DNA of 54,608 nt from Deltaproteobacteria bacterium (GTDB lineage Bacteria > Bdellovibrionota > Bdellovibrionia > Bdellovibrionales > JAMPXM01). The translations under genes were made by a program, and so were the position numbers. The notes beneath the pieces are model-generated. The model was not told where the DNA came from. It searched no databases and saw only the letters and a program-made list of their open reading frames with translations. The stretch is taken from positions 1-54,608 of the forward strand of contig JAFLCB010000017.1 of NCBI GenBank assembly GCA_017302795.1, in the 5' to 3' direction. This document shows, piece after piece, positions 1 to 54,608 of this stretch (position 1 is the first letter of the stretch; every line of letters begins with the position of its first letter).

Positions 1-41
1 GCTGCTGGCGAACTACCTCAAGAAGCAGGCGGGGAAACTGA

Positions 42-101
42 CGGACATTGCGTGGTGGCGGCGGACGTGGCGGCGGCGGTGGCGGCGGCAACCGTTGGTA
101 A
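42..101 (+). CDS. C-terminal glycine/arginine-rich tail of a probable RRM-type RNA-binding protein (partial or broken)
   Basis: The frame ending at TAA 99-101 encodes a run of Gly with interspersed Arg and ends in Asn-Arg-Trp. This is very like the tail of the complete RRM protein at 1206-1535, which ends in Ser-Arg-Trp. The frame is closed upstream by TGA at 39-41, so either the contig begins inside a frameshifted copy or the sequence left of position 42 is in another frame. Only the tail can be supported. It probably marks a paralogue of the downstream gene, with the prolyl isomerase between them. Confidence 0.35.
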   Translation, partial: RTLRGGGGRGGGGGGGNRW

Positions 102-150
102 CAACGGATTGCTAGTCAGACTCTGACTGCACTCGACCTACAAAAGAAAA

Positions 151-178
151 AGGCGAAGCGGATGCTTCGCCTTTTTTG
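151..178 (+). terminator. Intrinsic terminator, probably bidirectional
   Basis: A perfect 9-bp stem (AGGCGAAGC at 151-159 with GCTTCGCCT at 164-172) closes a GGAT tetraloop and is followed by a T tract. An A-rich tract precedes the stem, so the complementary strand also gives a stem followed by T residues. It can therefore serve both the glycine-rich gene to its left and the minus-strand isomerase gene ending at 216. Confidence 0.85.
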
Positions 179-215
179 TTGTTAAATCCCGATCCCGACC
201 AAAACCGAAATCTCA

Positions 216-761
216 TCAGTGAAGGATCCGTTGCTGAGCCGGCACAACTGGACTCATTGACCGTCCGTCGCTGGTATATGTAAACGGCGATGACCCTCGA
301 TCAGCTGAATCGCGCTCATCGTCCTCCTCATCGCTCTCTTCAGTGCCGTCATCCTCACGCACTTCAACAGCTTCAATCTCAAAAATTAGATCTTGTCCCG
401 CAAGCGGATGATTGGCATCTAGAGTGACCAACTCACCTGTTACACCCACAACACGATGCGACTGCGGTTCTTTGTTATTGGCGCCGACCATGATGACATC
501 GCCCAAACGGAGCTGCTCGGGTAATTCTTCGCGCGACAATTCGACGATCTTACTGGGATCATAAAAACCGTAAGCCTCTTCGGCTCCGACAAATATCTTA
601 CGACATTCGCCCACTTTCAAATCTTGCATTCCTCTGGAAAAACCACGGAGCTGACCGTTTGGGCTATCTTGCGTCGATACATTCTGATTAAACGAAGAGC
701 TGATGACACGACCTAGGCGGTCCTTCAAGACACAGTGAAACGATACGATCTGACCATTCAT
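216..761 (-). CDS. SlyD-like FKBP-type peptidyl-prolyl cis-trans isomerase
   Basis: This 181-residue protein has the FKBP/SlyD layout. It has an N-terminal half-barrel with GMQDLKVGE, then the AYG motif near residue 64, an insert-in-flap segment, and the closing signature DANHPLAG near residue 116 that is characteristic of SlyD-type isomerases. The C-terminal 50 residues are acidic and then Ser/Pro-rich, where E. coli SlyD has a His-rich metal-binding tail; almost no His is present here. The family accelerates proline isomerisation and acts as a folding chaperone in the cytoplasm. ATG 759-761 has a good ribosome site (GGGAGA). It stands alone, with a terminator downstream and a long shared intergenic region upstream. 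Confidence 0.85.
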   Translation of the reverse strand: MNGQIVSFHCVLKDRLGRVISSSFNQNVSTQDSPNGQLRGFSRGMQDLKVGECRKIFVGAEEAYGFYDPSKIVELSREELPEQLRLGDVIMVGANNKEPQSHRVVGVTGELVTLDANHPLAGQDLIFEIEAVEVREDDGTEESDEEDDERDSADRGSSPFTYTSDGRSMSPVVPAQQRILH

Positions 762-1149
762 GGCGTCTCCCTTGTTGGCTGCTACGTTAACTAAACAAAC
801 TGAGACACTGACTAAATTTACTGACGAATTTCCTGGGCAAATTTTCTGGACAAGACTGTAACTTTCAGATCTGACTAAAGCGCTTTTTAAACCTCGTATA
901 GATAACTTGAAAACGAACCTGGACCACTTAAAGACATTGGACCGTTACATGACTCGACGGGTAGCGAACGAGGACTTATTTAGTATCTTATCGGCATCTT
1001 GCCTGATAATCTAAGTAAAGGTTAAGCAAATATTGCTACCAGTAATTGCTCCTTTTGAGATTGTTTTTGCAGGGTTAAGTTATTTAGGTTTTCACGAAGT
1101 GTCCTATCGATTTTTTACGATCCGGGTTCTACGCGAAGTTAAGTGTTCC
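762..1149. other. Divergent non-coding region and long 5' leader of the RRM gene
   Basis: About 390 bases with no supportable gene separate the minus-strand isomerase from the plus-strand RRM gene. The stretch must contain both promoters. It has several spaced ACTGA repeats near 808-832, but no clear -35/-10 pair could be chosen. Its length suggests an unusually long untranslated leader for the RRM gene, ending in the ribosome-site hairpin described next. Confidence 0.4.
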
Positions 1150-1205
1150 AAAACCTCCGACGACGGTAATCAAGAGTGGCTCCCATGCCTTATAGGAGGT
1201 TTTTT
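1150..1205 (+). promoter_or_regulatory. Leader hairpin that pairs with the ribosome-binding site of the RRM gene
   Basis: AAAACCTCC at 1150-1158 is perfectly complementary to GGAGGTTTT at 1195-1203. The second arm contains the GGAGG ribosome site of the RRM gene and runs into six T residues just before ATG 1206. The structure could hide the ribosome site (thermosensor-like or protein-controlled) or act as a transcription attenuator, since a stem followed by T residues also has terminator form. The pairing is seen directly; the regulatory role is inference. Confidence 0.5.
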
Positions 1206-1535
1206 ATGGGTAAGAAGTTGTACGTTGGCAATCTGCCATATTCCGCTACAGAACAAGTTCTCACAGAATCATTCGCAGAATGCGGAACTGTTGAGAGCGT
1301 TCGCATCATCACTGATCGCGATTCAGGCCAAAGCAAAGGTTTTGGATTCATCGAAATGGGCACTGACGCGCAGGCAGCTGACGCAATTCAGAAGTTCAAC
1401 GGCGCTATGTTTGATGGTCGCGCAATGACTGTGAACGAAGCTCGTCCGATGGCTCCCCGCGAAGGCGGCGGCGGCGGTGGACGTGGTGGTTTCGGCGGCG
1501 GCGGTGGAAACCGTGGCGGCGGAAGTCGCTGGTAG
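1206..1535 (+). CDS. Single-RRM RNA-binding protein with glycine-rich tail
   Basis: A 109-residue protein with one RNA-recognition motif. RNP2 is LYVGNL at residues 5-10 and RNP1 is KGFGFIEM at 44-51, both carrying the aromatic residues that stack on RNA bases. Residues 87-109 are a Gly-rich tail with Arg and Phe, ending in Trp. This architecture is typical of the cold-induced bacterial and cyanobacterial Rbp family, thought to bind mRNA. ATG 1206 is chosen because GGAGG lies 6 bases upstream; the in-frame ATG at 1176 has no ribosome site. A strong terminator follows at 1608. The leader hairpin suggests post-transcriptional control, possibly by the protein itself. Confidence 0.9.
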   Translation: MGKKLYVGNLPYSATEQVLTESFAECGTVESVRIITDRDSGQSKGFGFIEMGTDAQAADAIQKFNGAMFDGRAMTVNEARPMAPREGGGGGGRGGFGGGGGNRGGGSRW

Positions 1536-1607
1536 TTTCCCTCGGTTCATACTTGAAAGGTTCGAAGCAATTCGAACTGACCAGGTGAGATGCTGTTCGA
1601 AACAAAA

Positions 1608-1636
1608 AAGGCTGGGCTTTGCCCGGCCTTTTTTTT
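1608..1636 (+). terminator. Intrinsic terminator of the RRM gene
   Basis: A 10-bp stem (AAGGCTGGGC with GCCCGGCCTT, one G-T pair) closes a TTT loop and runs into eight or more T residues. A second small hairpin with GTTCGAA arms lies upstream around 1559-1576. Confidence 0.9.
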
Positions 1637-1711
1637 CGTCCGCGCTTTATTTGCGGGACCAATGCCGAATGGCCATTGCCGATTCAAAAATCCCGACCTT
1701 AAAATCAAAGC

Positions 1712-3292
1712 ATGAGAAGAATATTTTTCTATGCCTCCGCTTTCCTAATTTTGTTAGTCGCACTTTTCGGTCATTACGTCGATCCCGGATTTTTGTGGAT
1801 GTACGTTGTGTTGCTACCGTTGGTCGGCATGGGAATGCACAATGCACTTCAGACAAAGAGAGCGATTCTTCGCAATTACCCGATCATTGGGATGCTTCGG
1901 TATTTTTTCGAAGAAATCCGTCCCGAGATTCAGCAGTATTTTGTTGAGAACGATACCGATGGCGCACCTTTCTCCAGGGAACTTCGCTCGGTTGTTTATC
2001 AAAGGGCTAAAAAACAATTGGACACTGTGCCGTTCGGAACTCAGCGCGATTTGTACGCGGCAGGTGCAGAATGGGCGCAGCACTCACTGCTACCTCACCA
2101 TATCGATCCCACAAGTCTGAGAGTAACAATCGGAAATCATCAGTGCCGCCAACCCTACTCAGCCAGCGTCCTTAACATTTCTGCGATGAGCTACGGATCA
2201 CTCAGTGCCCAAGCGATCCAATCTCTCAACGGCGGGGCGAAAATTGGTGGATTTTATCATAATACTGGGGAGGGTGGCGTATCACCCCACCACCTAGCAG
2301 AAGGTGGTGACATCTGCTGGCAGGTCGGAACTGGTTACTTTGGATGTCGAAACGACGACGGCTCTTTCTCCGGCAAAAAATTCAAGGAGCGTTCCCAACT
2401 ACCGCAAATTAAAATGGTGGAAATAAAACTCTCTCAAGGCGCGAAGCCTTCGCACGGCGGAATTTTGCCCGCGGCAAAAGTGACCCAAGAGATCGCGGCC
2501 ATACGCGGAGTCAGCATGGGGAAAGATGTTATTTCCCCGCCTTCCCATTCAAAATTCTCCGATGCTGAAGGTTTAATAAAGTTCGTTAGCGAGCTCCGCG
2601 AGCTTAGCGGCGGAAAGCCGGTTGGTTTCAAAATTTGCATCGGTAACCCCGCAGAGTTTGCATCGATCTGCCGCGCGATCAAAAAGTTAGATATCTACCC
2701 CGACTTCATAACAGTGGACGGCGCAGAAGGCGGAACAGGCGCGGCGCCTCCGGAATTCACCAATTCCCTTGGGATGCCGTGGATCGAAGGTCTGACAATT
2801 GTCCGGGACCTTCTAGAGCTCTACGGAATTAAGCAGCACATTCGCATCATCACTTCGGGAAAGGTGATCACTGGATTTCATTTAATGAAAGCGCTTGCAT
2901 TGGGTGCAGATACTGTGAATTCCGCACGAGGAATGATGCTCGCACTGGGCTGCATCCAGGCCAGACGATGCAATACGAATCATTGTCCCGCCGGTGTAGC
3001 TACTAACGACCCCGGACTCACGGTGGGCCTAGTGGTCGTAGATAAAAAGCATCGAGTTGCAAACTTTCATACCAATACGGTCCGCGCGTTTGCCGAGATC
3101 ATGGGAGCTTGTGGCGTGACTAATACTTCCCAACTTCGACGTTCGCATATTTATAAGCGAACGGAATCGGGCGCTGTAATGTCCTATGAAGAGCTTTATC
3201 CAAGTATCTCAAGTGATGGTTCGCATTCCGACCGCGGTTCCGTTTTGAAAAACAGGTCAGAGTCTTACATGCATGCAGCAAGTCTATTTTAA
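1712..3292 (+). CDS. FMN-binding glutamate synthase-like domain protein, membrane-anchored
   Basis: A 526-residue protein. Residues 5-45 form one or two transmembrane segments. The rest matches the FMN/3Fe-4S synthase domain of glutamate synthase large subunit (GltB domain), as in the stand-alone YerD type. Supporting motifs are NISAMSYGSLS near 150, GEGGVSPHH near 187, TVDGAEGGTGAAPPEF near 336, and the cluster cysteines C414, C420 and C425 with the C-x5-C-x4-C spacing known for GltS. There is no glutaminase domain, so ammonia would have to come from elsewhere or the substrate differs. The start lacks a clear ribosome site. The regulator downstream follows after 5 bases and may be co-transcribed. 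Confidence 0.85.
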   Translation: MRRIFFYASAFLILLVALFGHYVDPGFLWMYVVLLPLVGMGMHNALQTKRAILRNYPIIGMLRYFFEEIRPEIQQYFVENDTDGAPFSRELRSVVYQRAKKQLDTVPFGTQRDLYAAGAEWAQHSLLPHHIDPTSLRVTIGNHQCRQPYSASVLNISAMSYGSLSAQAIQSLNGGAKIGGFYHNTGEGGVSPHHLAEGGDICWQVGTGYFGCRNDDGSFSGKKFKERSQLPQIKMVEIKLSQGAKPSHGGILPAAKVTQEIAAIRGVSMGKDVISPPSHSKFSDAEGLIKFVSELRELSGGKPVGFKICIGNPAEFASICRAIKKLDIYPDFITVDGAEGGTGAAPPEFTNSLGMPWIEGLTIVRDLLELYGIKQHIRIITSGKVITGFHLMKALALGADTVNSARGMMLALGCIQARRCNTNHCPAGVATNDPGLTVGLVVVDKKHRVANFHTNTVRAFAEIMGACGVTNTSQLRRSHIYKRTESGAVMSYEELYPSISSDGSHSDRGSVLKNRSESYMHAASLF

Positions 3293-3297
3293 AAGTC

Positions 3298-4200
3298 ATG
3301 AGAAACTTCAATCACCTTTACTATTTTTATGTTGTTGCAAAACTCGGCGGCGTGACCGCTGCTGCAAAACAGCTGAACACTTCCCAAAGCAGTTTAAGTA
3401 CCCAGTTGAAAACGCTTGAGTCACAAATGGGAGCGGCGCTATTTAAAAAAGAGGGGCGAAGTCTTACGCTGACTGCAAATGGTCAGGCGATATTCGCCAT
3501 CTGTCGAAAAATGTTTGAGGTCGCCTCTGAAATTGATAGCTTTCTTTCGAAGCGCGAACACCGAGGACAAACATCTTTTGCGATCGGTGTTTCGCCGGAT
3601 ATCGAAAGGCCCCTTGTTACGGACGTGGTCAGCCGAACGATTCAAGGGTTAAAAGATTCCCATCGGCCCGTCATCACCCAAGTCTCGTTTCCTTTTGAAA
3701 AGCTTGTCGCAAAAGTTGAAATGGGCGAACTAGATGCAATTATCACTTCGCAACCAACCCATTCGCCAACTGTTAAAACTCTATGTGAACTAAAATTGGT
3801 CGTAAAAGCAGTGGTAAATCCGAAGCTCGGGAAGACATTCAAAACCATTTTTGCCGATGACCGCGTTGGGCTTGTGATTGCTTCACCTGATTTGCGATTG
3901 CGTTGGGAAACCGACGAATTTCTATTGAAACGAAAAATTAAAAAGCCGATCGCCTTCGAGAGCAACGTTCTTGGAGCACTGCTTCGGGCCTCGGTTGATG
4001 GTCTCGGCGTTGCATTTCTTCCTGAAGCTTATCTGACGCGAGAAATAGATCGAGGGGCCGTGATAGTTTCACGCGAGCCCCTCTGGACACATCGACTGTT
4101 TTTAAGCGCACGATCTAATGCGCTTTCTTTGAAAACGTCTGAACCACGTCACCACCTTCTGTCGGCGCTCGCGCGCCGACTAGAAGAGGCCGTACGTTAA
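3298..4200 (+). CDS. LysR-family transcriptional regulator, NhaR-like
   Basis: A 300-residue LysR-type regulator. The winged helix-turn-helix covers residues 1-60 and opens with an FNHLYYFYVVAKLGGVTAAAK-type segment that resembles NhaR (sodium and pH response in enterobacteria) more than typical LysR proteins. Residues 90-295 form the effector-binding fold. No nhaA antiporter gene is nearby, so its target here is unknown. It lies 5 bases after the FMN protein gene, and its stop overlaps the stop of the convergent hibernation-factor gene. Confidence 0.85.
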   Translation: MRNFNHLYYFYVVAKLGGVTAAAKQLNTSQSSLSTQLKTLESQMGAALFKKEGRSLTLTANGQAIFAICRKMFEVASEIDSFLSKREHRGQTSFAIGVSPDIERPLVTDVVSRTIQGLKDSHRPVITQVSFPFEKLVAKVEMGELDAIITSQPTHSPTVKTLCELKLVVKAVVNPKLGKTFKTIFADDRVGLVIASPDLRLRWETDEFLLKRKIKKPIAFESNVLGALLRASVDGLGVAFLPEAYLTREIDRGAVIVSREPLWTHRLFLSARSNALSLKTSEPRHHLLSALARRLEEAVR

Positions 4201-4541
4201 GCTATATTTTCAAGATGGCGAGGATGGCGACGGCGAGCTAAGGCCCGCATGTGCGAGCGACGGAGAATTTTTTCTGCCGTTCTTACTGCATCGCGGACTG
4301 CCGTGTGTAAACTACCCGACTCTCGCTGAACATGAATCGGCGCACGATGCGCCTCTTTTAAAGTAATACCGACGAAGAACTGTTTCTGCGCTGTGCCTCG
4401 ATCGTGATTCAAAGTCACCTCCACAAGTGTGTCGTGACGATTGATGTATTTCCCGAGCGCCGCTTGGACCTGTTCCTCCACAAACAAAGTCAAATGTTCG
4501 CGCGACTCGAAATCCCGGTAGGTAGTGACTGTTTTGGACAT
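4197..4541 (-). CDS. Ribosome hibernation/stability factor-like protein (HPF/RaiA fold)
   Basis: A 114-residue basic protein whose pattern fits the HPF/YfiA (RaiA) superfamily: an N-terminal strand-helix unit with a TLFVEEQVQAALGKY helix, a VEVTLNHDRG strand and a D-A-V-R-T-A-E helix followed by an Arg-rich tail. Such proteins bind the 30S decoding region in stationary phase. ATG 4539-4541 is chosen because GGAGG stands 8 bases upstream; a longer in-frame start would begin before that site. Sequence identity to the family appears weak, so a divergent member is likely. Confidence 0.65.
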   Translation of the reverse strand: MSKTVTTYRDFESREHLTLFVEEQVQAALGKYINRHDTLVEVTLNHDRGTAQKQFFVGITLKEAHRAPIHVQRESGSLHTAVRDAVRTAEKILRRSHMRALARRRHPRHLENIA

Positions 4542-4932
4542 TTCTCGACCTCCTTGGTTAAACACAAGTATCGTCGAAGCAGCGTTTCGCGAAAAATAGA
4601 TAAATTAGATACGACCTATACGAATTTTGAATCGATAACGTTCGACGCCTATTTCGGTCTAAAATGCTCACCGCGGTTCATGTATAAGCGATATCAATGT
4701 CCCACCAAAGGAGGACACCATGGCGCGAGTGCTAACGTCCCGCTACCGCGCTTCATACAGCGGCCAAACAACGTGACAATTTTTACCTTTAACTGGCCGA
4801 TTTGGATCTCAACGTCCAATTCGAATTTTCAGTTTTACCTGTCCCCGTTTATAGCGCTTGGCGCCGTCAGGAATTGATTGACCTCAAAGCGAAGGAACGC
4901 GAGTTTGGCGCCAAGTTGACAGAGGGGGTCAC
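4542..4932. other. Non-coding region with one strong ribosome site
   Basis: About 390 bases between the minus-strand hibernation-factor gene and the S41 lipoprotein gene. It must contain the promoters of both. The plus strand carries AAAGGAGG at 4708-4715 in front of a short open frame (next entry). A second open frame from about 4793 reads into the S41 gene out of frame and has no proper start. No other structure was seen. Confidence 0.4.
4720..4776 (+). CDS. Possible 18-residue small protein or leader peptide
   Basis: ATG 4720 follows a strong ribosome site (AAAGGAGG, 4-base spacer) and encodes 18 residues rich in Arg, Ser and Thr before TGA 4774-4776. It is too short to judge by composition. 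It could be a leader peptide for the downstream S41 lipoprotein gene, a small protein, or the start of a decayed gene. The ribosome site is the only support. Confidence 0.3.
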   Translation: MARVLTSRYRASYSGQTT

Positions 4933-6771
4933 ATGTTCGGTTTTTTCCACGCTGTTTCGAGCAGTTATGCTGCATCCAAATCATCTAGGGTTATAGTATT
5001 GGCTGCACTTTTGGGGGTTGGTTCCGCCGGGTGTTCGCTCGACTATTCAACTTCAAACCATTCGCCAATCGCGACAGAGGACTCTCAAGCAATTCGCCCT
5101 CTCACAGAGGTCGAGGCGTTGGCTGATTTCGATGCGATGGTCTCCTCGATCAATTCGCTCTATGGACCACTGGAGTACAAAGAGCGTCGCTTCGGTTATA
5201 AATTCGAAAATGAGGCTGCGAAAGTTCGCTCTAAGTTTTCGCTCGCCAAGTCGGATTCGGAAAAATCCGCTCTTTTCTTAGAGCTGCTGAGAAAACTTGA
5301 AGATGGCCATGTCTCTTTGTCACAGCCGATTCGCGATCGGTATGAAATTCCAGTCATCGTGATGCCTGTTGAAAATAAATTTCTGGTCTCTCGCGTTGCG
5401 CCGACATTGGCTCCATACGGAATCGCCGTCGGCGACGAATTGGTTTCTATTGATGGCTTAACGCCTGACGAAGCATTGAAAACCATTTTGAAATATTCAT
5501 GGTTTGCGAACGCAGAAAGCGATCGCCACATGATTTACTATTTCTTCTACCGACCGTCTTATATTCCCGAGTTGGTTCCCACCTCTGAATTTGCGCAAAT
5601 CAAGTTCCTTAAGCCAGACGGAACCGAAATGCTGGCTCAAATTGCTTGGAAAAAAACGAGCCCGCAACAAAGGGTTGAATTTGTTCCACGCACAGAAGAG
5701 ACAGCGAAATCCGATTCCAATCAGGTGCTCGGATTCAAAGGACTAACCTCGGAAGGACTGACCGAACGCCTAAACACTGTGAATTCGATCAGTGTTGCCG
5801 ACATGGGAGCTGATGCTCCTTGGTACTGGAGCGCGAAGTTAAAAAAGAAATATCAAGTAACAATGGTTTCGCCAGAACGTGAGCGCGTGCAGGCGTTTTA
5901 CGCGGCATGGACCCGCGAGCTTGATTTATTTTCGCCAACATCACCCACGCCAGATCCATTGCCCGAAACGCTGCCAAACGTTTGGGCGGCACTTTACAAG
6001 TACAATGGCAAAACAGTTCTTATGTTGCGCCAACCGGGTTATGCACCTGAAGACTTTGTGTTGAATCTCGCGGTTTATTCGGCGCTTGTTGATCAGTATC
6101 AGCCACTCGCTGACTCGTTGATCATCGACCAAACCCATAACCCCGGCGGCATCGTGACCTACACTGAGGGATTTGCGCAGCTCTTCGCTCCCAAAGGATT
6201 GAACGGCTTTGTTCAGTTCCTAAATACCGATCGGCTTTGGTTTACAAGACTCATGAGCTTTTGGACCGGACTTGATCCTTTGACGGCTTCCACCGCAACT
6301 GGCGCCCGAATTCTCGGTTTAGCGAAGGGCCTAGAGCGAGATTCCGAACAAGGCCTTCGCCTCGGCAAAACGCCATTCAGTTTTTCTCTTCGTGAAATTC
6401 TACCTCCTGCTCCAGGAGGAGCGGTTTGGAAAAAGCCGGTCCTCGTCCTCATTGACGAACTTTGCGGCTCGGGCGGAGATTCTTTTCCGATGCTGATGAA
6501 GGCCAATGGCCTTGGGAAACTATTCGGGAATCGAACGGCGGGCCTTGGCGGAAGCGTCGAAAAGGTAATCGACCTTCCCTTCACTCGTTCTTCGCTTTCG
6601 GTCACTCGAGGTTTGTTCACAACCTTCAAGCCAAATGGCCAGTATAGTGATTCCGATTACGTTGAAAACAACGGAGTGACGCCTGACGTGTCGTACACGC
6701 ACACAGTAAAAGACTTCCGCGAAGGTTTTGAGACTTACTTCAAAGCCTTCTCTGATGAGGCCACCAAGTAA
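4933..6771 (+). CDS. S41-family (C-terminal-processing-like) peptidase, lipoprotein
   Basis: A 612-residue exported protein. The signal segment ends in the lipobox GSAGC with lipidated Cys34. A PDZ-like region (GDELVSIDGLTPDEAL) lies near residues 165-185. The C-terminal half has the S41 core: LIIDQTHNPGG near 400 and PVLVLIDELCGSGGDSF, where Ser513 matches the catalytic nucleophile of the tail-specific protease family. The catalytic Lys was not located with confidence. It is probably a periplasmic, membrane-anchored protease. ATG 4933 has GAGGGGG upstream. The gene is convergent with the carbonic anhydrase gene, one base apart. Confidence 0.8.
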   Translation: MFGFFHAVSSSYAASKSSRVIVLAALLGVGSAGCSLDYSTSNHSPIATEDSQAIRPLTEVEALADFDAMVSSINSLYGPLEYKERRFGYKFENEAAKVRSKFSLAKSDSEKSALFLELLRKLEDGHVSLSQPIRDRYEIPVIVMPVENKFLVSRVAPTLAPYGIAVGDELVSIDGLTPDEALKTILKYSWFANAESDRHMIYYFFYRPSYIPELVPTSEFAQIKFLKPDGTEMLAQIAWKKTSPQQRVEFVPRTEETAKSDSNQVLGFKGLTSEGLTERLNTVNSISVADMGADAPWYWSAKLKKKYQVTMVSPERERVQAFYAAWTRELDLFSPTSPTPDPLPETLPNVWAALYKYNGKTVLMLRQPGYAPEDFVLNLAVYSALVDQYQPLADSLIIDQTHNPGGIVTYTEGFAQLFAPKGLNGFVQFLNTDRLWFTRLMSFWTGLDPLTASTATGARILGLAKGLERDSEQGLRLGKTPFSFSLREILPPAPGGAVWKKPVLVLIDELCGSGGDSFPMLMKANGLGKLFGNRTAGLGGSVEKVIDLPFTRSSLSVTRGLFTTFKPNGQYSDSDYVENNGVTPDVSYTHTVKDFREGFETYFKAFSDEATK

Positions 6772-6772
6772 T

Positions 6773-7426
6773 TTACAGCGGTATGCTTTGAAAACCTCGA
6801 GTCTGGTGATCGAGTTCATAGAGTTCGCCAGACTCCAGATCAAAATATGCGCCATGAAGTTCAAGACGGGATTCGGCGAGGGCTTCTAGGATAAACGGAA
6901 ACGTTTTTAAATTTTCAATCGAAATGACAATCGACTCGAGTTCACAATGTCGGCAAAGGGCTTCCTGTTGTTCTGGAGTAAACGCAACAGGATTCGCTGC
7001 CAAAACTTTTTCTTTTGCCGGTGCTGCGATTTGCATCCATTTTGCGACGAAGCTCGTAGACTTTAGATTCTCGCTCATCATCAGCGTTCGAATTCCGCCG
7101 CATTGGCGATGCCCAAGAACAATGATGTTTTCTACTCGCAGGTTGACGACCGCAAACTCGATCGCAGAGCTCACGCCATGAAATTTTCCCTGAGATTCGA
7201 ATGGTGGCACAAGATTGGCCACGTTTCTAACGACAAAAATTTCGCCCGGCGAAGCGCCCGCGAGCATACCGGGGTCCACGCGCGAATCACTACAGGCGAT
7301 GATCATTGTCTTCGGGGATTGCCCGCCTTGAGAAAGGCGGCGGTAGATCGACTCTTCGTCTGCATAATAGCGAGCGCGAAAGCGTCGAAACCCAGCTATA
7401 AACTTTAAGATTTCCTTGTTCGGCAT
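6773..7426 (-). CDS. Beta-class carbonic anhydrase
   Basis: A 217-residue enzyme that interconverts CO2 and bicarbonate. All beta-class hallmarks are present: zinc ligands C45, H106 and C109, and the D47/R49 dyad inside CSDSR, with HRQCGG carrying the second pair. Length is normal for the family. No signal peptide is visible, so it is cytoplasmic. It is a single gene, convergent with the S41 peptidase and divergent from the outer-membrane protein gene. Confidence 0.95.
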   Translation of the reverse strand: MPNKEILKFIAGFRRFRARYYADEESIYRRLSQGGQSPKTMIIACSDSRVDPGMLAGASPGEIFVVRNVANLVPPFESQGKFHGVSSAIEFAVVNLRVENIIVLGHRQCGGIRTLMMSENLKSTSFVAKWMQIAAPAKEKVLAANPVAFTPEQQEALCRHCELESIVISIENLKTFPFILEALAESRLELHGAYFDLESGELYELDHQTRGFQSIPL

Positions 7427-7505
7427 ACGGCCAACAGCGCTACCCGTTTCTGGCTCAACTGGTCAACTTCGAAATGAAGAACGCTGTGCCGATGTGCTGC
7501 TATAA

Positions 7506-8900
7506 TTGACTCTGAAGGGGTTCGATCTGAACCTTGCAGAAGTGCAAAACAACCTGTTCTTGAACTTAATCATTATATTTTCCGTCTTCGGATCCGCGGT
7601 ACTTAGTTGCGCAACATCTTTTGCAGCTATGCAGTGGGAATCGCAAGGAGCAGTCGATGTGGAAACACGTAGCTATCCGCAGGCGATAGGCCAAGCGAGA
7701 AGTTCAGAGGTCTGGACGGGCGCAACCGTGGATCTCGAAGGAAAATTCCGTCGCTGGCGAATTAGAAGTGTTGTTAAAGGTCACTTCCTCGCGGTCGGAA
7801 AAAGTGATCCCGGCACGGTCAACCAGTCTGGTTCCCCGCATGCGGTCGAAGACCAAGAGCTCAACCTTGAATACAGATACCGCGGTCATAGAATTCGCGT
7901 GGGAACGACAGTGTTGCGTTGGGGCATTGTGGATCTCTATGATCCGCTCGACCAAGTGAACTCGAGAAGATTCGAAAGTCCGCTTGCAACTTCTAAGCGG
8001 GGCGACCCGATGTTGTATTGGACCCAAACCGCCATTTCTTCCCAAGGCAACGCGTTCTTTTCCGAAGTCTATTTTATTCCATTTAAGAGACCGTCACTGA
8101 TGCCATCGCAGGCAAGCGCATGGCTGCCTCGCCAAATATATATCCCCAATTTACCCGATACAGAATTTGTTCTGCCCGAAGCGCTGGAATACCAGTATGC
8201 GGGCCGCGAAGAGTTAGACGATTCGCTCCACTCGAATTACGGAGCCCGCCTGGGCTGGAGATTTTCGGAATCAGAAATTTCGCTACAGTACGATGAAGGA
8301 GGCTCTAGCTTTCCATCGCTGCGTCCGACTGTCTCCGGTACGGTCATAGCGTTGACTCCAAGAACACGAATTCAAGCCGATCCGTTGATTCAGCTAACTG
8401 AAGTTTACTTCCGCGAACGACATTTTGGGGCTTCGGTCACCCATACCTTCAGTTCTCTGTTGGTGAGAGCGCAAGTCGCGAAAACCGAACCAATGTTCAA
8501 CGGCCGAACACTTGCACGAGATAGGTCGGATTTCACAATCGGACTTGAATATGGTTTTTCAAACTCAACTCTGCTAGCGCAAATCTTTTTCAATTCACTC
8601 GCGCAAAATGATGCCGGAAACGACCTTGCTTCCTTTTCGAGCATTTTCGATCGTGCAACAGCGCTGGGATGGCGCCTTTCAATCAGTGAAACAGCCTCTT
8701 TAATGGTCGGCGTAATGCACTCCGCGCCGGGGCCGGCTGGAAAAAATGGCACTGTGGCGATTATCAATTCCGCCTTCGACATCTCGGAAAGCCTGTCGTG
8801 TGAATTTGGATGGACTGCCATCGAGGCCGAACCAGAAGCGCCCCTTGGACCATTCAAAGAAAATGATGGCGGCTACTTTAAGCTGACCGCTTCCTTCTAA
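7506..8900 (+). CDS. Large outer-membrane beta-barrel protein (DUF1302-like)
   Basis: A protein of up to 464 residues with an N-terminal signal segment (hydrophobic stretch near residues 20-38, then SFAA), alternating beta strands throughout, and a C-terminal Phe as in outer-membrane barrels. The segment VLRWGIVDLYDPLDQVN near residue 140 resembles DUF1302-type barrels that accompany RND exporters and LolA-like proteins. That fits the RND/LolA-like fusion encoded 1.6 kb downstream. The start is uncertain: TTG 7506 is the longest, but a TATAAT hexamer at 7501-7506 overlaps it, so GTG 7542 or TTG 7560 may be the real start. Confidence 0.7.
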   Translation: MTLKGFDLNLAEVQNNLFLNLIIIFSVFGSAVLSCATSFAAMQWESQGAVDVETRSYPQAIGQARSSEVWTGATVDLEGKFRRWRIRSVVKGHFLAVGKSDPGTVNQSGSPHAVEDQELNLEYRYRGHRIRVGTTVLRWGIVDLYDPLDQVNSRRFESPLATSKRGDPMLYWTQTAISSQGNAFFSEVYFIPFKRPSLMPSQASAWLPRQIYIPNLPDTEFVLPEALEYQYAGREELDDSLHSNYGARLGWRFSESEISLQYDEGGSSFPSLRPTVSGTVIALTPRTRIQADPLIQLTEVYFRERHFGASVTHTFSSLLVRAQVAKTEPMFNGRTLARDRSDFTIGLEYGFSNSTLLAQIFFNSLAQNDAGNDLASFSSIFDRATALGWRLSISETASLMVGVMHSAPGPAGKNGTVAIINSAFDISESLSCEFGWTAIEAEPEAPLGPFKENDGGYFKLTASF

Positions 8901-8910
8901 AACTTGCAGT

Positions 8911-10452
8911 TCACGGCGCCGTCAATCGCATCGTCTGCGACGTAGAATCACAAACCATAGTCAGCCCTACTGTCGCCTGAACCAACTGGGAGGTTGAAAA
9001 AAACGAGTCGATTTCGCTCTCGATCGCCGGCTGGATCCGTTCGAGAATTGTCTCATGGGCGATTGTCGTGTTGGGTCGATCTTCGTCCAGGTACTTTTGG
9101 TGGAACAAGGATGAGAGCTCAATCTGCCGAATGCTAACTGTCGGTTTTCCGATCTCGGACTTTTTCACGTCCATCACTGTAGGCATCGAGAAGTGAACCA
9201 ATGGCTTGAAGCCCAACTGCGAACGATCTTGCAATACCATCCATGCGCCAATGGGTGCACGAAGCTGAAGGTCGCCGCGAGCGTTGCAGCCAAGGGCCAG
9301 ACGATTGGTGAAACTCGCCGAGAAAGCAAGCGGTGCGTTTTTCGGAAAATCCATTAATGCGGGAAAGGCAAAGAACTGGGAAAAGCGTGACGACATCAAG
9401 TCGCGAAATCCAGCAATCTCCTTGCCTTCCGCCCAATGGTTCCAAACGCCGGGCGCAAAATAGCTCTGCAGCAGTGCCTCAACCGCCTCGGTAGCGACGG
9501 AGATCGTGATAGCTTTCACTTGAACAGAGGGAACCAATGTTTCGGGATTGATGGCGGCAGGAACTTCTTGCGCTGGACGATCTAACTCGAATCGCAATAT
9601 ACCCATCAAGTGAGCTCCGCGCGCATCAGATTTATAAGAAGAGGATTTCAGTTGAAGCTTCATGCCTGCGTTCGCCGACGAGGAAATGGAAAACCCTTCC
9701 CCACCCGGACGCAAGCTGGCATTCACTGATGCCTCGATGGCAGCTTGAACTTCGTTTAGAAATTCGATATCGGTCCAACGCGCTACTAAGGTGCGCCATG
9801 CCTGATCTCGCAGAATCGATTCAATTCCCGCTGGTCCAATACAATTCATGTTCATTTCTGGTTGAGTTGATTTTTCCAACAATGTCGAAAGCGTTAGGCC
9901 GTCGATATCCAAACTAGGCTGCATGGATCCTACTTTTATCTCTGCGCGCAAAAAAACTGGAATCTCCGTGCTTTTCCAGTCGACCAAAGTGTTCGAACAC
10001 TCGGCGTCAAGCCTAATTCTAGCATCTACTCCACCGACATTTGTCCGAATGACTGTGTGAATCGAAACACGTTCGATTGAGATTTTCAGATTTCGTAAAA
10101 CGGCCTCGCCGATGACCCCACGCGAATCGATTTCCGTTCGGCCATGTAAGTTTCCACTCACACGAATACCGGAAAGGCGAACTTCAAACGGATCTCGCAC
10201 TGTGAGATCTGAAATCGCCTGATCAATCTCGTAGCCCGACGCGAAAGTCTCGCCCAGGTATTTTGCTAAAGTCGCATCCAGCTCGGCTTTCTTAACTGGA
10301 AGTGAAAGCACCGCGGGAACTTCGACCACGTTCGATGCGCCATACACAACGTCGCAGCCGATAAACAATAAAAGCGAAAATACAAACGCGACCCTACACG
10401 AGCTTCTTCTTTGGCGAATTTGAATTGTGTGGAATTCATCTCTCAAGTTCAT
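8911..10452 (-). CDS. Exported protein of unknown function, divergent from the RND fusion
   Basis: A 513-residue protein I do not recognise. It begins with a basic segment and a hydrophobic stretch ending in FIGC, which could be an atypical lipobox or a signal peptide cleaved after VYG. The body is rich in alternating beta strands and amphipathic segments, reminiscent of lipid-carrier folds, but no family motif was found. ATG 10450-10452 is preferred because a longer in-frame start would run across the divergent gene. It converges with the barrel gene (10 bases between stops) and shares a 73-base divergent promoter region with the RND fusion, which suggests a common pathway. Confidence 0.65.
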   Translation of the reverse strand: MNLRDEFHTIQIRQRRSSCRVAFVFSLLLFIGCDVVYGASNVVEVPAVLSLPVKKAELDATLAKYLGETFASGYEIDQAISDLTVRDPFEVRLSGIRVSGNLHGRTEIDSRGVIGEAVLRNLKISIERVSIHTVIRTNVGGVDARIRLDAECSNTLVDWKSTEIPVFLRAEIKVGSMQPSLDIDGLTLSTLLEKSTQPEMNMNCIGPAGIESILRDQAWRTLVARWTDIEFLNEVQAAIEASVNASLRPGGEGFSISSSANAGMKLQLKSSSYKSDARGAHLMGILRFELDRPAQEVPAAINPETLVPSVQVKAITISVATEAVEALLQSYFAPGVWNHWAEGKEIAGFRDLMSSRFSQFFAFPALMDFPKNAPLAFSASFTNRLALGCNARGDLQLRAPIGAWMVLQDRSQLGFKPLVHFSMPTVMDVKKSEIGKPTVSIRQIELSSLFHQKYLDEDRPNTTIAHETILERIQPAIESEIDSFFSTSQLVQATVGLTMVCDSTSQTMRLTAP

Positions 10453-10525
10453 TCCCCGTCGCACCGAAATTTCAATTGAAGCCGCTTCGTACTCATCGGT
10501 TCGGCTCGAAAGAGGAGTGAGAGAC

Positions 10526-13500
10526 GTGAAGAATGATCTTCGAACATTCACAATCAGCGCACGGTTCCGGAAATTGTTTTGGAACCCGGACAATCGTCAC
10601 GCACGAATCCGATGCGCGGCGGCTTTTGTCCTCGCAACCATTTGTGCCGCTGGTCTTGTATCAGTTAGAGAACTTCAGCATCTCAAAGTCACTTACGCGT
10701 TAACTGGGTTTCTTTCGAAAACCGATCATTCCCTTGCCGACGATGCGACAATGAAAAAGCGGTACCGACTTGGTGGGAATACTCTGATGGTGATCGTCGC
10801 AAAACGAAGCGGTGGATGGCTAACCACTGCAGCGATACAGGACCTTCGCGCCAAGTCCAGTTTGCTGTCGTCAATGGATGGAGTGATTTCGGCAACTAGC
10901 TTAGGCACACTGGAAACTGTCGTATCCACCGAGGCTGAACTAAGCGTCGCGCCTTTGACAGACGTTCTCACAGACGAAGAGTGGACGGCGCTGCCACAAA
11001 TCGCATCAGCCATATCGCCCGCACTTGTTTCAAAAGACGGTAAATGGGCGAGTATGCTGCTAGAGATCGAGTCGCTCTCAACGACTGATTTTCAAATCCT
11101 ACGCCAAAAGGCCGAACAGCAGATGAAATCTGTTCCAGCAGTTGAAAGCGTTCACGCAACAGGTGTCAGCGTTGTTCAAGCAGAGATGTCCGAAAGATTA
11201 TCAAGTGAGCTTCAGACACTTGGCGGACTAGGAATAGGCTTCGCGATTCTTGCGCTTTTCATACTTTTCTCTGGTATCACGGGCGTTGCGATCGCACTTG
11301 CGACCTGTGTGATTTCAATTGTCGCCGTGTTGGCCGGAATGAGTGTTTTCGGTAAATCGTTAGGGGTTCTTTCTATTAGTCTTCCGATCGTAATTGCTGT
11401 TCAGTCTCTTTCTCTAACAGTTCACTGCCTTTTTACATATCTTGAGTGCAGAGCCTTAGAAAACCGTTTTGAAGCGCTGCTCACCAGCTTTAAACGTCTT
11501 CTGTTTCCAAATTTTGTGGTCTCGCTTGCAACTGGCTTGGGCTTTCTGACACTCGCAAGTTCGAACGTAGATGCGATGCAAGAATTCGGCGCAATCGTTG
11601 CTCTGGCATCGGTCGTCCTGTGGATCACCACCACCCTCACAGCATTCCCATTACTGGCACTTCTGCCCGAGCCAAGGCTTCGCAATTGGGTCGGCGGTCG
11701 TGCCAAATGGGTGCTGTGGATTATGAGAAACCGCAAAGCAACTCTGGTTGTCTTTGCGGCGCTTTTCGCACTTACATGCGCGACCGGATTTGAATTGAAT
11801 TACTCTCATCGACTGTTTGATGAATTTGGCAAGGCCAGCGCTGTTTCCAAAGCTGCATCAATTGTCGACGAAGAAATGGGAGGACTAATTCCTCTGGATA
11901 TTGAAATCGCGACAGCTGATGGCCAAGCATGGACCGAGTCGCCACATCGCGAGCGACTGGAGAAAACAATCGCAATGCTACGTACGGAAGCCATCGTCGG
12001 CTCCGCAGTTTCTGCGCTCGATATCGTTCAGCTTGCCCAAAGCAAAGGAGCAAAATTTGGAGATGTGTTAACCTTGTTTGAGGTTGCACCTAAAAATCCA
12101 CTGAAAAACTTCTTGCGCGCTGAAGGCTCCCTAACGCGAATCAGTTTGCGCCTGCGGGACTTTGAGAGCCGCCGTTTTGAATCGGATGTTGAATCATTAA
12201 TGGCGATTGTTCACAGAGAGTCGAAAGCGGATCCGGAACAAACTGTTCGCGGCGGTTGGGGCGCCTATATTCACCGCATGAACCGCAAGCTTTCGGAAAG
12301 TCTTGTGCAGGGATTTTGGGAAGCACTTTTGGCAATCTCGCTGGTTTTGCTAATTGTATTTCGCTCCCTTCGATGGGCACTAGCGGCCGTGATCCCAAGC
12401 GTACTTCCACCGCTTTTACTATTGGCCATAATCTCGATCTTCAAAATTGAAATTAAGCCGGGCCTAGCCGTTGTCTTTGCGATTTCACTGGGATTCGCGT
12501 TCATCAACTCGATTTATCTCTTAAAACGAGTCCGCGAGACCGCCCAAAATGAAAATCATGGTGTTGTCACAGCAAAGGTGATCGAGCGTGCGTTTTGGCG
12601 CGAAAGCCAGTCGTGCTTACTGGCAAGCGTCACTTTGATCATCGGATTTGCAAGTCTCTGTTTTTCGGACTTCAGTGTCGCTAGGAGTTTTGGGATGGCA
12701 ATGGTATTTTCTATGGTGGCCGGTGTTGTTGGAGATTTGGTTTTGTTGCCGGCTTTGCTGCGCCAGTTCCCAAACCTTCTTAATCCATCAGGCCTCCCCG
12801 CCTTACACATTCCCGCCGCCCAAGTTGGCCTCAGAAGAATCGCCGCAATTGCACTTTTGGTTGTCGGGTCGATAGCAACTCCTGCGCGTGCGCGCGGTGC
12901 CAATTCGCCGGAAACACTTGAAGCATTCGCAAAAGCTGCCAGTAAATCGTTGTTTGCGAAAGACGAAAGTGTCGAGATCGAACTGAAGAATATCGAAGAA
13001 GACGGTGAAGAAGAAATTAGGAGAATTGAACTCTCGCGAATGACTGTGAAAAAAGGGTCGAAGGTCGAACAAAGAATCGTCGCAAAAATTTTGACGCCAA
13101 AAAGTCTTCGCGGAACGTCCGTATTGACCGTCACAGATGGCGATAGTCAAAGTCGTTGGATCTACCTACCCTCGTCGAAACAAGTTCGGCGTGTTGTGGG
13201 CGCTGATGAATCCAGTGCTCCGATTTTAGGATCCGAACTTTCAACAGAAGATCTGGATCTCAGTCAAGTCGACGGTGCCACGGCAAAAATTGTAGAGCGC
13301 GCCGGCGGGATCGTCACAATAGAATCAAAAATCACCAGCAAGGATAGTGCTTACTCAGGCTGCAAGGCAGAGTTTGACGAAAAAAGTAGGCTGATGAAGT
13401 CCGCGCAATGTGCAGATCGCAATGGCCAACCGTTAAAAAGAATCACCATTAAATCTTACCGTCGACTCAAGGGAGGGATTGCTCGTCCAGCAGAGATGGA

Positions 13501-13609
13501 AATTCTCAACCTCAAGTCGAAAAGAATGACGCGTATCACGTTCATGGAACAAAAAATCAACTTAGGACTTAAGCCAGGCCGCTTCACACCAGAAGCCCTA
13601 CGTGACTAA
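10526..13609 (+). CDS. RND/MMPL-type exporter fused to a C-terminal LolA-like periplasmic domain
   Basis: A 1027-residue protein. It has two RND repeats: a transmembrane helix at about 27-47, a periplasmic loop, and a helix bundle around 235-380; then a helix near 410, a second loop, and a bundle around 600-745. After an extra hydrophobic segment (about 763-790), residues 792-1027 match the outer-membrane lipoprotein-sorting (LolA-like) domain usually encoded beside such exporters; the motif DSQSRWIYLPSSKQVRR is diagnostic. The fusion would tether a lipid-binding domain in the periplasm next to its pump. GTG 10526 is chosen because AGAGGAG lies 8 bases upstream. Confidence 0.85.
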   Translation: MKNDLRTFTISARFRKLFWNPDNRHARIRCAAAFVLATICAAGLVSVRELQHLKVTYALTGFLSKTDHSLADDATMKKRYRLGGNTLMVIVAKRSGGWLTTAAIQDLRAKSSLLSSMDGVISATSLGTLETVVSTEAELSVAPLTDVLTDEEWTALPQIASAISPALVSKDGKWASMLLEIESLSTTDFQILRQKAEQQMKSVPAVESVHATGVSVVQAEMSERLSSELQTLGGLGIGFAILALFILFSGITGVAIALATCVISIVAVLAGMSVFGKSLGVLSISLPIVIAVQSLSLTVHCLFTYLECRALENRFEALLTSFKRLLFPNFVVSLATGLGFLTLASSNVDAMQEFGAIVALASVVLWITTTLTAFPLLALLPEPRLRNWVGGRAKWVLWIMRNRKATLVVFAALFALTCATGFELNYSHRLFDEFGKASAVSKAASIVDEEMGGLIPLDIEIATADGQAWTESPHRERLEKTIAMLRTEAIVGSAVSALDIVQLAQSKGAKFGDVLTLFEVAPKNPLKNFLRAEGSLTRISLRLRDFESRRFESDVESLMAIVHRESKADPEQTVRGGWGAYIHRMNRKLSESLVQGFWEALLAISLVLLIVFRSLRWALAAVIPSVLPPLLLLAIISIFKIEIKPGLAVVFAISLGFAFINSIYLLKRVRETAQNENHGVVTAKVIERAFWRESQSCLLASVTLIIGFASLCFSDFSVARSFGMAMVFSMVAGVVGDLVLLPALLRQFPNLLNPSGLPALHIPAAQVGLRRIAAIALLVVGSIATPARARGANSPETLEAFAKAASKSLFAKDESVEIELKNIEEDGEEEIRRIELSRMTVKKGSKVEQRIVAKILTPKSLRGTSVLTVTDGDSQSRWIYLPSSKQVRRVVGADESSAPILGSELSTEDLDLSQVDGATAKIVERAGGIVTIESKITSKDSAYSGCKAEFDEKSRLMKSAQCADRNGQPLKRITIKSYRRLKGGIARPAEMEILNLKSKRMTRITFMEQKINLGLKPGRFTPEALRD

Positions 13610-13618
13610 AAAGATTGG

Positions 13619-14290
13619 TCACTTTTGAAACCGCGGCACAAAAGTTTTTTGGCGCTCTACCATCGCTAAGAATAGTTCGATCAGATGATCATGAGGCCTG
13701 TCGGCGACAAGTGAAAGCCGATCTATAACTGTGTGAATCGCTTCGATCGTCGACAAACAATGCTTTTCTGGCTGCTTGCGGACCTGAAATCGCGACTCCT
13801 CTTTTGGTTGAAACTTGACCATTGGCAGGGCTCGAAGATTTACACTCAGCCGCATCATTTTTCGCGCGGTTGCCCATGTGCCATCGATCACAAAAACCGT
13901 GAGGCGCCGTGCGTTTGAACTCACGATTTGCTGTAAGGCGCACGTCGTTTCTGGAACATCTAAGTCCATCGCCTCTCGGCCAGGGTACAAGATCATGCAC
14001 TTTCGACGGGGGTCGGCGATCAGGCGTAGCACCTTCTCACTTTGCGAGAAGTCCTCTCCCTCAATGAGCCATGAGTCGTTCAAAACTAGATGCGCCATGC
14101 GGCCCGTCGCGATCCGTCGACGAGATTCTATAGGGTGAATGAGAATCACGAAATCGATTCCAGAATTCAGCCGCTGAATGCGAGAACAATAGCATGCGGC
14201 CAACGGCTGGCGACAAGTCCAACAAAACGCCCGAGGCCGGGGAACCAGATCCTTATACTTTGCGTCTTTGTAATTATTGATAATTTCCAA
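13619..14290 (-). CDS. tapT: DTW-domain tRNA-uridine aminocarboxypropyltransferase
   Basis: A 223-residue protein of the DTW family. The N-terminal Cys cluster (CWTCRQPLAACYCSR, residues 23-37) and the motif DGTWATARKMM near 134 identify it as a TapT (YfiP)-type enzyme. Such enzymes transfer the 3-amino-3-carboxypropyl group from S-adenosylmethionine to uridine 47 of tRNA. The start is TTG 14288-14290 and no better Met exists before the Cys motif. It is a single gene, convergent with the RND fusion and divergent from the DUF2089 pair. Confidence 0.88.
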   Translation of the reverse strand: MEIINNYKDAKYKDLVPRPRAFCWTCRQPLAACYCSRIQRLNSGIDFVILIHPIESRRRIATGRMAHLVLNDSWLIEGEDFSQSEKVLRLIADPRRKCMILYPGREAMDLDVPETTCALQQIVSSNARRLTVFVIDGTWATARKMMRLSVNLRALPMVKFQPKEESRFQVRKQPEKHCLSTIEAIHTVIDRLSLVADRPHDHLIELFLAMVERQKTFVPRFQK

Positions 14291-14361
14291 TTTAAACCGC
14301 TCGCTAATTAAATATTTTAATCATCAGTTGACCATAAAATTGAATAAATCAATATATTGTC

Positions 14362-14796
14362 ATGCTTGAGCCTCATCGCCTTCACCACTGCCCCGTCTGC
14401 CAAAAGGAACTTACCATCGCTACACTGGAATGTAAGCCCTGTGATTTGCGACTGGAAGGTCACTTTTCGAGGGAACCTACTACCGGAAATGAATTTTCAA
14501 AACTGCCAGAAGAGGATCTCCATCTTCTTCGCATCTTTGTCCACTGCGAAGGCAGTATTCGCGAAATGGAGTCAGCGCTGGGAGTCAGTTACCCAACCAT
14601 CAAGTCGCGCTTGGCAAAGCTGCGTGAAACCCTGAAGCCGATCCCGTCCGGGACTAAGGGCACACCCAAAGACAAATCGGCGCGACGCTTTAAAGCAATT
14701 TCCGATGTCCTTTCGGCCCTCGAGGAAAAGGAAATTGACCACACCGAATCACTTCGACTGATCAAAGAAATTAAGTCTGGCAAGGAGCCGCGATGA
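14362..14796 (+). CDS. DUF2089-family protein: zinc ribbon plus helix-turn-helix
   Basis: A 144-residue protein. Residues 10-28 form a zinc ribbon (CPVC and CKPC). The centre has the DUF2089 signature with a helix-turn-helix around 60-90 (EMESALGVSYPTIKSRL). The C-terminal tail is charged. The family is thought to be a DNA-binding regulator, typically encoded beside SHOCT-like, adhesin-type or membrane-stress proteins. Its stop overlaps the start of the next gene by 4 bases (ATGA), so the two are translationally coupled. Confidence 0.85.
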   Translation: MLEPHRLHHCPVCQKELTIATLECKPCDLRLEGHFSREPTTGNEFSKLPEEDLHLLRIFVHCEGSIREMESALGVSYPTIKSRLAKLRETLKPIPSGTKGTPKDKSARRFKAISDVLSALEEKEIDHTESLRLIKEIKSGKEPR

Positions 14797-15734
14797 GAGA
14801 TGAAATCCGACGAATTCTTGAAATGAACAAGATGGGAAAAGTGACTGACGAGCAAGCGACAGAATTGCTAGCCGCACTCTCTGACCCTGCTGAGCCAAGC
14901 GACACTACTGCGCCCGACTCTTTCTCGTCCGACATGAATCGAGGGAGCTTCGACGACGAGTCGCCAACAGGAGAAAACAATAGCGCGATTCTTTCGCGAC
15001 TTGAGCCTATCGATGGAACCGATTTTACCTTTTCCGACAATTCAATCAACGTATCGGCTCTCAGCAAGATCCGTCTTATGAAATCCCATATGCGCGATAA
15101 TTCGATGAACGCAAGCAAGCTTTCTCGACTGGAACTCGACAATGCGCAATTCACCGATTGTTCGGTTCACGGCAGCGCCGTCGACGAACTCACACTTCGC
15201 CAATCAAAGATGACCGAGGTCCAACTTCATGGATCTAAATTGGCTAAAATTTTTCTTGTGGACCAATGCTCGTTGGACGATTCGCAATTCCACGGCTGCA
15301 GCGTCAAAAATTTCAGTTTAAAAAACCGATCGAGAGTCAGCGACACCATCTGGTCTGGCGCGCAACTCAGCGCGATCAGCTTAGTGACCTCTTCGATTGA
15401 GGATACCAAAGTCGACGGTGTTTCGGTTTCCGAAATGAAGATGCAAAACTCTCACTGGCAAGATACCGAATTGCGAGGAATGAAATTCGAGAATCTAGCT
15501 TTCAATGATTCGACATTTCGTGATGCACGCATCTTGGGGAAATCGAAATTCGGCGCCGCAAGCTGGAACAGAGTTCAGTTTACGAATTCAAGTCTTACGG
15601 ATGTAACTTTTGAAAACTGCAATTTCAAAGATGTGATCTTTGTCGGAGTTCACGCCCGCGACCTAAAATTAACTGGCATCACACTTGAGAACACCACCAT
15701 TCGCTCCGCTGCAGAACTTCAGGCTTTGGCATAA
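14793..15734 (+). CDS. SHOCT-like N-terminus with a pentapeptide-like beta-helix
   Basis: A 313-residue protein. Residues 1-30 form a short helical SHOCT-like unit (MRDEIRRILEMNKMGKVTDE) as found with DUF2089 partners. After an acidic linker, residues 75-313 are imperfect repeats of about 20 residues rich in N, F, S, T, D and L (for example FENCNFKDVIFVGV). They look like pentapeptide or bactofilin-like right-handed beta-helix repeats. There is no signal peptide, so it is probably cytoplasmic. It is coupled to the DUF2089 gene and ends at a long hairpin. The exact function is unknown. Confidence 0.75.
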   Translation: MRDEIRRILEMNKMGKVTDEQATELLAALSDPAEPSDTTAPDSFSSDMNRGSFDDESPTGENNSAILSRLEPIDGTDFTFSDNSINVSALSKIRLMKSHMRDNSMNASKLSRLELDNAQFTDCSVHGSAVDELTLRQSKMTEVQLHGSKLAKIFLVDQCSLDDSQFHGCSVKNFSLKNRSRVSDTIWSGAQLSAISLVTSSIEDTKVDGVSVSEMKMQNSHWQDTELRGMKFENLAFNDSTFRDARILGKSKFGAASWNRVQFTNSSLTDVTFENCNFKDVIFVGVHARDLKLTGITLENTTIRSAAELQALA

Positions 15735-15736
15735 CC

Positions 15737-15798
15737 CAAAGGTACCTCCTACATTTTGGTAGCGCAGATGCGCTATCAAAATGCAGGAGGTACCTTTT
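15737..15798 (+). repeat. Long GGTACC-ended hairpin, copy 1 (terminator-like)
   Basis: Two arms of about 29 bases (15738-15766 and 15769-15798) pair almost perfectly, with one mismatch and one G-T pair, around a 2-base loop. Each arm carries GGTACC at its outer end and ends in TTTT. It sits 3 bases after a stop codon, so it probably ends transcription. A related hairpin lies at 16459-16519, on the other side of the small barrel gene. Confidence 0.8.
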
Positions 15799-15898
15799 CT
15801 CAACCCCAGCCGTATGTCGAGCGCGATCGCCCCGATCGTGCCGAATTGGCAAATCGTGCGTAGAATAAAATGGTCCGCAGCTCAAACAAGGAGGACCG

Positions 15899-16459
15899 AT
15901 GGGTTCGATCACTAGCTTTTCTTCCAACAAAATTTTCGGTTCGGCGATTGTTCTAATTGCGGCTTTGGTGGTCATCCCACACTCCGCGCAAGCATTCAAA
16001 ATAAGCGCGGCCGCGGGTAGACTTGATACCAGCACCGACGGGAGTACGCTAGGAACCGGCGAAAACTCTACGCATCTTTTGAACCTAAAAGCGGGAGCAA
16101 TGGTCGCGAGTCAAATTTTTGTTGGCGGTATTTACGACAGTCGCACGGACGAAAGCAGCGGCTCAAAAACAGAGCGTACCGGTTACGGAGCGACGCTTGG
16201 CTATCACAGCAACGGCTGGTTTTTAGACGGAAGCTTCCTGTTTAGTTCCTCGATCAAAACTCCCGGCGGCGCGATGATTGAGGGCGGAACTGGCTTTGGG
16301 ATTGACCTAGGGGGAACATTCGACGTCATGTCAAATGTCTTCGTTGGTCTGCAAATGTCCTACAAGTCGATTTCGTACACCAAGGTCGACGGAGTCGAGC
16401 AGAGCAATAAAATCAAATCCGAGCTTACGCCAATGCTCCTAGTCGGCGTCGACTTCTAA
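15899..16459 (+). CDS. Small outer-membrane beta-barrel protein
   Basis: A 186-residue protein with a signal peptide (hydrophobic residues 15-27, cleavage after SAQA near 32), Gly- and aromatic-rich alternating strands, and a C-terminal VGVDF, the usual outer-membrane insertion signal. It probably forms an 8-stranded OmpA/OmpW-like barrel. Function cannot be told. ATG 15899 has a strong ribosome site (AAGGAGGA). It stands alone, bounded on both sides by the GGTACC hairpins. Confidence 0.75.
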   Translation: MGSITSFSSNKIFGSAIVLIAALVVIPHSAQAFKISAAAGRLDTSTDGSTLGTGENSTHLLNLKAGAMVASQIFVGGIYDSRTDESSGSKTERTGYGATLGYHSNGWFLDGSFLFSSSIKTPGGAMIEGGTGFGIDLGGTFDVMSNVFVGLQMSYKSISYTKVDGVEQSNKIKSELTPMLLVGVDF

Positions 16460-16519
16460 CCAAAAGGTACCGCCTACCTTTTGGTAGCGCGGTGCTGCTA
16501 CCAAAAGGTAGGCGGTACC
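16459..16519. repeat. Long GGTACC-ended hairpin, copy 2, with alternative internal foldings
   Basis: Arms 16466-16488 and 16497-16519 are perfectly complementary over 23 bases around an 8-base loop. The module ACCAAAAGGTA occurs three times in alternating orientation (16459-16469, 16475-16485 inverted, 16499-16509), so the left half alone can fold into a competing hairpin. It lies between convergent genes and probably terminates both. It belongs to the same repeat family as 15737-15798. Confidence 0.8.
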
Positions 16520-16525
16520 CCTGGG

Positions 16526-18052
16526 TTACCAATCGGTTGGGAAATAGTCCTTCAGAAACTTTCCTGACCAATGTTTACCGCTCAGGATTCCGTCGAAGAA
16601 CGGATCGCAAACGCGAGCTGCGCCATCGACAATGTCGAGTGGTGGCTGAAAGTCATGAATCTCCTCTTTTAATCGTGCTAAATGCGCAGGATCTTCGTCG
16701 GTCACCCAGCCAGTATCCACCGCATTCATGTAGATTCCATCTTTTGCCAAATCACTAGCTGAAGTATGCGTCAGCATATTGAGCGCGGCTTTCGCCATGT
16801 TGGTATGCGGATGCCTATCACTTTTTGTGAAACGATAGAACTTCCCCTCCATGGCACTCACATTCACGATGTGCTTCACCCCCGTGTAGTCGCGACGCAT
16901 GATAGGAATTAAACGGCTGCAGAGAACAAATGGCGCAATTGCGTTCACAAGCTGCACTTCGAGCATTTCAGCTGTCGGAACTTCCGCAACTTTCATTCGC
17001 CACGAATTCATATTCCTAAGGTCGATCTGCTGAAGATCCGCATCCAATTTTCCCTCAGGAAAAACTTCGGCTGCGGCAAGCGAGCGATCAAAAGAATACG
17101 GGATCTGCGATAATTGCGCTGACGATCGAATGCCAACTCCCGGTCCCTGCTCGTGCCACGCGACCGGCAGAGCCCGGTCCGAACTTGTAGGACAGAAGCC
17201 AGCGAGCTCGAGCTTACACGCTTCGTGTTTTCGCAAAATACTTTGCACATCTGGATCGAGTTCTTCGAAAGGCGTGTTCTCACCTGGCATCATGTGGGCA
17301 TAAAAACCTGGTGGCCGACGCACAGTTTGCGCCGCATTGTTGATGAGAATGTCGAGCCGGTCCAAGTGGCGCTCCATGTATTGCGTGAAAATTTCAACGC
17401 TTGGAGTGTGACGCAGATCGAGACCGAACACTTCCAGTCGATCTCCCCAATCCTTAAAATCTTCCTCTTTAGCAAATCGTCTTGCCGAGTCGACAGGAAA
17501 TCTTGTTGTTGCGATCACTCTTGCGCCAGCCCGCAACATCATGACCGTCGCCTGGTACCCAATTTTTAACCGAGAACCTGTGATTAAAACCGTCTGACCT
17601 TTGAGCGAGGCTGTCTGAAACCTTTTTTTATAATTGTAGTCCGCGCAAGTCGGACACATTGAATCGTAGAAAAAGTGAAGCTTAAGAAATTCAGCCTTGC
17701 ACACATAGCAATTGCGCGGCGATTTCAATTCTGGCTGCTGGGAATCAGTGACTTCGGGAGACACTAAAAGCGGGGCAGTGAAAACCGTCTTTAACCGCGC
17801 CTCCCGAATTCCAGTGGTTGCGCGCGCCTGACGATCCTGAGCCGTGATCTGACGACGTCGAGCACTGTCGATTTGCTTGTTGCGAATTCGAATTTCATCT
17901 TTTGCAGGGCGGGACAACCGCCCTGCAGAGGCCAACAGACTTACGCGCAACGCATCTGGGAGCTCGGCTAATCTGCGCCCGTCTTCTAAGAGCGCATTTA
18001 AAACCTTAGCTGCCGATTCAACTTCCTCGACCGAAATACCTGAGTTTTCCAT
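16526..18052 (-). CDS. Short-chain dehydrogenase/reductase-like protein with zinc-ribbon N-terminal extension
   Basis: A 508-residue protein, about twice the length of a normal SDR. Residues 1-110 are helical and charged, then comes a zinc ribbon (CYVC and CPTC, 14 residues apart). The Rossmann core follows: [10 protein letters not shown] for the cofactor and NNAAQT as the central strand motif. Where the catalytic Tyr-x3-Lys should be, the sequence reads TNMAK, so Lys is kept but Tyr is Thr. VDTGWV after it fits the family. The enzyme may use another proton donor or be a non-catalytic NAD(P) sensor. It is a single gene, convergent with the barrel gene. Confidence 0.8.
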
Positions 18053-18094
18053 TGGCGGAGAAATAGCGCGAAAGCTCGCAAAACTCCAGAAATC

Positions 18095-18766
18095 TCAGAA
18101 ATTCAGATCGTACGGACCACCTGCCTGAATCGCCTTCATATACGCAGGTCGGGACCGGAACTTTTCGATATAAGATCGAATAGCTTTGCGCTGAGTACCG
18201 ACCACCCCTTTTGCGTCGGCGGCCTCGATGGGGAAGCTCATCTGGATGTCTGCCGCACTGAATTGATCGCCCGCCAGCCAGCCCGTCCGCCTCAGCTCGG
18301 ATTCAATAAAATCAAAGTTCGTTCGCATTTGTTCATCGATATAGGCCTTGTGAACTTGTTGAGAGATACCTTTAAACAAGGGCTTAAGAAAAAAAGGCGC
18401 CGGCGCGTTTTCTATCTTTTCGATGATCACCTTCACCAACAACGGCGGCATGACGGATCCTTCAGCATAATGCATGAAAAATCGGTACTTGAGTTCGTCT
18501 GGGGACCCAGCCATGGGCTTCAATCGCCCCTGACCGTATTTATCAACGAGGTATTCGAGGATCGCACCAGACTCGGCAATTATATTCGCGCCATCTTCTA
18601 GCACCGGGGATTTGCCAAGCGGATGAATAGCACGCAAAGACACGGGGGCGCGCATGGTGACCTTGTCCCGTTGGTATCGAACAATTTCATACGGCAATTC
18701 GAGTTCTTCAAGAAGCCAAAGGATTCGCTGTGATCGTGAGTTATTGAGGTGGTGGAGTTTTATCAT
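18095..18766 (-). CDS. Glutathione S-transferase family protein
   Basis: A 223-residue cytosolic GST-type protein. The N-terminal thioredoxin-like domain begins MIKLHHLNNSRSQRILWLLEELELPYE, split here only to note the Ser/Arg active-site region (residues 8-11), and contains SPVLED and ESGAILEYL for glutathione binding near 53-72. An all-helical C-terminal domain follows. ATG 18764-18766 is preferred over an in-frame ATG 15 bases upstream because GAAGGAGG lies between the two. Such enzymes conjugate or reduce electrophiles with glutathione. It lies 42 bases upstream-oriented from the SDR gene and may share its transcript. Confidence 0.9.
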   Translation of the reverse strand: MIKLHHLNNSRSQRILWLLEELELPYEIVRYQRDKVTMRAPVSLRAIHPLGKSPVLEDGANIIAESGAILEYLVDKYGQGRLKPMAGSPDELKYRFFMHYAEGSVMPPLLVKVIIEKIENAPAPFFLKPLFKGISQQVHKAYIDEQMRTNFDFIESELRRTGWLAGDQFSAADIQMSFPIEAADAKGVVGTQRKAIRSYIEKFRSRPAYMKAIQAGGPYDLNF

Positions 18767-18845
18767 GCCTCCTTCTGGCATAAATCAGTGGTCATGTAAA
18801 TTCAGGACTCGACGACCATGGTTTAAAAAAACATACTTAACGACT

Positions 18846-19466
18846 ATGAATGAAATCACGACATTGAACCTTATATCCTTTCATCGACTTCTTGTGCGCC
18901 AAGTGCGCGAGGTGGCCGAACTCTTTGGCTTCGAAACCCGAAATAAATATCAAATCACGGACGAGAATAAAAATGTCGTCGCATTTGCCGCTGAAGAATC
19001 GAAGGGATTTCTTGGATTCCTGATGCGACAATTTCTTGGCCATTGGCGGAAATTCGACATTCATTTTGTACTTCCGAATAACCAACCCTTTCTTTCCGCA
19101 CATCATCCTTTTCGTTTTTACTTCGAACGATTGGAAATTAAGGACGCGCGCGGCAATGCTCTTGGCGCCGTTGAAAAACGCTTTTCAATTTTAACTAAGC
19201 GATTTGATATTCTAAACGACCGCGGCTTAACGGTTATGGAAGTCTCGTCGCCGATCTGGAAACTCTGGACATTTAATTTTATGCACCAAGGCCGACAGAT
19301 CGCCTCCGTACAAAAAAAATGGTCGGGGATTTTTAGCGAGGTTCTAACCGATCGAGATAACTTTATGGTCGAGTTCACAGATTCATCCATGGACCAGCGA
19401 GAAAGAACTTTGATTCTCGCCGCAGCGCTGTTTGTCGACATCATCTATTTCGAGAAGAAAAAGTGA
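18846..19466 (+). CDS. Phospholipid scramblase-related / LURP-one-like protein
   Basis: A 206-residue protein that resembles the scramblase/LURP-one (tubby-like barrel) family. It has paired-strand repeats such as KYQITDENKNVVAFAAEE, FDILNDRGLTVMEVSSP and a closing hydrophobic helix LILAAALFVDIIYFE. Bacterial members are usually called scramblase-family proteins; lipid scrambling has not been shown for them in general. ATG 18846 is chosen over longer frames that overlap the divergent GST gene. Its stop overlaps the start of the M48 protease gene (GTGA), so the two are coupled. Confidence 0.75.
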   Translation: MNEITTLNLISFHRLLVRQVREVAELFGFETRNKYQITDENKNVVAFAAEESKGFLGFLMRQFLGHWRKFDIHFVLPNNQPFLSAHHPFRFYFERLEIKDARGNALGAVEKRFSILTKRFDILNDRGLTVMEVSSPIWKLWTFNFMHQGRQIASVQKKWSGIFSEVLTDRDNFMVEFTDSSMDQRERTLILAAALFVDIIYFEKKK

Positions 19467-20599
19467 CAACCGAAGGAACGTATCCGGCTCTCTTTGGACG
19501 CAAAGGGGGCTTACTGTCGATAAATTTGGAACGGATGGAATTCCGATCCGACGATACACCCGAGGTTTCTTTCTCGATTTCAATTTCGAACATCGAAGTC
19601 TCTCTTGAGGGGGCGAACTCGCACCACTTTCGACTGACAGACCGTCTTCAACGCGCAAACTCAGTCGTTATCCAAGAGATAACCCCGGTGCTTGAGCTTG
19701 CAAAGCGCGGCAACCAATCTGCGCAAGAAATTTCCGACCGAGCAAAATCAAAAACCCGGATACGAGCCGCGCTAGCTAGTTCACCTATTGTTCTAACAGT
19801 GTTTTTGTTGCTGGCCGTGCCGGCGTTAATTTCATTTATTCCTATGAGTTGGCTGAACGGCGCACTCACCCACAAGCAAGAGCGAAAAATCGGCCTCATG
19901 ATGCTTCCGGTTTTAACGCCAAATCCTCCGCCCGCAGCAGAGGCGGTGGAGGCCAAAAACCTCCTCGCCCTACGAAAACTAGCGGGCTACATCCAAAATG
20001 CGAACTCAAGCCTTAAAGACATTGAATTTGATATTCACATTTCGCCGAGCCCAGACATCAACGCATTTGCGCTTCCTGGCGGAATCGTCGTTATGAATCA
20101 AGGTCTTCTCGAAAAAGCCGAAACGGTTGAAGAAGTTGCCGGCGTGTTGGCCCATGAAATGGCACATGTCGAACGCCGCCATACTTTTAAATCTCTAGCA
20201 AACCGACTTGGCTATTTGGGAGGGCTCGTCTTATTGAGCACGCTCATCGGTGCTGACGCGGCAATCGTGATCGCCAAAGGAGCGGACCTCGTTTCACTCA
20301 AGCATTCGCGTGACGATGAGCGAGAAGCCGACGCACAAGGAATGATCTTCCTTCAGAACGCGAAGGTTGACGGCAAAGGAATGATCACCTTTTTTAAGAA
20401 GCTCAATGAAACAGAAGCGGCCGTTTTGGGCGGCGCGGGAAAAACCATCAATCATTCGCTTCGGTTTCTTAGCACTCACCCACTTTCTAGCGAACGCGTC
20501 GAACGCCTCGAAGGCCTCCTCCAACAACAGCTTAATTCTCAGCAGATCCAGCAACAGCCATTGCCAGTAACGCTTGACGAGCTTCGCGCGAGTTCTTAG
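19463..20599 (+). CDS. M48-family zinc metallopeptidase with N-terminal soluble domain and one membrane helix
   Basis: A 378-residue protein. Residues 1-85 form a beta-rich domain like the PH/GRAM-type region (DUF7092-like) placed before some M48 proteases. A transmembrane helix lies near 112-135. The peptidase domain carries HEMAH with H231, E232 and H235 and the third ligand Glu in DDEREADAQG near 290. The catalytic part would face the periplasm, as in BepA/HtpX-related quality-control proteases. GTG 19463 overlaps the preceding stop. Coupling to the scramblase-like gene suggests a joint membrane-maintenance role. Confidence 0.85.
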   Translation: MTTEGTYPALFGRKGGLLSINLERMEFRSDDTPEVSFSISISNIEVSLEGANSHHFRLTDRLQRANSVVIQEITPVLELAKRGNQSAQEISDRAKSKTRIRAALASSPIVLTVFLLLAVPALISFIPMSWLNGALTHKQERKIGLMMLPVLTPNPPPAAEAVEAKNLLALRKLAGYIQNANSSLKDIEFDIHISPSPDINAFALPGGIVVMNQGLLEKAETVEEVAGVLAHEMAHVERRHTFKSLANRLGYLGGLVLLSTLIGADAAIVIAKGADLVSLKHSRDDEREADAQGMIFLQNAKVDGKGMITFFKKLNETEAAVLGGAGKTINHSLRFLSTHPLSSERVERLEGLLQQQLNSQQIQQQPLPVTLDELRASS

Positions 20600-20657
20600 A
20601 TACACAGCTGTCTCCATTGTCTGCAAAAATTTTCGCTCCCAAAAGGAAAACAAACAC

Positions 20658-21188
20658 ATGTCGCAATCCGCTTCGATCGATGCCGCGGTTTTTCAATTTT
20701 GCACTAAACAACAAGTGCGTATTCTTAAGAATCTTCAAAGTATTCTCAAAAAGAGTGCTGAGTTCGCCGATCACAAAAAAATTAATATGGAAGTGCTACT
20801 CCAGGCCCGGCTTGCTCCCGATCAATTTCCCCTGATGCGACAGATTCAAATTGCCTGCGACACCGCAAAGTTCAACTGTGCACGATTTACTGGGACGACG
20901 GCCCCCTCTCATCCCGACGACGAGAAAACTCTCACAGAAGCAATGTCTCGCATCGACAGCGTGGTTCAATATCTAGCAAGCTTTAAAGAAGCTGACTTTT
21001 CTGGATCGTCGCAAAGGAAGATCACGAACCCTCGCTGGGAATCAAAGTGGATGACGGGTGAAGACTTCTTCCATCAATATGCGGCGCCGAATGTGTATTT
21101 TCATGTGACGACTGCCTACTCGATACTTCGCCACAACGGCGTAGAAATCGGCAAAAGTGCCTACCTCGGCGATCTCTCGTTTCAATGA
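20658..21188 (+). CDS. DUF1993-family protein
   Basis: A 176-residue, mostly helical protein matching DUF1993: N-terminal helices with a FQFCTKQQVRILKNLQSIL segment, FPLMRQIQIACDTAKFNCAR in the middle (near 59-78), and a C-terminal FFHQYAAPNVYFHVTTAYSI helix. The fold is DinB-like. Function is not known. ATG 20658 has AAAAGGA upstream; a longer frame would overlap the M48 gene. Its stop overlaps the start of the pseudouridine synthase gene. Confidence 0.85.
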   Translation: MSQSASIDAAVFQFCTKQQVRILKNLQSILKKSAEFADHKKINMEVLLQARLAPDQFPLMRQIQIACDTAKFNCARFTGTTAPSHPDDEKTLTEAMSRIDSVVQYLASFKEADFSGSSQRKITNPRWESKWMTGEDFFHQYAAPNVYFHVTTAYSILRHNGVEIGKSAYLGDLSFQ

Positions 21189-21853
21189 TAGAAATTCCGG
21201 TTCTTTTCCAAAGTCGCGAAGTTGTCGTCGTGGACAAACCGGTGGGTATCTCGGTTCACAACGGCGAATCTGCGGAATTTGAATCGGATCTCATTTCTGT
21301 TTTGTCATTGCAGTTGGAAATTTCAAATCTGTTTCCGGTACACCGCCTCGACAAAGAAACAAGCGGCCTTCAAATTCTAGCGGTTTCTAGCGAAGCCGCA
21401 TCGATTTGGGCCCAGGAGTTTCAGAATGATCGAGTTAGAAAATTCTACGAAGGCATCACGAGGGGTGCCCTTAAGGATCACGAAGGGACTTGGCTAAAGC
21501 CAATAACCGACCGTTCCGAGGGCCGCGTAAATCCCGCAGGATTATCAAGCAATCGAGTTCAGGCCGAAACGCGGTTTCGGGTTCTTGGTTCCAATAAATA
21601 TTTTTCCCGAGTGCGCTTCGAGTTAGTCACGGGTCGACAGCACCAGATCCGCAAGCACAGCGCCCTTCACAAGCATCCGCTTGTCGGTGACCGGCGATAT
21701 GGCGACAGGATTTACAATCAAAGAATGTCCGACCTTTACGAAACAGACCGAATGTTTTTGCACAGTACCCGAATCGAGATGCGCGGACAGACGTTTGCGT
21801 CGCCCGCACCTCCTGAGTTTGATACGCTGGTGACGTTAGAATCCGGGGCTTAG
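21185..21853 (+). CDS. RluA-family RNA pseudouridine synthase
   Basis: A 222-residue catalytic domain without an S4 domain. The active-site motif HRLDKETSG contains the catalytic Asp56, and KPVGISVHNG near 18-27 and GRQHQIRKH near 149-157 are the other family motifs. It isomerises uridine to pseudouridine in rRNA or tRNA; the target cannot be told from sequence, though its size fits the RluA/RluC/TruC single-domain group. ATG 21185 overlaps the DUF1993 stop (ATGA). Confidence 0.92.
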   Translation: MIEIPVLFQSREVVVVDKPVGISVHNGESAEFESDLISVLSLQLEISNLFPVHRLDKETSGLQILAVSSEAASIWAQEFQNDRVRKFYEGITRGALKDHEGTWLKPITDRSEGRVNPAGLSSNRVQAETRFRVLGSNKYFSRVRFELVTGRQHQIRKHSALHKHPLVGDRRYGDRIYNQRMSDLYETDRMFLHSTRIEMRGQTFASPAPPEFDTLVTLESGA

Positions 21854-21860
21854 GAGAAAG

Positions 21861-23015
21861 ATGAAAACCGCAATGCTCACAATCGCTGTATTTACCGGTG
21901 CTACGCTTTTTGCGGTCTTCCTTTTGTATATGAAGGCGTCGACAGAATTCGGCGACCTTCCAGATGGCGATCGACTTTCGCGAATCCAAGCCTCGCCCCA
22001 GTTCAACAAAGAAACCGGCAAGTTTCAGAATCGAAATCCGCAAGACTTTCAAAGCAACATGCCCTTCTTCAAGCTGTTGAAACTTTACTTTTTTGGACCA
22101 GAAATTCGTGTCCCCACAGCCGATCTTCCCACGATGACGCCTATCATGAGCGATTTTCTAAAGCCCGCTACAGATGCGTCTGATGTCCACATTATTTGGC
22201 TTGGTCATTCGACAGTTCTTTTGCGAATCGCAGGCAAAACTTTAATGATTGATCCGGCACATTCAAAACGTGTTGCTCCGGTTTTTTTTCTAGGGAACCG
22301 CTTCCAGAAATCACCCCTTTCCCTCGAAGACTTGCCTAAAATCGATTTGGTTTTGATTTCTCATGATCATTACGATCACTTGGACCGCACTTCACTGCAG
22401 AGCATTGTTGAAACTGCGGGTAAGGACGCGACGTATATTATGCCCCTCGGTGTTGGCGCACGAGTTGAAAGCTTTGGGATTCCGGCAGGCCAAATCGTAG
22501 AATTAGACTGGTGGGAATCCTATGGCGAAAAGGAGAGTATCAAGATTACCGCGACACCGTCTCAACATTTTTCTGGACGCGGTTTAAGCGATTCGCTCAA
22601 GACACTTTGGGCGGGATTTGCGATTGAAACGGACCTGGTAAAAGGTTTTTACAGCGGTGACACCGGCTACCACACCCACTTCAAAGAAATCGGCGATCGC
22701 TTCGATGGGTTTGATTTTGCTCTGCTAGAATCAGGACAATACAATCAAATGTGGCAATATGTTCACCTGCTTCCAGCGGAAGTAATCCAGGCGGCGATCG
22801 ACCTTCGAACAAAACAGTTTTTGCCTATGCACTGGGGCATGTACAACTTGTCCATCCACGACTGGTTTGATCCGATCGAGTCTGTTTCGACTTTGGCAGA
22901 AAAAGCCAAGTTTCAATTCGCGCCAAGCCGCAAGAAAATAATTTTACTTAATCGCTCTGCGTTCAATTTCCAGAAGCCGAGCTTTCATTTTCAGTCCACC
23001 TGCATAGCCACCTAG
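21861..23015 (+). CDS. MBL-fold metallo-hydrolase, NAPE-PLD-like, membrane-anchored
   Basis: A 384-residue protein. An N-terminal helix (residues 5-24) anchors it, with the domain in the periplasm. The metallo-beta-lactamase fold carries SHDHYDHLD (the HxHxDH zinc motif), IWLGHSTVLLRI as the first core strands, GDTGYH, and LPMHWG as the last His ligand. This pattern resembles the UlaG/NAPE-PLD-like hydrolase group, whose substrates include phospholipid-type esters. ATG 21861 has AGGAGA upstream. The last 72 bases overlap the convergent ogt gene. Confidence 0.88.
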   Translation: MKTAMLTIAVFTGATLFAVFLLYMKASTEFGDLPDGDRLSRIQASPQFNKETGKFQNRNPQDFQSNMPFFKLLKLYFFGPEIRVPTADLPTMTPIMSDFLKPATDASDVHIIWLGHSTVLLRIAGKTLMIDPAHSKRVAPVFFLGNRFQKSPLSLEDLPKIDLVLISHDHYDHLDRTSLQSIVETAGKDATYIMPLGVGARVESFGIPAGQIVELDWWESYGEKESIKITATPSQHFSGRGLSDSLKTLWAGFAIETDLVKGFYSGDTGYHTHFKEIGDRFDGFDFALLESGQYNQMWQYVHLLPAEVIQAAIDLRTKQFLPMHWGMYNLSIHDWFDPIESVSTLAEKAKFQFAPSRKKIILLNRSAFNFQKPSFHFQSTCIAT

Positions 23016-23432
23016 AGTTCCGTCGCTGGCGACCACACGGTGGCAGGGTACGATAATCGGAAGAGGATTTCGACCGTTTGCAGAGCCGACAGCGCGGAAA
23101 GCCTTTCCCGCTCCGAGTTTTTCCGCCTGCTCGCGGTAAGAAATGGTTTTACCGTATGGGATTTCCGCAAGCGATCGCCAAGCCCTCAATTGAAACTCTG
23201 TTCCATTCGCTTTCGTTGGCAAATTAAAATTCACGCGCTCGCCGCGAAAGTACTCTTCCAATTGGGTCACCGCTTCTGTGAGAACTGAGCAAGCTTTGCC
23301 GCCGGATTTAAATTTTAATGACGGCTTTGAACCGCCAAGACCAACTGACAAAAGCGATTTATCATCGCTGACCAGGTGTAATTTCCCGATCGGGCTTTGC
23401 ATAGCGACATAGTAAAGCTCTGTATTTTTCAC
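22944..23432 (-). CDS. ogt: Methylated-DNA--protein-cysteine methyltransferase
   Basis: A 162-residue suicide enzyme that removes alkyl groups from O6-guanine in DNA. The acceptor Cys130 lies in PCHRVV, preceded by the DNA-binding RAVGSANGRNP segment and followed by GGYAGG. There is no Ada-type N-terminal domain, so this is the Ogt form. The start is GTG 23430-23432 with AAGGGGGG upstream. Its 3' end overlaps the MBL gene tail-to-tail by 72 bases, and it lies 15 bases downstream of the split gene, likely in one transcript. Confidence 0.95.
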   Translation of the reverse strand: MKNTELYYVAMQSPIGKLHLVSDDKSLLSVGLGGSKPSLKFKSGGKACSVLTEAVTQLEEYFRGERVNFNLPTKANGTEFQLRAWRSLAEIPYGKTISYREQAEKLGAGKAFRAVGSANGRNPLPIIVPCHRVVASDGTLGGYAGGLKMKARLLEIERRAIK

Positions 23433-23447
23433 GGGCCCCCCTTCGAA

Positions 23448-24236
23448 CTAGTACTGTAATTCGCATCGACCTTCCACAGGGGAAAGTCCAAAACGCGCAC
23501 TCATGCTTTCATGGGGATTCGAAGAGAAATCAAGTCGGATCAACTTAACCAGGAATTCTTCCGCCGTAATTGAATAGCCCTCGCCTAAAATTGGCGGACA
23601 GGCAGTTAAAGTCTTTCGCACAATGTCGAGCCGGTTTTGAAGTTCCAAGCTTAAGGCGATTACAACACGGCGAAGATTTGAATCACGGCTGGGCGTGGAG
23701 AATAAATGGTACTCTTTGGATACAAGACAAGCGCCTTTTTCGCTCCCTGACTTCGACCGATTGACCAGGTACTGAAATCCCAGCTGAACCACATCCTGGC
23801 GCGCGTGGGCCATTCGGCAGAAGTCTTGTGAAAGGCGAGTGACCCGCTCGTTTTTAGATTCTGCGCCAACGTCTTTTGCAAGGAGCCCACGCACTGACTC
23901 TTCAAACGAACTAATCCAATGGTTGAGCTCAAACGCATTTTGCGTTTCACGCTGCGATTGATTCGCAAAATGAACCGCAGGCTTTACGTAACCTGGCTGA
24001 GCTTCGAATCCGACGCCAATATTTTGTGGCCAGATCCAGCGACGGAACCCTGTTGTCTCTTCCCGCGGGACCACTCCCAAAGTGGTAATCGTAATCATTT
24101 GCCGAACCGCTGCCGGCATCCAAGACCCTTGCAGCTCTACGACGCCCGTTGGACGTACTCGTTTTACAATCTCAACGTGTCCTGGCTTTAACCAAATCGT
24201 CCCAGGAACGACGGCACTTTTTGAAATTTCAATTGG
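23448..24236 (-). pseudogene. 3' part of a frameshift-split exported protein
   Basis: The open frame runs from 24236 to 23448 (262 codons) but has no ATG, GTG or TTG before an internal ATG at 24117-24119. The 40 residues before that Met read as normal protein (for example PGTIWLKPGHVEIVKR). The frame overlaps the end of the upstream fragment by only 8 bases. The simplest reading is one gene of about 405 codons broken by a single frameshift between 24229 and 24239. Expression from the internal ATG or from a rare ATT start cannot be excluded. The protein family is not recognised. Confidence 0.6.
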
Positions 24237-24663
24237 CTAAGTATGTTTCGCGAGAGAACCCGTCCAGGTCCGACTGACTATTGATTCGATCGAGAAACGC
24301 CTTCACGCGCTCGACGGGGTCCAATATCGAATCAAAATCTTTTGTCGTATTTGCGAACTGGGCCTGGCGATCTCGACTGCCCGAGATCGCGAACGGAAGG
24401 CTATTCTTAAAAGAAAAAATGACTCTTGCCGCATACACTGCGTCCGCACAATCGGTCTCGATGCCAGCCCACTCGTTTTCCAGGAAAAAACGCTCGTGAA
24501 AAGAGTTGGAAATCCAATCACCATATTCTTTTTCCCATTGATCATCCCACGCCTCAGTCGCAACCCAAACTTGAGCTGATGCCAAACTCGGAACCAGAAG
24601 CCAGGCAGTCAAACAGCCGACGAGAGAAATAGCAAAAAAGAACCGGAGCAAATGTCTGGACAT
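24229..24663 (-). pseudogene. 5' part of the same split exported protein
   Basis: A 144-residue fragment from ATG 24661-24663. It has a clear signal peptide (hydrophobic residues 7-29, cleavage after SLASA) followed by KEYGDWI and ETDCADAVYAARVIFS. The latter resembles a papain-like Cys motif region, but this is not certain. The frame stops at TGA 24229-24231, exactly where the next fragment's frame opens. Longer starts upstream (TTG 24711, ATG 24693) lack ribosome sites. Confidence 0.6.
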
Positions 24664-24807
24664 GCGATATGTGAATGCAGGACAGAGGCCCATATTTTTT
24701 CGACGAAACAATCACCGCCAAAAACGACGTCTGAGATGTCGAAACAGTCGACAACAATGAAGGATTGACAACCTGAACTCGGTAAAATCAATTAACTCGC
24801 TGTGGGG

Positions 24808-25278
24808 TTAGTGGTACTCCCGCGACAGCACCCACTCCCAGACGTCGCCGTCTTCCTGATGCCCAACCAAACCAACTAGGGAAAAGCCATTTTTTTCAAG
24901 AACGCGCGTAGATGCGCCCTTGGATGGCTCGGTGTAAGCGGTGACGGTGAGATCGCGATCTTCCTTCAGTGCGATTTGAACCAGCGCTTCCGTCATTTCG
25001 GTCGCGACTCCGCGACCTTCAAACTCGGGAAATGTGTAACATTCAATTTCAATTCTACCGAGTTCGGGAGGTGCCCGAAAGCCGCACGTGCCTACACAGC
25101 TGCCGTCGACGATCGCGAGATAATTGAGCCAAGGCTCTTCAAAGCCTCGAGTCTTGTACGCCTCGGAAGTCGTTTCGCAAACGTCTTGCGAAATTTCATC
25201 CAAAATTAAAGTCGACTCGATATCGTCGCCAGCAATGGATCCATCTTCTAAAATTTTAATCAGTTCGATGCGTCCCAT
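24808..25278 (-). CDS. GNAT-family N-acetyltransferase
   Basis: A 156-residue acetyltransferase. The acetyl-CoA site is the segment FEGRGVATEMTEALV near residues 92-107 (Q/RxxGxG/A type loop), followed by a VTAYTEPSKGASTRVLEKNGF motif typical of RimJ/RimL-like members that modify amino groups of proteins or small molecules. ATG 25276-25278 follows AGGGGT; a longer in-frame start overlaps the upstream gene. It lies 7 bases after the desaturase gene on the same strand. Confidence 0.88.
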   Translation of the reverse strand: MGRIELIKILEDGSIAGDDIESTLILDEISQDVCETTSEAYKTRGFEEPWLNYLAIVDGSCVGTCGFRAPPELGRIEIECYTFPEFEGRGVATEMTEALVQIALKEDRDLTVTAYTEPSKGASTRVLEKNGFSLVGLVGHQEDGDVWEWVLSREYH

Positions 25279-25285
25279 ATGACCC

Positions 25286-26392
25286 CTAGATCGTGTCAAA
25301 AGTCTGCATAGTCTCGGGATGAACCAAAACGTTCGCCGACTTGTAGATTCTAGGAGTCGAGTACAACGCCTTCATCGCTTTCCATTTTGACATGACTTTA
25401 AACGACTCGGGAAATTTCTTTAACAATGCCACGTGGATCTTTTTGGCATGTCGAGGACTGACCGTCGGAAAAAGATGATGTTCCACATGGTAGCCAAAAT
25501 TCAACGTGAAGAATTCGACAACTGGGTGATTTGTTACTGTCAATGAATTCACCAACGGATCGTTTTCACTCGTTAAGGGGCTAAGGTTATGATTTGTCGC
25601 GATGTAGCTCACCAGCAAGTAGTTCTGCGCAGCAATTGGAAGAACTATCACCCAAAGCCAATTTGCCGGACCCGCATAGATCGCTGCAGCACCCATTATG
25701 GCCATTTGAAGAGCAAGCTCAATCGACACTTTGCGATGATTCATACCAGCGAAAACGCCGTTGCGAAATCGTAAGTAAATCTGTGCAACGAACTCGTGAA
25801 ACGAAAGCCAGAAGAAGAAGTACAAGGCGCTCCGCTTGTGTCCCGAACCAGGAGTGTACGGAAAAATCGTCTGGACAAACTTACTGCTCTTGTAAATGCG
25901 AAGTGTTGGAAACGCATCGGGATCGCGAATTGTCTGCTGGGTTTTTCCGTGGTGCAACCGATTGTGCACGAAGCGCCAATAGGTGGGTGAAATCAGAAAA
26001 GGCATTAATCCGAAAAAGCCCAAAGCATTTTGCAGCCGTTCGTTTTTCACGATGCTTCCGTGAAGTAGCTCGTGCGTGACAAAACCTAAAATTCCGTTGG
26101 CAAGACCAATTGTAATACCGATTGCCAACTTTGCAAACCAAGGCAACTCGAGGGCGACGATTGCATAGAAACCAAAAACCGCGACACTCACGCATGCGGC
26201 GAACCAACCGAGTCGTAACGGATTAAGTTCAAAAACCTCAGCTCCTAGAAACGGCATTATCTCTCGACGATAAAAGCCAATATTTTTCAACTCATTCGAA
26301 TTCGATTCAATCTTGGAACTGATTATTTCGATCGTCGAAGGCGCTGGTGTTTTTGGATCGGAAACGCATGTCGATTCTATCGTCAAATTCAT
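25286..26392 (-). CDS. Membrane fatty-acid desaturase
   Basis: A 368-residue integral membrane protein with the three histidine boxes of the di-iron desaturase family: HELLH near residue 109, HNRLHH near 145 and HVEHH near 307. At least four hydrophobic segments surround them. It probably introduces double bonds into acyl chains to adjust membrane fluidity. It heads a two-gene unit with the GNAT gene, on the opposite strand to the DUF3750 gene. Confidence 0.9.
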   Translation of the reverse strand: MNLTIESTCVSDPKTPAPSTIEIISSKIESNSNELKNIGFYRREIMPFLGAEVFELNPLRLGWFAACVSVAVFGFYAIVALELPWFAKLAIGITIGLANGILGFVTHELLHGSIVKNERLQNALGFFGLMPFLISPTYWRFVHNRLHHGKTQQTIRDPDAFPTLRIYKSSKFVQTIFPYTPGSGHKRSALYFFFWLSFHEFVAQIYLRFRNGVFAGMNHRKVSIELALQMAIMGAAAIYAGPANWLWVIVLPIAAQNYLLVSYIATNHNLSPLTSENDPLVNSLTVTNHPVVEFFTLNFGYHVEHHLFPTVSPRHAKKIHVALLKKFPESFKVMSKWKAMKALYSTPRIYKSANVLVHPETMQTFDTI

Positions 26393-26485
26393 GAAAGGGA
26401 CGGTATCGGAAGTTTACGGAAATGAAGATATTTGACGCATAAAGCCAGGTGCTTTCTGGTCCGCATTCCGATAAGTTCGAACTCG

Positions 26486-27244
26486 ATGAAGCTACGAGCC
26501 GTGAGCGACCTCCAAAAAGCCGTTATTTTAATCACTTGTTTGCTATTTCTTAACACGGCCTGCGCTTCAAACTCCAATTGGAGAACGGCGAGCCGCGAAA
26601 GCATGGGTATCGCAGCTGACCCAAAGACTGTTAAAGAACCGATTGTTCAGGTCTATTCGGCGCGAACATTTGGTTGGCGAAAACATTTTGCCGTCCACAC
26701 TTGGATTGCGACAAAAGCAGAAAATGCCGACCACTATCTCACCTACCATGTGACCTCGTGGGGTGGTCGGTCGACCGGTCGATCGATTGTCATAAAAAAA
26801 GATCTACCGGACCGGCGATGGTATGGAGCTGACGCTACTATGATAGCGGAACTTCGTGGCGTGCGTGCCGGTAAGGCGATTCTAAAAATTGAAGCAGCAG
26901 CAAAAGAGTATCAATATCAAAATTTCTATCGAATGGTGCCAGGTCCCAACAGCAACAGTTTTATTTCCTATCTTTTAAGAAATGCACCTGAGATCGGTGT
27001 CGAACTCCCACCAAACGCCATCGGTCGAGATTGGCTTGAGGGCGGCGCGCTTTTCGGGGTGTCTGAGTCTGGAACTGGATTTCAATTTTCCATTCTTGGA
27101 GTTTTAGGTTTTACGCTCGGGCTAGCTGACGGAATTGAAATAAATTTGCTCACAATGACGTTCGGCTTGGATCTCTGGAGACCGGCGCTCAAGTTGCCAT
27201 TTATTGGCCGAGTCGGCTTTGAAGATGATCCTGTCTCATTTTGA
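26486..27244 (+). CDS. DUF3750-family exported protein
   Basis: A 252-residue protein. The signal segment is followed by TACAS, a possible lipoprotein signal with an atypical lipobox. The DUF3750 pattern is clear: VQVYSARTFGWRKHFAVHTW near 50-70, then YRMVPGPNSNSFISYLLR near 150 and LPPNAIGRDWL. These HTW and PGPNSN motifs suggest an enzyme (NlpC/P60-like), but no activity is established. The start is ATG 26486; a longer TTG start at 26432 has no signal-like n-region. It is a single gene. Confidence 0.8.
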   Translation: MKLRAVSDLQKAVILITCLLFLNTACASNSNWRTASRESMGIAADPKTVKEPIVQVYSARTFGWRKHFAVHTWIATKAENADHYLTYHVTSWGGRSTGRSIVIKKDLPDRRWYGADATMIAELRGVRAGKAILKIEAAAKEYQYQNFYRMVPGPNSNSFISYLLRNAPEIGVELPPNAIGRDWLEGGALFGVSESGTGFQFSILGVLGFTLGLADGIEINLLTMTFGLDLWRPALKLPFIGRVGFEDDPVSF

Positions 27245-27265
27245 GACAGACTAAATTGTGCGTGT

Positions 27266-27306
27266 TTGCCGACGCTTCGTCGATGAGTCGGCAACCCGCC
27301 TATAAT
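27266..27306 (+). promoter_or_regulatory. Hairpin followed by a TATAAT hexamer
   Basis: TTGCCGAC (27266-27273) pairs with GTCGGCAA (27287-27294) just after the DUF3750 gene, without a T tract. Immediately after it stands TATAAT at 27301-27306, a perfect -10 hexamer that could start the transcript of the transglycosylase gene 150 bases downstream. No good -35 box is seen. Confidence 0.3.
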
Positions 27307-27453
27307 ATAGATGCTGCTGAATGTTCATCTCGACGGCATCGCACAGAGAACCAAGACTTTTGCAGCACCGAATTTGCAATGACTTAAATTGCAATAGCTA
27401 AAAATGCACTGGCTTAAAGTACTCGCTGAGTTTCTCGAAGCAAGGGGTCTAGA

Positions 27454-28176
27454 ATGCAAAAGCTTTTTTCTTCTCTCAAAGCTCTGATCGCCCTTGCCTC
27501 CCTTGTGACTGCTTCCGCAGCGTGGAGCTCCGCTCAACCTCAGTTCATTCCAGAAACGCTTGGGGATGCGCAAAAACGAATTCGCATCGATCATGCCCAA
27601 GAGCTTTTGGGTCGCCATTATTCTCGTAGCCAAGTAAAATATGGCGAAAACGTTAAAAAAATAAACTCTCAAATTTATCGATGGACCAAAGATCGACTAC
27701 CTAAAACCTATCGCCCCCAATACGCGAAAATCGCACAAACTATTATCGACGAAAGTCTGAAGCATGGATTTGACCCGGTGTTTTTACTTTCTGTCATTCA
27801 AAGCGAGAGTCACTTCAATCCAGACGCCAAGGGGCTGCACGGGGAAATCGGATTGATGCAAATTCTGCCGCCGACCGGCAAGTGGATGGCAGAAAAGTCT
27901 GGCCAGAAATGGATCGGCCCAAAAACATTGAAAGATAACGTCGCTAATATCCGTCTCGGTGCCGCCTACTTTGCGTTTCTAAGAGACCGCTTTGATATGC
28001 ACGCGCGCTTGTACATTGCTGCCTACAATATGGGTCAACACAATGTTGACTCCGCTCTTGAGAAAAAGATTTGGCCGAAGGACTATCCAGGCGTCGTCAT
28101 GAAAAATTACATAGAGTTCTATAATGCCTTGGAAGATTCGAAACGCGCACCTACTTCAATTCAAGCACGTCGCTAG
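27454..28176 (+). CDS. Lytic transglycosylase, SLT-type, exported
   Basis: A 240-residue protein with a signal peptide (residues 1-27) and an SLT (Slt70-like) domain over about 100-215. Key motifs are SVIQSESHFNP with the catalytic Glu, GEIGLMQILP, and YIAAYNMG, the set expected of goose-lysozyme-like transglycosylases. It cleaves peptidoglycan glycan strands to 1,6-anhydro ends in the periplasm, for growth, recycling or passage of envelope machines. It is a single gene, overlapping the convergent ABC fusion by 4 bases. Confidence 0.92.
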   Translation: MQKLFSSLKALIALASLVTASAAWSSAQPQFIPETLGDAQKRIRIDHAQELLGRHYSRSQVKYGENVKKINSQIYRWTKDRLPKTYRPQYAKIAQTIIDESLKHGFDPVFLLSVIQSESHFNPDAKGLHGEIGLMQILPPTGKWMAEKSGQKWIGPKTLKDNVANIRLGAAYFAFLRDRFDMHARLYIAAYNMGQHNVDSALEKKIWPKDYPGVVMKNYIEFYNALEDSKRAPTSIQARR

Positions 28177-30449
28177 TGAGACATCGCTCGATCCAAACGA
28201 CGCGATAGTTTCACAAACGGTAAGCCGATCAGCAAGTACACCGCGGCGGTCATCACTCCGATACCAAGATAGTTAAAATTCGCTGACGCCAATTGCCCGT
28301 AAATGGAGGTCAGTTCAACCATCGTGATGACGGAAACCAAACTTGAATCCTTTAACAAGGCAATGAAATCATTGGTCGACGGCGGTAGAGCGACACGCAT
28401 CGCCTGCGGGAAAACGACATATCGCAAACTTTGCCATTGTGACAGACCAAGCGCTCTAGCCGATTCGAGCTGCGCTTTAGGAACTGACAAAATACCGGCT
28501 CGATAGTTTTCAGCCTCGCAAGCACCATAGTTCAGACCAAGACCAATCACTGCTGCCCAAAAAGGTTCAAGCCGAATGCCCAGATGCGGCAGCCCGTAGA
28601 ACAATAGAAAAAGCTGAATTAAGAGGGGCGTTCCACGAAACAATTCAATATATATCGTGGTCGCAGAGCGAAGCAGTGTGCCTCCATAAAGCCGCGAAAC
28701 AACCGCGATGAGCCCGACGGCCATCGCGACGAACATGGATGTTACAGAAACTTGTAGTGTCGTCAGAGCGCCACGCGCCAGGAAGGGTAAATAGGAAAGG
28801 TAACGTTCAAGTCTTTGCGTCCAACCGCTCTCGCTGGCCTGCGCGTTTCGAAAACTTTGATAAGCGACTGCGTCCTTCAATGGAAATGAAGAGTAAGACA
28901 AGCCTAACTGTTTAGCCGTTTCTTCGTTCCACAATCCCCAACGTTGAAAGATCTCGGTCAAAATCCCTTCCGTCGCGAGCTCATTCAACGCTCGATCAAT
29001 TTCTCCTGCGAGTTTTGCGGAGTCCGATCTTAGGGCGATTCCGTATTTTATTTGACCAAAGCTTTCTTTGACATGCTTGAGCTTAAGATTTTCCGTCGCA
29101 TAGTATAGCGCGATAGGTTGATCCAAAAAAACGGCGTCCAGCCGCCCAATCGACAGATCGTGATAGGCGTGAATTTCGTCGCTATAAGAAACCACTTCTA
29201 GCGGAATTTCCAAGGACGAAAGCATGCGGCTGGCCAGCGAGGCAGCCAGTGTTCCCACCCGTTTCCCGGAAACGTCCTCAAGCTTTTCGATTCCCGTTTC
29301 ACTCTCTCTTACTGTCAGCGCCTGACTAGTAACATAGTAAGGTTTCGAAAAGTGAACCGTGCGATTTCTCTCTTCGGTAATTTCAATTCCATTAATAACT
29401 AGATCATAATCAGCGCGGCGAAGCCCTTCGATCAATCCATCCCAATTATTCTGTACAAAGATGGGCTTTTTCCCAAGTCGCCCCGCTAGAGCTTCTATGA
29501 GTTCAACTTCAAAGCCGATCAATCGTTCTGGATTTGACGGATCCCGAAATACGAAAGGCGCACCGCTCTCTGCGTCCGCCGCCCACCTTAGCTCGTTGCC
29601 GGACGCAAAAGCTGGAGAACAACATAGCAATGCAAGAACAGTCGACAGACCGGCAATTAACACGCTCATGAATTTGGTGAAGGCACCCAAATAGCTACGC
29701 GTTTCACCATTTTGAGGATTAGAAAATATCTGCTCAGGCGGCCCCTCTTCGATCAGCTTTCCATTGTTCATGAATAGAACTCGATCAGAAGCCTCGCGCG
29801 CAAACCGGATCTCATGAGTTACTACGATCTGGGTCAACCCATCAGACTTGAGATCTCTCATGACTCCTAGCACTTCTTGAACCAAACCGGGATCAAGCGC
29901 GCTTGTAGGTTCGTCATAGAGTAATATTTCGGGTTTCAGAAGCATTGCCCGCGCAATCGCGGCGCGCTGTTGTTCTCCTCCCGAAAGCTCCCGCGGACGT
30001 CGAAGTGTTTTTTTCTCCAAACCTACCTTTTCTAAAAGTTTTAAAGCCTGCACGCGGGTCTCATCAGCTTCTTTGGTTCCGGGCTTCAACCGAAGGACAA
30101 CTCTCGGGGCAAGCAGCATGTTTTCTAAAAGGTTTAAATGGGGAAACAGGTTAAACGATTGAAAGACCATACCGACTTTTTTTCGAATCAGTTGGGCGGT
30201 GTCTTCAAACGCACGCTTGCCTATTTCTTGGGAGCTTTTCAAATCTAACTTTTCCGACGCTAATTTGTAGGAAATCCGACCCTCGTCAAAATCCTCGAGG
30301 CCGTTGAGGCACCGGAGAAAGGTCGATTTGCCACAACCAGACGGGCCAATCAATGTGATAAGCTCACCCGCTTTAATCGACACTTTGAACGCGTCTAGTA
30401 CCCGCTGCTGCTGAAAGCACTTCGTAAGCTGGTCTGTTTCCAGAATCAC
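28173..30449 (-). CDS. Single-polypeptide polar amino-acid ABC transporter: ATPase, binding protein and permease fused
   Basis: A 758-residue fusion. Residues 1-255 form the ATPase: Walker A GPSGCGKST (35-43), signature LSGGEQQR, Walker B ILLYDEP, and TALDP-like SALDP. Residues 261-285 look like the signal peptide of a binding protein, now an internal membrane helix. Residues 288-515 are a family-3 solute-binding domain (IGFEVELIEALAGRLGKK, then DYDLVINGIEITEER). Residues 555-758 are a HisM/GlnP-type permease with GLGLNYGACEAENYRAGI. Binding-protein/permease fusions are known, but adding the ATPase is unusual. Its ATG overlaps the lpxD stop (ATGA). Confidence 0.92.
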   Translation of the reverse strand: MILETDQLTKCFQQQRVLDAFKVSIKAGELITLIGPSGCGKSTFLRCLNGLEDFDEGRISYKLASEKLDLKSSQEIGKRAFEDTAQLIRKKVGMVFQSFNLFPHLNLLENMLLAPRVVLRLKPGTKEADETRVQALKLLEKVGLEKKTLRRPRELSGGEQQRAAIARAMLLKPEILLYDEPTSALDPGLVQEVLGVMRDLKSDGLTQIVVTHEIRFAREASDRVLFMNNGKLIEEGPPEQIFSNPQNGETRSYLGAFTKFMSVLIAGLSTVLALLCCSPAFASGNELRWAADAESGAPFVFRDPSNPERLIGFEVELIEALAGRLGKKPIFVQNNWDGLIEGLRRADYDLVINGIEITEERNRTVHFSKPYYVTSQALTVRESETGIEKLEDVSGKRVGTLAASLASRMLSSLEIPLEVVSYSDEIHAYHDLSIGRLDAVFLDQPIALYYATENLKLKHVKESFGQIKYGIALRSDSAKLAGEIDRALNELATEGILTEIFQRWGLWNEETAKQLGLSYSSFPLKDAVAYQSFRNAQASESGWTQRLERYLSYLPFLARGALTTLQVSVTSMFVAMAVGLIAVVSRLYGGTLLRSATTIYIELFRGTPLLIQLFLLFYGLPHLGIRLEPFWAAVIGLGLNYGACEAENYRAGILSVPKAQLESARALGLSQWQSLRYVVFPQAMRVALPPSTNDFIALLKDSSLVSVITMVELTSIYGQLASANFNYLGIGVMTAAVYLLIGLPFVKLSRRLDRAMSH

Positions 30450-31591
30450 GTTGGTACTTTTTCCTCTAGCTCGGAAATGCGCCGCCGAAGATCGACAGCG
30501 TTTCTCAGCACAGCGGTGTTCTTCATATAATCAGACAGCGGCTGCACCGGAAGGCCTGCGTAGGCGCCCGGAACATCAATATTCTTGGTCACGCCTGCTC
30601 GATGTACGAGGACCACATCATCGCAAACATTCATATGATCTAATACTCCTGTTTGGCCGCTGGTCATCACCCGGTTTCCAATCTTGGTTGAACCAGCCAC
30701 ACACAACATTGCCGTCAACAAGCAGTCCTCGCCAATTTGAACCCCGTGGGCAATGTGACAGAGGTTATCGATTTTCGTACCAGCGCCGATTCTTGTGATG
30801 TGGTAGGCCGCTCGATCAACGCAGCAACCTGCCCCTATTCGAACGCGATCTTCAAGAACCACGATCCCAGTTTGGGGGATCGCGTGACTTTTTCGTTTTG
30901 CGTCTTGTGCGTAACCAAAACCTGCGGAACCGATCACTGTACCTGCTTCTATCACCACATCGTCCCCAAGGACACAGCCATAGCCGATGACGGTTCCAGG
31001 ATGCAAAACACTGTTTTCGCCAATCCAAACATCATTTTCCACAACGGCACCCGCCATGATTCTTACACCGCGAGAAATTATCGTACCTGCTCCTACCACA
31101 GCCCTGGGCTCAACAATCACCGATTTATCAAGAATCGCAGTCTCGTGGATGACGGCCGTCGGGTGAACTCCGACCCAGCCACTTCGAGAAAAATCTCGAG
31201 ACAAAAAGGTCTGTTTAAAAAAAGCATGAGCCAAGGGAACAGCGTGAACCGTTAAAACATTAGCGCCAGCAAGGACTTTAAATGCGTCCGCCAATTTCGC
31301 ACTTGTCACAACCATGCCGGGCTTGACCCGTTCGGACACACGTTGCATGACCAAACTAACCACGTCCGGCTTATCCACGAAAATCATGTCTCCGTGCTCG
31401 AAGTGCTCGACAGCCGAAATTCTGCCAATCACGGCATTGCGGTCGCCAGTGAAGTCGACAATCAACTCTTGTCCACCTAGCTGTTTTCCGGTTGCGACCT
31501 TGATTTCGTTAATCACTGTCTCAATTTTCAAATCTATTTTCGGTTGCAATGAAGTCGGACGTTGATAAATATCTTCAGCGCTAAATTTCAT
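30446..31591 (-). CDS. lpxD: UDP-3-O-acylglucosamine N-acyltransferase
   Basis: A 381-residue LpxD. Residues 1-110 form the uridine-binding domain. Residues 118-345 carry many hexapeptide repeats of a left-handed beta-helix (for example VIHETAILDKSVIVEPRAVV). IDNLCHIAHGVQIG contains the His expected as catalytic base, and a C-terminal helix (LRRRISELEEK) supports trimer formation. The enzyme adds the second acyl chain in lipid A synthesis. lpxD normally sits with fabZ and lpxA; here it stands alone, overlapping an amino-acid transporter gene, so it may be an extra copy. Confidence 0.92.
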   Translation of the reverse strand: MKFSAEDIYQRPTSLQPKIDLKIETVINEIKVATGKQLGGQELIVDFTGDRNAVIGRISAVEHFEHGDMIFVDKPDVVSLVMQRVSERVKPGMVVTSAKLADAFKVLAGANVLTVHAVPLAHAFFKQTFLSRDFSRSGWVGVHPTAVIHETAILDKSVIVEPRAVVGAGTIISRGVRIMAGAVVENDVWIGENSVLHPGTVIGYGCVLGDDVVIEAGTVIGSAGFGYAQDAKRKSHAIPQTGIVVLEDRVRIGAGCCVDRAAYHITRIGAGTKIDNLCHIAHGVQIGEDCLLTAMLCVAGSTKIGNRVMTSGQTGVLDHMNVCDDVVLVHRAGVTKNIDVPGAYAGLPVQPLSDYMKNTAVLRNAVDLRRRISELEEKVPT

Positions 31592-31695
31592 GCGAAAATC
31601 AAATCATGACCGCATGGCAAGACGCAACCCGTGTCGCTTCATGGTTTGGGTAAGTTGGTTTGACTAAACACTGCGATTTGCCCAATCTGATTCAC

Positions 31696-33177
31696 ATGGA
31701 CATTTCGAAGCTAGAAGAACGAGTAAAGCTACTTGAGCACAGTCTTGGGCAGAAGCTAGAACGCAACCCCGACCAACGCCTTGCTTCAAACGCATGGCTC
31801 TCTTCTATTGCGATCATTTGTTTTATCTTGGCTGCGGGTTTACTCATCAAAGTTTCAATCGACTCGGGGTGGTTGACACCAGAAAGACAAATGGGGCTCG
31901 CCGCGCTCATCGGACTTGGACTAGCTGGTGCCGGCTTGGCGTTTGGAACTAGTTCCAACCCACATGTGAACTTGCTCCCGGGTGCAGGTATCAATGTTTT
32001 ATTTTTAACGAGCTTTGCTGCTCATCGGCTATATGCACTAATCCCGTCGGAAATCGCAGTGGCCGTCACCAGTATTTTTTCCGGCGTCTGTTTGTGGCTT
32101 TACACCGAACTAGAACACGACATATACGCCGTAACTGCAGCGCTCGGCGCCTACGTTATACCGATTGTTTTTGGCTACAGCTTTGAAACATCATTTACGG
32201 TCACTTACTTTGTCATGTGCTCGCTTGCATTTTCAGCCATCTCCGTTTGGATGAAATCGCGGATGTTGACAATGATATCTGCCTACCTTGCGATTCTGTC
32301 TACTTCCTACGTTGGCTTAAAAACCTCGGCCGACCTTCTTATTGCAATCATCCTTGCCATTCACTTCCTGGTTTTTTCGATTGGTACCTACCTTTACACG
32401 GCCCGTACGAACAGCCCCCTCACCGAAAGAGAAGGCTGGAGCTTTTTGCCAGTTCTCTTGATTTTTTATTCGATGGAGTTTTATTTCATCGACCGCATTC
32501 ACCCGGGCTTAAGTTCCCCTGTCGCGGTTCTTTCTGCCTTTGTTCTTCTTGGGCTTTACCTTTATGCAAAAAAACAATTTCCCGATCGGAGTCTCGGTAG
32601 CCAGTCGGTAATTTTAACTTTTCTTTCATTGACGTTGATCCACGCGGTTTACATCGAAATTGTTCCCAGCGTCATCCGTCCGTGGATTCTTCCAATTCTA
32701 TTTCTCGTTTTTGCCTTCAGAAGTTCCATCCGAATACCCACATTGGAATTCAAGGGCCCTCTTCGGATTCCGATCATCGCGTTCGGCATTGCACTAACTG
32801 CAGAGTATATTGGGATCGCATTTCGGCTCTTCGCTGATTTAGGTAACCACCAAGACAAAGTGGTATTTCCCCTTGGGATCGCCTGCGCGATCGGCCTATG
32901 GCTAAGCCTCATGGTGGGATTTAAAAATGCTGAACGTCTTTTAAGCCGCTGGCGCTACTTCTTTTTCGCAGGAGCGCATTTGCTTGCGACTTTGCTCCTA
33001 GCTCGAATAGTTCCGCCTAATATTCTTTGGCTCGCTTGGCTTTGCTATGGGCTTGGAATCATCGCCTATGCCAAAGCCACAACGGATTCCATCGCGATGA
33101 AATCAGCTTGGTTTGTCGTCATTCTCAGCGCCGGAAAGTTTCTCCTTATCGACGCGCGACTCGTCTTTGATTTTTAA
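31696..33177 (+). CDS. DUF2339-family polytopic membrane protein
   Basis: A 493-residue protein. A short N-terminal coiled coil (MDISKLEERVKLLEHSLG) precedes about 14 hydrophobic segments that fill the rest. This layout is characteristic of DUF2339 proteins, whose function is unknown. The start is uncertain: ATG 31696 places the coiled coil at the N-terminus, and TTG 31660 would add 12 residues; neither has a clear ribosome site. It is divergent from lpxD and overlaps the TPR gene tail-to-tail by 32 bases. Confidence 0.75.
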   Translation: MDISKLEERVKLLEHSLGQKLERNPDQRLASNAWLSSIAIICFILAAGLLIKVSIDSGWLTPERQMGLAALIGLGLAGAGLAFGTSSNPHVNLLPGAGINVLFLTSFAAHRLYALIPSEIAVAVTSIFSGVCLWLYTELEHDIYAVTAALGAYVIPIVFGYSFETSFTVTYFVMCSLAFSAISVWMKSRMLTMISAYLAILSTSYVGLKTSADLLIAIILAIHFLVFSIGTYLYTARTNSPLTEREGWSFLPVLLIFYSMEFYFIDRIHPGLSSPVAVLSAFVLLGLYLYAKKQFPDRSLGSQSVILTFLSLTLIHAVYIEIVPSVIRPWILPILFLVFAFRSSIRIPTLEFKGPLRIPIIAFGIALTAEYIGIAFRLFADLGNHQDKVVFPLGIACAIGLWLSLMVGFKNAERLLSRWRYFFFAGAHLLATLLLARIVPPNILWLAWLCYGLGIIAYAKATTDSIAMKSAWFVVILSAGKFLLIDARLVFDF

Positions 33178-33886
33178 CCAAAGCGCGAAGCTGCTCTAGC
33201 TCAGTATTCAAGTAGCCCTTGGCGTTTGGTGAAAGCGCATGAAACTCAAGAATTCGGTGAAGTGCTTTCGTGTACCGTTGCATTTTAATCTCTAATCTTA
33301 CCAACCCCGCTGTAGCCTGAACTGGCAGCTTGCTTGCGGGGGTTAGGTCTATAGCCTTTTTGTAAATGCTCATTGCTTCACTAATACGATGTTTGGACTC
33401 GAGCAAGGCAGCGTACTCGAGGTGCGCTATCAAGTGTTTCCCACCGGCCTTGAAATACCTGGCATATGATTCTGACGCTAGATCATTTTTCTCGAGGCGG
33501 AGCTGCATCGAGGCGATCATTCTAATAGCATCCGGATCTTTCGTTTTAAGATAAACCTGCTCGAAGGAGTTTTCGACACAGCTCCATTGCCCGATCGAAA
33601 TACACGCCGTCGCTAAATCCGAATATCCACCAGCAGATAAAAGCCCGGTTGCTTGGCGAAATCTAAGAAACGGAACTGAAAACGAGTGCTGCCCCCACTT
33701 TAAAAAGTGCAGCGCTAACACCAAAACGCCTAGCGCCGAGATTGCCATTCGAATCGAGGCACGGATATCTCGCTCATGCGCCATTTCACGCTCAACGATC
33801 CGATCTTTCCAGCCGCAAGTACAAATGACTTGCTGCTCGCCCTCGTGTTTTTCATTGCAGACAGCGCAATAGAGTTCGGAATTCAT
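33146..33886 (-). CDS. Zinc-ribbon, transmembrane and TPR-repeat protein
   Basis: A 246-residue protein. Residues 5-26 form a zinc ribbon (CAVC then CTCGW). A single transmembrane helix lies near 47-64. Residues 100-235 are helical pairs of TPR type (for example HRISEAMSIYKKAIDLTP). The TPR part would lie in the periplasm and the ribbon in the cytoplasm, a possible scaffold across the inner membrane. ATG 33884-33886 is chosen because AAAGGGG lies 9 bases upstream; the in-frame ATG 9 bases earlier directly abuts that site. Partners are unknown. Confidence 0.75.
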   Translation of the reverse strand: MNSELYCAVCNEKHEGEQQVICTCGWKDRIVEREMAHERDIRASIRMAISALGVLVLALHFLKWGQHSFSVPFLRFRQATGLLSAGGYSDLATACISIGQWSCVENSFEQVYLKTKDPDAIRMIASMQLRLEKNDLASESYARYFKAGGKHLIAHLEYAALLESKHRISEAMSIYKKAIDLTPASKLPVQATAGLVRLEIKMQRYTKALHRILEFHALSPNAKGYLNTELEQLRALVKNQRRVARR

Positions 33887-34072
33887 AACGACCATCCCCT
33901 TTGTAAGCCACGCCTATGCGCAGACCACAGCCTCATTCCATGCAACCAAGAGTCCACGCCGCGCGCCCCCCTCCCCTGTTTTTTACGCCCTGGCACGGAT
34001 GGATAGACTAGAACTTCGACAGTCTCAAATTATCGCCAATGTATTTACAAACTGTGTTGAATCCAGCAGATT

Positions 34073-34651
34073 CTAACGGCACCAGTTGGCTGGTGTGATG
34101 ACGCGCTTAATTGATTGGGCCTGCATATAGAGAAAGTCATTTCGGGACGTAATTCTTAGACGCTGGTCTCGAGGTGAAAAATTAAATATTCCTCGGAACT
34201 GACCTCGCCCTTGGGTATCCAAGAGAATCTGGCCACGATCACCCTTTAACTCCCAGTGTATTGTTCGCGAGGCCAACGGCTTCATGTCGTCGTAGCGAAG
34301 TGGCGTTGATACGGTTCCTTCCGAATCTCGGCAAAGAAGCTGAAAACCGACGACGACAAAAAGATTTTTTCGGCATTGATGAGTGGAAGAATAGCCATAG
34401 CCCACATCACAGGTCGCGAACTCCTTTTCTACGTAACCAAAATCAGCCAACGGCCGGGTCATTCCGAGTGACTTTTGCAAACCATCATAATCGACGATGA
34501 CTGGTGCTGTTTCTCCGGAATGATACACTCGACGTTCCCGCAGCTCGGGAAACATTTCAGTGTCGGATTGTGAGTCTGAACTTGAGTCAGTGGTACTTGT
34601 GCACGCAGAAAGCAGAGCAGCGAAAGCTGCCATTGCAAAAATATTTTTCAC
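34073..34651 (-). CDS. Lipoprotein of unknown function
   Basis: A 192-residue protein with a lipoprotein signal (LLSAC, lipid-modified Cys17), a Ser/Asp-rich linker and a body with four further Cys residues that could form disulfides. No family is recognised. Its ATG overlaps the stop of the DUF167 gene by 4 bases, making it the third gene of a minus-strand unit with 34965-35495 and 34648-34962. Confidence 0.7.
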   Translation of the reverse strand: MKNIFAMAAFAALLSACTSTTDSSSDSQSDTEMFPELRERRVYHSGETAPVIVDYDGLQKSLGMTRPLADFGYVEKEFATCDVGYGYSSTHQCRKNLFVVVGFQLLCRDSEGTVSTPLRYDDMKPLASRTIHWELKGDRGQILLDTQGRGQFRGIFNFSPRDQRLRITSRNDFLYMQAQSIKRVITPANWCR

Positions 34652-34962
34652 TTTTTCGTCCTAGCAAGAGCCTGCATCACTTTTTCACGCACAACGTCCT
34701 CAGAAACAGATTCGATTTCTACGGACTTCAGCCTCGATCGCAATCCGCTTGTCAAAGTCACCGACCGCTTCGGCAGCTGAAGAGCTTCCACGACAAAGCG
34801 AAGCACTTCATCATTGGCCTTTCCGTCCACCGGAGGAGCGTGGATACGGATTTTAAGGGACTGCCCGTCTGGCCCGTCGAACAGCCCTAAAACTTCCGAA
34901 CGTTTACCACCCGGCTGTACATAGAGATGCAAATGAACTTTTCCAGCTTTAACGGTAATCAC
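34648..34962 (-). CDS. DUF167/YggU-family protein
   Basis: A 104-residue protein with the DUF167 pattern: VHLHLYVQPGGKRSEV at residues 9-24, then IRIHAPPVDGKANDEVLRFV near 38-57, and SGLRSRLKSVEI. The fold is known from YggU structures but the role is unknown. It lies 2 bases after the upstream secreted-protein gene and overlaps the downstream lipoprotein gene, so all three are probably co-expressed. Confidence 0.9.
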   Translation of the reverse strand: MITVKAGKVHLHLYVQPGGKRSEVLGLFDGPDGQSLKIRIHAPPVDGKANDEVLRFVVEALQLPKRSVTLTSGLRSRLKSVEIESVSEDVVREKVMQALARTKK

Positions 34963-34964
34963 TG

Positions 34965-35495
34965 TTAATGTTCGTCGCGCTGCGAAGGATTCGCAAATCC
35001 TTTTTCATAACTGCGGCTTCCGCCCGAGCCAGGACGCAGGTGAAGTTTTATTAGCTTTTGCGGCATCGCACCTCGCGTGAAGGACTTTCGCGGGCCACCT
35101 TCGCCTAATATTAATCGTGAAGCTTGAATTTGAATTTTTTGAACTTGTCCCATGCTGTGGACGGTTAGCCCCGACGGATCTGAACAAAATCTGGCCGGCC
35201 CTGTCCGCATCACGCCATAGAGATCTAGAAATCCAGAAGTGTAAAATGTAAGTACGTAGGTGGATGGTTCATCAGAATTCGTATCTACAAAAACATCGAA
35301 GAAGGAGCCGGCAGTTTCGTTAACATATCCCACTTTGAACTTCTCAGGAAAAAAGTCCTTCAACTTTACGAGTTCAGGATGGGCCATCAACTCGTTTGGC
35401 GTCGAGGCGCAAGTAGAGTCTTCGGCGTTTGCGCCAAACGCCGCGAACGTTAAGAAAACCGGTAAAACAAATCGAACACGAACTGGGCGACCCAC
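34965..35495 (-). CDS. Secreted protein of unknown function
   Basis: A 176-residue protein with a signal peptide (RFVLPVFLTFAAFGANA, cleavage near residue 24). Two Cys may pair. The C-terminal 40 residues are basic and rich in Gly, Arg and Ser. No family is recognised. The start is GTG 35493-35495, preceded by GTGAGG. It opens the three-gene unit with DUF167 and the lipoprotein. Confidence 0.65.
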   Translation of the reverse strand: MGRPVRVRFVLPVFLTFAAFGANAEDSTCASTPNELMAHPELVKLKDFFPEKFKVGYVNETAGSFFDVFVDTNSDEPSTYVLTFYTSGFLDLYGVMRTGPARFCSDPSGLTVHSMGQVQKIQIQASRLILGEGGPRKSFTRGAMPQKLIKLHLRPGSGGSRSYEKGFANPSQRDEH

Positions 35496-35641
35496 GGATC
35501 GAACCTCACTGCTAACTCCAGTCTACCGCGCAATTGAATATCCGATGCCAGATTGCGGAAAACACGGACCTTTGTCTCGGTTTGAGGCACTACCGAAAAC
35601 AAGTTTCAATTCGGGAATTCTGCTTTCACAATAGATAGAGC

Positions 35642-36073
35642 ATGCTGCGTAGAACTCTATTTCCCGTTACGACCATCTACATCTTCTCTTCGTCACTTTT
35701 GGTAGCAGGAATTTTGCTGCCGAACGCCGGCACCGCGAGTCCACGCTCGGGATCGGAAACCAAAGCGTCCGTTATCAAAACCGAAGTTAGTCGCGACCTT
35801 TACCTCAAACGTTTAAAAGTCGAACTTCAAAGAAATCTTTGTACTGAAACATCGCTGTTGGGTTGTTTCAAAATTTCGAAATCGGACTGTCACCAAGTGA
35901 TCGGTTTAAGCTTTGGCGTTTGCGCCAAAAATGCAAACGTACCTGCGATCGTATCGCTTTCCGGCGAAGACTTGTTGATCGCCGAATCCGTCGGCGGTTG
36001 TGTTTCCGAAAAACTTGGCGAAAAGTATCAAGACAAATTTTTAGAGGGATCTGAATGCGCAACAAGAAAGTAA
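35642..36073 (+). CDS. Small exported Cys-containing protein of unknown function
   Basis: A 143-residue protein with an N-terminal signal segment (residues 7-30). The mature part has six Cys residues (near 67, 75, 83, 94, 118 and 139), consistent with three disulfides in the periplasm. No family is recognised. The gene overlaps the next one by 19 bases, so the two are translationally linked and probably act together. Confidence 0.6.
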   Translation: MLRRTLFPVTTIYIFSSSLLVAGILLPNAGTASPRSGSETKASVIKTEVSRDLYLKRLKVELQRNLCTETSLLGCFKISKSDCHQVIGLSFGVCAKNANVPAIVSLSGEDLLIAESVGGCVSEKLGEKYQDKFLEGSECATRK

Positions 36074-38082
36074 TAGGCTTTCCGATGATTCTCTTGTGTG
36101 TTTTCACTTCTGCGATTTCAGAACAGCAAGTTCTCGCCGAAACTGTCTCCGCCTCGGAGTGTCTCCCTGGCTGGAACGCAAAAATGGAACGACTTCGGGC
36201 TGCGCAGCGGGCGCACTCCTGTTCTGGCTCTGCCACCATGACGGAATGTCGAGCTCTCATGGGCTTAGGAGCTGTCGGCATTGCGGCCGCCGCTAAGACC
36301 CTTGGTACGCTTGCCTCCCGCAAAGCGGCTTTAGCAGTGCGAGATGCTGAATTTCGCCCATGTCCTCTTCCAGGTAAATCGACGGTTCAACTGCCGCACA
36401 TTCTTCCGGGTCTTAACTTATTCGTCAGCACGGCCTGGGCCTCTTGCACACCGAGAATTGAAATTGAACAAAGTCAAATTTCGAATGCTATTTCCGAAGT
36501 TGCAGATGAAGTAGAATCCACGCTGAACGAAGCAAAGGCCTCCCTCAAGGCGATGGAAGAACTTGATACGGAATTGGCTGGCCTAGATGAACCGACACGA
36601 ATTGCGAAAAGTAAACCAGTTCTTGAAGCTTCGGTGCGTGGCCATCAAGCTGAGTTCGAAAAAACTCAAAGAGGTTATGAACAAGCTCGCGATCGACTGG
36701 GATATCAAGCGGAGGCTGACAAGCAATATTTTGCTAAACAGGAGAAAGATCGTCTCTTTCGAGAATTCAAAGCGATGTTTCGTGCCACCTTCGGTAAGCC
36801 TTACGATGAAGAGCTAGACTACAATATAGATTATAGGTCCGATCGAAACCTTGCCCCGCACCAACAGGAAAAATTCAAAGCACTATTTAAAGAAATCGAA
36901 GCTGCGTCGACTAAAGAATTTAACGCCAGGATAGAATTGCAAAAAATCGAACGAGATCCTCAAGTACAAAGATTGAAGGCGCAGGCAGAATCGTTGAATT
37001 CGCAGACCAACCGAATCAGAAGCATGAACAATAATCCAGGCGACTACAGCAAATCTCTTTCTGAGCAAACCAAGGCTTTGCGGGCATCGGTTGCAGAACT
37101 AGAGAAGTCGAAGGAAGCTCTTCGCGATTTTCAGGTCGCGACAAAAGCTGCAAAATCCAGCGGCGATCTTTTTGCAATTGCTGATCGTCTGCGCAGTTTT
37201 GTTCCTAAAGACTTTCTCGCCGATCCAGCGAAACGAGCGCTTGCGGAAGCGATGACGGGATTAAGAGCAACCATGGAGGCTTTAGTCCACATCGAAGGCA
37301 AGATGACAGACGCCTCCCATAATTTAATTGCAAAATGGACCGCGCATCTTCCAAAAGCAAGTGCGGGCCTCAGAACAACGGCCTCGCTTGCAGCAAAGGG
37401 AATCGCGTTTGTCGGCGGCAGCTTTGTCAGTCTTGCGACCTTTGCGAGCAACGAATTCGCTGGCGGTTGCCCTGGCACGCCAAGCTCTGCAAATTTTCCT
37501 GCAGATCCCGACAAAGGATGTTCGAGAGATTTTTCGTTCGATAATCCCTCAGCTGCGAAGCTTGCCGCGTTGGACTCCAAAGATCTCTGCGAAATGGCAA
37601 AATCGAATCCCATGGCAAGCGCAGAGATCGATCAGATGATCGCGGCAAACTATGATCGGTATTACCCCGGGGTCAGAGGTCAGTGCGGTAATCCGCTGAA
37701 GCTAAGTTCATCGCGCTGGGGTAACCTCACATATGATGGCAAAGAAACTCTGTTTACGCCGACCGGTGAGAGTAAACCTGTTTCAATTAGTTACGACGAG
37801 CGAGGAAACGAGACGTCAGTGAAGCTTCCAAAATTCAATCGAAGCGCCGGAAGTGAAAAAGTGAACTGGGGCGAAAGTGCCCCGATTGGATATGGGGACC
37901 GTCATGTGAAAGCGACGGCCATTTATCGCGATATGGTTCGGCCTATTCTTGCTGAAGCGAGTGCCTGCTGTTCCGGATCAGGAGTCACGCCGCCCGTTTC
38001 TGATTGTGCGCGTTGGGGCCTGACCGGCGGAGCTGGAAGTGGCAACCAACCGCTACAACGAGGCGGACCAACGGGGCGCTAA
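36055..38082 (+). CDS. Large exported coiled-coil protein of unknown function
   Basis: A 675-residue protein with a signal peptide (cleavage near VLAE, residue 29), a Cys-containing N-terminal region, and long helical heptad-rich stretches over about 140-440. The C-terminal 170 residues are non-helical with a Cys pair and a Gly-rich tail. Family unknown; the composition suggests a periplasmic or surface structural protein. ATG 36055 has GAGGGA upstream and lies inside the end of the preceding gene. It converges with the barrel frame at 38079 (4-base overlap of stops). Confidence 0.65.
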   Translation: MRNKKVIGFPMILLCVFTSAISEQQVLAETVSASECLPGWNAKMERLRAAQRAHSCSGSATMTECRALMGLGAVGIAAAAKTLGTLASRKAALAVRDAEFRPCPLPGKSTVQLPHILPGLNLFVSTAWASCTPRIEIEQSQISNAISEVADEVESTLNEAKASLKAMEELDTELAGLDEPTRIAKSKPVLEASVRGHQAEFEKTQRGYEQARDRLGYQAEADKQYFAKQEKDRLFREFKAMFRATFGKPYDEELDYNIDYRSDRNLAPHQQEKFKALFKEIEAASTKEFNARIELQKIERDPQVQRLKAQAESLNSQTNRIRSMNNNPGDYSKSLSEQTKALRASVAELEKSKEALRDFQVATKAAKSSGDLFAIADRLRSFVPKDFLADPAKRALAEAMTGLRATMEALVHIEGKMTDASHNLIAKWTAHLPKASAGLRTTASLAAKGIAFVGGSFVSLATFASNEFAGGCPGTPSSANFPADPDKGCSRDFSFDNPSAAKLAALDSKDLCEMAKSNPMASAEIDQMIAANYDRYYPGVRGQCGNPLKLSSSRWGNLTYDGKETLFTPTGESKPVSISYDERGNETSVKLPKFNRSAGSEKVNWGESAPIGYGDRHVKATAIYRDMVRPILAEASACCSGSGVTPPVSDCARWGLTGGAGSGNQPLQRGGPTGR

Positions 38083-38627
38083 AAGCGAACGCCAAGACCT
38101 GCGCCAAAGAATGCTCCACCACTGATAGTGATTCCGTCACCCATCGCAACGAAGTTCGATCCCTCAATGGAAAGCATCCAATTGGGCCCTAACCAAAAGC
38201 GTGAACCAACGATCACTTGGCCATAATTGTACTGAGCACTACTAACTGTGAAGGCCGTTTGGCCGGTATCGGCATTTCGGAACTCGACGGGATCAGTTGA
38301 AACTTGAACGAATCTTCCGGTCGCATAGGGTTCGAAAAACCCAGATAAATAGCTCACCATCAAATCACCGTAGTAGTGATTTCCGCCCAAAGAACTTCCA
38401 GCTCCAATGGCACCCGCTAACGAAAATCCTCCGGAGCGGCCATTGATTATCGAATATTTTCCTCGGATGCCGAAACTCAAACTTTCCCAATGAATTCCAA
38501 AATCAAAATTTTCAGTGACCCCAGCATTCCACTTCAAGACGTAACCAGCCTGACCATATCCGGCTATGATCTCATGATCACCTTTGCCGACAGAACGGCT
38601 TGCTGCACTTTGCGATCGGACCCTGAT
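38079..38627 (-). pseudogene. Outer-membrane beta-barrel frame without a start, in frame with the upstream gene
   Basis: An open frame of 182 codons with strong barrel character: alternating Gly/aromatic strands (HEIIAGYGQAGYVLKW) and a C-terminal GLGVRF. It has no signal peptide and no ATG or GTG; the only start candidate is TTG 38535-38537, which would delete the first strands. The frame is opened by TAG 38628-38630, which is the stop codon of the upstream gene in the same frame. It may be a nonsense-split C-terminal domain, a readthrough product, or a truncated gene remnant. Confidence 0.5.
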
Positions 38628-40982
38628 CTAAAGACCTAGACGTTTCAATTTTGCCCATAAAATTTGGCACTTTTCGCGAAGTCCACTTGGATACGAATTA
38701 GACTTTTCAGGCCGTGAAGTATTCTGCGAATCTGATACGACTTGTGGCGACGTTTCGTTTACCACCTTTTCGACGGATGCAAGCGGATCTAGTCGACTTA
38801 CACGTGCTTGGATTTTGCTTTCGATCTCCGGGGTCCATTCGCCACTGAGCTTCAAGGCTTTCTCTAGCGATTTCGGCGCAAAAGCATTAAACTGCCTTTT
38901 TAACTCTGGCTGATCACTTGATTCGACGGCATCTGCGACCGCCTCAAACGCAGCCATTGAACGAGTACGAAAGAGCGGCGTAAACCCAGCATCACCGAGA
39001 GGTCGAAACGTCGTTGGTTTCCCGTGGTTTTTTATTAGCCTCACCACTTCGTCGGTGACACCCGGCAAAGAGTGGAGATCTGCAAAGTCAATAAGACTGG
39101 CGGCGCCGTGACTTTCGAATTGCGTGACCTTTCGAATGATTGCGGATGGGTGACTTTCAGCTATTTTTCTCGCCGCTTCCAACGCCTGACCTCGATAATG
39201 CCGTTTGTAAGTATCATCATTGGGATCGGCGTGTCTCATCTCGTCCGCCATTGCGCGTTCGACGACGTACAATGCATCGCTGGTCGTTTCTTTGAATTGA
39301 CTTAATATCATGCGACGAAACAATGGCCGATCGGAGCTGGGTACCTTATGTTCGCTGTCTATTTTTAAGCCGGCTGCGTGAAGAGAAACCAGATTAGCGT
39401 CATCCAGCTTTGACCGGTTACGTAAAACCTGATCGATTGCACCACGAAGTACTGACTTTGTTTTGAGATCTATTTCGTCGCCCATGCGGTGGGCAAAGGC
39501 CATTTCTCGCAAGACGGAAGAAGCGCGACGGGCAATTCCCGCTGTTTCGGACTGTTCTACGGCCGCTGCAAGCTTCGTTGCAAATAATTGCTCCGCGCTC
39601 GCGTCCAATTTTCCCATGATCCTTAGGTTCAGTAGAGCATCCGCAGTCAATTCGCTTGGATGCCCGAGATAATAGTCCAAATATTTCGATGCGATCGGAT
39701 GATCGTGACCTAAATGCCAGCCCCGCACAATCACCGATACTCCGGCCTGCACCAGAGGACCCGGTGGATCCCGCAACATTCGCTGAAACATACTCCACAC
39801 TTCATCACTGGCGTGATGACTATCCGAATAGCGCGACAGGTTACCATAAACTTCTGTCCATTCTTCAGAAGCTAAAGCCCGCCGAGTAACTTCGTCCGTA
39901 CGTTTAATGATCTCCTCATTCGGCACGATATCGCGAAAGTCGCGCAAAACATACGGATTGATCCTCTTGATTCTTTCTAAAATCGATGGATTGCGTGCTG
40001 TAGTCTGTGCGACTTCCCGAGACATTTTTTCGATCGCTGCTTTTTCGTCGGTCATCACCAGTTCAAGAACTTCAGACAACTCTTGCTTCACATTTTTTGC
40101 GTGCTCTTTAAGCTCGTAATGCGTTCCGTCGACTTTTCGCACAAGGCTGTGTTTTTGCGAAAGCTTTCGATCATAAATATTTTGCAACATATCGCCTCGG
40201 TTCCCAACCGGAATTTCAAGAATGGGATCATATTGCTCCCCCGCATCCAAAAGTCGCACCATAAGAAGTCTTCGCCATGCGTGCATCACTCTTTCGATCG
40301 ACTTTTCATCGACGCCACTAACAGAAAAATGAATGTGTGTTGCGGCACTGCTTCTTTTCATCAGCTGAGGCGACTCCAATTCCGTTTTTAGACCAGTCGT
40401 CTTCGACACTTCGTCGAGGTGGCGAAAAAATTCGTCTTTTCTCGATGTGGGGTTTTTAAGGGCAATTTCTACGCTCTGGCGAGCTCCAGGCTTAACGTCT
40501 CGACTGCGGCCATCTAGTGAATAGGTCACTCGGCTCATCCATTCTGGCGCATCGGCCTTCGGACGAAGATACATTTCAAGATCTGAGACTAATTTATTTC
40601 GAATGGGAATTTTCGTTTCAATGATGTCGGCGATCACTCGGCTAGGAAGTCGCGTAAACTTAGCGATTCCCAATCGCTCCTCCCGGGGAAGTTCACGCCA
40701 TCGTCTTGCCAGCACTTGCCAATCAGATCCCTTTGGTACCAGCAAACCAGAATTGTTCGTTTCGAGCGAACGCCTCGTCGGCAATAATTGCTTTGGCTTC
40801 GCCTCGGGTTTTGGCGGATTCGTGCTTAGAATAATACTCGGTGCTACTAGCTCTGAACTTCGGTGATCCACGAGGTTTAAATTCAAATTTAAATCTTTCG
40901 TCAGTTTTTCTCGGACAGCTGGCGGAAGATCTTCGAGCGCACCCGGGTAAGAAATGTATTCGTCCAAGATTTCGCGCGACAT
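38628..40982 (-). CDS. Large protein with amidoligase-like and helical-repeat regions, probably lacking its true N-terminus
   Basis: A 784-residue open frame. Residues 150-240 contain SVEIALKNPTSRKDEFFRHL and ATHIHFSVSG, which resemble the amidoligase-type (ATP-grasp/COOH-NH2 ligase-like) pattern of conserved His. Residues 340-720 are helical, HEAT- or ARM-like. There is no signal peptide in this frame, but a frame to its left supplies one, with a first strand (FGHDFELS) that would complete the amidoligase-like fold; one extra G at 41000-41003 joins them. ATG 40980-40982 has no good ribosome site. The domain call is tentative. Confidence 0.55.
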   Translation of the reverse strand: MSREILDEYISYPGALEDLPPAVREKLTKDLNLNLNLVDHRSSELVAPSIILSTNPPKPEAKPKQLLPTRRSLETNNSGLLVPKGSDWQVLARRWRELPREERLGIAKFTRLPSRVIADIIETKIPIRNKLVSDLEMYLRPKADAPEWMSRVTYSLDGRSRDVKPGARQSVEIALKNPTSRKDEFFRHLDEVSKTTGLKTELESPQLMKRSSAATHIHFSVSGVDEKSIERVMHAWRRLLMVRLLDAGEQYDPILEIPVGNRGDMLQNIYDRKLSQKHSLVRKVDGTHYELKEHAKNVKQELSEVLELVMTDEKAAIEKMSREVAQTTARNPSILERIKRINPYVLRDFRDIVPNEEIIKRTDEVTRRALASEEWTEVYGNLSRYSDSHHASDEVWSMFQRMLRDPPGPLVQAGVSVIVRGWHLGHDHPIASKYLDYYLGHPSELTADALLNLRIMGKLDASAEQLFATKLAAAVEQSETAGIARRASSVLREMAFAHRMGDEIDLKTKSVLRGAIDQVLRNRSKLDDANLVSLHAAGLKIDSEHKVPSSDRPLFRRMILSQFKETTSDALYVVERAMADEMRHADPNDDTYKRHYRGQALEAARKIAESHPSAIIRKVTQFESHGAASLIDFADLHSLPGVTDEVVRLIKNHGKPTTFRPLGDAGFTPLFRTRSMAAFEAVADAVESSDQPELKRQFNAFAPKSLEKALKLSGEWTPEIESKIQARVSRLDPLASVEKVVNETSPQVVSDSQNTSRPEKSNSYPSGLREKCQILWAKLKRLGL

Positions 40983-41215
40983 AACATTCTGCCATACCTC
41001 CCCGGTCTAATTCGGAGGCCTGTTTCCATGCGCGGCAGATCTAAGTGCGGAACGATATTCGCCAAATGCTGCGTGCTAAGTTCGAAATCATGCCCAAATA
41101 AAAATCTGCTTTCCGCTTCCTCGGCCGCTGCGAAATCGAGCTGGCCGGAACCCAAAAGTACCGACGTAAGGCAAAGAAACGCGAGATAAAAGTGTGAGCG
41201 CCGATGCTTAAACAA
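40901..41215 (-). pseudogene. Signal-peptide-bearing 5' fragment of the same gene
   Basis: A 104-codon frame from TTG 41213-41215. Residues 8-22 are hydrophobic (FYLAFLCLTSVLLG) after a basic n-region, a good signal peptide. Residues 36-72 read RFLFGHDFELSTQHL and onward, plausible protein that stops making sense after the GGGG run at 41000-41003. Inserting one G there gives PGEVWQNV and leads straight into the downstream Met. The composite would be about 862 residues. A sequencing error or a true mutation are both possible. Confidence 0.5.
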
Positions 41216-41359
41216 CTAGTTTCTTTTCGGTGCTTTTGCATAGATATATGAGAATCAAGACCCTAGGGAACAGAACTGTTTATTACGTGTTCTATTAAGA
41301 ACCAAGCCCAACGTCCGTTCCGTGCAAGTCCAACGTCTACAGCCTTGCGTGAATATGAC

Positions 41360-42136
41360 CTAGTATTCAGAATCTATTGGTGATCCGTCGTGGAAAAGCG
41401 AACGCAGCAATAAGCAGCGATCCGAGCTATTGTCTCGACAGAGCTCTGCCTCTGTCCGTACGTTTGTGACACTTGACCGCTCCGAGGGGCTGAAGCGAAT
41501 AATTTTCGATTGAAATACACCAGCAGCTGGCTCACTTGGGGCGCTGGTTTCATTATTGTGACAAAGCCCACAGGAAGTTCCGCCGCCGAAGCGAATGTGA
41601 TCGAGCCCTGCAGATTCTTGTATCACTGCCTCCGTGATCGGAAATAAAAATTCGGCCCGCGCCGCACTGTCTCCAGTTTTCAGCGAGCCCACTTCAAGAC
41701 TTCCCTTGGCGGGACCATCGGGAACTATTCCTAACAATAGGTTTCCTACTCGAAGAACAATGCGCGGGTCTTTGATGCCAGGAGACGGCTGCGCACTTCC
41801 GCTGCTGAATCCAGCCGTCAATCGAAGTGGACGCGGAAGACCTGCAATCACGCAGTGAAGTTGAAGCGGTCTCGGTAACGTATTGAGGTAGCTCACGAGG
41901 TCGGTAATATTCTGTAGGTTCGGCGATAGATTCGCCGATGGATTCTCTGCACCAGCAGAACTCATTGCTTGGCACGCCTGCTTTTCTTCTGGGGACAATA
42001 AAGATTCAGCCCGCACCGAATCAACAGCGGCGGTCTGAAACGCCGGCTCGCACGCTTGCCCGAACAGTAAAGTCGTCATCCCCAGAACCGACCAGAATGA
42101 CAGCTGCCACTTAGGCAGTTTCGAAACTAGTTTCAT
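41360..42136 (-). CDS. Lipoprotein with a CxxCH heme-binding motif
   Basis: A 258-residue protein. The signal peptide ends in FGQAC, lipid-modified Cys29. Near residue 195 the motif CGLCHN follows GGGTS, a c-type heme site. A distal Met ligand could not be assigned. It may be a small monoheme electron carrier or sensor on the periplasmic side of a membrane. It lies downstream of the dioxygenase gene on the same strand (75-base gap). Confidence 0.65.
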   Translation of the reverse strand: MKLVSKLPKWQLSFWSVLGMTTLLFGQACEPAFQTAAVDSVRAESLLSPEEKQACQAMSSAGAENPSANLSPNLQNITDLVSYLNTLPRPLQLHCVIAGLPRPLRLTAGFSSGSAQPSPGIKDPRIVLRVGNLLLGIVPDGPAKGSLEVGSLKTGDSAARAEFLFPITEAVIQESAGLDHIRFGGGTSCGLCHNNETSAPSEPAAGVFQSKIIRFSPSERSSVTNVRTEAELCRDNSSDRCLLLRSLFHDGSPIDSEY

Positions 42137-42210
42137 AGCTAGATTTTAGATCTATCGAGGCCTCGCCGGTCCGGGAGCGTGGGGCATCGGTCAAAATGCC
42201 CCACCAATTA

Positions 42211-42888
42211 TCAAATTGAGACAGACTTTATGCGCAAATCAAAAGTTCCCACTGGTTCCGCCGCTGAACCGGTCACAAACTGCACGATCGCATGTTCTTG
42301 ATCGGGTTTAGGTAACGCCTGTAGAATGAGATCGGTTTGATTGTGGGCTTCGCCAGCGAAGTACATTTGCGTTATCAACTCGTGATAGCCGCGCTTCAAA
42401 ACTCGGAAATGAATGTGCGGCGGGCGAATCCAGTTTCGACCAGCTGGGTACGCGCCTGGAACTATCGTTTTAAAGCGGTAGAACCCATTTTGATCCGTGA
42501 TCGCACGACCCCAATATTGAAAGTCAGGATCTAATGCCGCCGTGTTGGGATCATTTGGATGATTGTATTTCCCAGTAGCGCACGCTTGCCAGATTTCCAC
42601 TAAGACACCGCCTACTGCCGCGCAGTCTTGATCACTGACTGTTCCCTGAACCCAAACGACTTTCCCCTGCGCCTGCTTAGTCCTTCCGGCCACTGTGGTT
42701 AAGTCTGTGTCCTTGTCCAGTTGATTGACGACTGGATAAAACGGACCTTCCGGTTGGGCGGTCGTGACTGAGCACATTGCCGCGGCATTGGCTTTCGAAA
42801 CGGCTACACTTGCACCCGTCAAAGCCGTTAACGCTAATGCCGAATTTCGTAAGAACTCCCGTCGAGAACTGTTTTCCTTCTTTTCCAC
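42211..42888 (-). CDS. Intradiol ring-cleavage dioxygenase-like protein, Tat-exported
   Basis: A 225-residue protein of the protocatechuate 3,4-dioxygenase superfamily. The N-terminus is a twin-arginine signal (SRREFLRN, then a hydrophobic stretch to SKANA). The iron-ligand set is present: Tyr in GKYNHP, Tyr in GAYPAGRNW, and the two His of RPPHIHF. The family opens catechol-type rings using non-heme Fe(III); exported single-chain members like this one have mostly unknown substrates. A LysR regulator is divergent 94 bases away, as is usual for inducible catabolic genes. Confidence 0.88.
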   Translation of the reverse strand: MEKKENSSRREFLRNSALALTALTGASVAVSKANAAAMCSVTTAQPEGPFYPVVNQLDKDTDLTTVAGRTKQAQGKVVWVQGTVSDQDCAAVGGVLVEIWQACATGKYNHPNDPNTAALDPDFQYWGRAITDQNGFYRFKTIVPGAYPAGRNWIRPPHIHFRVLKRGYHELITQMYFAGEAHNQTDLILQALPKPDQEHAIVQFVTGSAAEPVGTFDLRIKSVSI

Positions 42889-42982
42889 TGCTCACCTCCT
42901 GGCGCAAGACTTAATCTCTAGAAGTAAATTACAAAATTGAATCTTATTTACTTTGGCCATTCTTTAAAGTTATCACCTTTTA

Positions 42983-43858
42983 ATGCTTTCACCGCACGAC
43001 GTCTTTTATTTTCAGACAATAGCTCGATTGAAATCGCTGCGCGCAGCAGCCAGCGAACTACATGTCACCCAACCGGGCCTTAGCCATGCGCTTAAACGCC
43101 TTGAAACCGCCGTGGGGGTCTCGCTTTTTGAGCGAACACCTAAGGGACTTAAAACGACGGTCGAAGGCAAAAGACTTCTTGAAATGGCAACGCCAATTCT
43201 TGAACAGTGGCGTCAGCTCGTCGCTGAAAGTGCGGAAACTGAGTCTCGTCGGCGTTTACGCATCGGAATGCACGCATCCGTCGCTTCCTACTTTGCCCCA
43301 GGGCTATTGGACACCTTGGCAAAGCGAGAGCTAACCTCTGGTTTCGAATTTGTTCACGGGCTCTCGCGAGATCTGGTCCGCCTCGTGCTTGAAGGCGAAC
43401 TTGAAATTGCCCTAGCCATGAACCCAAACCCTCACCCTTCTTTGGTCATTCGCGAGCTTTTGACAGACTCCGTTCGGGTTTTTGTCGCGCCCGCACTTAA
43501 GCGTGCTGCAAGCAGGTCAAATCATCTTATTTACGATCCTGCTCTTTCCCAATCGCAGTGGCTTATCAAAGCTCACGCAAAGCAAGGCCAGACATTTTCG
43601 ACGCATTCTCATTCAAGTAATCTGGAGGTCATTCGCGAGCTAGCTGAAGCCGCCATCGGGGCCGCGATTCTTCCGACTCGCGTGGCAGCACTATCCAGAA
43701 AACCCCTCATTTCGCTCTGGCCGAGCGGCAAGGAGGCCCCTCAGTTTCGAGACCGCCTTTGTATCGTGTGCCGGCCGCAGCTGGCTCGAACGGATTTTGG
43801 CAAAGCACTGTTGCAAACCGTGAAGGAAACAGGCCTAGAATTACAATCTGGCAGCTAG
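42983..43858 (+). CDS. LysR-family transcriptional regulator
   Basis: A 291-residue LysR-type regulator. The helix-turn-helix lies within residues 5-60 (AAASELHVTQPGLSHALKRL) and the effector-binding domain follows at about 90-290. Its position, divergent from the dioxygenase gene with a 94-base shared region, suggests that it controls that gene in response to a substrate or intermediate. Confidence 0.9.
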   Translation: MLSPHDVFYFQTIARLKSLRAAASELHVTQPGLSHALKRLETAVGVSLFERTPKGLKTTVEGKRLLEMATPILEQWRQLVAESAETESRRRLRIGMHASVASYFAPGLLDTLAKRELTSGFEFVHGLSRDLVRLVLEGELEIALAMNPNPHPSLVIRELLTDSVRVFVAPALKRAASRSNHLIYDPALSQSQWLIKAHAKQGQTFSTHSHSSNLEVIRELAEAAIGAAILPTRVAALSRKPLISLWPSGKEAPQFRDRLCIVCRPQLARTDFGKALLQTVKETGLELQSGS

Positions 43859-43949
43859 CATGTAGGGAATGAATAATATTAGTACAAAAAGGCATTCGCC
43901 CTGACATTCGATCTCCGCTAAAGACCCCTTCAAGCCGGAGGGGCCAAGT

Positions 43950-45191
43950 ATGAACTCATTGAAATTCCGATACTCTTTACTGTCGCTTTTCGCATTTGGT
44001 GCAATGGCCTTCTCGTCCGCGACTCACGCCAAAATCGAAGCTCTATTTCACCCGCACGACCCCACCCTCGAGAAAATCGCGACTTGGATTGATGAGGCTA
44101 CGCAGCACGTGGATATTGCCATGTACAACATGGACACGACGGATGGTTCTCCAGTGATCAAGACATTGAAGTCAGAGGCCGTTCGCACGCGAATCGAAAG
44201 TGGTGCACTTCAAATTCGAGTGGTGTTTGAAGGTTATGGAACTGACGAGGAAAACGCAGTCAAGATGAACGCACTCGAAGAATTGGGACTCGATGTCAGA
44301 TATCTCGGGCGAAGCGTAAAAGTGCACCACAAATTTGCCGCCATCGACACCGGACTGGAGAATGAGCGAGTGATTTCGGGAAGTGCAAACTGGTCTTTAA
44401 GTTCTTACCGCAACTACAATGAAAACATTTTGTTCTTTGACCGCGAGGCTGAGGCGAGCGATCGTTTTCAAGCTGAATTCAATTTGCTCTGGGAAAACGC
44501 TAAGCTATTTGGCGAAGACCTTGGGCTATCGGACCGAGAAGCAGGATCTCGCGATGAAACGGGATTGGATATCCACTTTAATACTCCTCGCCGTTTGAAG
44601 GTCGACCGCAATCACCCACTTCTAACAGATCAAATCGTGCGTTCTATTGGCAGTGCTACTTCGACAATCGATATAGCATCGACGCGAGTCAGGCTGATTC
44701 CGATTTTAGAAGCCATTTCAGCGGCAGCTGACCGCGGGGTTAAGATCCGCATCGTCCTTAGCCAAGATGATTTCCGCGATCTTTCGAAGCGAGCTGGCTT
44801 TTTGGAAAAACCCGGAATCGAGCTTCGCGTTAAATTCTACAATCTCAAACCAGGCGAGTTCCTGACTCATCAAATGCACAATAAATTTTTGGTTGTGGAC
44901 GGCGAAAGTGTAATGACCGGTTCATTCAACTGGTCAGAATCGGCCGAAAAAAATCACATCGAAAACTTGGTTGAGTTCAACGGGCGCCTTGGTAAAGAAA
45001 TGGCGGAGGCCTACACAACCGAATTTGAATCGATTTGGGAAATGGGGCGCGACAAACTTTCAAACCTCAAGGCTCGATTGGCAGGAATGAAACGCGCTGG
45101 CCAAATACCAAAATGTGCCTTTGCTCCTACAACCATGGAGCTTCCAGAAATCAGGTCGCTATTGCGCGCCCATCGTACATGTGAAATGTAG
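43950..45191 (+). CDS. Exported phospholipase D-superfamily protein
   Basis: A 413-residue protein with a signal peptide (residues 1-27, cleavage after THA). It has two HKD motifs: HHKFAAIDTG followed by SGSANWS near 130-155, and MHNKFLVVDG followed by TGSFNWS near 310-330. The two-HKD layout with SGS/TGS-NWS is typical of PLD-type nucleases and phosphodiesterases rather than eukaryotic-type phospholipases. An exported hydrolase of nucleic acid or phospholipid is the likely role. It stands alone. Confidence 0.9.
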   Translation: MNSLKFRYSLLSLFAFGAMAFSSATHAKIEALFHPHDPTLEKIATWIDEATQHVDIAMYNMDTTDGSPVIKTLKSEAVRTRIESGALQIRVVFEGYGTDEENAVKMNALEELGLDVRYLGRSVKVHHKFAAIDTGLENERVISGSANWSLSSYRNYNENILFFDREAEASDRFQAEFNLLWENAKLFGEDLGLSDREAGSRDETGLDIHFNTPRRLKVDRNHPLLTDQIVRSIGSATSTIDIASTRVRLIPILEAISAAADRGVKIRIVLSQDDFRDLSKRAGFLEKPGIELRVKFYNLKPGEFLTHQMHNKFLVVDGESVMTGSFNWSESAEKNHIENLVEFNGRLGKEMAEAYTTEFESIWEMGRDKLSNLKARLAGMKRAGQIPKCAFAPTTMELPEIRSLLRAHRTCEM

Positions 45192-45289
45192 TCAGACTTA
45201 GTCGTATCTACGATGATGCCTGCGTGATTTCCGGTGTAAAAGTAATTATCCAGGTCAGAATGCTGTTCCTTTCCAGGTACCAAGGTCGG

Positions 45290-45314
45290 GGAAAAATGAG
45301 AATTTTTTTCCCAT
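45290..45314 (+). terminator. A/T-rich hairpin downstream of the PLD-family gene
   Basis: GGGAAAAA pairs with TTTTTCCC around a 6-8-base loop, about 100 bases after the stop. It has an A/T-rich stem and only a short T tract, so it is a weak terminator candidate in the 203-base gap before the receiver-like gene. Nothing else was recognised in that gap. Confidence 0.35.
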
Positions 45315-45394
45315 AGATTTCATCTCCATCTAGTTTTCGATTTCCTCACAATCGATAGCTGCCGACTTAGTGTTATTGGAAATACACTTTTCCC

Positions 45395-46126
45395 GTGGCT
45401 ATCGAAGTTCTGCTACTTAGCAATGACCTGACACTGGCAAAAAATCTAAGCGCTGCCTCAAAGCATTGCATAGACCATATCTCGGTTCACCCTTGCACGA
45501 CCTTGGTTCGATTTCGCGAACTCAAACAGAAGATCGAATTCGAATTCTTAATCTTCGATGAGTCATTTCATTCGCCAGAACTCGAAATTATTCTTACTGC
45601 CGAAAAACATCGCAACCGAGAAGGCAAGGGGGCCGCTTCACTGTTGATTTCCTCAACAATCGAAAATGGCAAAGTTTACGAAATGCTTGAGGCGGGATAC
45701 ACCGACGTGATTCTTAAGCCAGTCGATTTGTCGATCCTCTTACATAAAGTCGATATGTATCGACCGAACAAAAAAACCTTAAAAGAGGACCTTCTTTTCA
45801 GAATGGAAGTCGATGGGGACGTCGGCCTCATGTTAAACGCCAAAGTCGTTCAGGCTTCTGAATTCGGAGCCATTCTTCGTTCAGATATGATTCTTGCGAA
45901 AAACGAAATTGTTTCTATCAACCCTCGGATGTTCGACGCCGACGGCCATTACGAGGGCGAAGACTGTCTCGCCAGAGTGATTGCTTCTTCACCCTCGAGG
46001 GTTGCAAAAAAGTTTGATAGTCAGGTGACTTTTGTAGCGCCAAGCCCCAAATTCATGACCGCGATGAGGCTATGGATGCGTGGGCAATATGTAGTCTCAA
46101 CAAGCAGCAAGGCAAGAGGCAAATGA
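45395..46126 (+). CDS. Receiver-like domain with C-terminal PilZ-like region
   Basis: A 243-residue protein. Residues 1-125 fold like a response-regulator receiver: EVLLLSND at the first strand, FLIFDES carrying the probable phosphoacceptor Asp, and ILKPVDL with the conserved Lys-Pro. The second acidic pair at the N-terminus is weakened (LSND). Residues 135-235 resemble a degenerate PilZ domain (VVQASEFGAIL, cyclic-di-GMP-binding type), though the Arg motif is not clear. GTG 45395 is the start. It is coupled to the hemerythrin gene by an ATGA overlap. Confidence 0.6.
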   Translation: MAIEVLLLSNDLTLAKNLSAASKHCIDHISVHPCTTLVRFRELKQKIEFEFLIFDESFHSPELEIILTAEKHRNREGKGAASLLISSTIENGKVYEMLEAGYTDVILKPVDLSILLHKVDMYRPNKKTLKEDLLFRMEVDGDVGLMLNAKVVQASEFGAILRSDMILAKNEIVSINPRMFDADGHYEGEDCLARVIASSPSRVAKKFDSQVTFVAPSPKFMTAMRLWMRGQYVVSTSSKARGK

Positions 46127-46518
46127 AACACAAATATGCGCTTGGTATTAAAGAGATGGATACTCAGCACGAGAAAATCCTGGAGCTCGCTCATCAAGCG
46201 CAAGACTCGACGCTTGAGGAAATCGACATGCAGAAATTAATTGTCGATCTCGTTAATTACGCGAAGTTTCACCTCGAGGAAGAAGAAGCTCTTCTTCGCA
46301 GCCACCGCCAGTTTGAATTTCTTGAAGAACACATCAAACTTCATGACGTGTTTCGCGAACACTCGATGGACATCTATCACCGGTTTCGCGCCGCCGAAAC
46401 AGAGGACGAGCGGCGAGCTCTTCTTCACAGAGTCGCAGCTTTTTGCGAAAGCTGGCTTCGCAATCATATCGATATTGAGGACCGCAAATACGTAACTTTG
46501 GTGAATGAGGGTCCCTAG
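46123..46518 (+). CDS. Bacteriohemerythrin
   Basis: A 131-residue four-helix protein with di-iron ligands in the canonical order: DTQHEKIL, KFHLEEEE, EHIKLHD and RNHIDIED. Such proteins bind O2 reversibly and act as O2 carriers or sensors, often tied to motility or chemotaxis. The start is ATG 46123, overlapping the receiver-like stop by 4 bases. The pairing suggests O2 signalling into the receiver-like/PilZ-like partner. Confidence 0.9.
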   Translation: MKHKYALGIKEMDTQHEKILELAHQAQDSTLEEIDMQKLIVDLVNYAKFHLEEEEALLRSHRQFEFLEEHIKLHDVFREHSMDIYHRFRAAETEDERRALLHRVAAFCESWLRNHIDIEDRKYVTLVNEGP

Positions 46519-46623
46519 ACTGTCGAACTTTTTTCTACTTGTCCCAGTATAATCGCGATGGCCCGCGCGAGTGACAAATCAAGGCATCTATACAAGCGCG
46601 GCTTACCTAGGTAAAATCAAGGT

Positions 46624-47055
46624 ATGAAACGGCGTCGAATCCACACATTTCTTCTACTAGTTTTGTGGATAGGCTTTCTAGGTCTTTTCCAAAACTGTGC
46701 GCCGGTGAAGAGTTTGACCCCGGACGAAAACGTCATGAAGGATCTCGAAATCGCCATCGAGAAAACTGCGGGCGATTTGGAGACCCTCGCCGAATCAAAC
46801 CGCAGCTGCACGAACGATAGTCAATGCGTCGCGGTTGTCGTTGGATTTAAGGGGTGCGGCGGCCCAAGAGATTACACTTACACATCCTTGAACAACGATA
46901 TGGCTGCTGTCGATGCTCTGAGTGTTCAGCTTCAAAATCTCGAGCGCGATCACTGGAACCGTAGTGGCCAGGCATCGACCTGTGAACTAGTGCTTCCTCC
47001 GTCGCTGGCTTGCCAAGCGAGCCTTTGCCAGGTTGTGCCAAGCAATCTCTTCTGA
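46624..47055 (+). CDS. Small lipoprotein of unknown function
   Basis: A 143-residue protein with a basic n-region, hydrophobic residues 8-22, and FQNC as lipobox (Cys25). The mature part has five more Cys and a helical stretch. No family is recognised. It ends 37 bases before the tmRNA gene, with no clear terminator between, so it may contribute read-through transcription into ssrA. Confidence 0.65.
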   Translation: MKRRRIHTFLLLVLWIGFLGLFQNCAPVKSLTPDENVMKDLEIAIEKTAGDLETLAESNRSCTNDSQCVAVVVGFKGCGGPRDYTYTSLNNDMAAVDALSVQLQNLERDHWNRSGQASTCELVLPPSLACQASLCQVVPSNLF

Positions 47056-47092
47056 ATCGCCCGCGCCTGTGGTAATCTTCGATTGTTCTATT

Positions 47093-47441
47093 GGGGGCGT
47101 TCCGGTTTCGACGCGGGCGCTGAAGGCCAAGGAGCATGCCGGGGCGCCCGAGGTCCTCGTAAAAACGGGCAAACTGTAGTCGGCAACGATTACGCACTCG
47201 CAGCTTAATTGACTGCGCATGAGACCAGGAAGCGGTTGCGGTCCTGAATCTCGTGTAACTTTAGCGACCTAGGTGCACACATGTTTTCTCCAGGTGTGCG
47301 CACTTAAAAACTCTGGGGGAGGGATACGTGTGAGTTTGTCGATGGACGCTCGCATATCGCCCTTAAAACATCGACTAAGCATGTAGTCGCCTTGGTTCTG
47401 ATCGCTCACGGACGGGGGTTCGACTCCCCCCGCCTCCACCA
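47093..47441 (+). ncRNA. ssrA: tmRNA (transfer-messenger RNA)
   Basis: A 349-base tmRNA. GGGGGCG at the 5' end pairs with CGCCTCC before the encoded 3' ACCA (47438-47441), forming the tRNA-like acceptor stem. GGTTCGACTCC near 47417 is the T arm. The segment CTCGTAAAAAC then TGTAGTC precedes the resume codon, just as in E. coli tmRNA. The tag frame 47182-47208 reads Gly-Asn-Asp-Tyr-Ala-Leu-Ala-Ala-stop, ending in the degradation signal ALAA. It rescues stalled ribosomes together with SmpB. Its 3' end is a common target for integrases, and an integrase gene lies just downstream. Confidence 0.95.
47417..47441 (+). other. Probable attachment site (3' end of ssrA)
   Basis: The T arm and 3' acceptor end of ssrA are the preferred core for many tyrosine recombinases of integrative elements. 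The AT-rich element with an integrase starts immediately after. A matching direct repeat that would mark the far end was not found up to 54608, so the right end lies outside this window. Confidence 0.45.
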
Positions 47442-47475
47442 TTTACCTCTCATTTATAATTGAGATGAGCAATCG

Positions 47476-47507
47476 CCCCCAAGTTCAACGACTTGGGGGT
47501 TCTTTTT
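47476..47507 (+). terminator. Intrinsic terminator downstream of tmRNA
   Basis: CCCCCAAGT (47476-47484) pairs perfectly with ACTTGGGGG (47491-47499) around a 6-base loop, followed by TTCTTTTT. It ends the ssrA transcript. Because it lies beyond the encoded CCA, it may have been brought in by the integrated element. Confidence 0.9.
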
Positions 47508-47600
47508 AATAATTACTAATAATATTAATAAGTTGTATTACAAAAATTTCCGCCATCTCTATTCAAACCGCATCACATTCATTATTAAAAACCTCATGCC

Positions 47601-47658
47601 CGTTGCCCTGTCGTTGCCGTTTGGGCAACGGAGACTACATTTTAAGTAAATATGTAGT
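47601..47658. promoter_or_regulatory. Inverted repeats upstream of the XRE gene, possible operator sites
   Basis: Two inverted repeats stand in the 190-base region before the XRE gene. CGTTGCCC (47601-47608) pairs with GGGCAACG (47623-47630), and a related CGTTGCC lies inside the loop. ACTACAT (47634-47640) pairs with ATGTAGT (47652-47658). They are good candidates for binding sites of the XRE protein or the recombinase. Confidence 0.4.
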
Positions 47659-47701
47659 CATTTCAGTGGACAATCTAAAAAAATGATCCGATACGTTCGC
47701 T

Positions 47702-48052
47702 ATGAGCAAGCGAACGAACAAAGTTATCGTGAGTCCAGAGGGGCGAATTTTAAAAAGTTTGAGAGAGAAACACGGCCTTTCAATGAAACAAGCCGGACAA
47801 GCCCTTGGAGTCAGCGACTCCTACATTTCACAAATTGAAAATGGTCGTGCTGATTGTCCAAAGGGTGAAAGGTTAAAGCCTTATTTAGACCTCTACGGAA
47901 AAATTGGAGCGAAATACTTTTATGAGCTTTGCCGTAATTGGGAAAAGGAAAGCACGGACGAGGATTTCGTAAAAGACAATGTAGGCAAACTCTCCAAGGA
48001 CAATCAAAGCCTTATCAAAGCGATGATGGAAACGATGCTGGCGAAAAAATAA
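47702..48052 (+). CDS. XRE-family helix-turn-helix regulator
   Basis: A 116-residue protein with an XRE-type DNA-binding domain at residues 14-70 (GLSMKQAGQALGVSDSYISQIENG) and a helical C-terminal tail. The mature arrangement matches phage repressor-type regulators that control integrase expression. It lies directly upstream of the integrase gene on the same strand and probably governs the maintenance of the element. Confidence 0.9.
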   Translation: MSKRTNKVIVSPEGRILKSLREKHGLSMKQAGQALGVSDSYISQIENGRADCPKGERLKPYLDLYGKIGAKYFYELCRNWEKESTDEDFVKDNVGKLSKDNQSLIKAMMETMLAKK

Positions 48053-48148
48053 GACGATTGTCCTGTCGTCAAAAAATTCTCACTGAATTTACGAGGTTAA
48101 ACCTCAATTTTGCTTGGGTTTTTCACGATAAGAGACGAGCGAGGCACT

Positions 48149-49396
48149 ATGAGCGAAGAAAAAAAAGCACCACCCAAAAATGCGAAAATTGAACAGTGGA
48201 AGAAGAACACTGACGGTTGGGTAAAAGTTGAGGATGGAATTTTCAAACATCCCGATTTGAAAATTTATGATGTGCGAGTGTTTCGCAGAATTAAAGTTGA
48301 TAAAAACAAACCAGCCAAGCCAGTTTTCAAGCGAGCAAGAAATATTAACAGCGAGAGCCTTGCCCGTAAAAAGAAACACGAACTCCAAGAAGAATTGGCT
48401 CTCCTCGCATTGAAACACGAGGGTAAGGACATTACTTGGGAAATTGCGTGTGAGGAATATTTCGCAAGATTAGAGAACCGATACAAGGACGAGAAAATTA
48501 CTTTCAACACGATGGACAGCACCATTAGCACTCTAAAGAAACACACCACCGTTTGGAATGAATTATGGTTGAGCGATTTCACCAGTGAACAAATAGAAAA
48601 TTTCATTAACAGCGATGAGCTGAAAAAAAATGAAAACGAAAGACCCAAAGCCCCTACAAGAGTGAATATTCTCAAATACATTCGTGGTGTTTTTAAATAT
48701 ATGTTGGACAAGGGTCGCATTAAACACAATCCCGCAACGGGGATTTACATTCGCGGAAAGAAAAAAATAAATTACCCACCCGTGATGACCCACAATGAAA
48801 TGATTGGCCTCATTGAGTATGTTAAAAATCTTAATCAAAAATGGGCAAAGGATTGGGCAAAGGTTTACACCGTCGCATATTTAACTGGGGCAAGGTCTGG
48901 CGAATTGTATTCGCTCCTATGGGATGATGTTAAGTGGGAGTCAAAGACAATTCAAATTACCAAGAACTATGATTGGAAAACAGAAACCCACAAAAAAATC
49001 ACCAAGGGTAAGCAAGACCGAACAGTTCCAATGAACCCAGAGTTAATGGAATACCTGTTGGAGTTTCGTGGGCACAATCACGAATTTGTCCTGCCTCGTA
49101 TTCCAGACTGGCAAAATGGTCGTGCCGCAGAAATAATTAAAGCCTTTCAAAAAGGTGCGAATGTTAGAGAAACAAAATTTCACGGTATCCGTGGAACATT
49201 CATCACCAATCTTTTGTTGTCTGGTGTGCCCGTTGTAAAAGTTCAAACTATGTGCGGGCACGAAGATTTAAAGACAACCCTCTTATACTTGAGAATGGTT
49301 GGCGATGAAACAAAAGGTGCGACCGATGGTCTTTCGCTTAAATCCAAGCCCGACAATATTCACGACATCACCGAGGGGAAAAAGAAAACTTCGTAG
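48149..49396 (+). CDS. Tyrosine recombinase (phage-type integrase)
   Basis: A 415-residue integrase. The core-binding SAM-like domain covers about 110-200. The catalytic domain has the complete set: Arg in TGARSGEL, His-x-x-Arg in HGIRG, His in GHED and the nucleophilic Tyr in LLYLRM. The N-terminal region is a basic arm-binding domain. ATG 48149 is chosen with GAGCGAGG upstream; a frame start at 48110 has none. Location beside ssrA suggests that it mediated the insertion. Confidence 0.93.
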   Translation: MSEEKKAPPKNAKIEQWKKNTDGWVKVEDGIFKHPDLKIYDVRVFRRIKVDKNKPAKPVFKRARNINSESLARKKKHELQEELALLALKHEGKDITWEIACEEYFARLENRYKDEKITFNTMDSTISTLKKHTTVWNELWLSDFTSEQIENFINSDELKKNENERPKAPTRVNILKYIRGVFKYMLDKGRIKHNPATGIYIRGKKKINYPPVMTHNEMIGLIEYVKNLNQKWAKDWAKVYTVAYLTGARSGELYSLLWDDVKWESKTIQITKNYDWKTETHKKITKGKQDRTVPMNPELMEYLLEFRGHNHEFVLPRIPDWQNGRAAEIIKAFQKGANVRETKFHGIRGTFITNLLLSGVPVVKVQTMCGHEDLKTTLLYLRMVGDETKGATDGLSLKSKPDNIHDITEGKKKTS

Positions 49397-49541
49397 AATA
49401 ATACGGTGTGTTTTTAGCAAGAGATTCGTGAAAGCGAATATTGTTTTCGCTGCGATAGGTTGTGAATCCAGCTATTGGTCATAGAATTGACGCGATTTCT
49501 GGTCTCAATTTAATTCACTAAAATGCCGAACAGCAACCAGG

Positions 49542-50984
49542 ATGAATATCAAGGCACTCGTGTATCTATCATTATTATTCGGTTCTGCGGTTCACGCACA
49601 AACCAAGTATCTACTTATAGATGGTGGTGCCTCTAAGTCTTCTAACTATTCTCGCTACTATAATTCTGTTTTGACAGGCTACGAAGTACTAAAGGGTAAA
49701 GGGAAACAAGTGTCGGTAATCGCCAAGGACGGAAAATGGACTATGGCGAGCCTGGACGAAGTATCAAGCGGTCAGCAGGCAAATATTCAGTCGGGCAAGT
49801 TAGTTTATCCAGCAATTTCCAGTCCTGCGAGAGATTTAAACGATATTAGAAAAGCTCTCTCGTCATACAAAGATGGCGATACTCTGTATCTTCACTTTAC
49901 CAGTCACGGAGGTGGACCAAGTAAGCCTGGACACCCAGAATCATCAACCTTAAGTCTTTTTGGAAATGATGTTAGCTATGAAGACTTGGCAGGTGTTCTT
50001 AAGGAATTTCCAAATTTAAAGTTTAAAATTTACTCTGGAGTTTGCTACGGCGGAGGGATTCACCATTTAGCAAGAAGCCTAAAGAATGTTTGTTCTTCTT
50101 CAGCTGTCCCTTATTTCACACAAAGCTATAGTGGTAGCCCTCAAATGAACGTTTTTGAGTTTGAGTTTTGGAAATCTATAAAAAGCAATAATCGTCCAAG
50201 CCTCGCCAGTGCTTCGTTAGATTCTTTTGAAAAGGATATAGCAAACATTGACCTCGGAAGCTTATCCAGTTTTGACTATGTGGATTTCGTTCTTAAGAAA
50301 GGCCCCTATGGAAAGACCTACGACGAGCTTCCTTCAGTAAGAGTGAACGCAAACTCAATTCCAAGAGACCCGAAGGACCCTCCTCTCTGGGCGGAAGGTA
50401 TGCTAAAAATCGCACAACCAAATGGTTATCGTTCAATATCTTCTACAGTTAAAACAACGGCCCAAATTGTAGACTGTAATACAGGAAGTTGTTGTGCATC
50501 AACAGCCATTAGTAACGACATTACAAGACTGAAGCGACTTTCCGAGACACTGAATGAGGTAGTCCAGCAGTCGGCAATTCAAGATTTAAGAACAAAGGCT
50601 GAGCGTCAACCCGCCGAAGTCCGAACAATTTTTCATAATGTCATTGATGATATGAAAAAAAATGGTCAAAAATACCTTCAAATCTCAAATCAGTATCAGC
50701 AGAAATACAAAGAACTGGTTGGTCGTTGGAACGCCCACAAAGAAAAATTTAAAGATAGCTGGGGCATTACGAAGTGGTGGTATGGAGAGGGTGAAGAGCG
50801 GGCAAAAATACAAAAAGAATTTGATGTTTTGAAGGCAAATGCTCAAAGAGACTTAAAACAGTACTCTTTTGACCATCAAATGCTTGAGCGATTGGACAGA
50901 CTGGACGAGTTTAATAAAAAAGCGACACCGAAGCAGAAGGAAAAATTTGTTCAGCTCCTTCAGTGTGAATGGGAGCCGATATGA
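49542..50984 (+). CDS. Secreted caspase/legumain-like cysteine protease
   Basis: A 480-residue protein with a signal peptide (residues 1-19, cleavage after VHA). The catalytic dyad of clan CD peptidases is visible: H122 in LHFTSHGGG and C168 in IYSGVCYGG, each preceded by a hydrophobic strand as in caspases, legumains and metacaspases. Residues 330-460 form a helical, charged C-terminal region. Bacterial exported members are rare and mostly uncharacterised. The gene is coupled by ATGA to the next, small secreted protein, and both are in the integrated AT-rich element. Confidence 0.7.
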   Translation: MNIKALVYLSLLFGSAVHAQTKYLLIDGGASKSSNYSRYYNSVLTGYEVLKGKGKQVSVIAKDGKWTMASLDEVSSGQQANIQSGKLVYPAISSPARDLNDIRKALSSYKDGDTLYLHFTSHGGGPSKPGHPESSTLSLFGNDVSYEDLAGVLKEFPNLKFKIYSGVCYGGGIHHLARSLKNVCSSSAVPYFTQSYSGSPQMNVFEFEFWKSIKSNNRPSLASASLDSFEKDIANIDLGSLSSFDYVDFVLKKGPYGKTYDELPSVRVNANSIPRDPKDPPLWAEGMLKIAQPNGYRSISSTVKTTAQIVDCNTGSCCASTAISNDITRLKRLSETLNEVVQQSAIQDLRTKAERQPAEVRTIFHNVIDDMKKNGQKYLQISNQYQQKYKELVGRWNAHKEKFKDSWGITKWWYGEGEERAKIQKEFDVLKANAQRDLKQYSFDHQMLERLDRLDEFNKKATPKQKEKFVQLLQCEWEPI

Positions 50985-51442
50985 AAAAACTATTCCTCTT
51001 TTTGTTATTCTTGATGCCTCTTATAAGCGAAGCCCGTCTTATTAATAAGTGCGGAACATATTACGCCGAGGGATATTATACGGAGATTGAATCAAACCTC
51101 CATAGTCGGCAAAAGAAAAAAGTCATTCTTCTTGAAAGAGGAACAAACAGTGAAATCAAATTTTTTATTTCAAACAGCGACATTCAAAAATTAATACCCG
51201 ACACCCATATCGGTGTAAATTTCAAACTCAAGATTAACTTTGACTCATCTTGCTTCTATGCCTGTGAAGGTAAAATTGTAGAGGTAATTGAGCCGATAGA
51301 CCCATTTCAAGAACCAAAACCATTTCTCAATCCACGTCCGTCTCCAATCAATGGCACCGAAGTTAAGTGTAAACCAAATTCCTTTGAAGATGTTGAACGA
51401 GAACCAACCAGTGAGAAAGCAAACATTAAATTAAAAAAATAG
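50981..51442 (+). CDS. Small secreted protein coupled to the caspase-like protease
   Basis: A 153-residue protein with a signal peptide (KKLFLFLLFLMPLISEA, cleavage after EA near 18). The mature part has a beta-rich body with four Cys and a Pro/Glu-rich tail; no family is recognised. Its ATG overlaps the protease stop (ATGA). Translational coupling to a secreted protease suggests an inhibitor, immunity-type or activating partner, though this is inference from position only. Confidence 0.7.
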   Translation: MKKLFLFLLFLMPLISEARLINKCGTYYAEGYYTEIESNLHSRQKKKVILLERGTNSEIKFFISNSDIQKLIPDTHIGVNFKLKINFDSSCFYACEGKIVEVIEPIDPFQEPKPFLNPRPSPINGTEVKCKPNSFEDVEREPTSEKANIKLKK

Positions 51443-51496
51443 GAAATCCTAAAAATCTTCTGGAAAGCCTTCTTGCGTAACTTTCACTCCCGAAAA

Positions 51497-51804
51497 TTAT
51501 GGCCAATTTTTTGAGATGATTTCACTCACTGAGCTATAAAAGTGTTTCGGTGACTTTCTAAATGTAGTCCCACCAATTATACAAAATGCGAGATAAGCGG
51601 TATAATCCGCATCAATGCCATTTTTCTCACATTTATCTATAAATTTAGACAGTTCATCGGCAATAAATTTTTGTTCGTCTTCAAGTTTTTTTTGCTTTGT
51701 TTCAAAATTATTTTCATCAAAAATTATTTTATTTGCCAGTTCTTTGAGTTCCTTAATGTAATAGTGGTTGTTGTTAAAATTCTCCCACCCTACAAAGCCA
51801 CCAC
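51497..51804 (-). pseudogene. 3' half of an IS-interrupted gene
   Basis: An open frame of 101 codons plus stop, ending at TAA 51497-51499, with ordinary protein composition (for example KELKELANKIIFDENN). It has no start and begins at the IS boundary. Removing the IS joins it in frame with the 84 codons at 53036-53288, which have a normal start. The intact gene would encode about 186 residues. No family is recognised. Confidence 0.7.
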
Positions 51805-51870
51805 TGACCTAGCCGGGTAAACTTGGTCCAGAGGTTGTGATACAATCTGGGCCTGAAACGGAGAAGGTCC

Positions 51871-52149
51871 ATGCCCAAGAAACGGTACACGACAGAAGAA
51901 ATCATTCAGCATTTGCGCACAGCGGAGATCGAGCAATCCAAAGGCTTGAGCCAAGAAGAAGTCGCGAGAAAAGTTGGCGTGACGAAAGTGACTCTCGCTC
52001 GCTGGAAGAACGAATACGGCGGATTAAAAATCGATCAAGCCAGACGCCTGAAAGACCTTGAGGCAGAAAACAATCGCCTTAAGAAAATCGTCGCTGACCT
52101 TTCGATTGATAATTCAATTTTGAAAGAAGTGGCCAAGGGAAACTTCTAA
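51871..52149 (+). CDS. IS3-type transposase OrfA
   Basis: A 92-residue protein with a helix-turn-helix (GLSQEEVARKVGVTKVTLARW) and a C-terminal leucine-zipper-like helix (LEAENNRLKKIVADL) used for dimerisation. This is the usual OrfA of IS3 elements. It recognises the ends and regulates the OrfAB transposase. The end of its frame contains the slippery heptamer described below. Confidence 0.9.
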   Translation: MPKKRYTTEEIIQHLRTAEIEQSKGLSQEEVARKVGVTKVTLARWKNEYGGLKIDQARRLKDLEAENNRLKKIVADLSIDNSILKEVAKGNF

Positions 52150-52216
52150 GCCCTGCACGAAAACGTGAAGCGGTCGTACATGCGATTAAAACGCTTCATG
52201 TAAGCGAGCGCAGGGC
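52137..52216 (+). promoter_or_regulatory. Programmed -1 frameshift site with stimulatory structure
   Basis: GGGAAAC at 52137-52143 sits in phase as G GGA AAC, the classical X-XXY-YYZ slippery heptamer. Six bases later a nested structure begins: GCCCTGC (52150-52156) pairs with GCAGGGC (52210-52216) and encloses a 10-bp stem (52163-52172 with 52192-52201). OrfA's stop TAA 52147-52149 lies between. Slipping back one base continues into orfB. Confidence 0.75.
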
Positions 52217-52994
52217 GTGCAAAGTTATTGGTCAATTGAGATCCACGAATCGCTATGTCGGAAAACCAAATCCGGTGAAGGAGCTTTTGCGCTCGCGCGT
52301 TGTTGCGATCGCAAGCGAGTTTGGACGCTATGGCTACCGAAAGGTCACCGAGATGCTAAACAACGAGGGCTACCGCGTCGGTAAGGACCGTGTTTATACC
52401 ATTTGGCGCGAAGAGGGTTTAAAGGTGCCGGTGAAGCAACCGAAGCGCGCAAGGCTTTGGCTAAAAGACGGCTCGTGCGTTCGCCTCAGGCCAGAATACA
52501 AAAATCATGTGTGGTCTTATGACTTCGTCTCGGAAACAACGCATGACGGACGAAAGCTCAAAATTTTAAACATCATCGATGAATATTCGAGAATTTGCCT
52601 AGCATCGGTGGTCGAACGAAAAATCGATTCACAAGGAGTCATCTACGCACTCGCCGACGCGATGCTAGAGCACGGTGTGCCTAGGTACGTTCGATCCGAC
52701 AATGGACCTGAGTTCATCGCGAAGAGATTGAAGCGTTGGTTTAAAACGTTAAATATTCAGCCACTTTACATCGAGCCAGGTTCGCCCTGGGAAAATGGCT
52801 ACTGCGAATCATTTAACGGGAAAATGAGAAATGAGTTTTTAAATGGCGAGATTTTCTACTCATTAAAAGAAGCTAAAGTATTAAGCGAGAAATGGCGACA
52901 ACACTACAACACGAGAAGGCCACACAGCTCGCTCGGTGGAAGGCCGCCAGCGCCACTTGCTTTTAGACCAAATGAGATCTCTCTTGCGGTCTAA
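52140..52994 (+). CDS. IS3-type transposase OrfB, catalytic part, made by -1 frameshift
   Basis: A frame of 284 codons from the shift site. It begins KLLSPARKREAV, the normal IS3 OrfB start, and has no canonical start codon of its own before TTG 52236. The DDE catalytic triad is visible: Asp in WSYDFV, Asp in SDNGPEF and Glu in ENGYCESFNG. With OrfA it forms the OrfAB transposase. Frame intact, so the element may still be active. Confidence 0.9.
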   Translation, partial: KLLSPARKREAVVHAIKTLHVSERRACKVIGQLRSTNRYVGKPNPVKELLRSRVVAIASEFGRYGYRKVTEMLNNEGYRVGKDRVYTIWREEGLKVPVKQPKRARLWLKDGSCVRLRPEYKNHVWSYDFVSETTHDGRKLKILNIIDEYSRICLASVVERKIDSQGVIYALADAMLEHGVPRYVRSDNGPEFIAKRLKRWFKTLNIQPLYIEPGSPWENGYCESFNGKMRNEFLNGEIFYSLKEAKVLSEKWRQHYNTRRPHSSLGGRPPAPLAFRPNEISLAV

Positions 52995-53035
52995 AAAGGA
53001 TAGATGTAGTTGGTAGCAAAACTTCCGGCTGGTCA

Positions 53036-53288
53036 CCTCTAATCTAATGATGACGGCTCCGAAGTTTTCAAATTTTTTTCTAAAATCCTGCTCCTGTTTT
53101 TTTAATTTATGTTCAGGAGTATCTGGCCTGTCTTTGGCTGAGAAGAAATGCTGACAGGCATCCGCTAAATTATAGTCATTATCGGTTGTTCTAATTATTC
53201 TAAACCGTTTATCTTTTGTGATAAACAAAACCTCTTTTTCAAGGTCATAGTCATTTGACTTTAGCCACATAGGTTTATTCGTTTTCAT
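53036..53288 (-). pseudogene. 5' half of an IS-interrupted gene
   Basis: ATG 53286-53288 has AAAGGAGG upstream and encodes 84 codons (MKTNKPMWLKSNDYDLEKEV and onward, charged) before the frame enters the IS at 53035. In the interrupted state it reads a further 51 codons of IS sequence. Its native continuation is the frame at 51497-51804. It lies 11 bases downstream of the gene at 53300, so both were in one operon. Confidence 0.7.
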
Positions 53289-53299
53289 AAATCCTCCTT

Positions 53300-53581
53300 T
53301 CAGTGAAAAGTTCCGTCATCATCAGTGGCAATTTCATTCATCTCCAATAGCTCTTGGTTATGCTCAATGAGTTGATTGATGTTATGTTGAAACGCCTCTA
53401 TCTCACCTCTTGATAAGAGAATTTCCCCGGCAATAGCCAAAATTACTTCACAAGCAAAACTATCGTTAATCTCACTGCTCAAACAGTCATTCAGCACTTT
53501 ACACATTTTGCCTGCGATAAATTCTTGGGCTTGTTCCGTAGTTTCAATACGGGCCTTACGGGTTTTGGTTCTTGAACTCAT
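53300..53581 (-). CDS. Small protein of unknown function
   Basis: A 93-residue acidic protein with a basic N-terminus (SSRTKTRKAR). Two Cys lie in the middle and the rest is helical. No family is recognised. ATG 53579-53581 is chosen with GTGGAGA upstream; a longer frame start lies in a region without a ribosome site. It is the first gene of the minus-strand unit cut by the IS. Confidence 0.55.
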   Translation of the reverse strand: MSSRTKTRKARIETTEQAQEFIAGKMCKVLNDCLSSEINDSFACEVILAIAGEILLSRGEIEAFQHNINQLIEHNQELLEMNEIATDDDGTFH

Positions 53582-54034
53582 AAAAAAATCTCCACCCCTG
53601 ATGTTATTGTTTAGGTAGAAATTTTCTTGATGCTGAATCTGAGGGGCATACCATTCCGCACACAAGAAAAAATCTTGTAGGCTTGAATATGGTTGCCTTT
53701 ATTTTTGGTTGGTCAGGCGGTAATTGAAAAACCCATTTTGCTTGATGCCGTATTTTTGGACTTTCTTTTTTTTCAGTCCGTATCGTCTATTCTTACTACT
53801 CTTTTAGAATACAACACGACAAGTCATAAATCAAGGAGAATGAGAAATAAGTATATGATATTATTAATTAATATTAAAATTCATTACAAAAATATTCGGT
53901 CAATATTTTTTTGAAATGAGATTATTAAAAGATGTAGTGAGAACGAATAAAAGAGACAACGAACCAATCCCATTTCAAAAATTTCTCGTGCGAAAAATTA
54001 ATATTAATTTAGGCAGTTCGTTGCTCATTTTTAT
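53582..54034. other. AT-rich non-coding region with inverted repeats
   Basis: About 450 bases, very AT-rich, without a supportable gene. It must carry the promoter of the minus-strand gene at 53300. CAACGAAC (53957-53964) pairs with GTTCGTTG (54016-54023), and the loop holds a perfect 16-base palindrome AAATTAATATTAATTT (53995-54010). On the minus strand the hairpin is followed by TCTCTTTTA, so it may end the transcript of the gene at 54035. Confidence 0.4.
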
Positions 54035-54355
54035 TTAAAGGTCATTTTCAACTTCAAAACCCGCTTCTATGAATTTTTGAATGACAGTCTCTACCTCGTA
54101 AAACTGTCCGTCTATTTCCATCCACAGTTTATCCTCAACATTGTTGCTTTCTCCATCACGGCAACACATACGGAACATCACTTCATCTGTTTGACGGATG
54201 AGTGAGCCTTGCTGTCTGGTGTATTGGTCAAGCAATAAGACATCAGGGAAACACTGATTGATAAGCTCCTCTGTATGGTCTTCAACATTCACGGGGCGAA
54301 TATCCAGTCTCTCCATTTGCTCTATGGTTAGGGTTGATAAACAAATTTCTTTCAT
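54035..54355 (-). CDS. Small protein of unknown function
   Basis: A 106-residue protein with no signal peptide, acidic, with three Cys and a helical C-terminal half. No family is recognised. ATG 54353-54355 is chosen because AAGGAG lies 9 bases upstream; the longer in-frame start at 54397 has no ribosome site. It may be an accessory gene of the element, similar in size to that at 53300. Confidence 0.55.
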   Translation of the reverse strand: MKEICLSTLTIEQMERLDIRPVNVEDHTEELINQCFPDVLLLDQYTRQQGSLIRQTDEVMFRMCCRDGESNNVEDKLWMEIDGQFYEVETVIQKFIEAGFEVENDL

Positions 54356-54481
54356 AACTTTTCTCCTTACAATTTCTTGTTTTGGAGTTGCGACCATCGC
54401 TACTCCTACTTGTGAAATACCGATTTAATTTTTAAAAATTTAAAAAACTGAAAATAAATTGAACAAAGTATTGAGGACAAT

Positions 54482-54608
54482 TGAGGTCCTCCCCAAAAAC
54501 CTAGCCATTTGAAAGCTCTCAAAACGTGTGATTTAACACCCGAACACGGAGTTCGGCTTTGGGAGAAACATGAGAAAAGCAAGATTCACGGACGAGCAGA
54601 TCATTGGA
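54482..54608 (+). mobile_element. Left end of a second IS3-family element (partial)
   Basis: The stretch begins with TGAGGTCCTCCCC, a plausible terminal repeat, and carries the start of an IS3-type orfA 88 bases further on. The right end is outside the window, so the terminal repeat could not be confirmed by its partner. It is different from the IS at 51805, whose ends start TGACC. Confidence 0.55.
54570..54608 (+). CDS. IS3-type transposase OrfA, N-terminus (partial)
   Basis: ATG 54570 with GGGAGA upstream encodes MRKARFTDEQIIG, the very characteristic opening of IS3-family OrfA proteins (helix-turn-helix transposase). The frame runs off the window end. Confidence 0.8.
   Translation, partial: MRKARFTDEQIIG

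Follow-up and report, generated by a model that had tools for sequence, protein, structure and literature searches.

Introduction

In Art(QN)2 and HisQMP, the solved systems whose ATPase (NBD) and permease (TMD) are closest by sequence to the locus described here, and whose NBD is also closest by fold, the NBD, the permease and the binding protein are all separate. In NrtC and CmpC an NBD is followed in the same chain by a domain resembling solute-binding proteins, although that chain has no TM segments or permease domain, and the added, NrtA-like domain regulates nitrate/bicarbonate uptake from the cytoplasm. GlnPQ of Lactococcus lactis and other Firmicutes resembles the present locus in being a PAAT importer with its solute-binding domain (SBP) N-terminal to the permease, and with a homodimeric TMD and two NBDs; the solved binding domains of GlnP are also sequence relatives of the SBP described below. 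However, the NBD of this system, GlnQ, is a separate protein, and GlnP has two tandem binding domains (PMC8025302). A topological precedent is provided by MacB (type VII), where an N-terminal NBD, TM1, a large periplasmic domain and further TM helices follow one another in one chain (PMC5985334). MacB nevertheless has another permease fold with four TM helices, and is an efflux-pump component rather than an importer. An all-in-one type I importer was not found described in the open-access literature, which is weak evidence of absence.

Here we describe a fused importer gene in a 54,608 nucleotide stretch of DNA (the window) from a Bdellovibrio-like bacterium. Its sequence points to a genuine though modest departure from a known design, and the product is a candidate single-polypeptide amino-acid importer.

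Results and Discussion

The gene lies on the minus strand (28173–30449) as a single ORF that runs from GTG to TAG over 758 codons with no internal stops, and encodes a chain with a calculated mass of 84.1 kDa in which an NBD, a signal-anchor-like helix, an SBP_bac_3 domain and a PAAT permease follow one another. Pfam places ABC_tran at residues 19–183 (E 1.9e-33), SBP_bac_3 at 295–505 (1.6e-28) and BPD_transp_1 at 579–757 (5.8e-23), and each of the three domains separately reaches significance far beyond chance. Pfam, NCBIfam, PDB relatives and motifs assign the NBD region (residues 1–258; 29676–30449, minus strand) to the ArtP/GlnQ/HisP type, and its motifs are intact: Walker A from residue 35, the Q-loop at 95–97, LSGGE at 155–159, Walker B (ILLYDEP) at 175–181 and the H-loop at 211–213. 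The periplasmic solute-binding domain (SBP_bac_3, residues 285–510; 28920–29597, minus strand) was delimited using Pfam, alignment, PDB relatives and Foldseek. Its pocket positions are conserved, R361 in 21 of 23 alignment rows and D443 in all 23; we take these to be the equivalents of the amino-acid pocket residues R75 and D157 in GlnBP. Pfam, NCBIfam, PDB relatives and alignment likewise define the permease domain (BPD_transp_1, polar amino acid type, residues 552–757; 28179–28796, minus strand), in which an EAA-like loop at approximately 661–682 was read by eye, the strict EAA pattern having given no match.

Among PDB sequence relatives, the NBD is related to ArtP, the permease to the Art(QN)2 permease and the SBP to GlnP-type binding domains, and Foldseek is consistent with this for the NBD and the binding domain. 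The top Foldseek match is CmpBCD, with a poor overall superposition (TM-score 0.24). In NCBIfam, the N-terminal part is best matched by amino acid and ectoine ATPases (EhuA, TcyN, GlnQ, HisP, ArtP), and the C-terminal part by cystine/ectoine permeases. Each of these matches falls below the curated equivalog cut-off, which is too low to name the substrate; the cargo would be a polar amino acid. The NBD type and motifs, the SBP_bac_3 domain with its pocket Arg and Asp, the polar-amino-acid BPD_transp_1 and the position of the SBP N-terminal to the permease are all those of a PAAT-type importer of the GlnPQ class. The protein differs from GlnPQ sensu stricto in having one SBP domain instead of two in tandem and its NBD in the same frame, and from the NrtC/CmpC type in that the chain contains an SBP_bac_3 domain and a permease. 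On these features, the locus probably encodes a PAAT-type ABC importer of the GlnPQ class, formed when an ATPase gene and a downstream SBP–permease gene merged into one frame.

The same three domains occupy an uninterrupted 738-codon frame in one congener (genome G002, L009/L109; 58% identity over residues 8–754, E 1.5e-266), so that a continuous three-domain frame is common to two species. The initial annotation had read the ATPase, SBP and permease as one uninterrupted 758-residue frame, and the ORF, the three Pfam domains and this congener bear it out. Window and congener also share the gene order desaturase–DUF3750–SLT–ABC–lpxD. Their junction sequences are unlike, which makes the two genomes independent readings of a continuous frame. 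In a tree of the SBP-TMD part the two fused proteins are sisters (support 94/98), a grouping compatible with a single fusion event; one outgroup row in this tree (L166) is very long and derives from a region interrupted by a stop codon close to its beginning, so the deeper placements were not used. Among the 369 genomes of the phylum that were searched, the fused frame occurs in these two only. The remaining three congeners in the sample (88, 76 and 98% complete) carry an lpxD orthologue with no transporter beside it, and in none of them did a transporter match pass the threshold applied. Outside the phylum, no fused frame was found in either of two samples, one of 348 genomes (the phylum of a Clostridium genome) and one of 246 (the phylum of a Nocardia genome), and the matches in 349 genomes from the phylum of a Cocleimonas genome had internal stops or were SBP-TMD alone; these nulls are weak, given that scoring was confined to the best few candidates in each genome and that a positive control was absent in two of the searches. 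The sequence comparison thus points to a genuine fusion that is apparently limited to one genus of Bdellovibrio-like bacteria.

Approximately 20 relatives, belonging to other families and genera of the phylum, carry the NBD gene immediately ahead of a GlnP-type SBP-TMD gene that opens with a signal peptide. These split pairs (for example L110, L112 and L137) have homologous domains in the same order, with SBP-TMD parts that are 50–60% identical to that of the window, but they are two genes, mostly in different frames with a 4 nt ATGA overlap in which the NBD TGA overlaps the SBP-TMD ATG. From the conserved [FY]L codons at the end of the NBD to the SBP-TMD start there are 11 nt in 13 split relatives, 14 nt in one more and 18 nt in the window, thus a net gain of 7 nt that eliminated the NBD stop and brought both genes into one frame. 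The window junction keeps the ATGA, with its ATG now in the NBD frame as Met261 (29667–29669, minus strand), the codon that corresponds to the start of the separate gene in split relatives. Residues 261–284 (29598–29669, minus strand) correspond to the former signal peptide, as judged from hydropathy and from the signal peptides of split relatives, and now form an internal hydrophobic segment; 19-residue hydropathy windows span 254–284. The comparison supports an origin of this segment in the signal peptide of an SBP-TMD gene that was once separate. The initial annotation had proposed that the signal peptide became an internal membrane helix carrying the chain to the periplasm; its origin now has the split relatives behind it, while its role in carrying the chain is still a prediction.

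Other arrangements were seen among the homologues. In G348 (L134) the NBD and SBP-TMD share a frame, and with nothing but a TAA plus a short spacer between them they are a single stop codon short of an independent fusion; this locus looked fused in tabulated form and was rejected as a further fusion on account of the TAA. An acidobacterial candidate (L023) was likewise rejected, as the order is SBP-TMD then NBD and the genes are not fused. This locus (L023:2428-5171, Acidobacteria gp7) has a 667-codon SBP-TMD frame in which approximately 190 residues precede the binding domain; an NBD frame comes next and overlaps it. No adjacent NBD gene was detected for the SBP-TMD homologues of L148, L152–L158, L160–L162 and L164, mostly from genomes of family f22; the ATPase that serves them must be encoded at another site or have diverged too far.

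In a frame-transition survey of 1106 prokaryotic genomes, the largest of the clusters assigned to translational coupling were those of ABC transporter genes (PMC3711429), and subunits of heteromeric complexes are enriched in short gene overlaps (PMC10666635). Fusion therefore plausibly swaps one means of balancing subunits for another, and would substitute for stop/start translational coupling as a way to equal amounts of both parts. Together, the split and fused relatives provide a clean case of an overlapping, translationally coupled gene pair becoming one gene.

In the proposed mechanism, the ribosome would make one chain of approximately 84 kDa, the NBD of which would fold in the cytoplasm. 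The former signal peptide would then act as a signal anchor (N-in) that takes the solute-binding domain to the periplasm, and the permease helices would come next, ending inside. This topology agrees with hydropathy, and matches that of the usual PAAT permease, which has five helices and is N-out/C-in. The assembled importer would be a pair of such chains, with the NBD, the TMD and the binding domain each present twice; ligand-loaded SBP would dock on the TMD dimer, with ATP binding and hydrolysis powering alternating-access uptake, as in GlnPQ. It had been suggested that the fusion fixes the stoichiometry as a homodimer, but this adds nothing, as GlnPQ already has two of each subunit (PMC8025302). 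What the fusion alters is synthesis and tethering, not subunit count.

The tether itself is a structural puzzle. The linker from the last NBD helix to the membrane segment is approximately six residues long, and shorter in the congener. In type I importers of the MalK/OpuA type, the NBD C-terminus faces away from the membrane, so a linker of this length would need a rearranged C-terminal helix. AlphaFold2 predicts one helix (250–276) through the junction with low confidence (block pLDDT 52–70, pTM 0.54); as confidence is low there and also within parts of the NBD, the model played no part in the geometric argument. Two outcomes would fit: the last NBD helix detaches from its domain and acts as the tether, or the chain is cut. 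The initial annotation had not considered the linker, and its shortness is a point against the single-chain reading. We know of no other type I importer in which the NBD C-terminus has a membrane tether of near-zero length.

Cutting of the chain is the most serious of the alternatives that we considered. The whole chain would be made and signal peptidase I would then cut after A282, leaving a membrane-tethered NBD and a mature SBP-TMD in a conventional GlnPQ-like complex. A putative site read by eye (AFA↓SG) fits the small-X-small rule at −3/−1, the hydrophobic core is short, like those of the signal peptides of split relatives, and a similar A-L-G↓A stretch is kept in the congener. Nevertheless, long N-terminal extensions lower signal-peptidase cutting, an effect reported in yeast, not bacteria (PMC8277137), and the NBD would remain on a short tether even after the cut; we consider cleavage unlikely, though still a reading to be reckoned with. 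Less probable again is that SBP-TMD is still made separately from Met261 (a TTG in the congener), with the full-length chain as a by-product or a source of NBD. The retained ATGA, which puts Met261 exactly at the ancestral start, would allow this, as would the congener TTG codon, which precedes a K-R-hydrophobic, signal-like stretch. Yet coupled re-initiation depends on distance and requires a nearby stop (PMC10666635), and with the NBD stop deleted by the fusion none is left for termination–reinitiation. The Shine–Dalgarno pairing of Met261 is also near background and badly spaced, the best lying approximately 14 nt upstream and being equalled by 25% of gene positions; this analysis is suggestive only, as many genes in the window also lack a clear Shine–Dalgarno sequence and the start-site statistics are from the window alone. 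Moreover, the stretch just after Met261 lacks the positively charged K/R that most split relatives carry there, and the congener has no ATG at its junction. A single chain of approximately 84 kDa is favoured over internal initiation and signal-peptidase cleavage on the strength of the lost re-initiation stop, the badly spaced Shine–Dalgarno pairing and absent K/R at Met261, and the missing congener ATG.

Two further explanations question the gene itself. An assembly or sequencing error could have joined overlapping genes of truly different frames; in its favour, nearly all relatives have two genes in different frames, and the window comes from a draft genome in 39 contigs. Against this, the independent congener genome is continuous too, with a different junction sequence, and the difference from split relatives is a net gain of 7 nt in a region (conserved NBD codons to Met261) where homopolymers do not exceed three bases. 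The undetected frameshift that the initial annotation had named as grounds for abandoning its reading is judged unlikely on the same two counts, and an error of this kind is the least credible explanation of all. Scarcely more credible is a degenerating locus, in which fusion broke function and the gene is a young pseudogene. The tether geometry is awkward and the transporter is absent from three of the four sampled congeners; however, both fused copies retain all NBD motifs and the conserved binding-pocket and permease positions, and the frame is open in both despite approximately 42% mutual divergence. A functional type I importer, with ATPase, uncleaved signal anchor, SBP and permease in one polypeptide that works as a homodimer and with the NBD C-terminus on a membrane tether of near-zero length, is the best explanation and may well be correct, with about even chances that it holds in every part. 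Physiologically it would be one more amino-acid importer. A natural single-subunit importer would be useful for structural work, and for asking whether the C-terminus of a type I NBD tolerates a membrane tether.

The GTG start of the ABC gene overlaps the stop of lpxD by 4 nt (GTGA), and with AGAGGA upstream this is a sensible start. When the fused protein was searched against its own genome, neither the SBP nor the TMD found a second match, and no further NBD exceeded 40% identity. The upstream lpxD (30446–31591, minus strand), identified from sequence, NCBIfam and genome comparison, is kept as a neighbour in the congener G002. Two lpxD matches are present in the window genome and in all four sampled congeners, the second being approximately 34–40% identical, and an ABC gene follows the closer lpxD with a 4 nt overlap only in the window and G002. 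On the other side, a convergent lytic transglycosylase (SLT) gene (27454–28176, plus strand), identified from sequence, Pfam and genome comparison, is also kept in G002. The two convergent genes meet at a CTAG palindrome (28173–28176) that gives a TAG stop to both.
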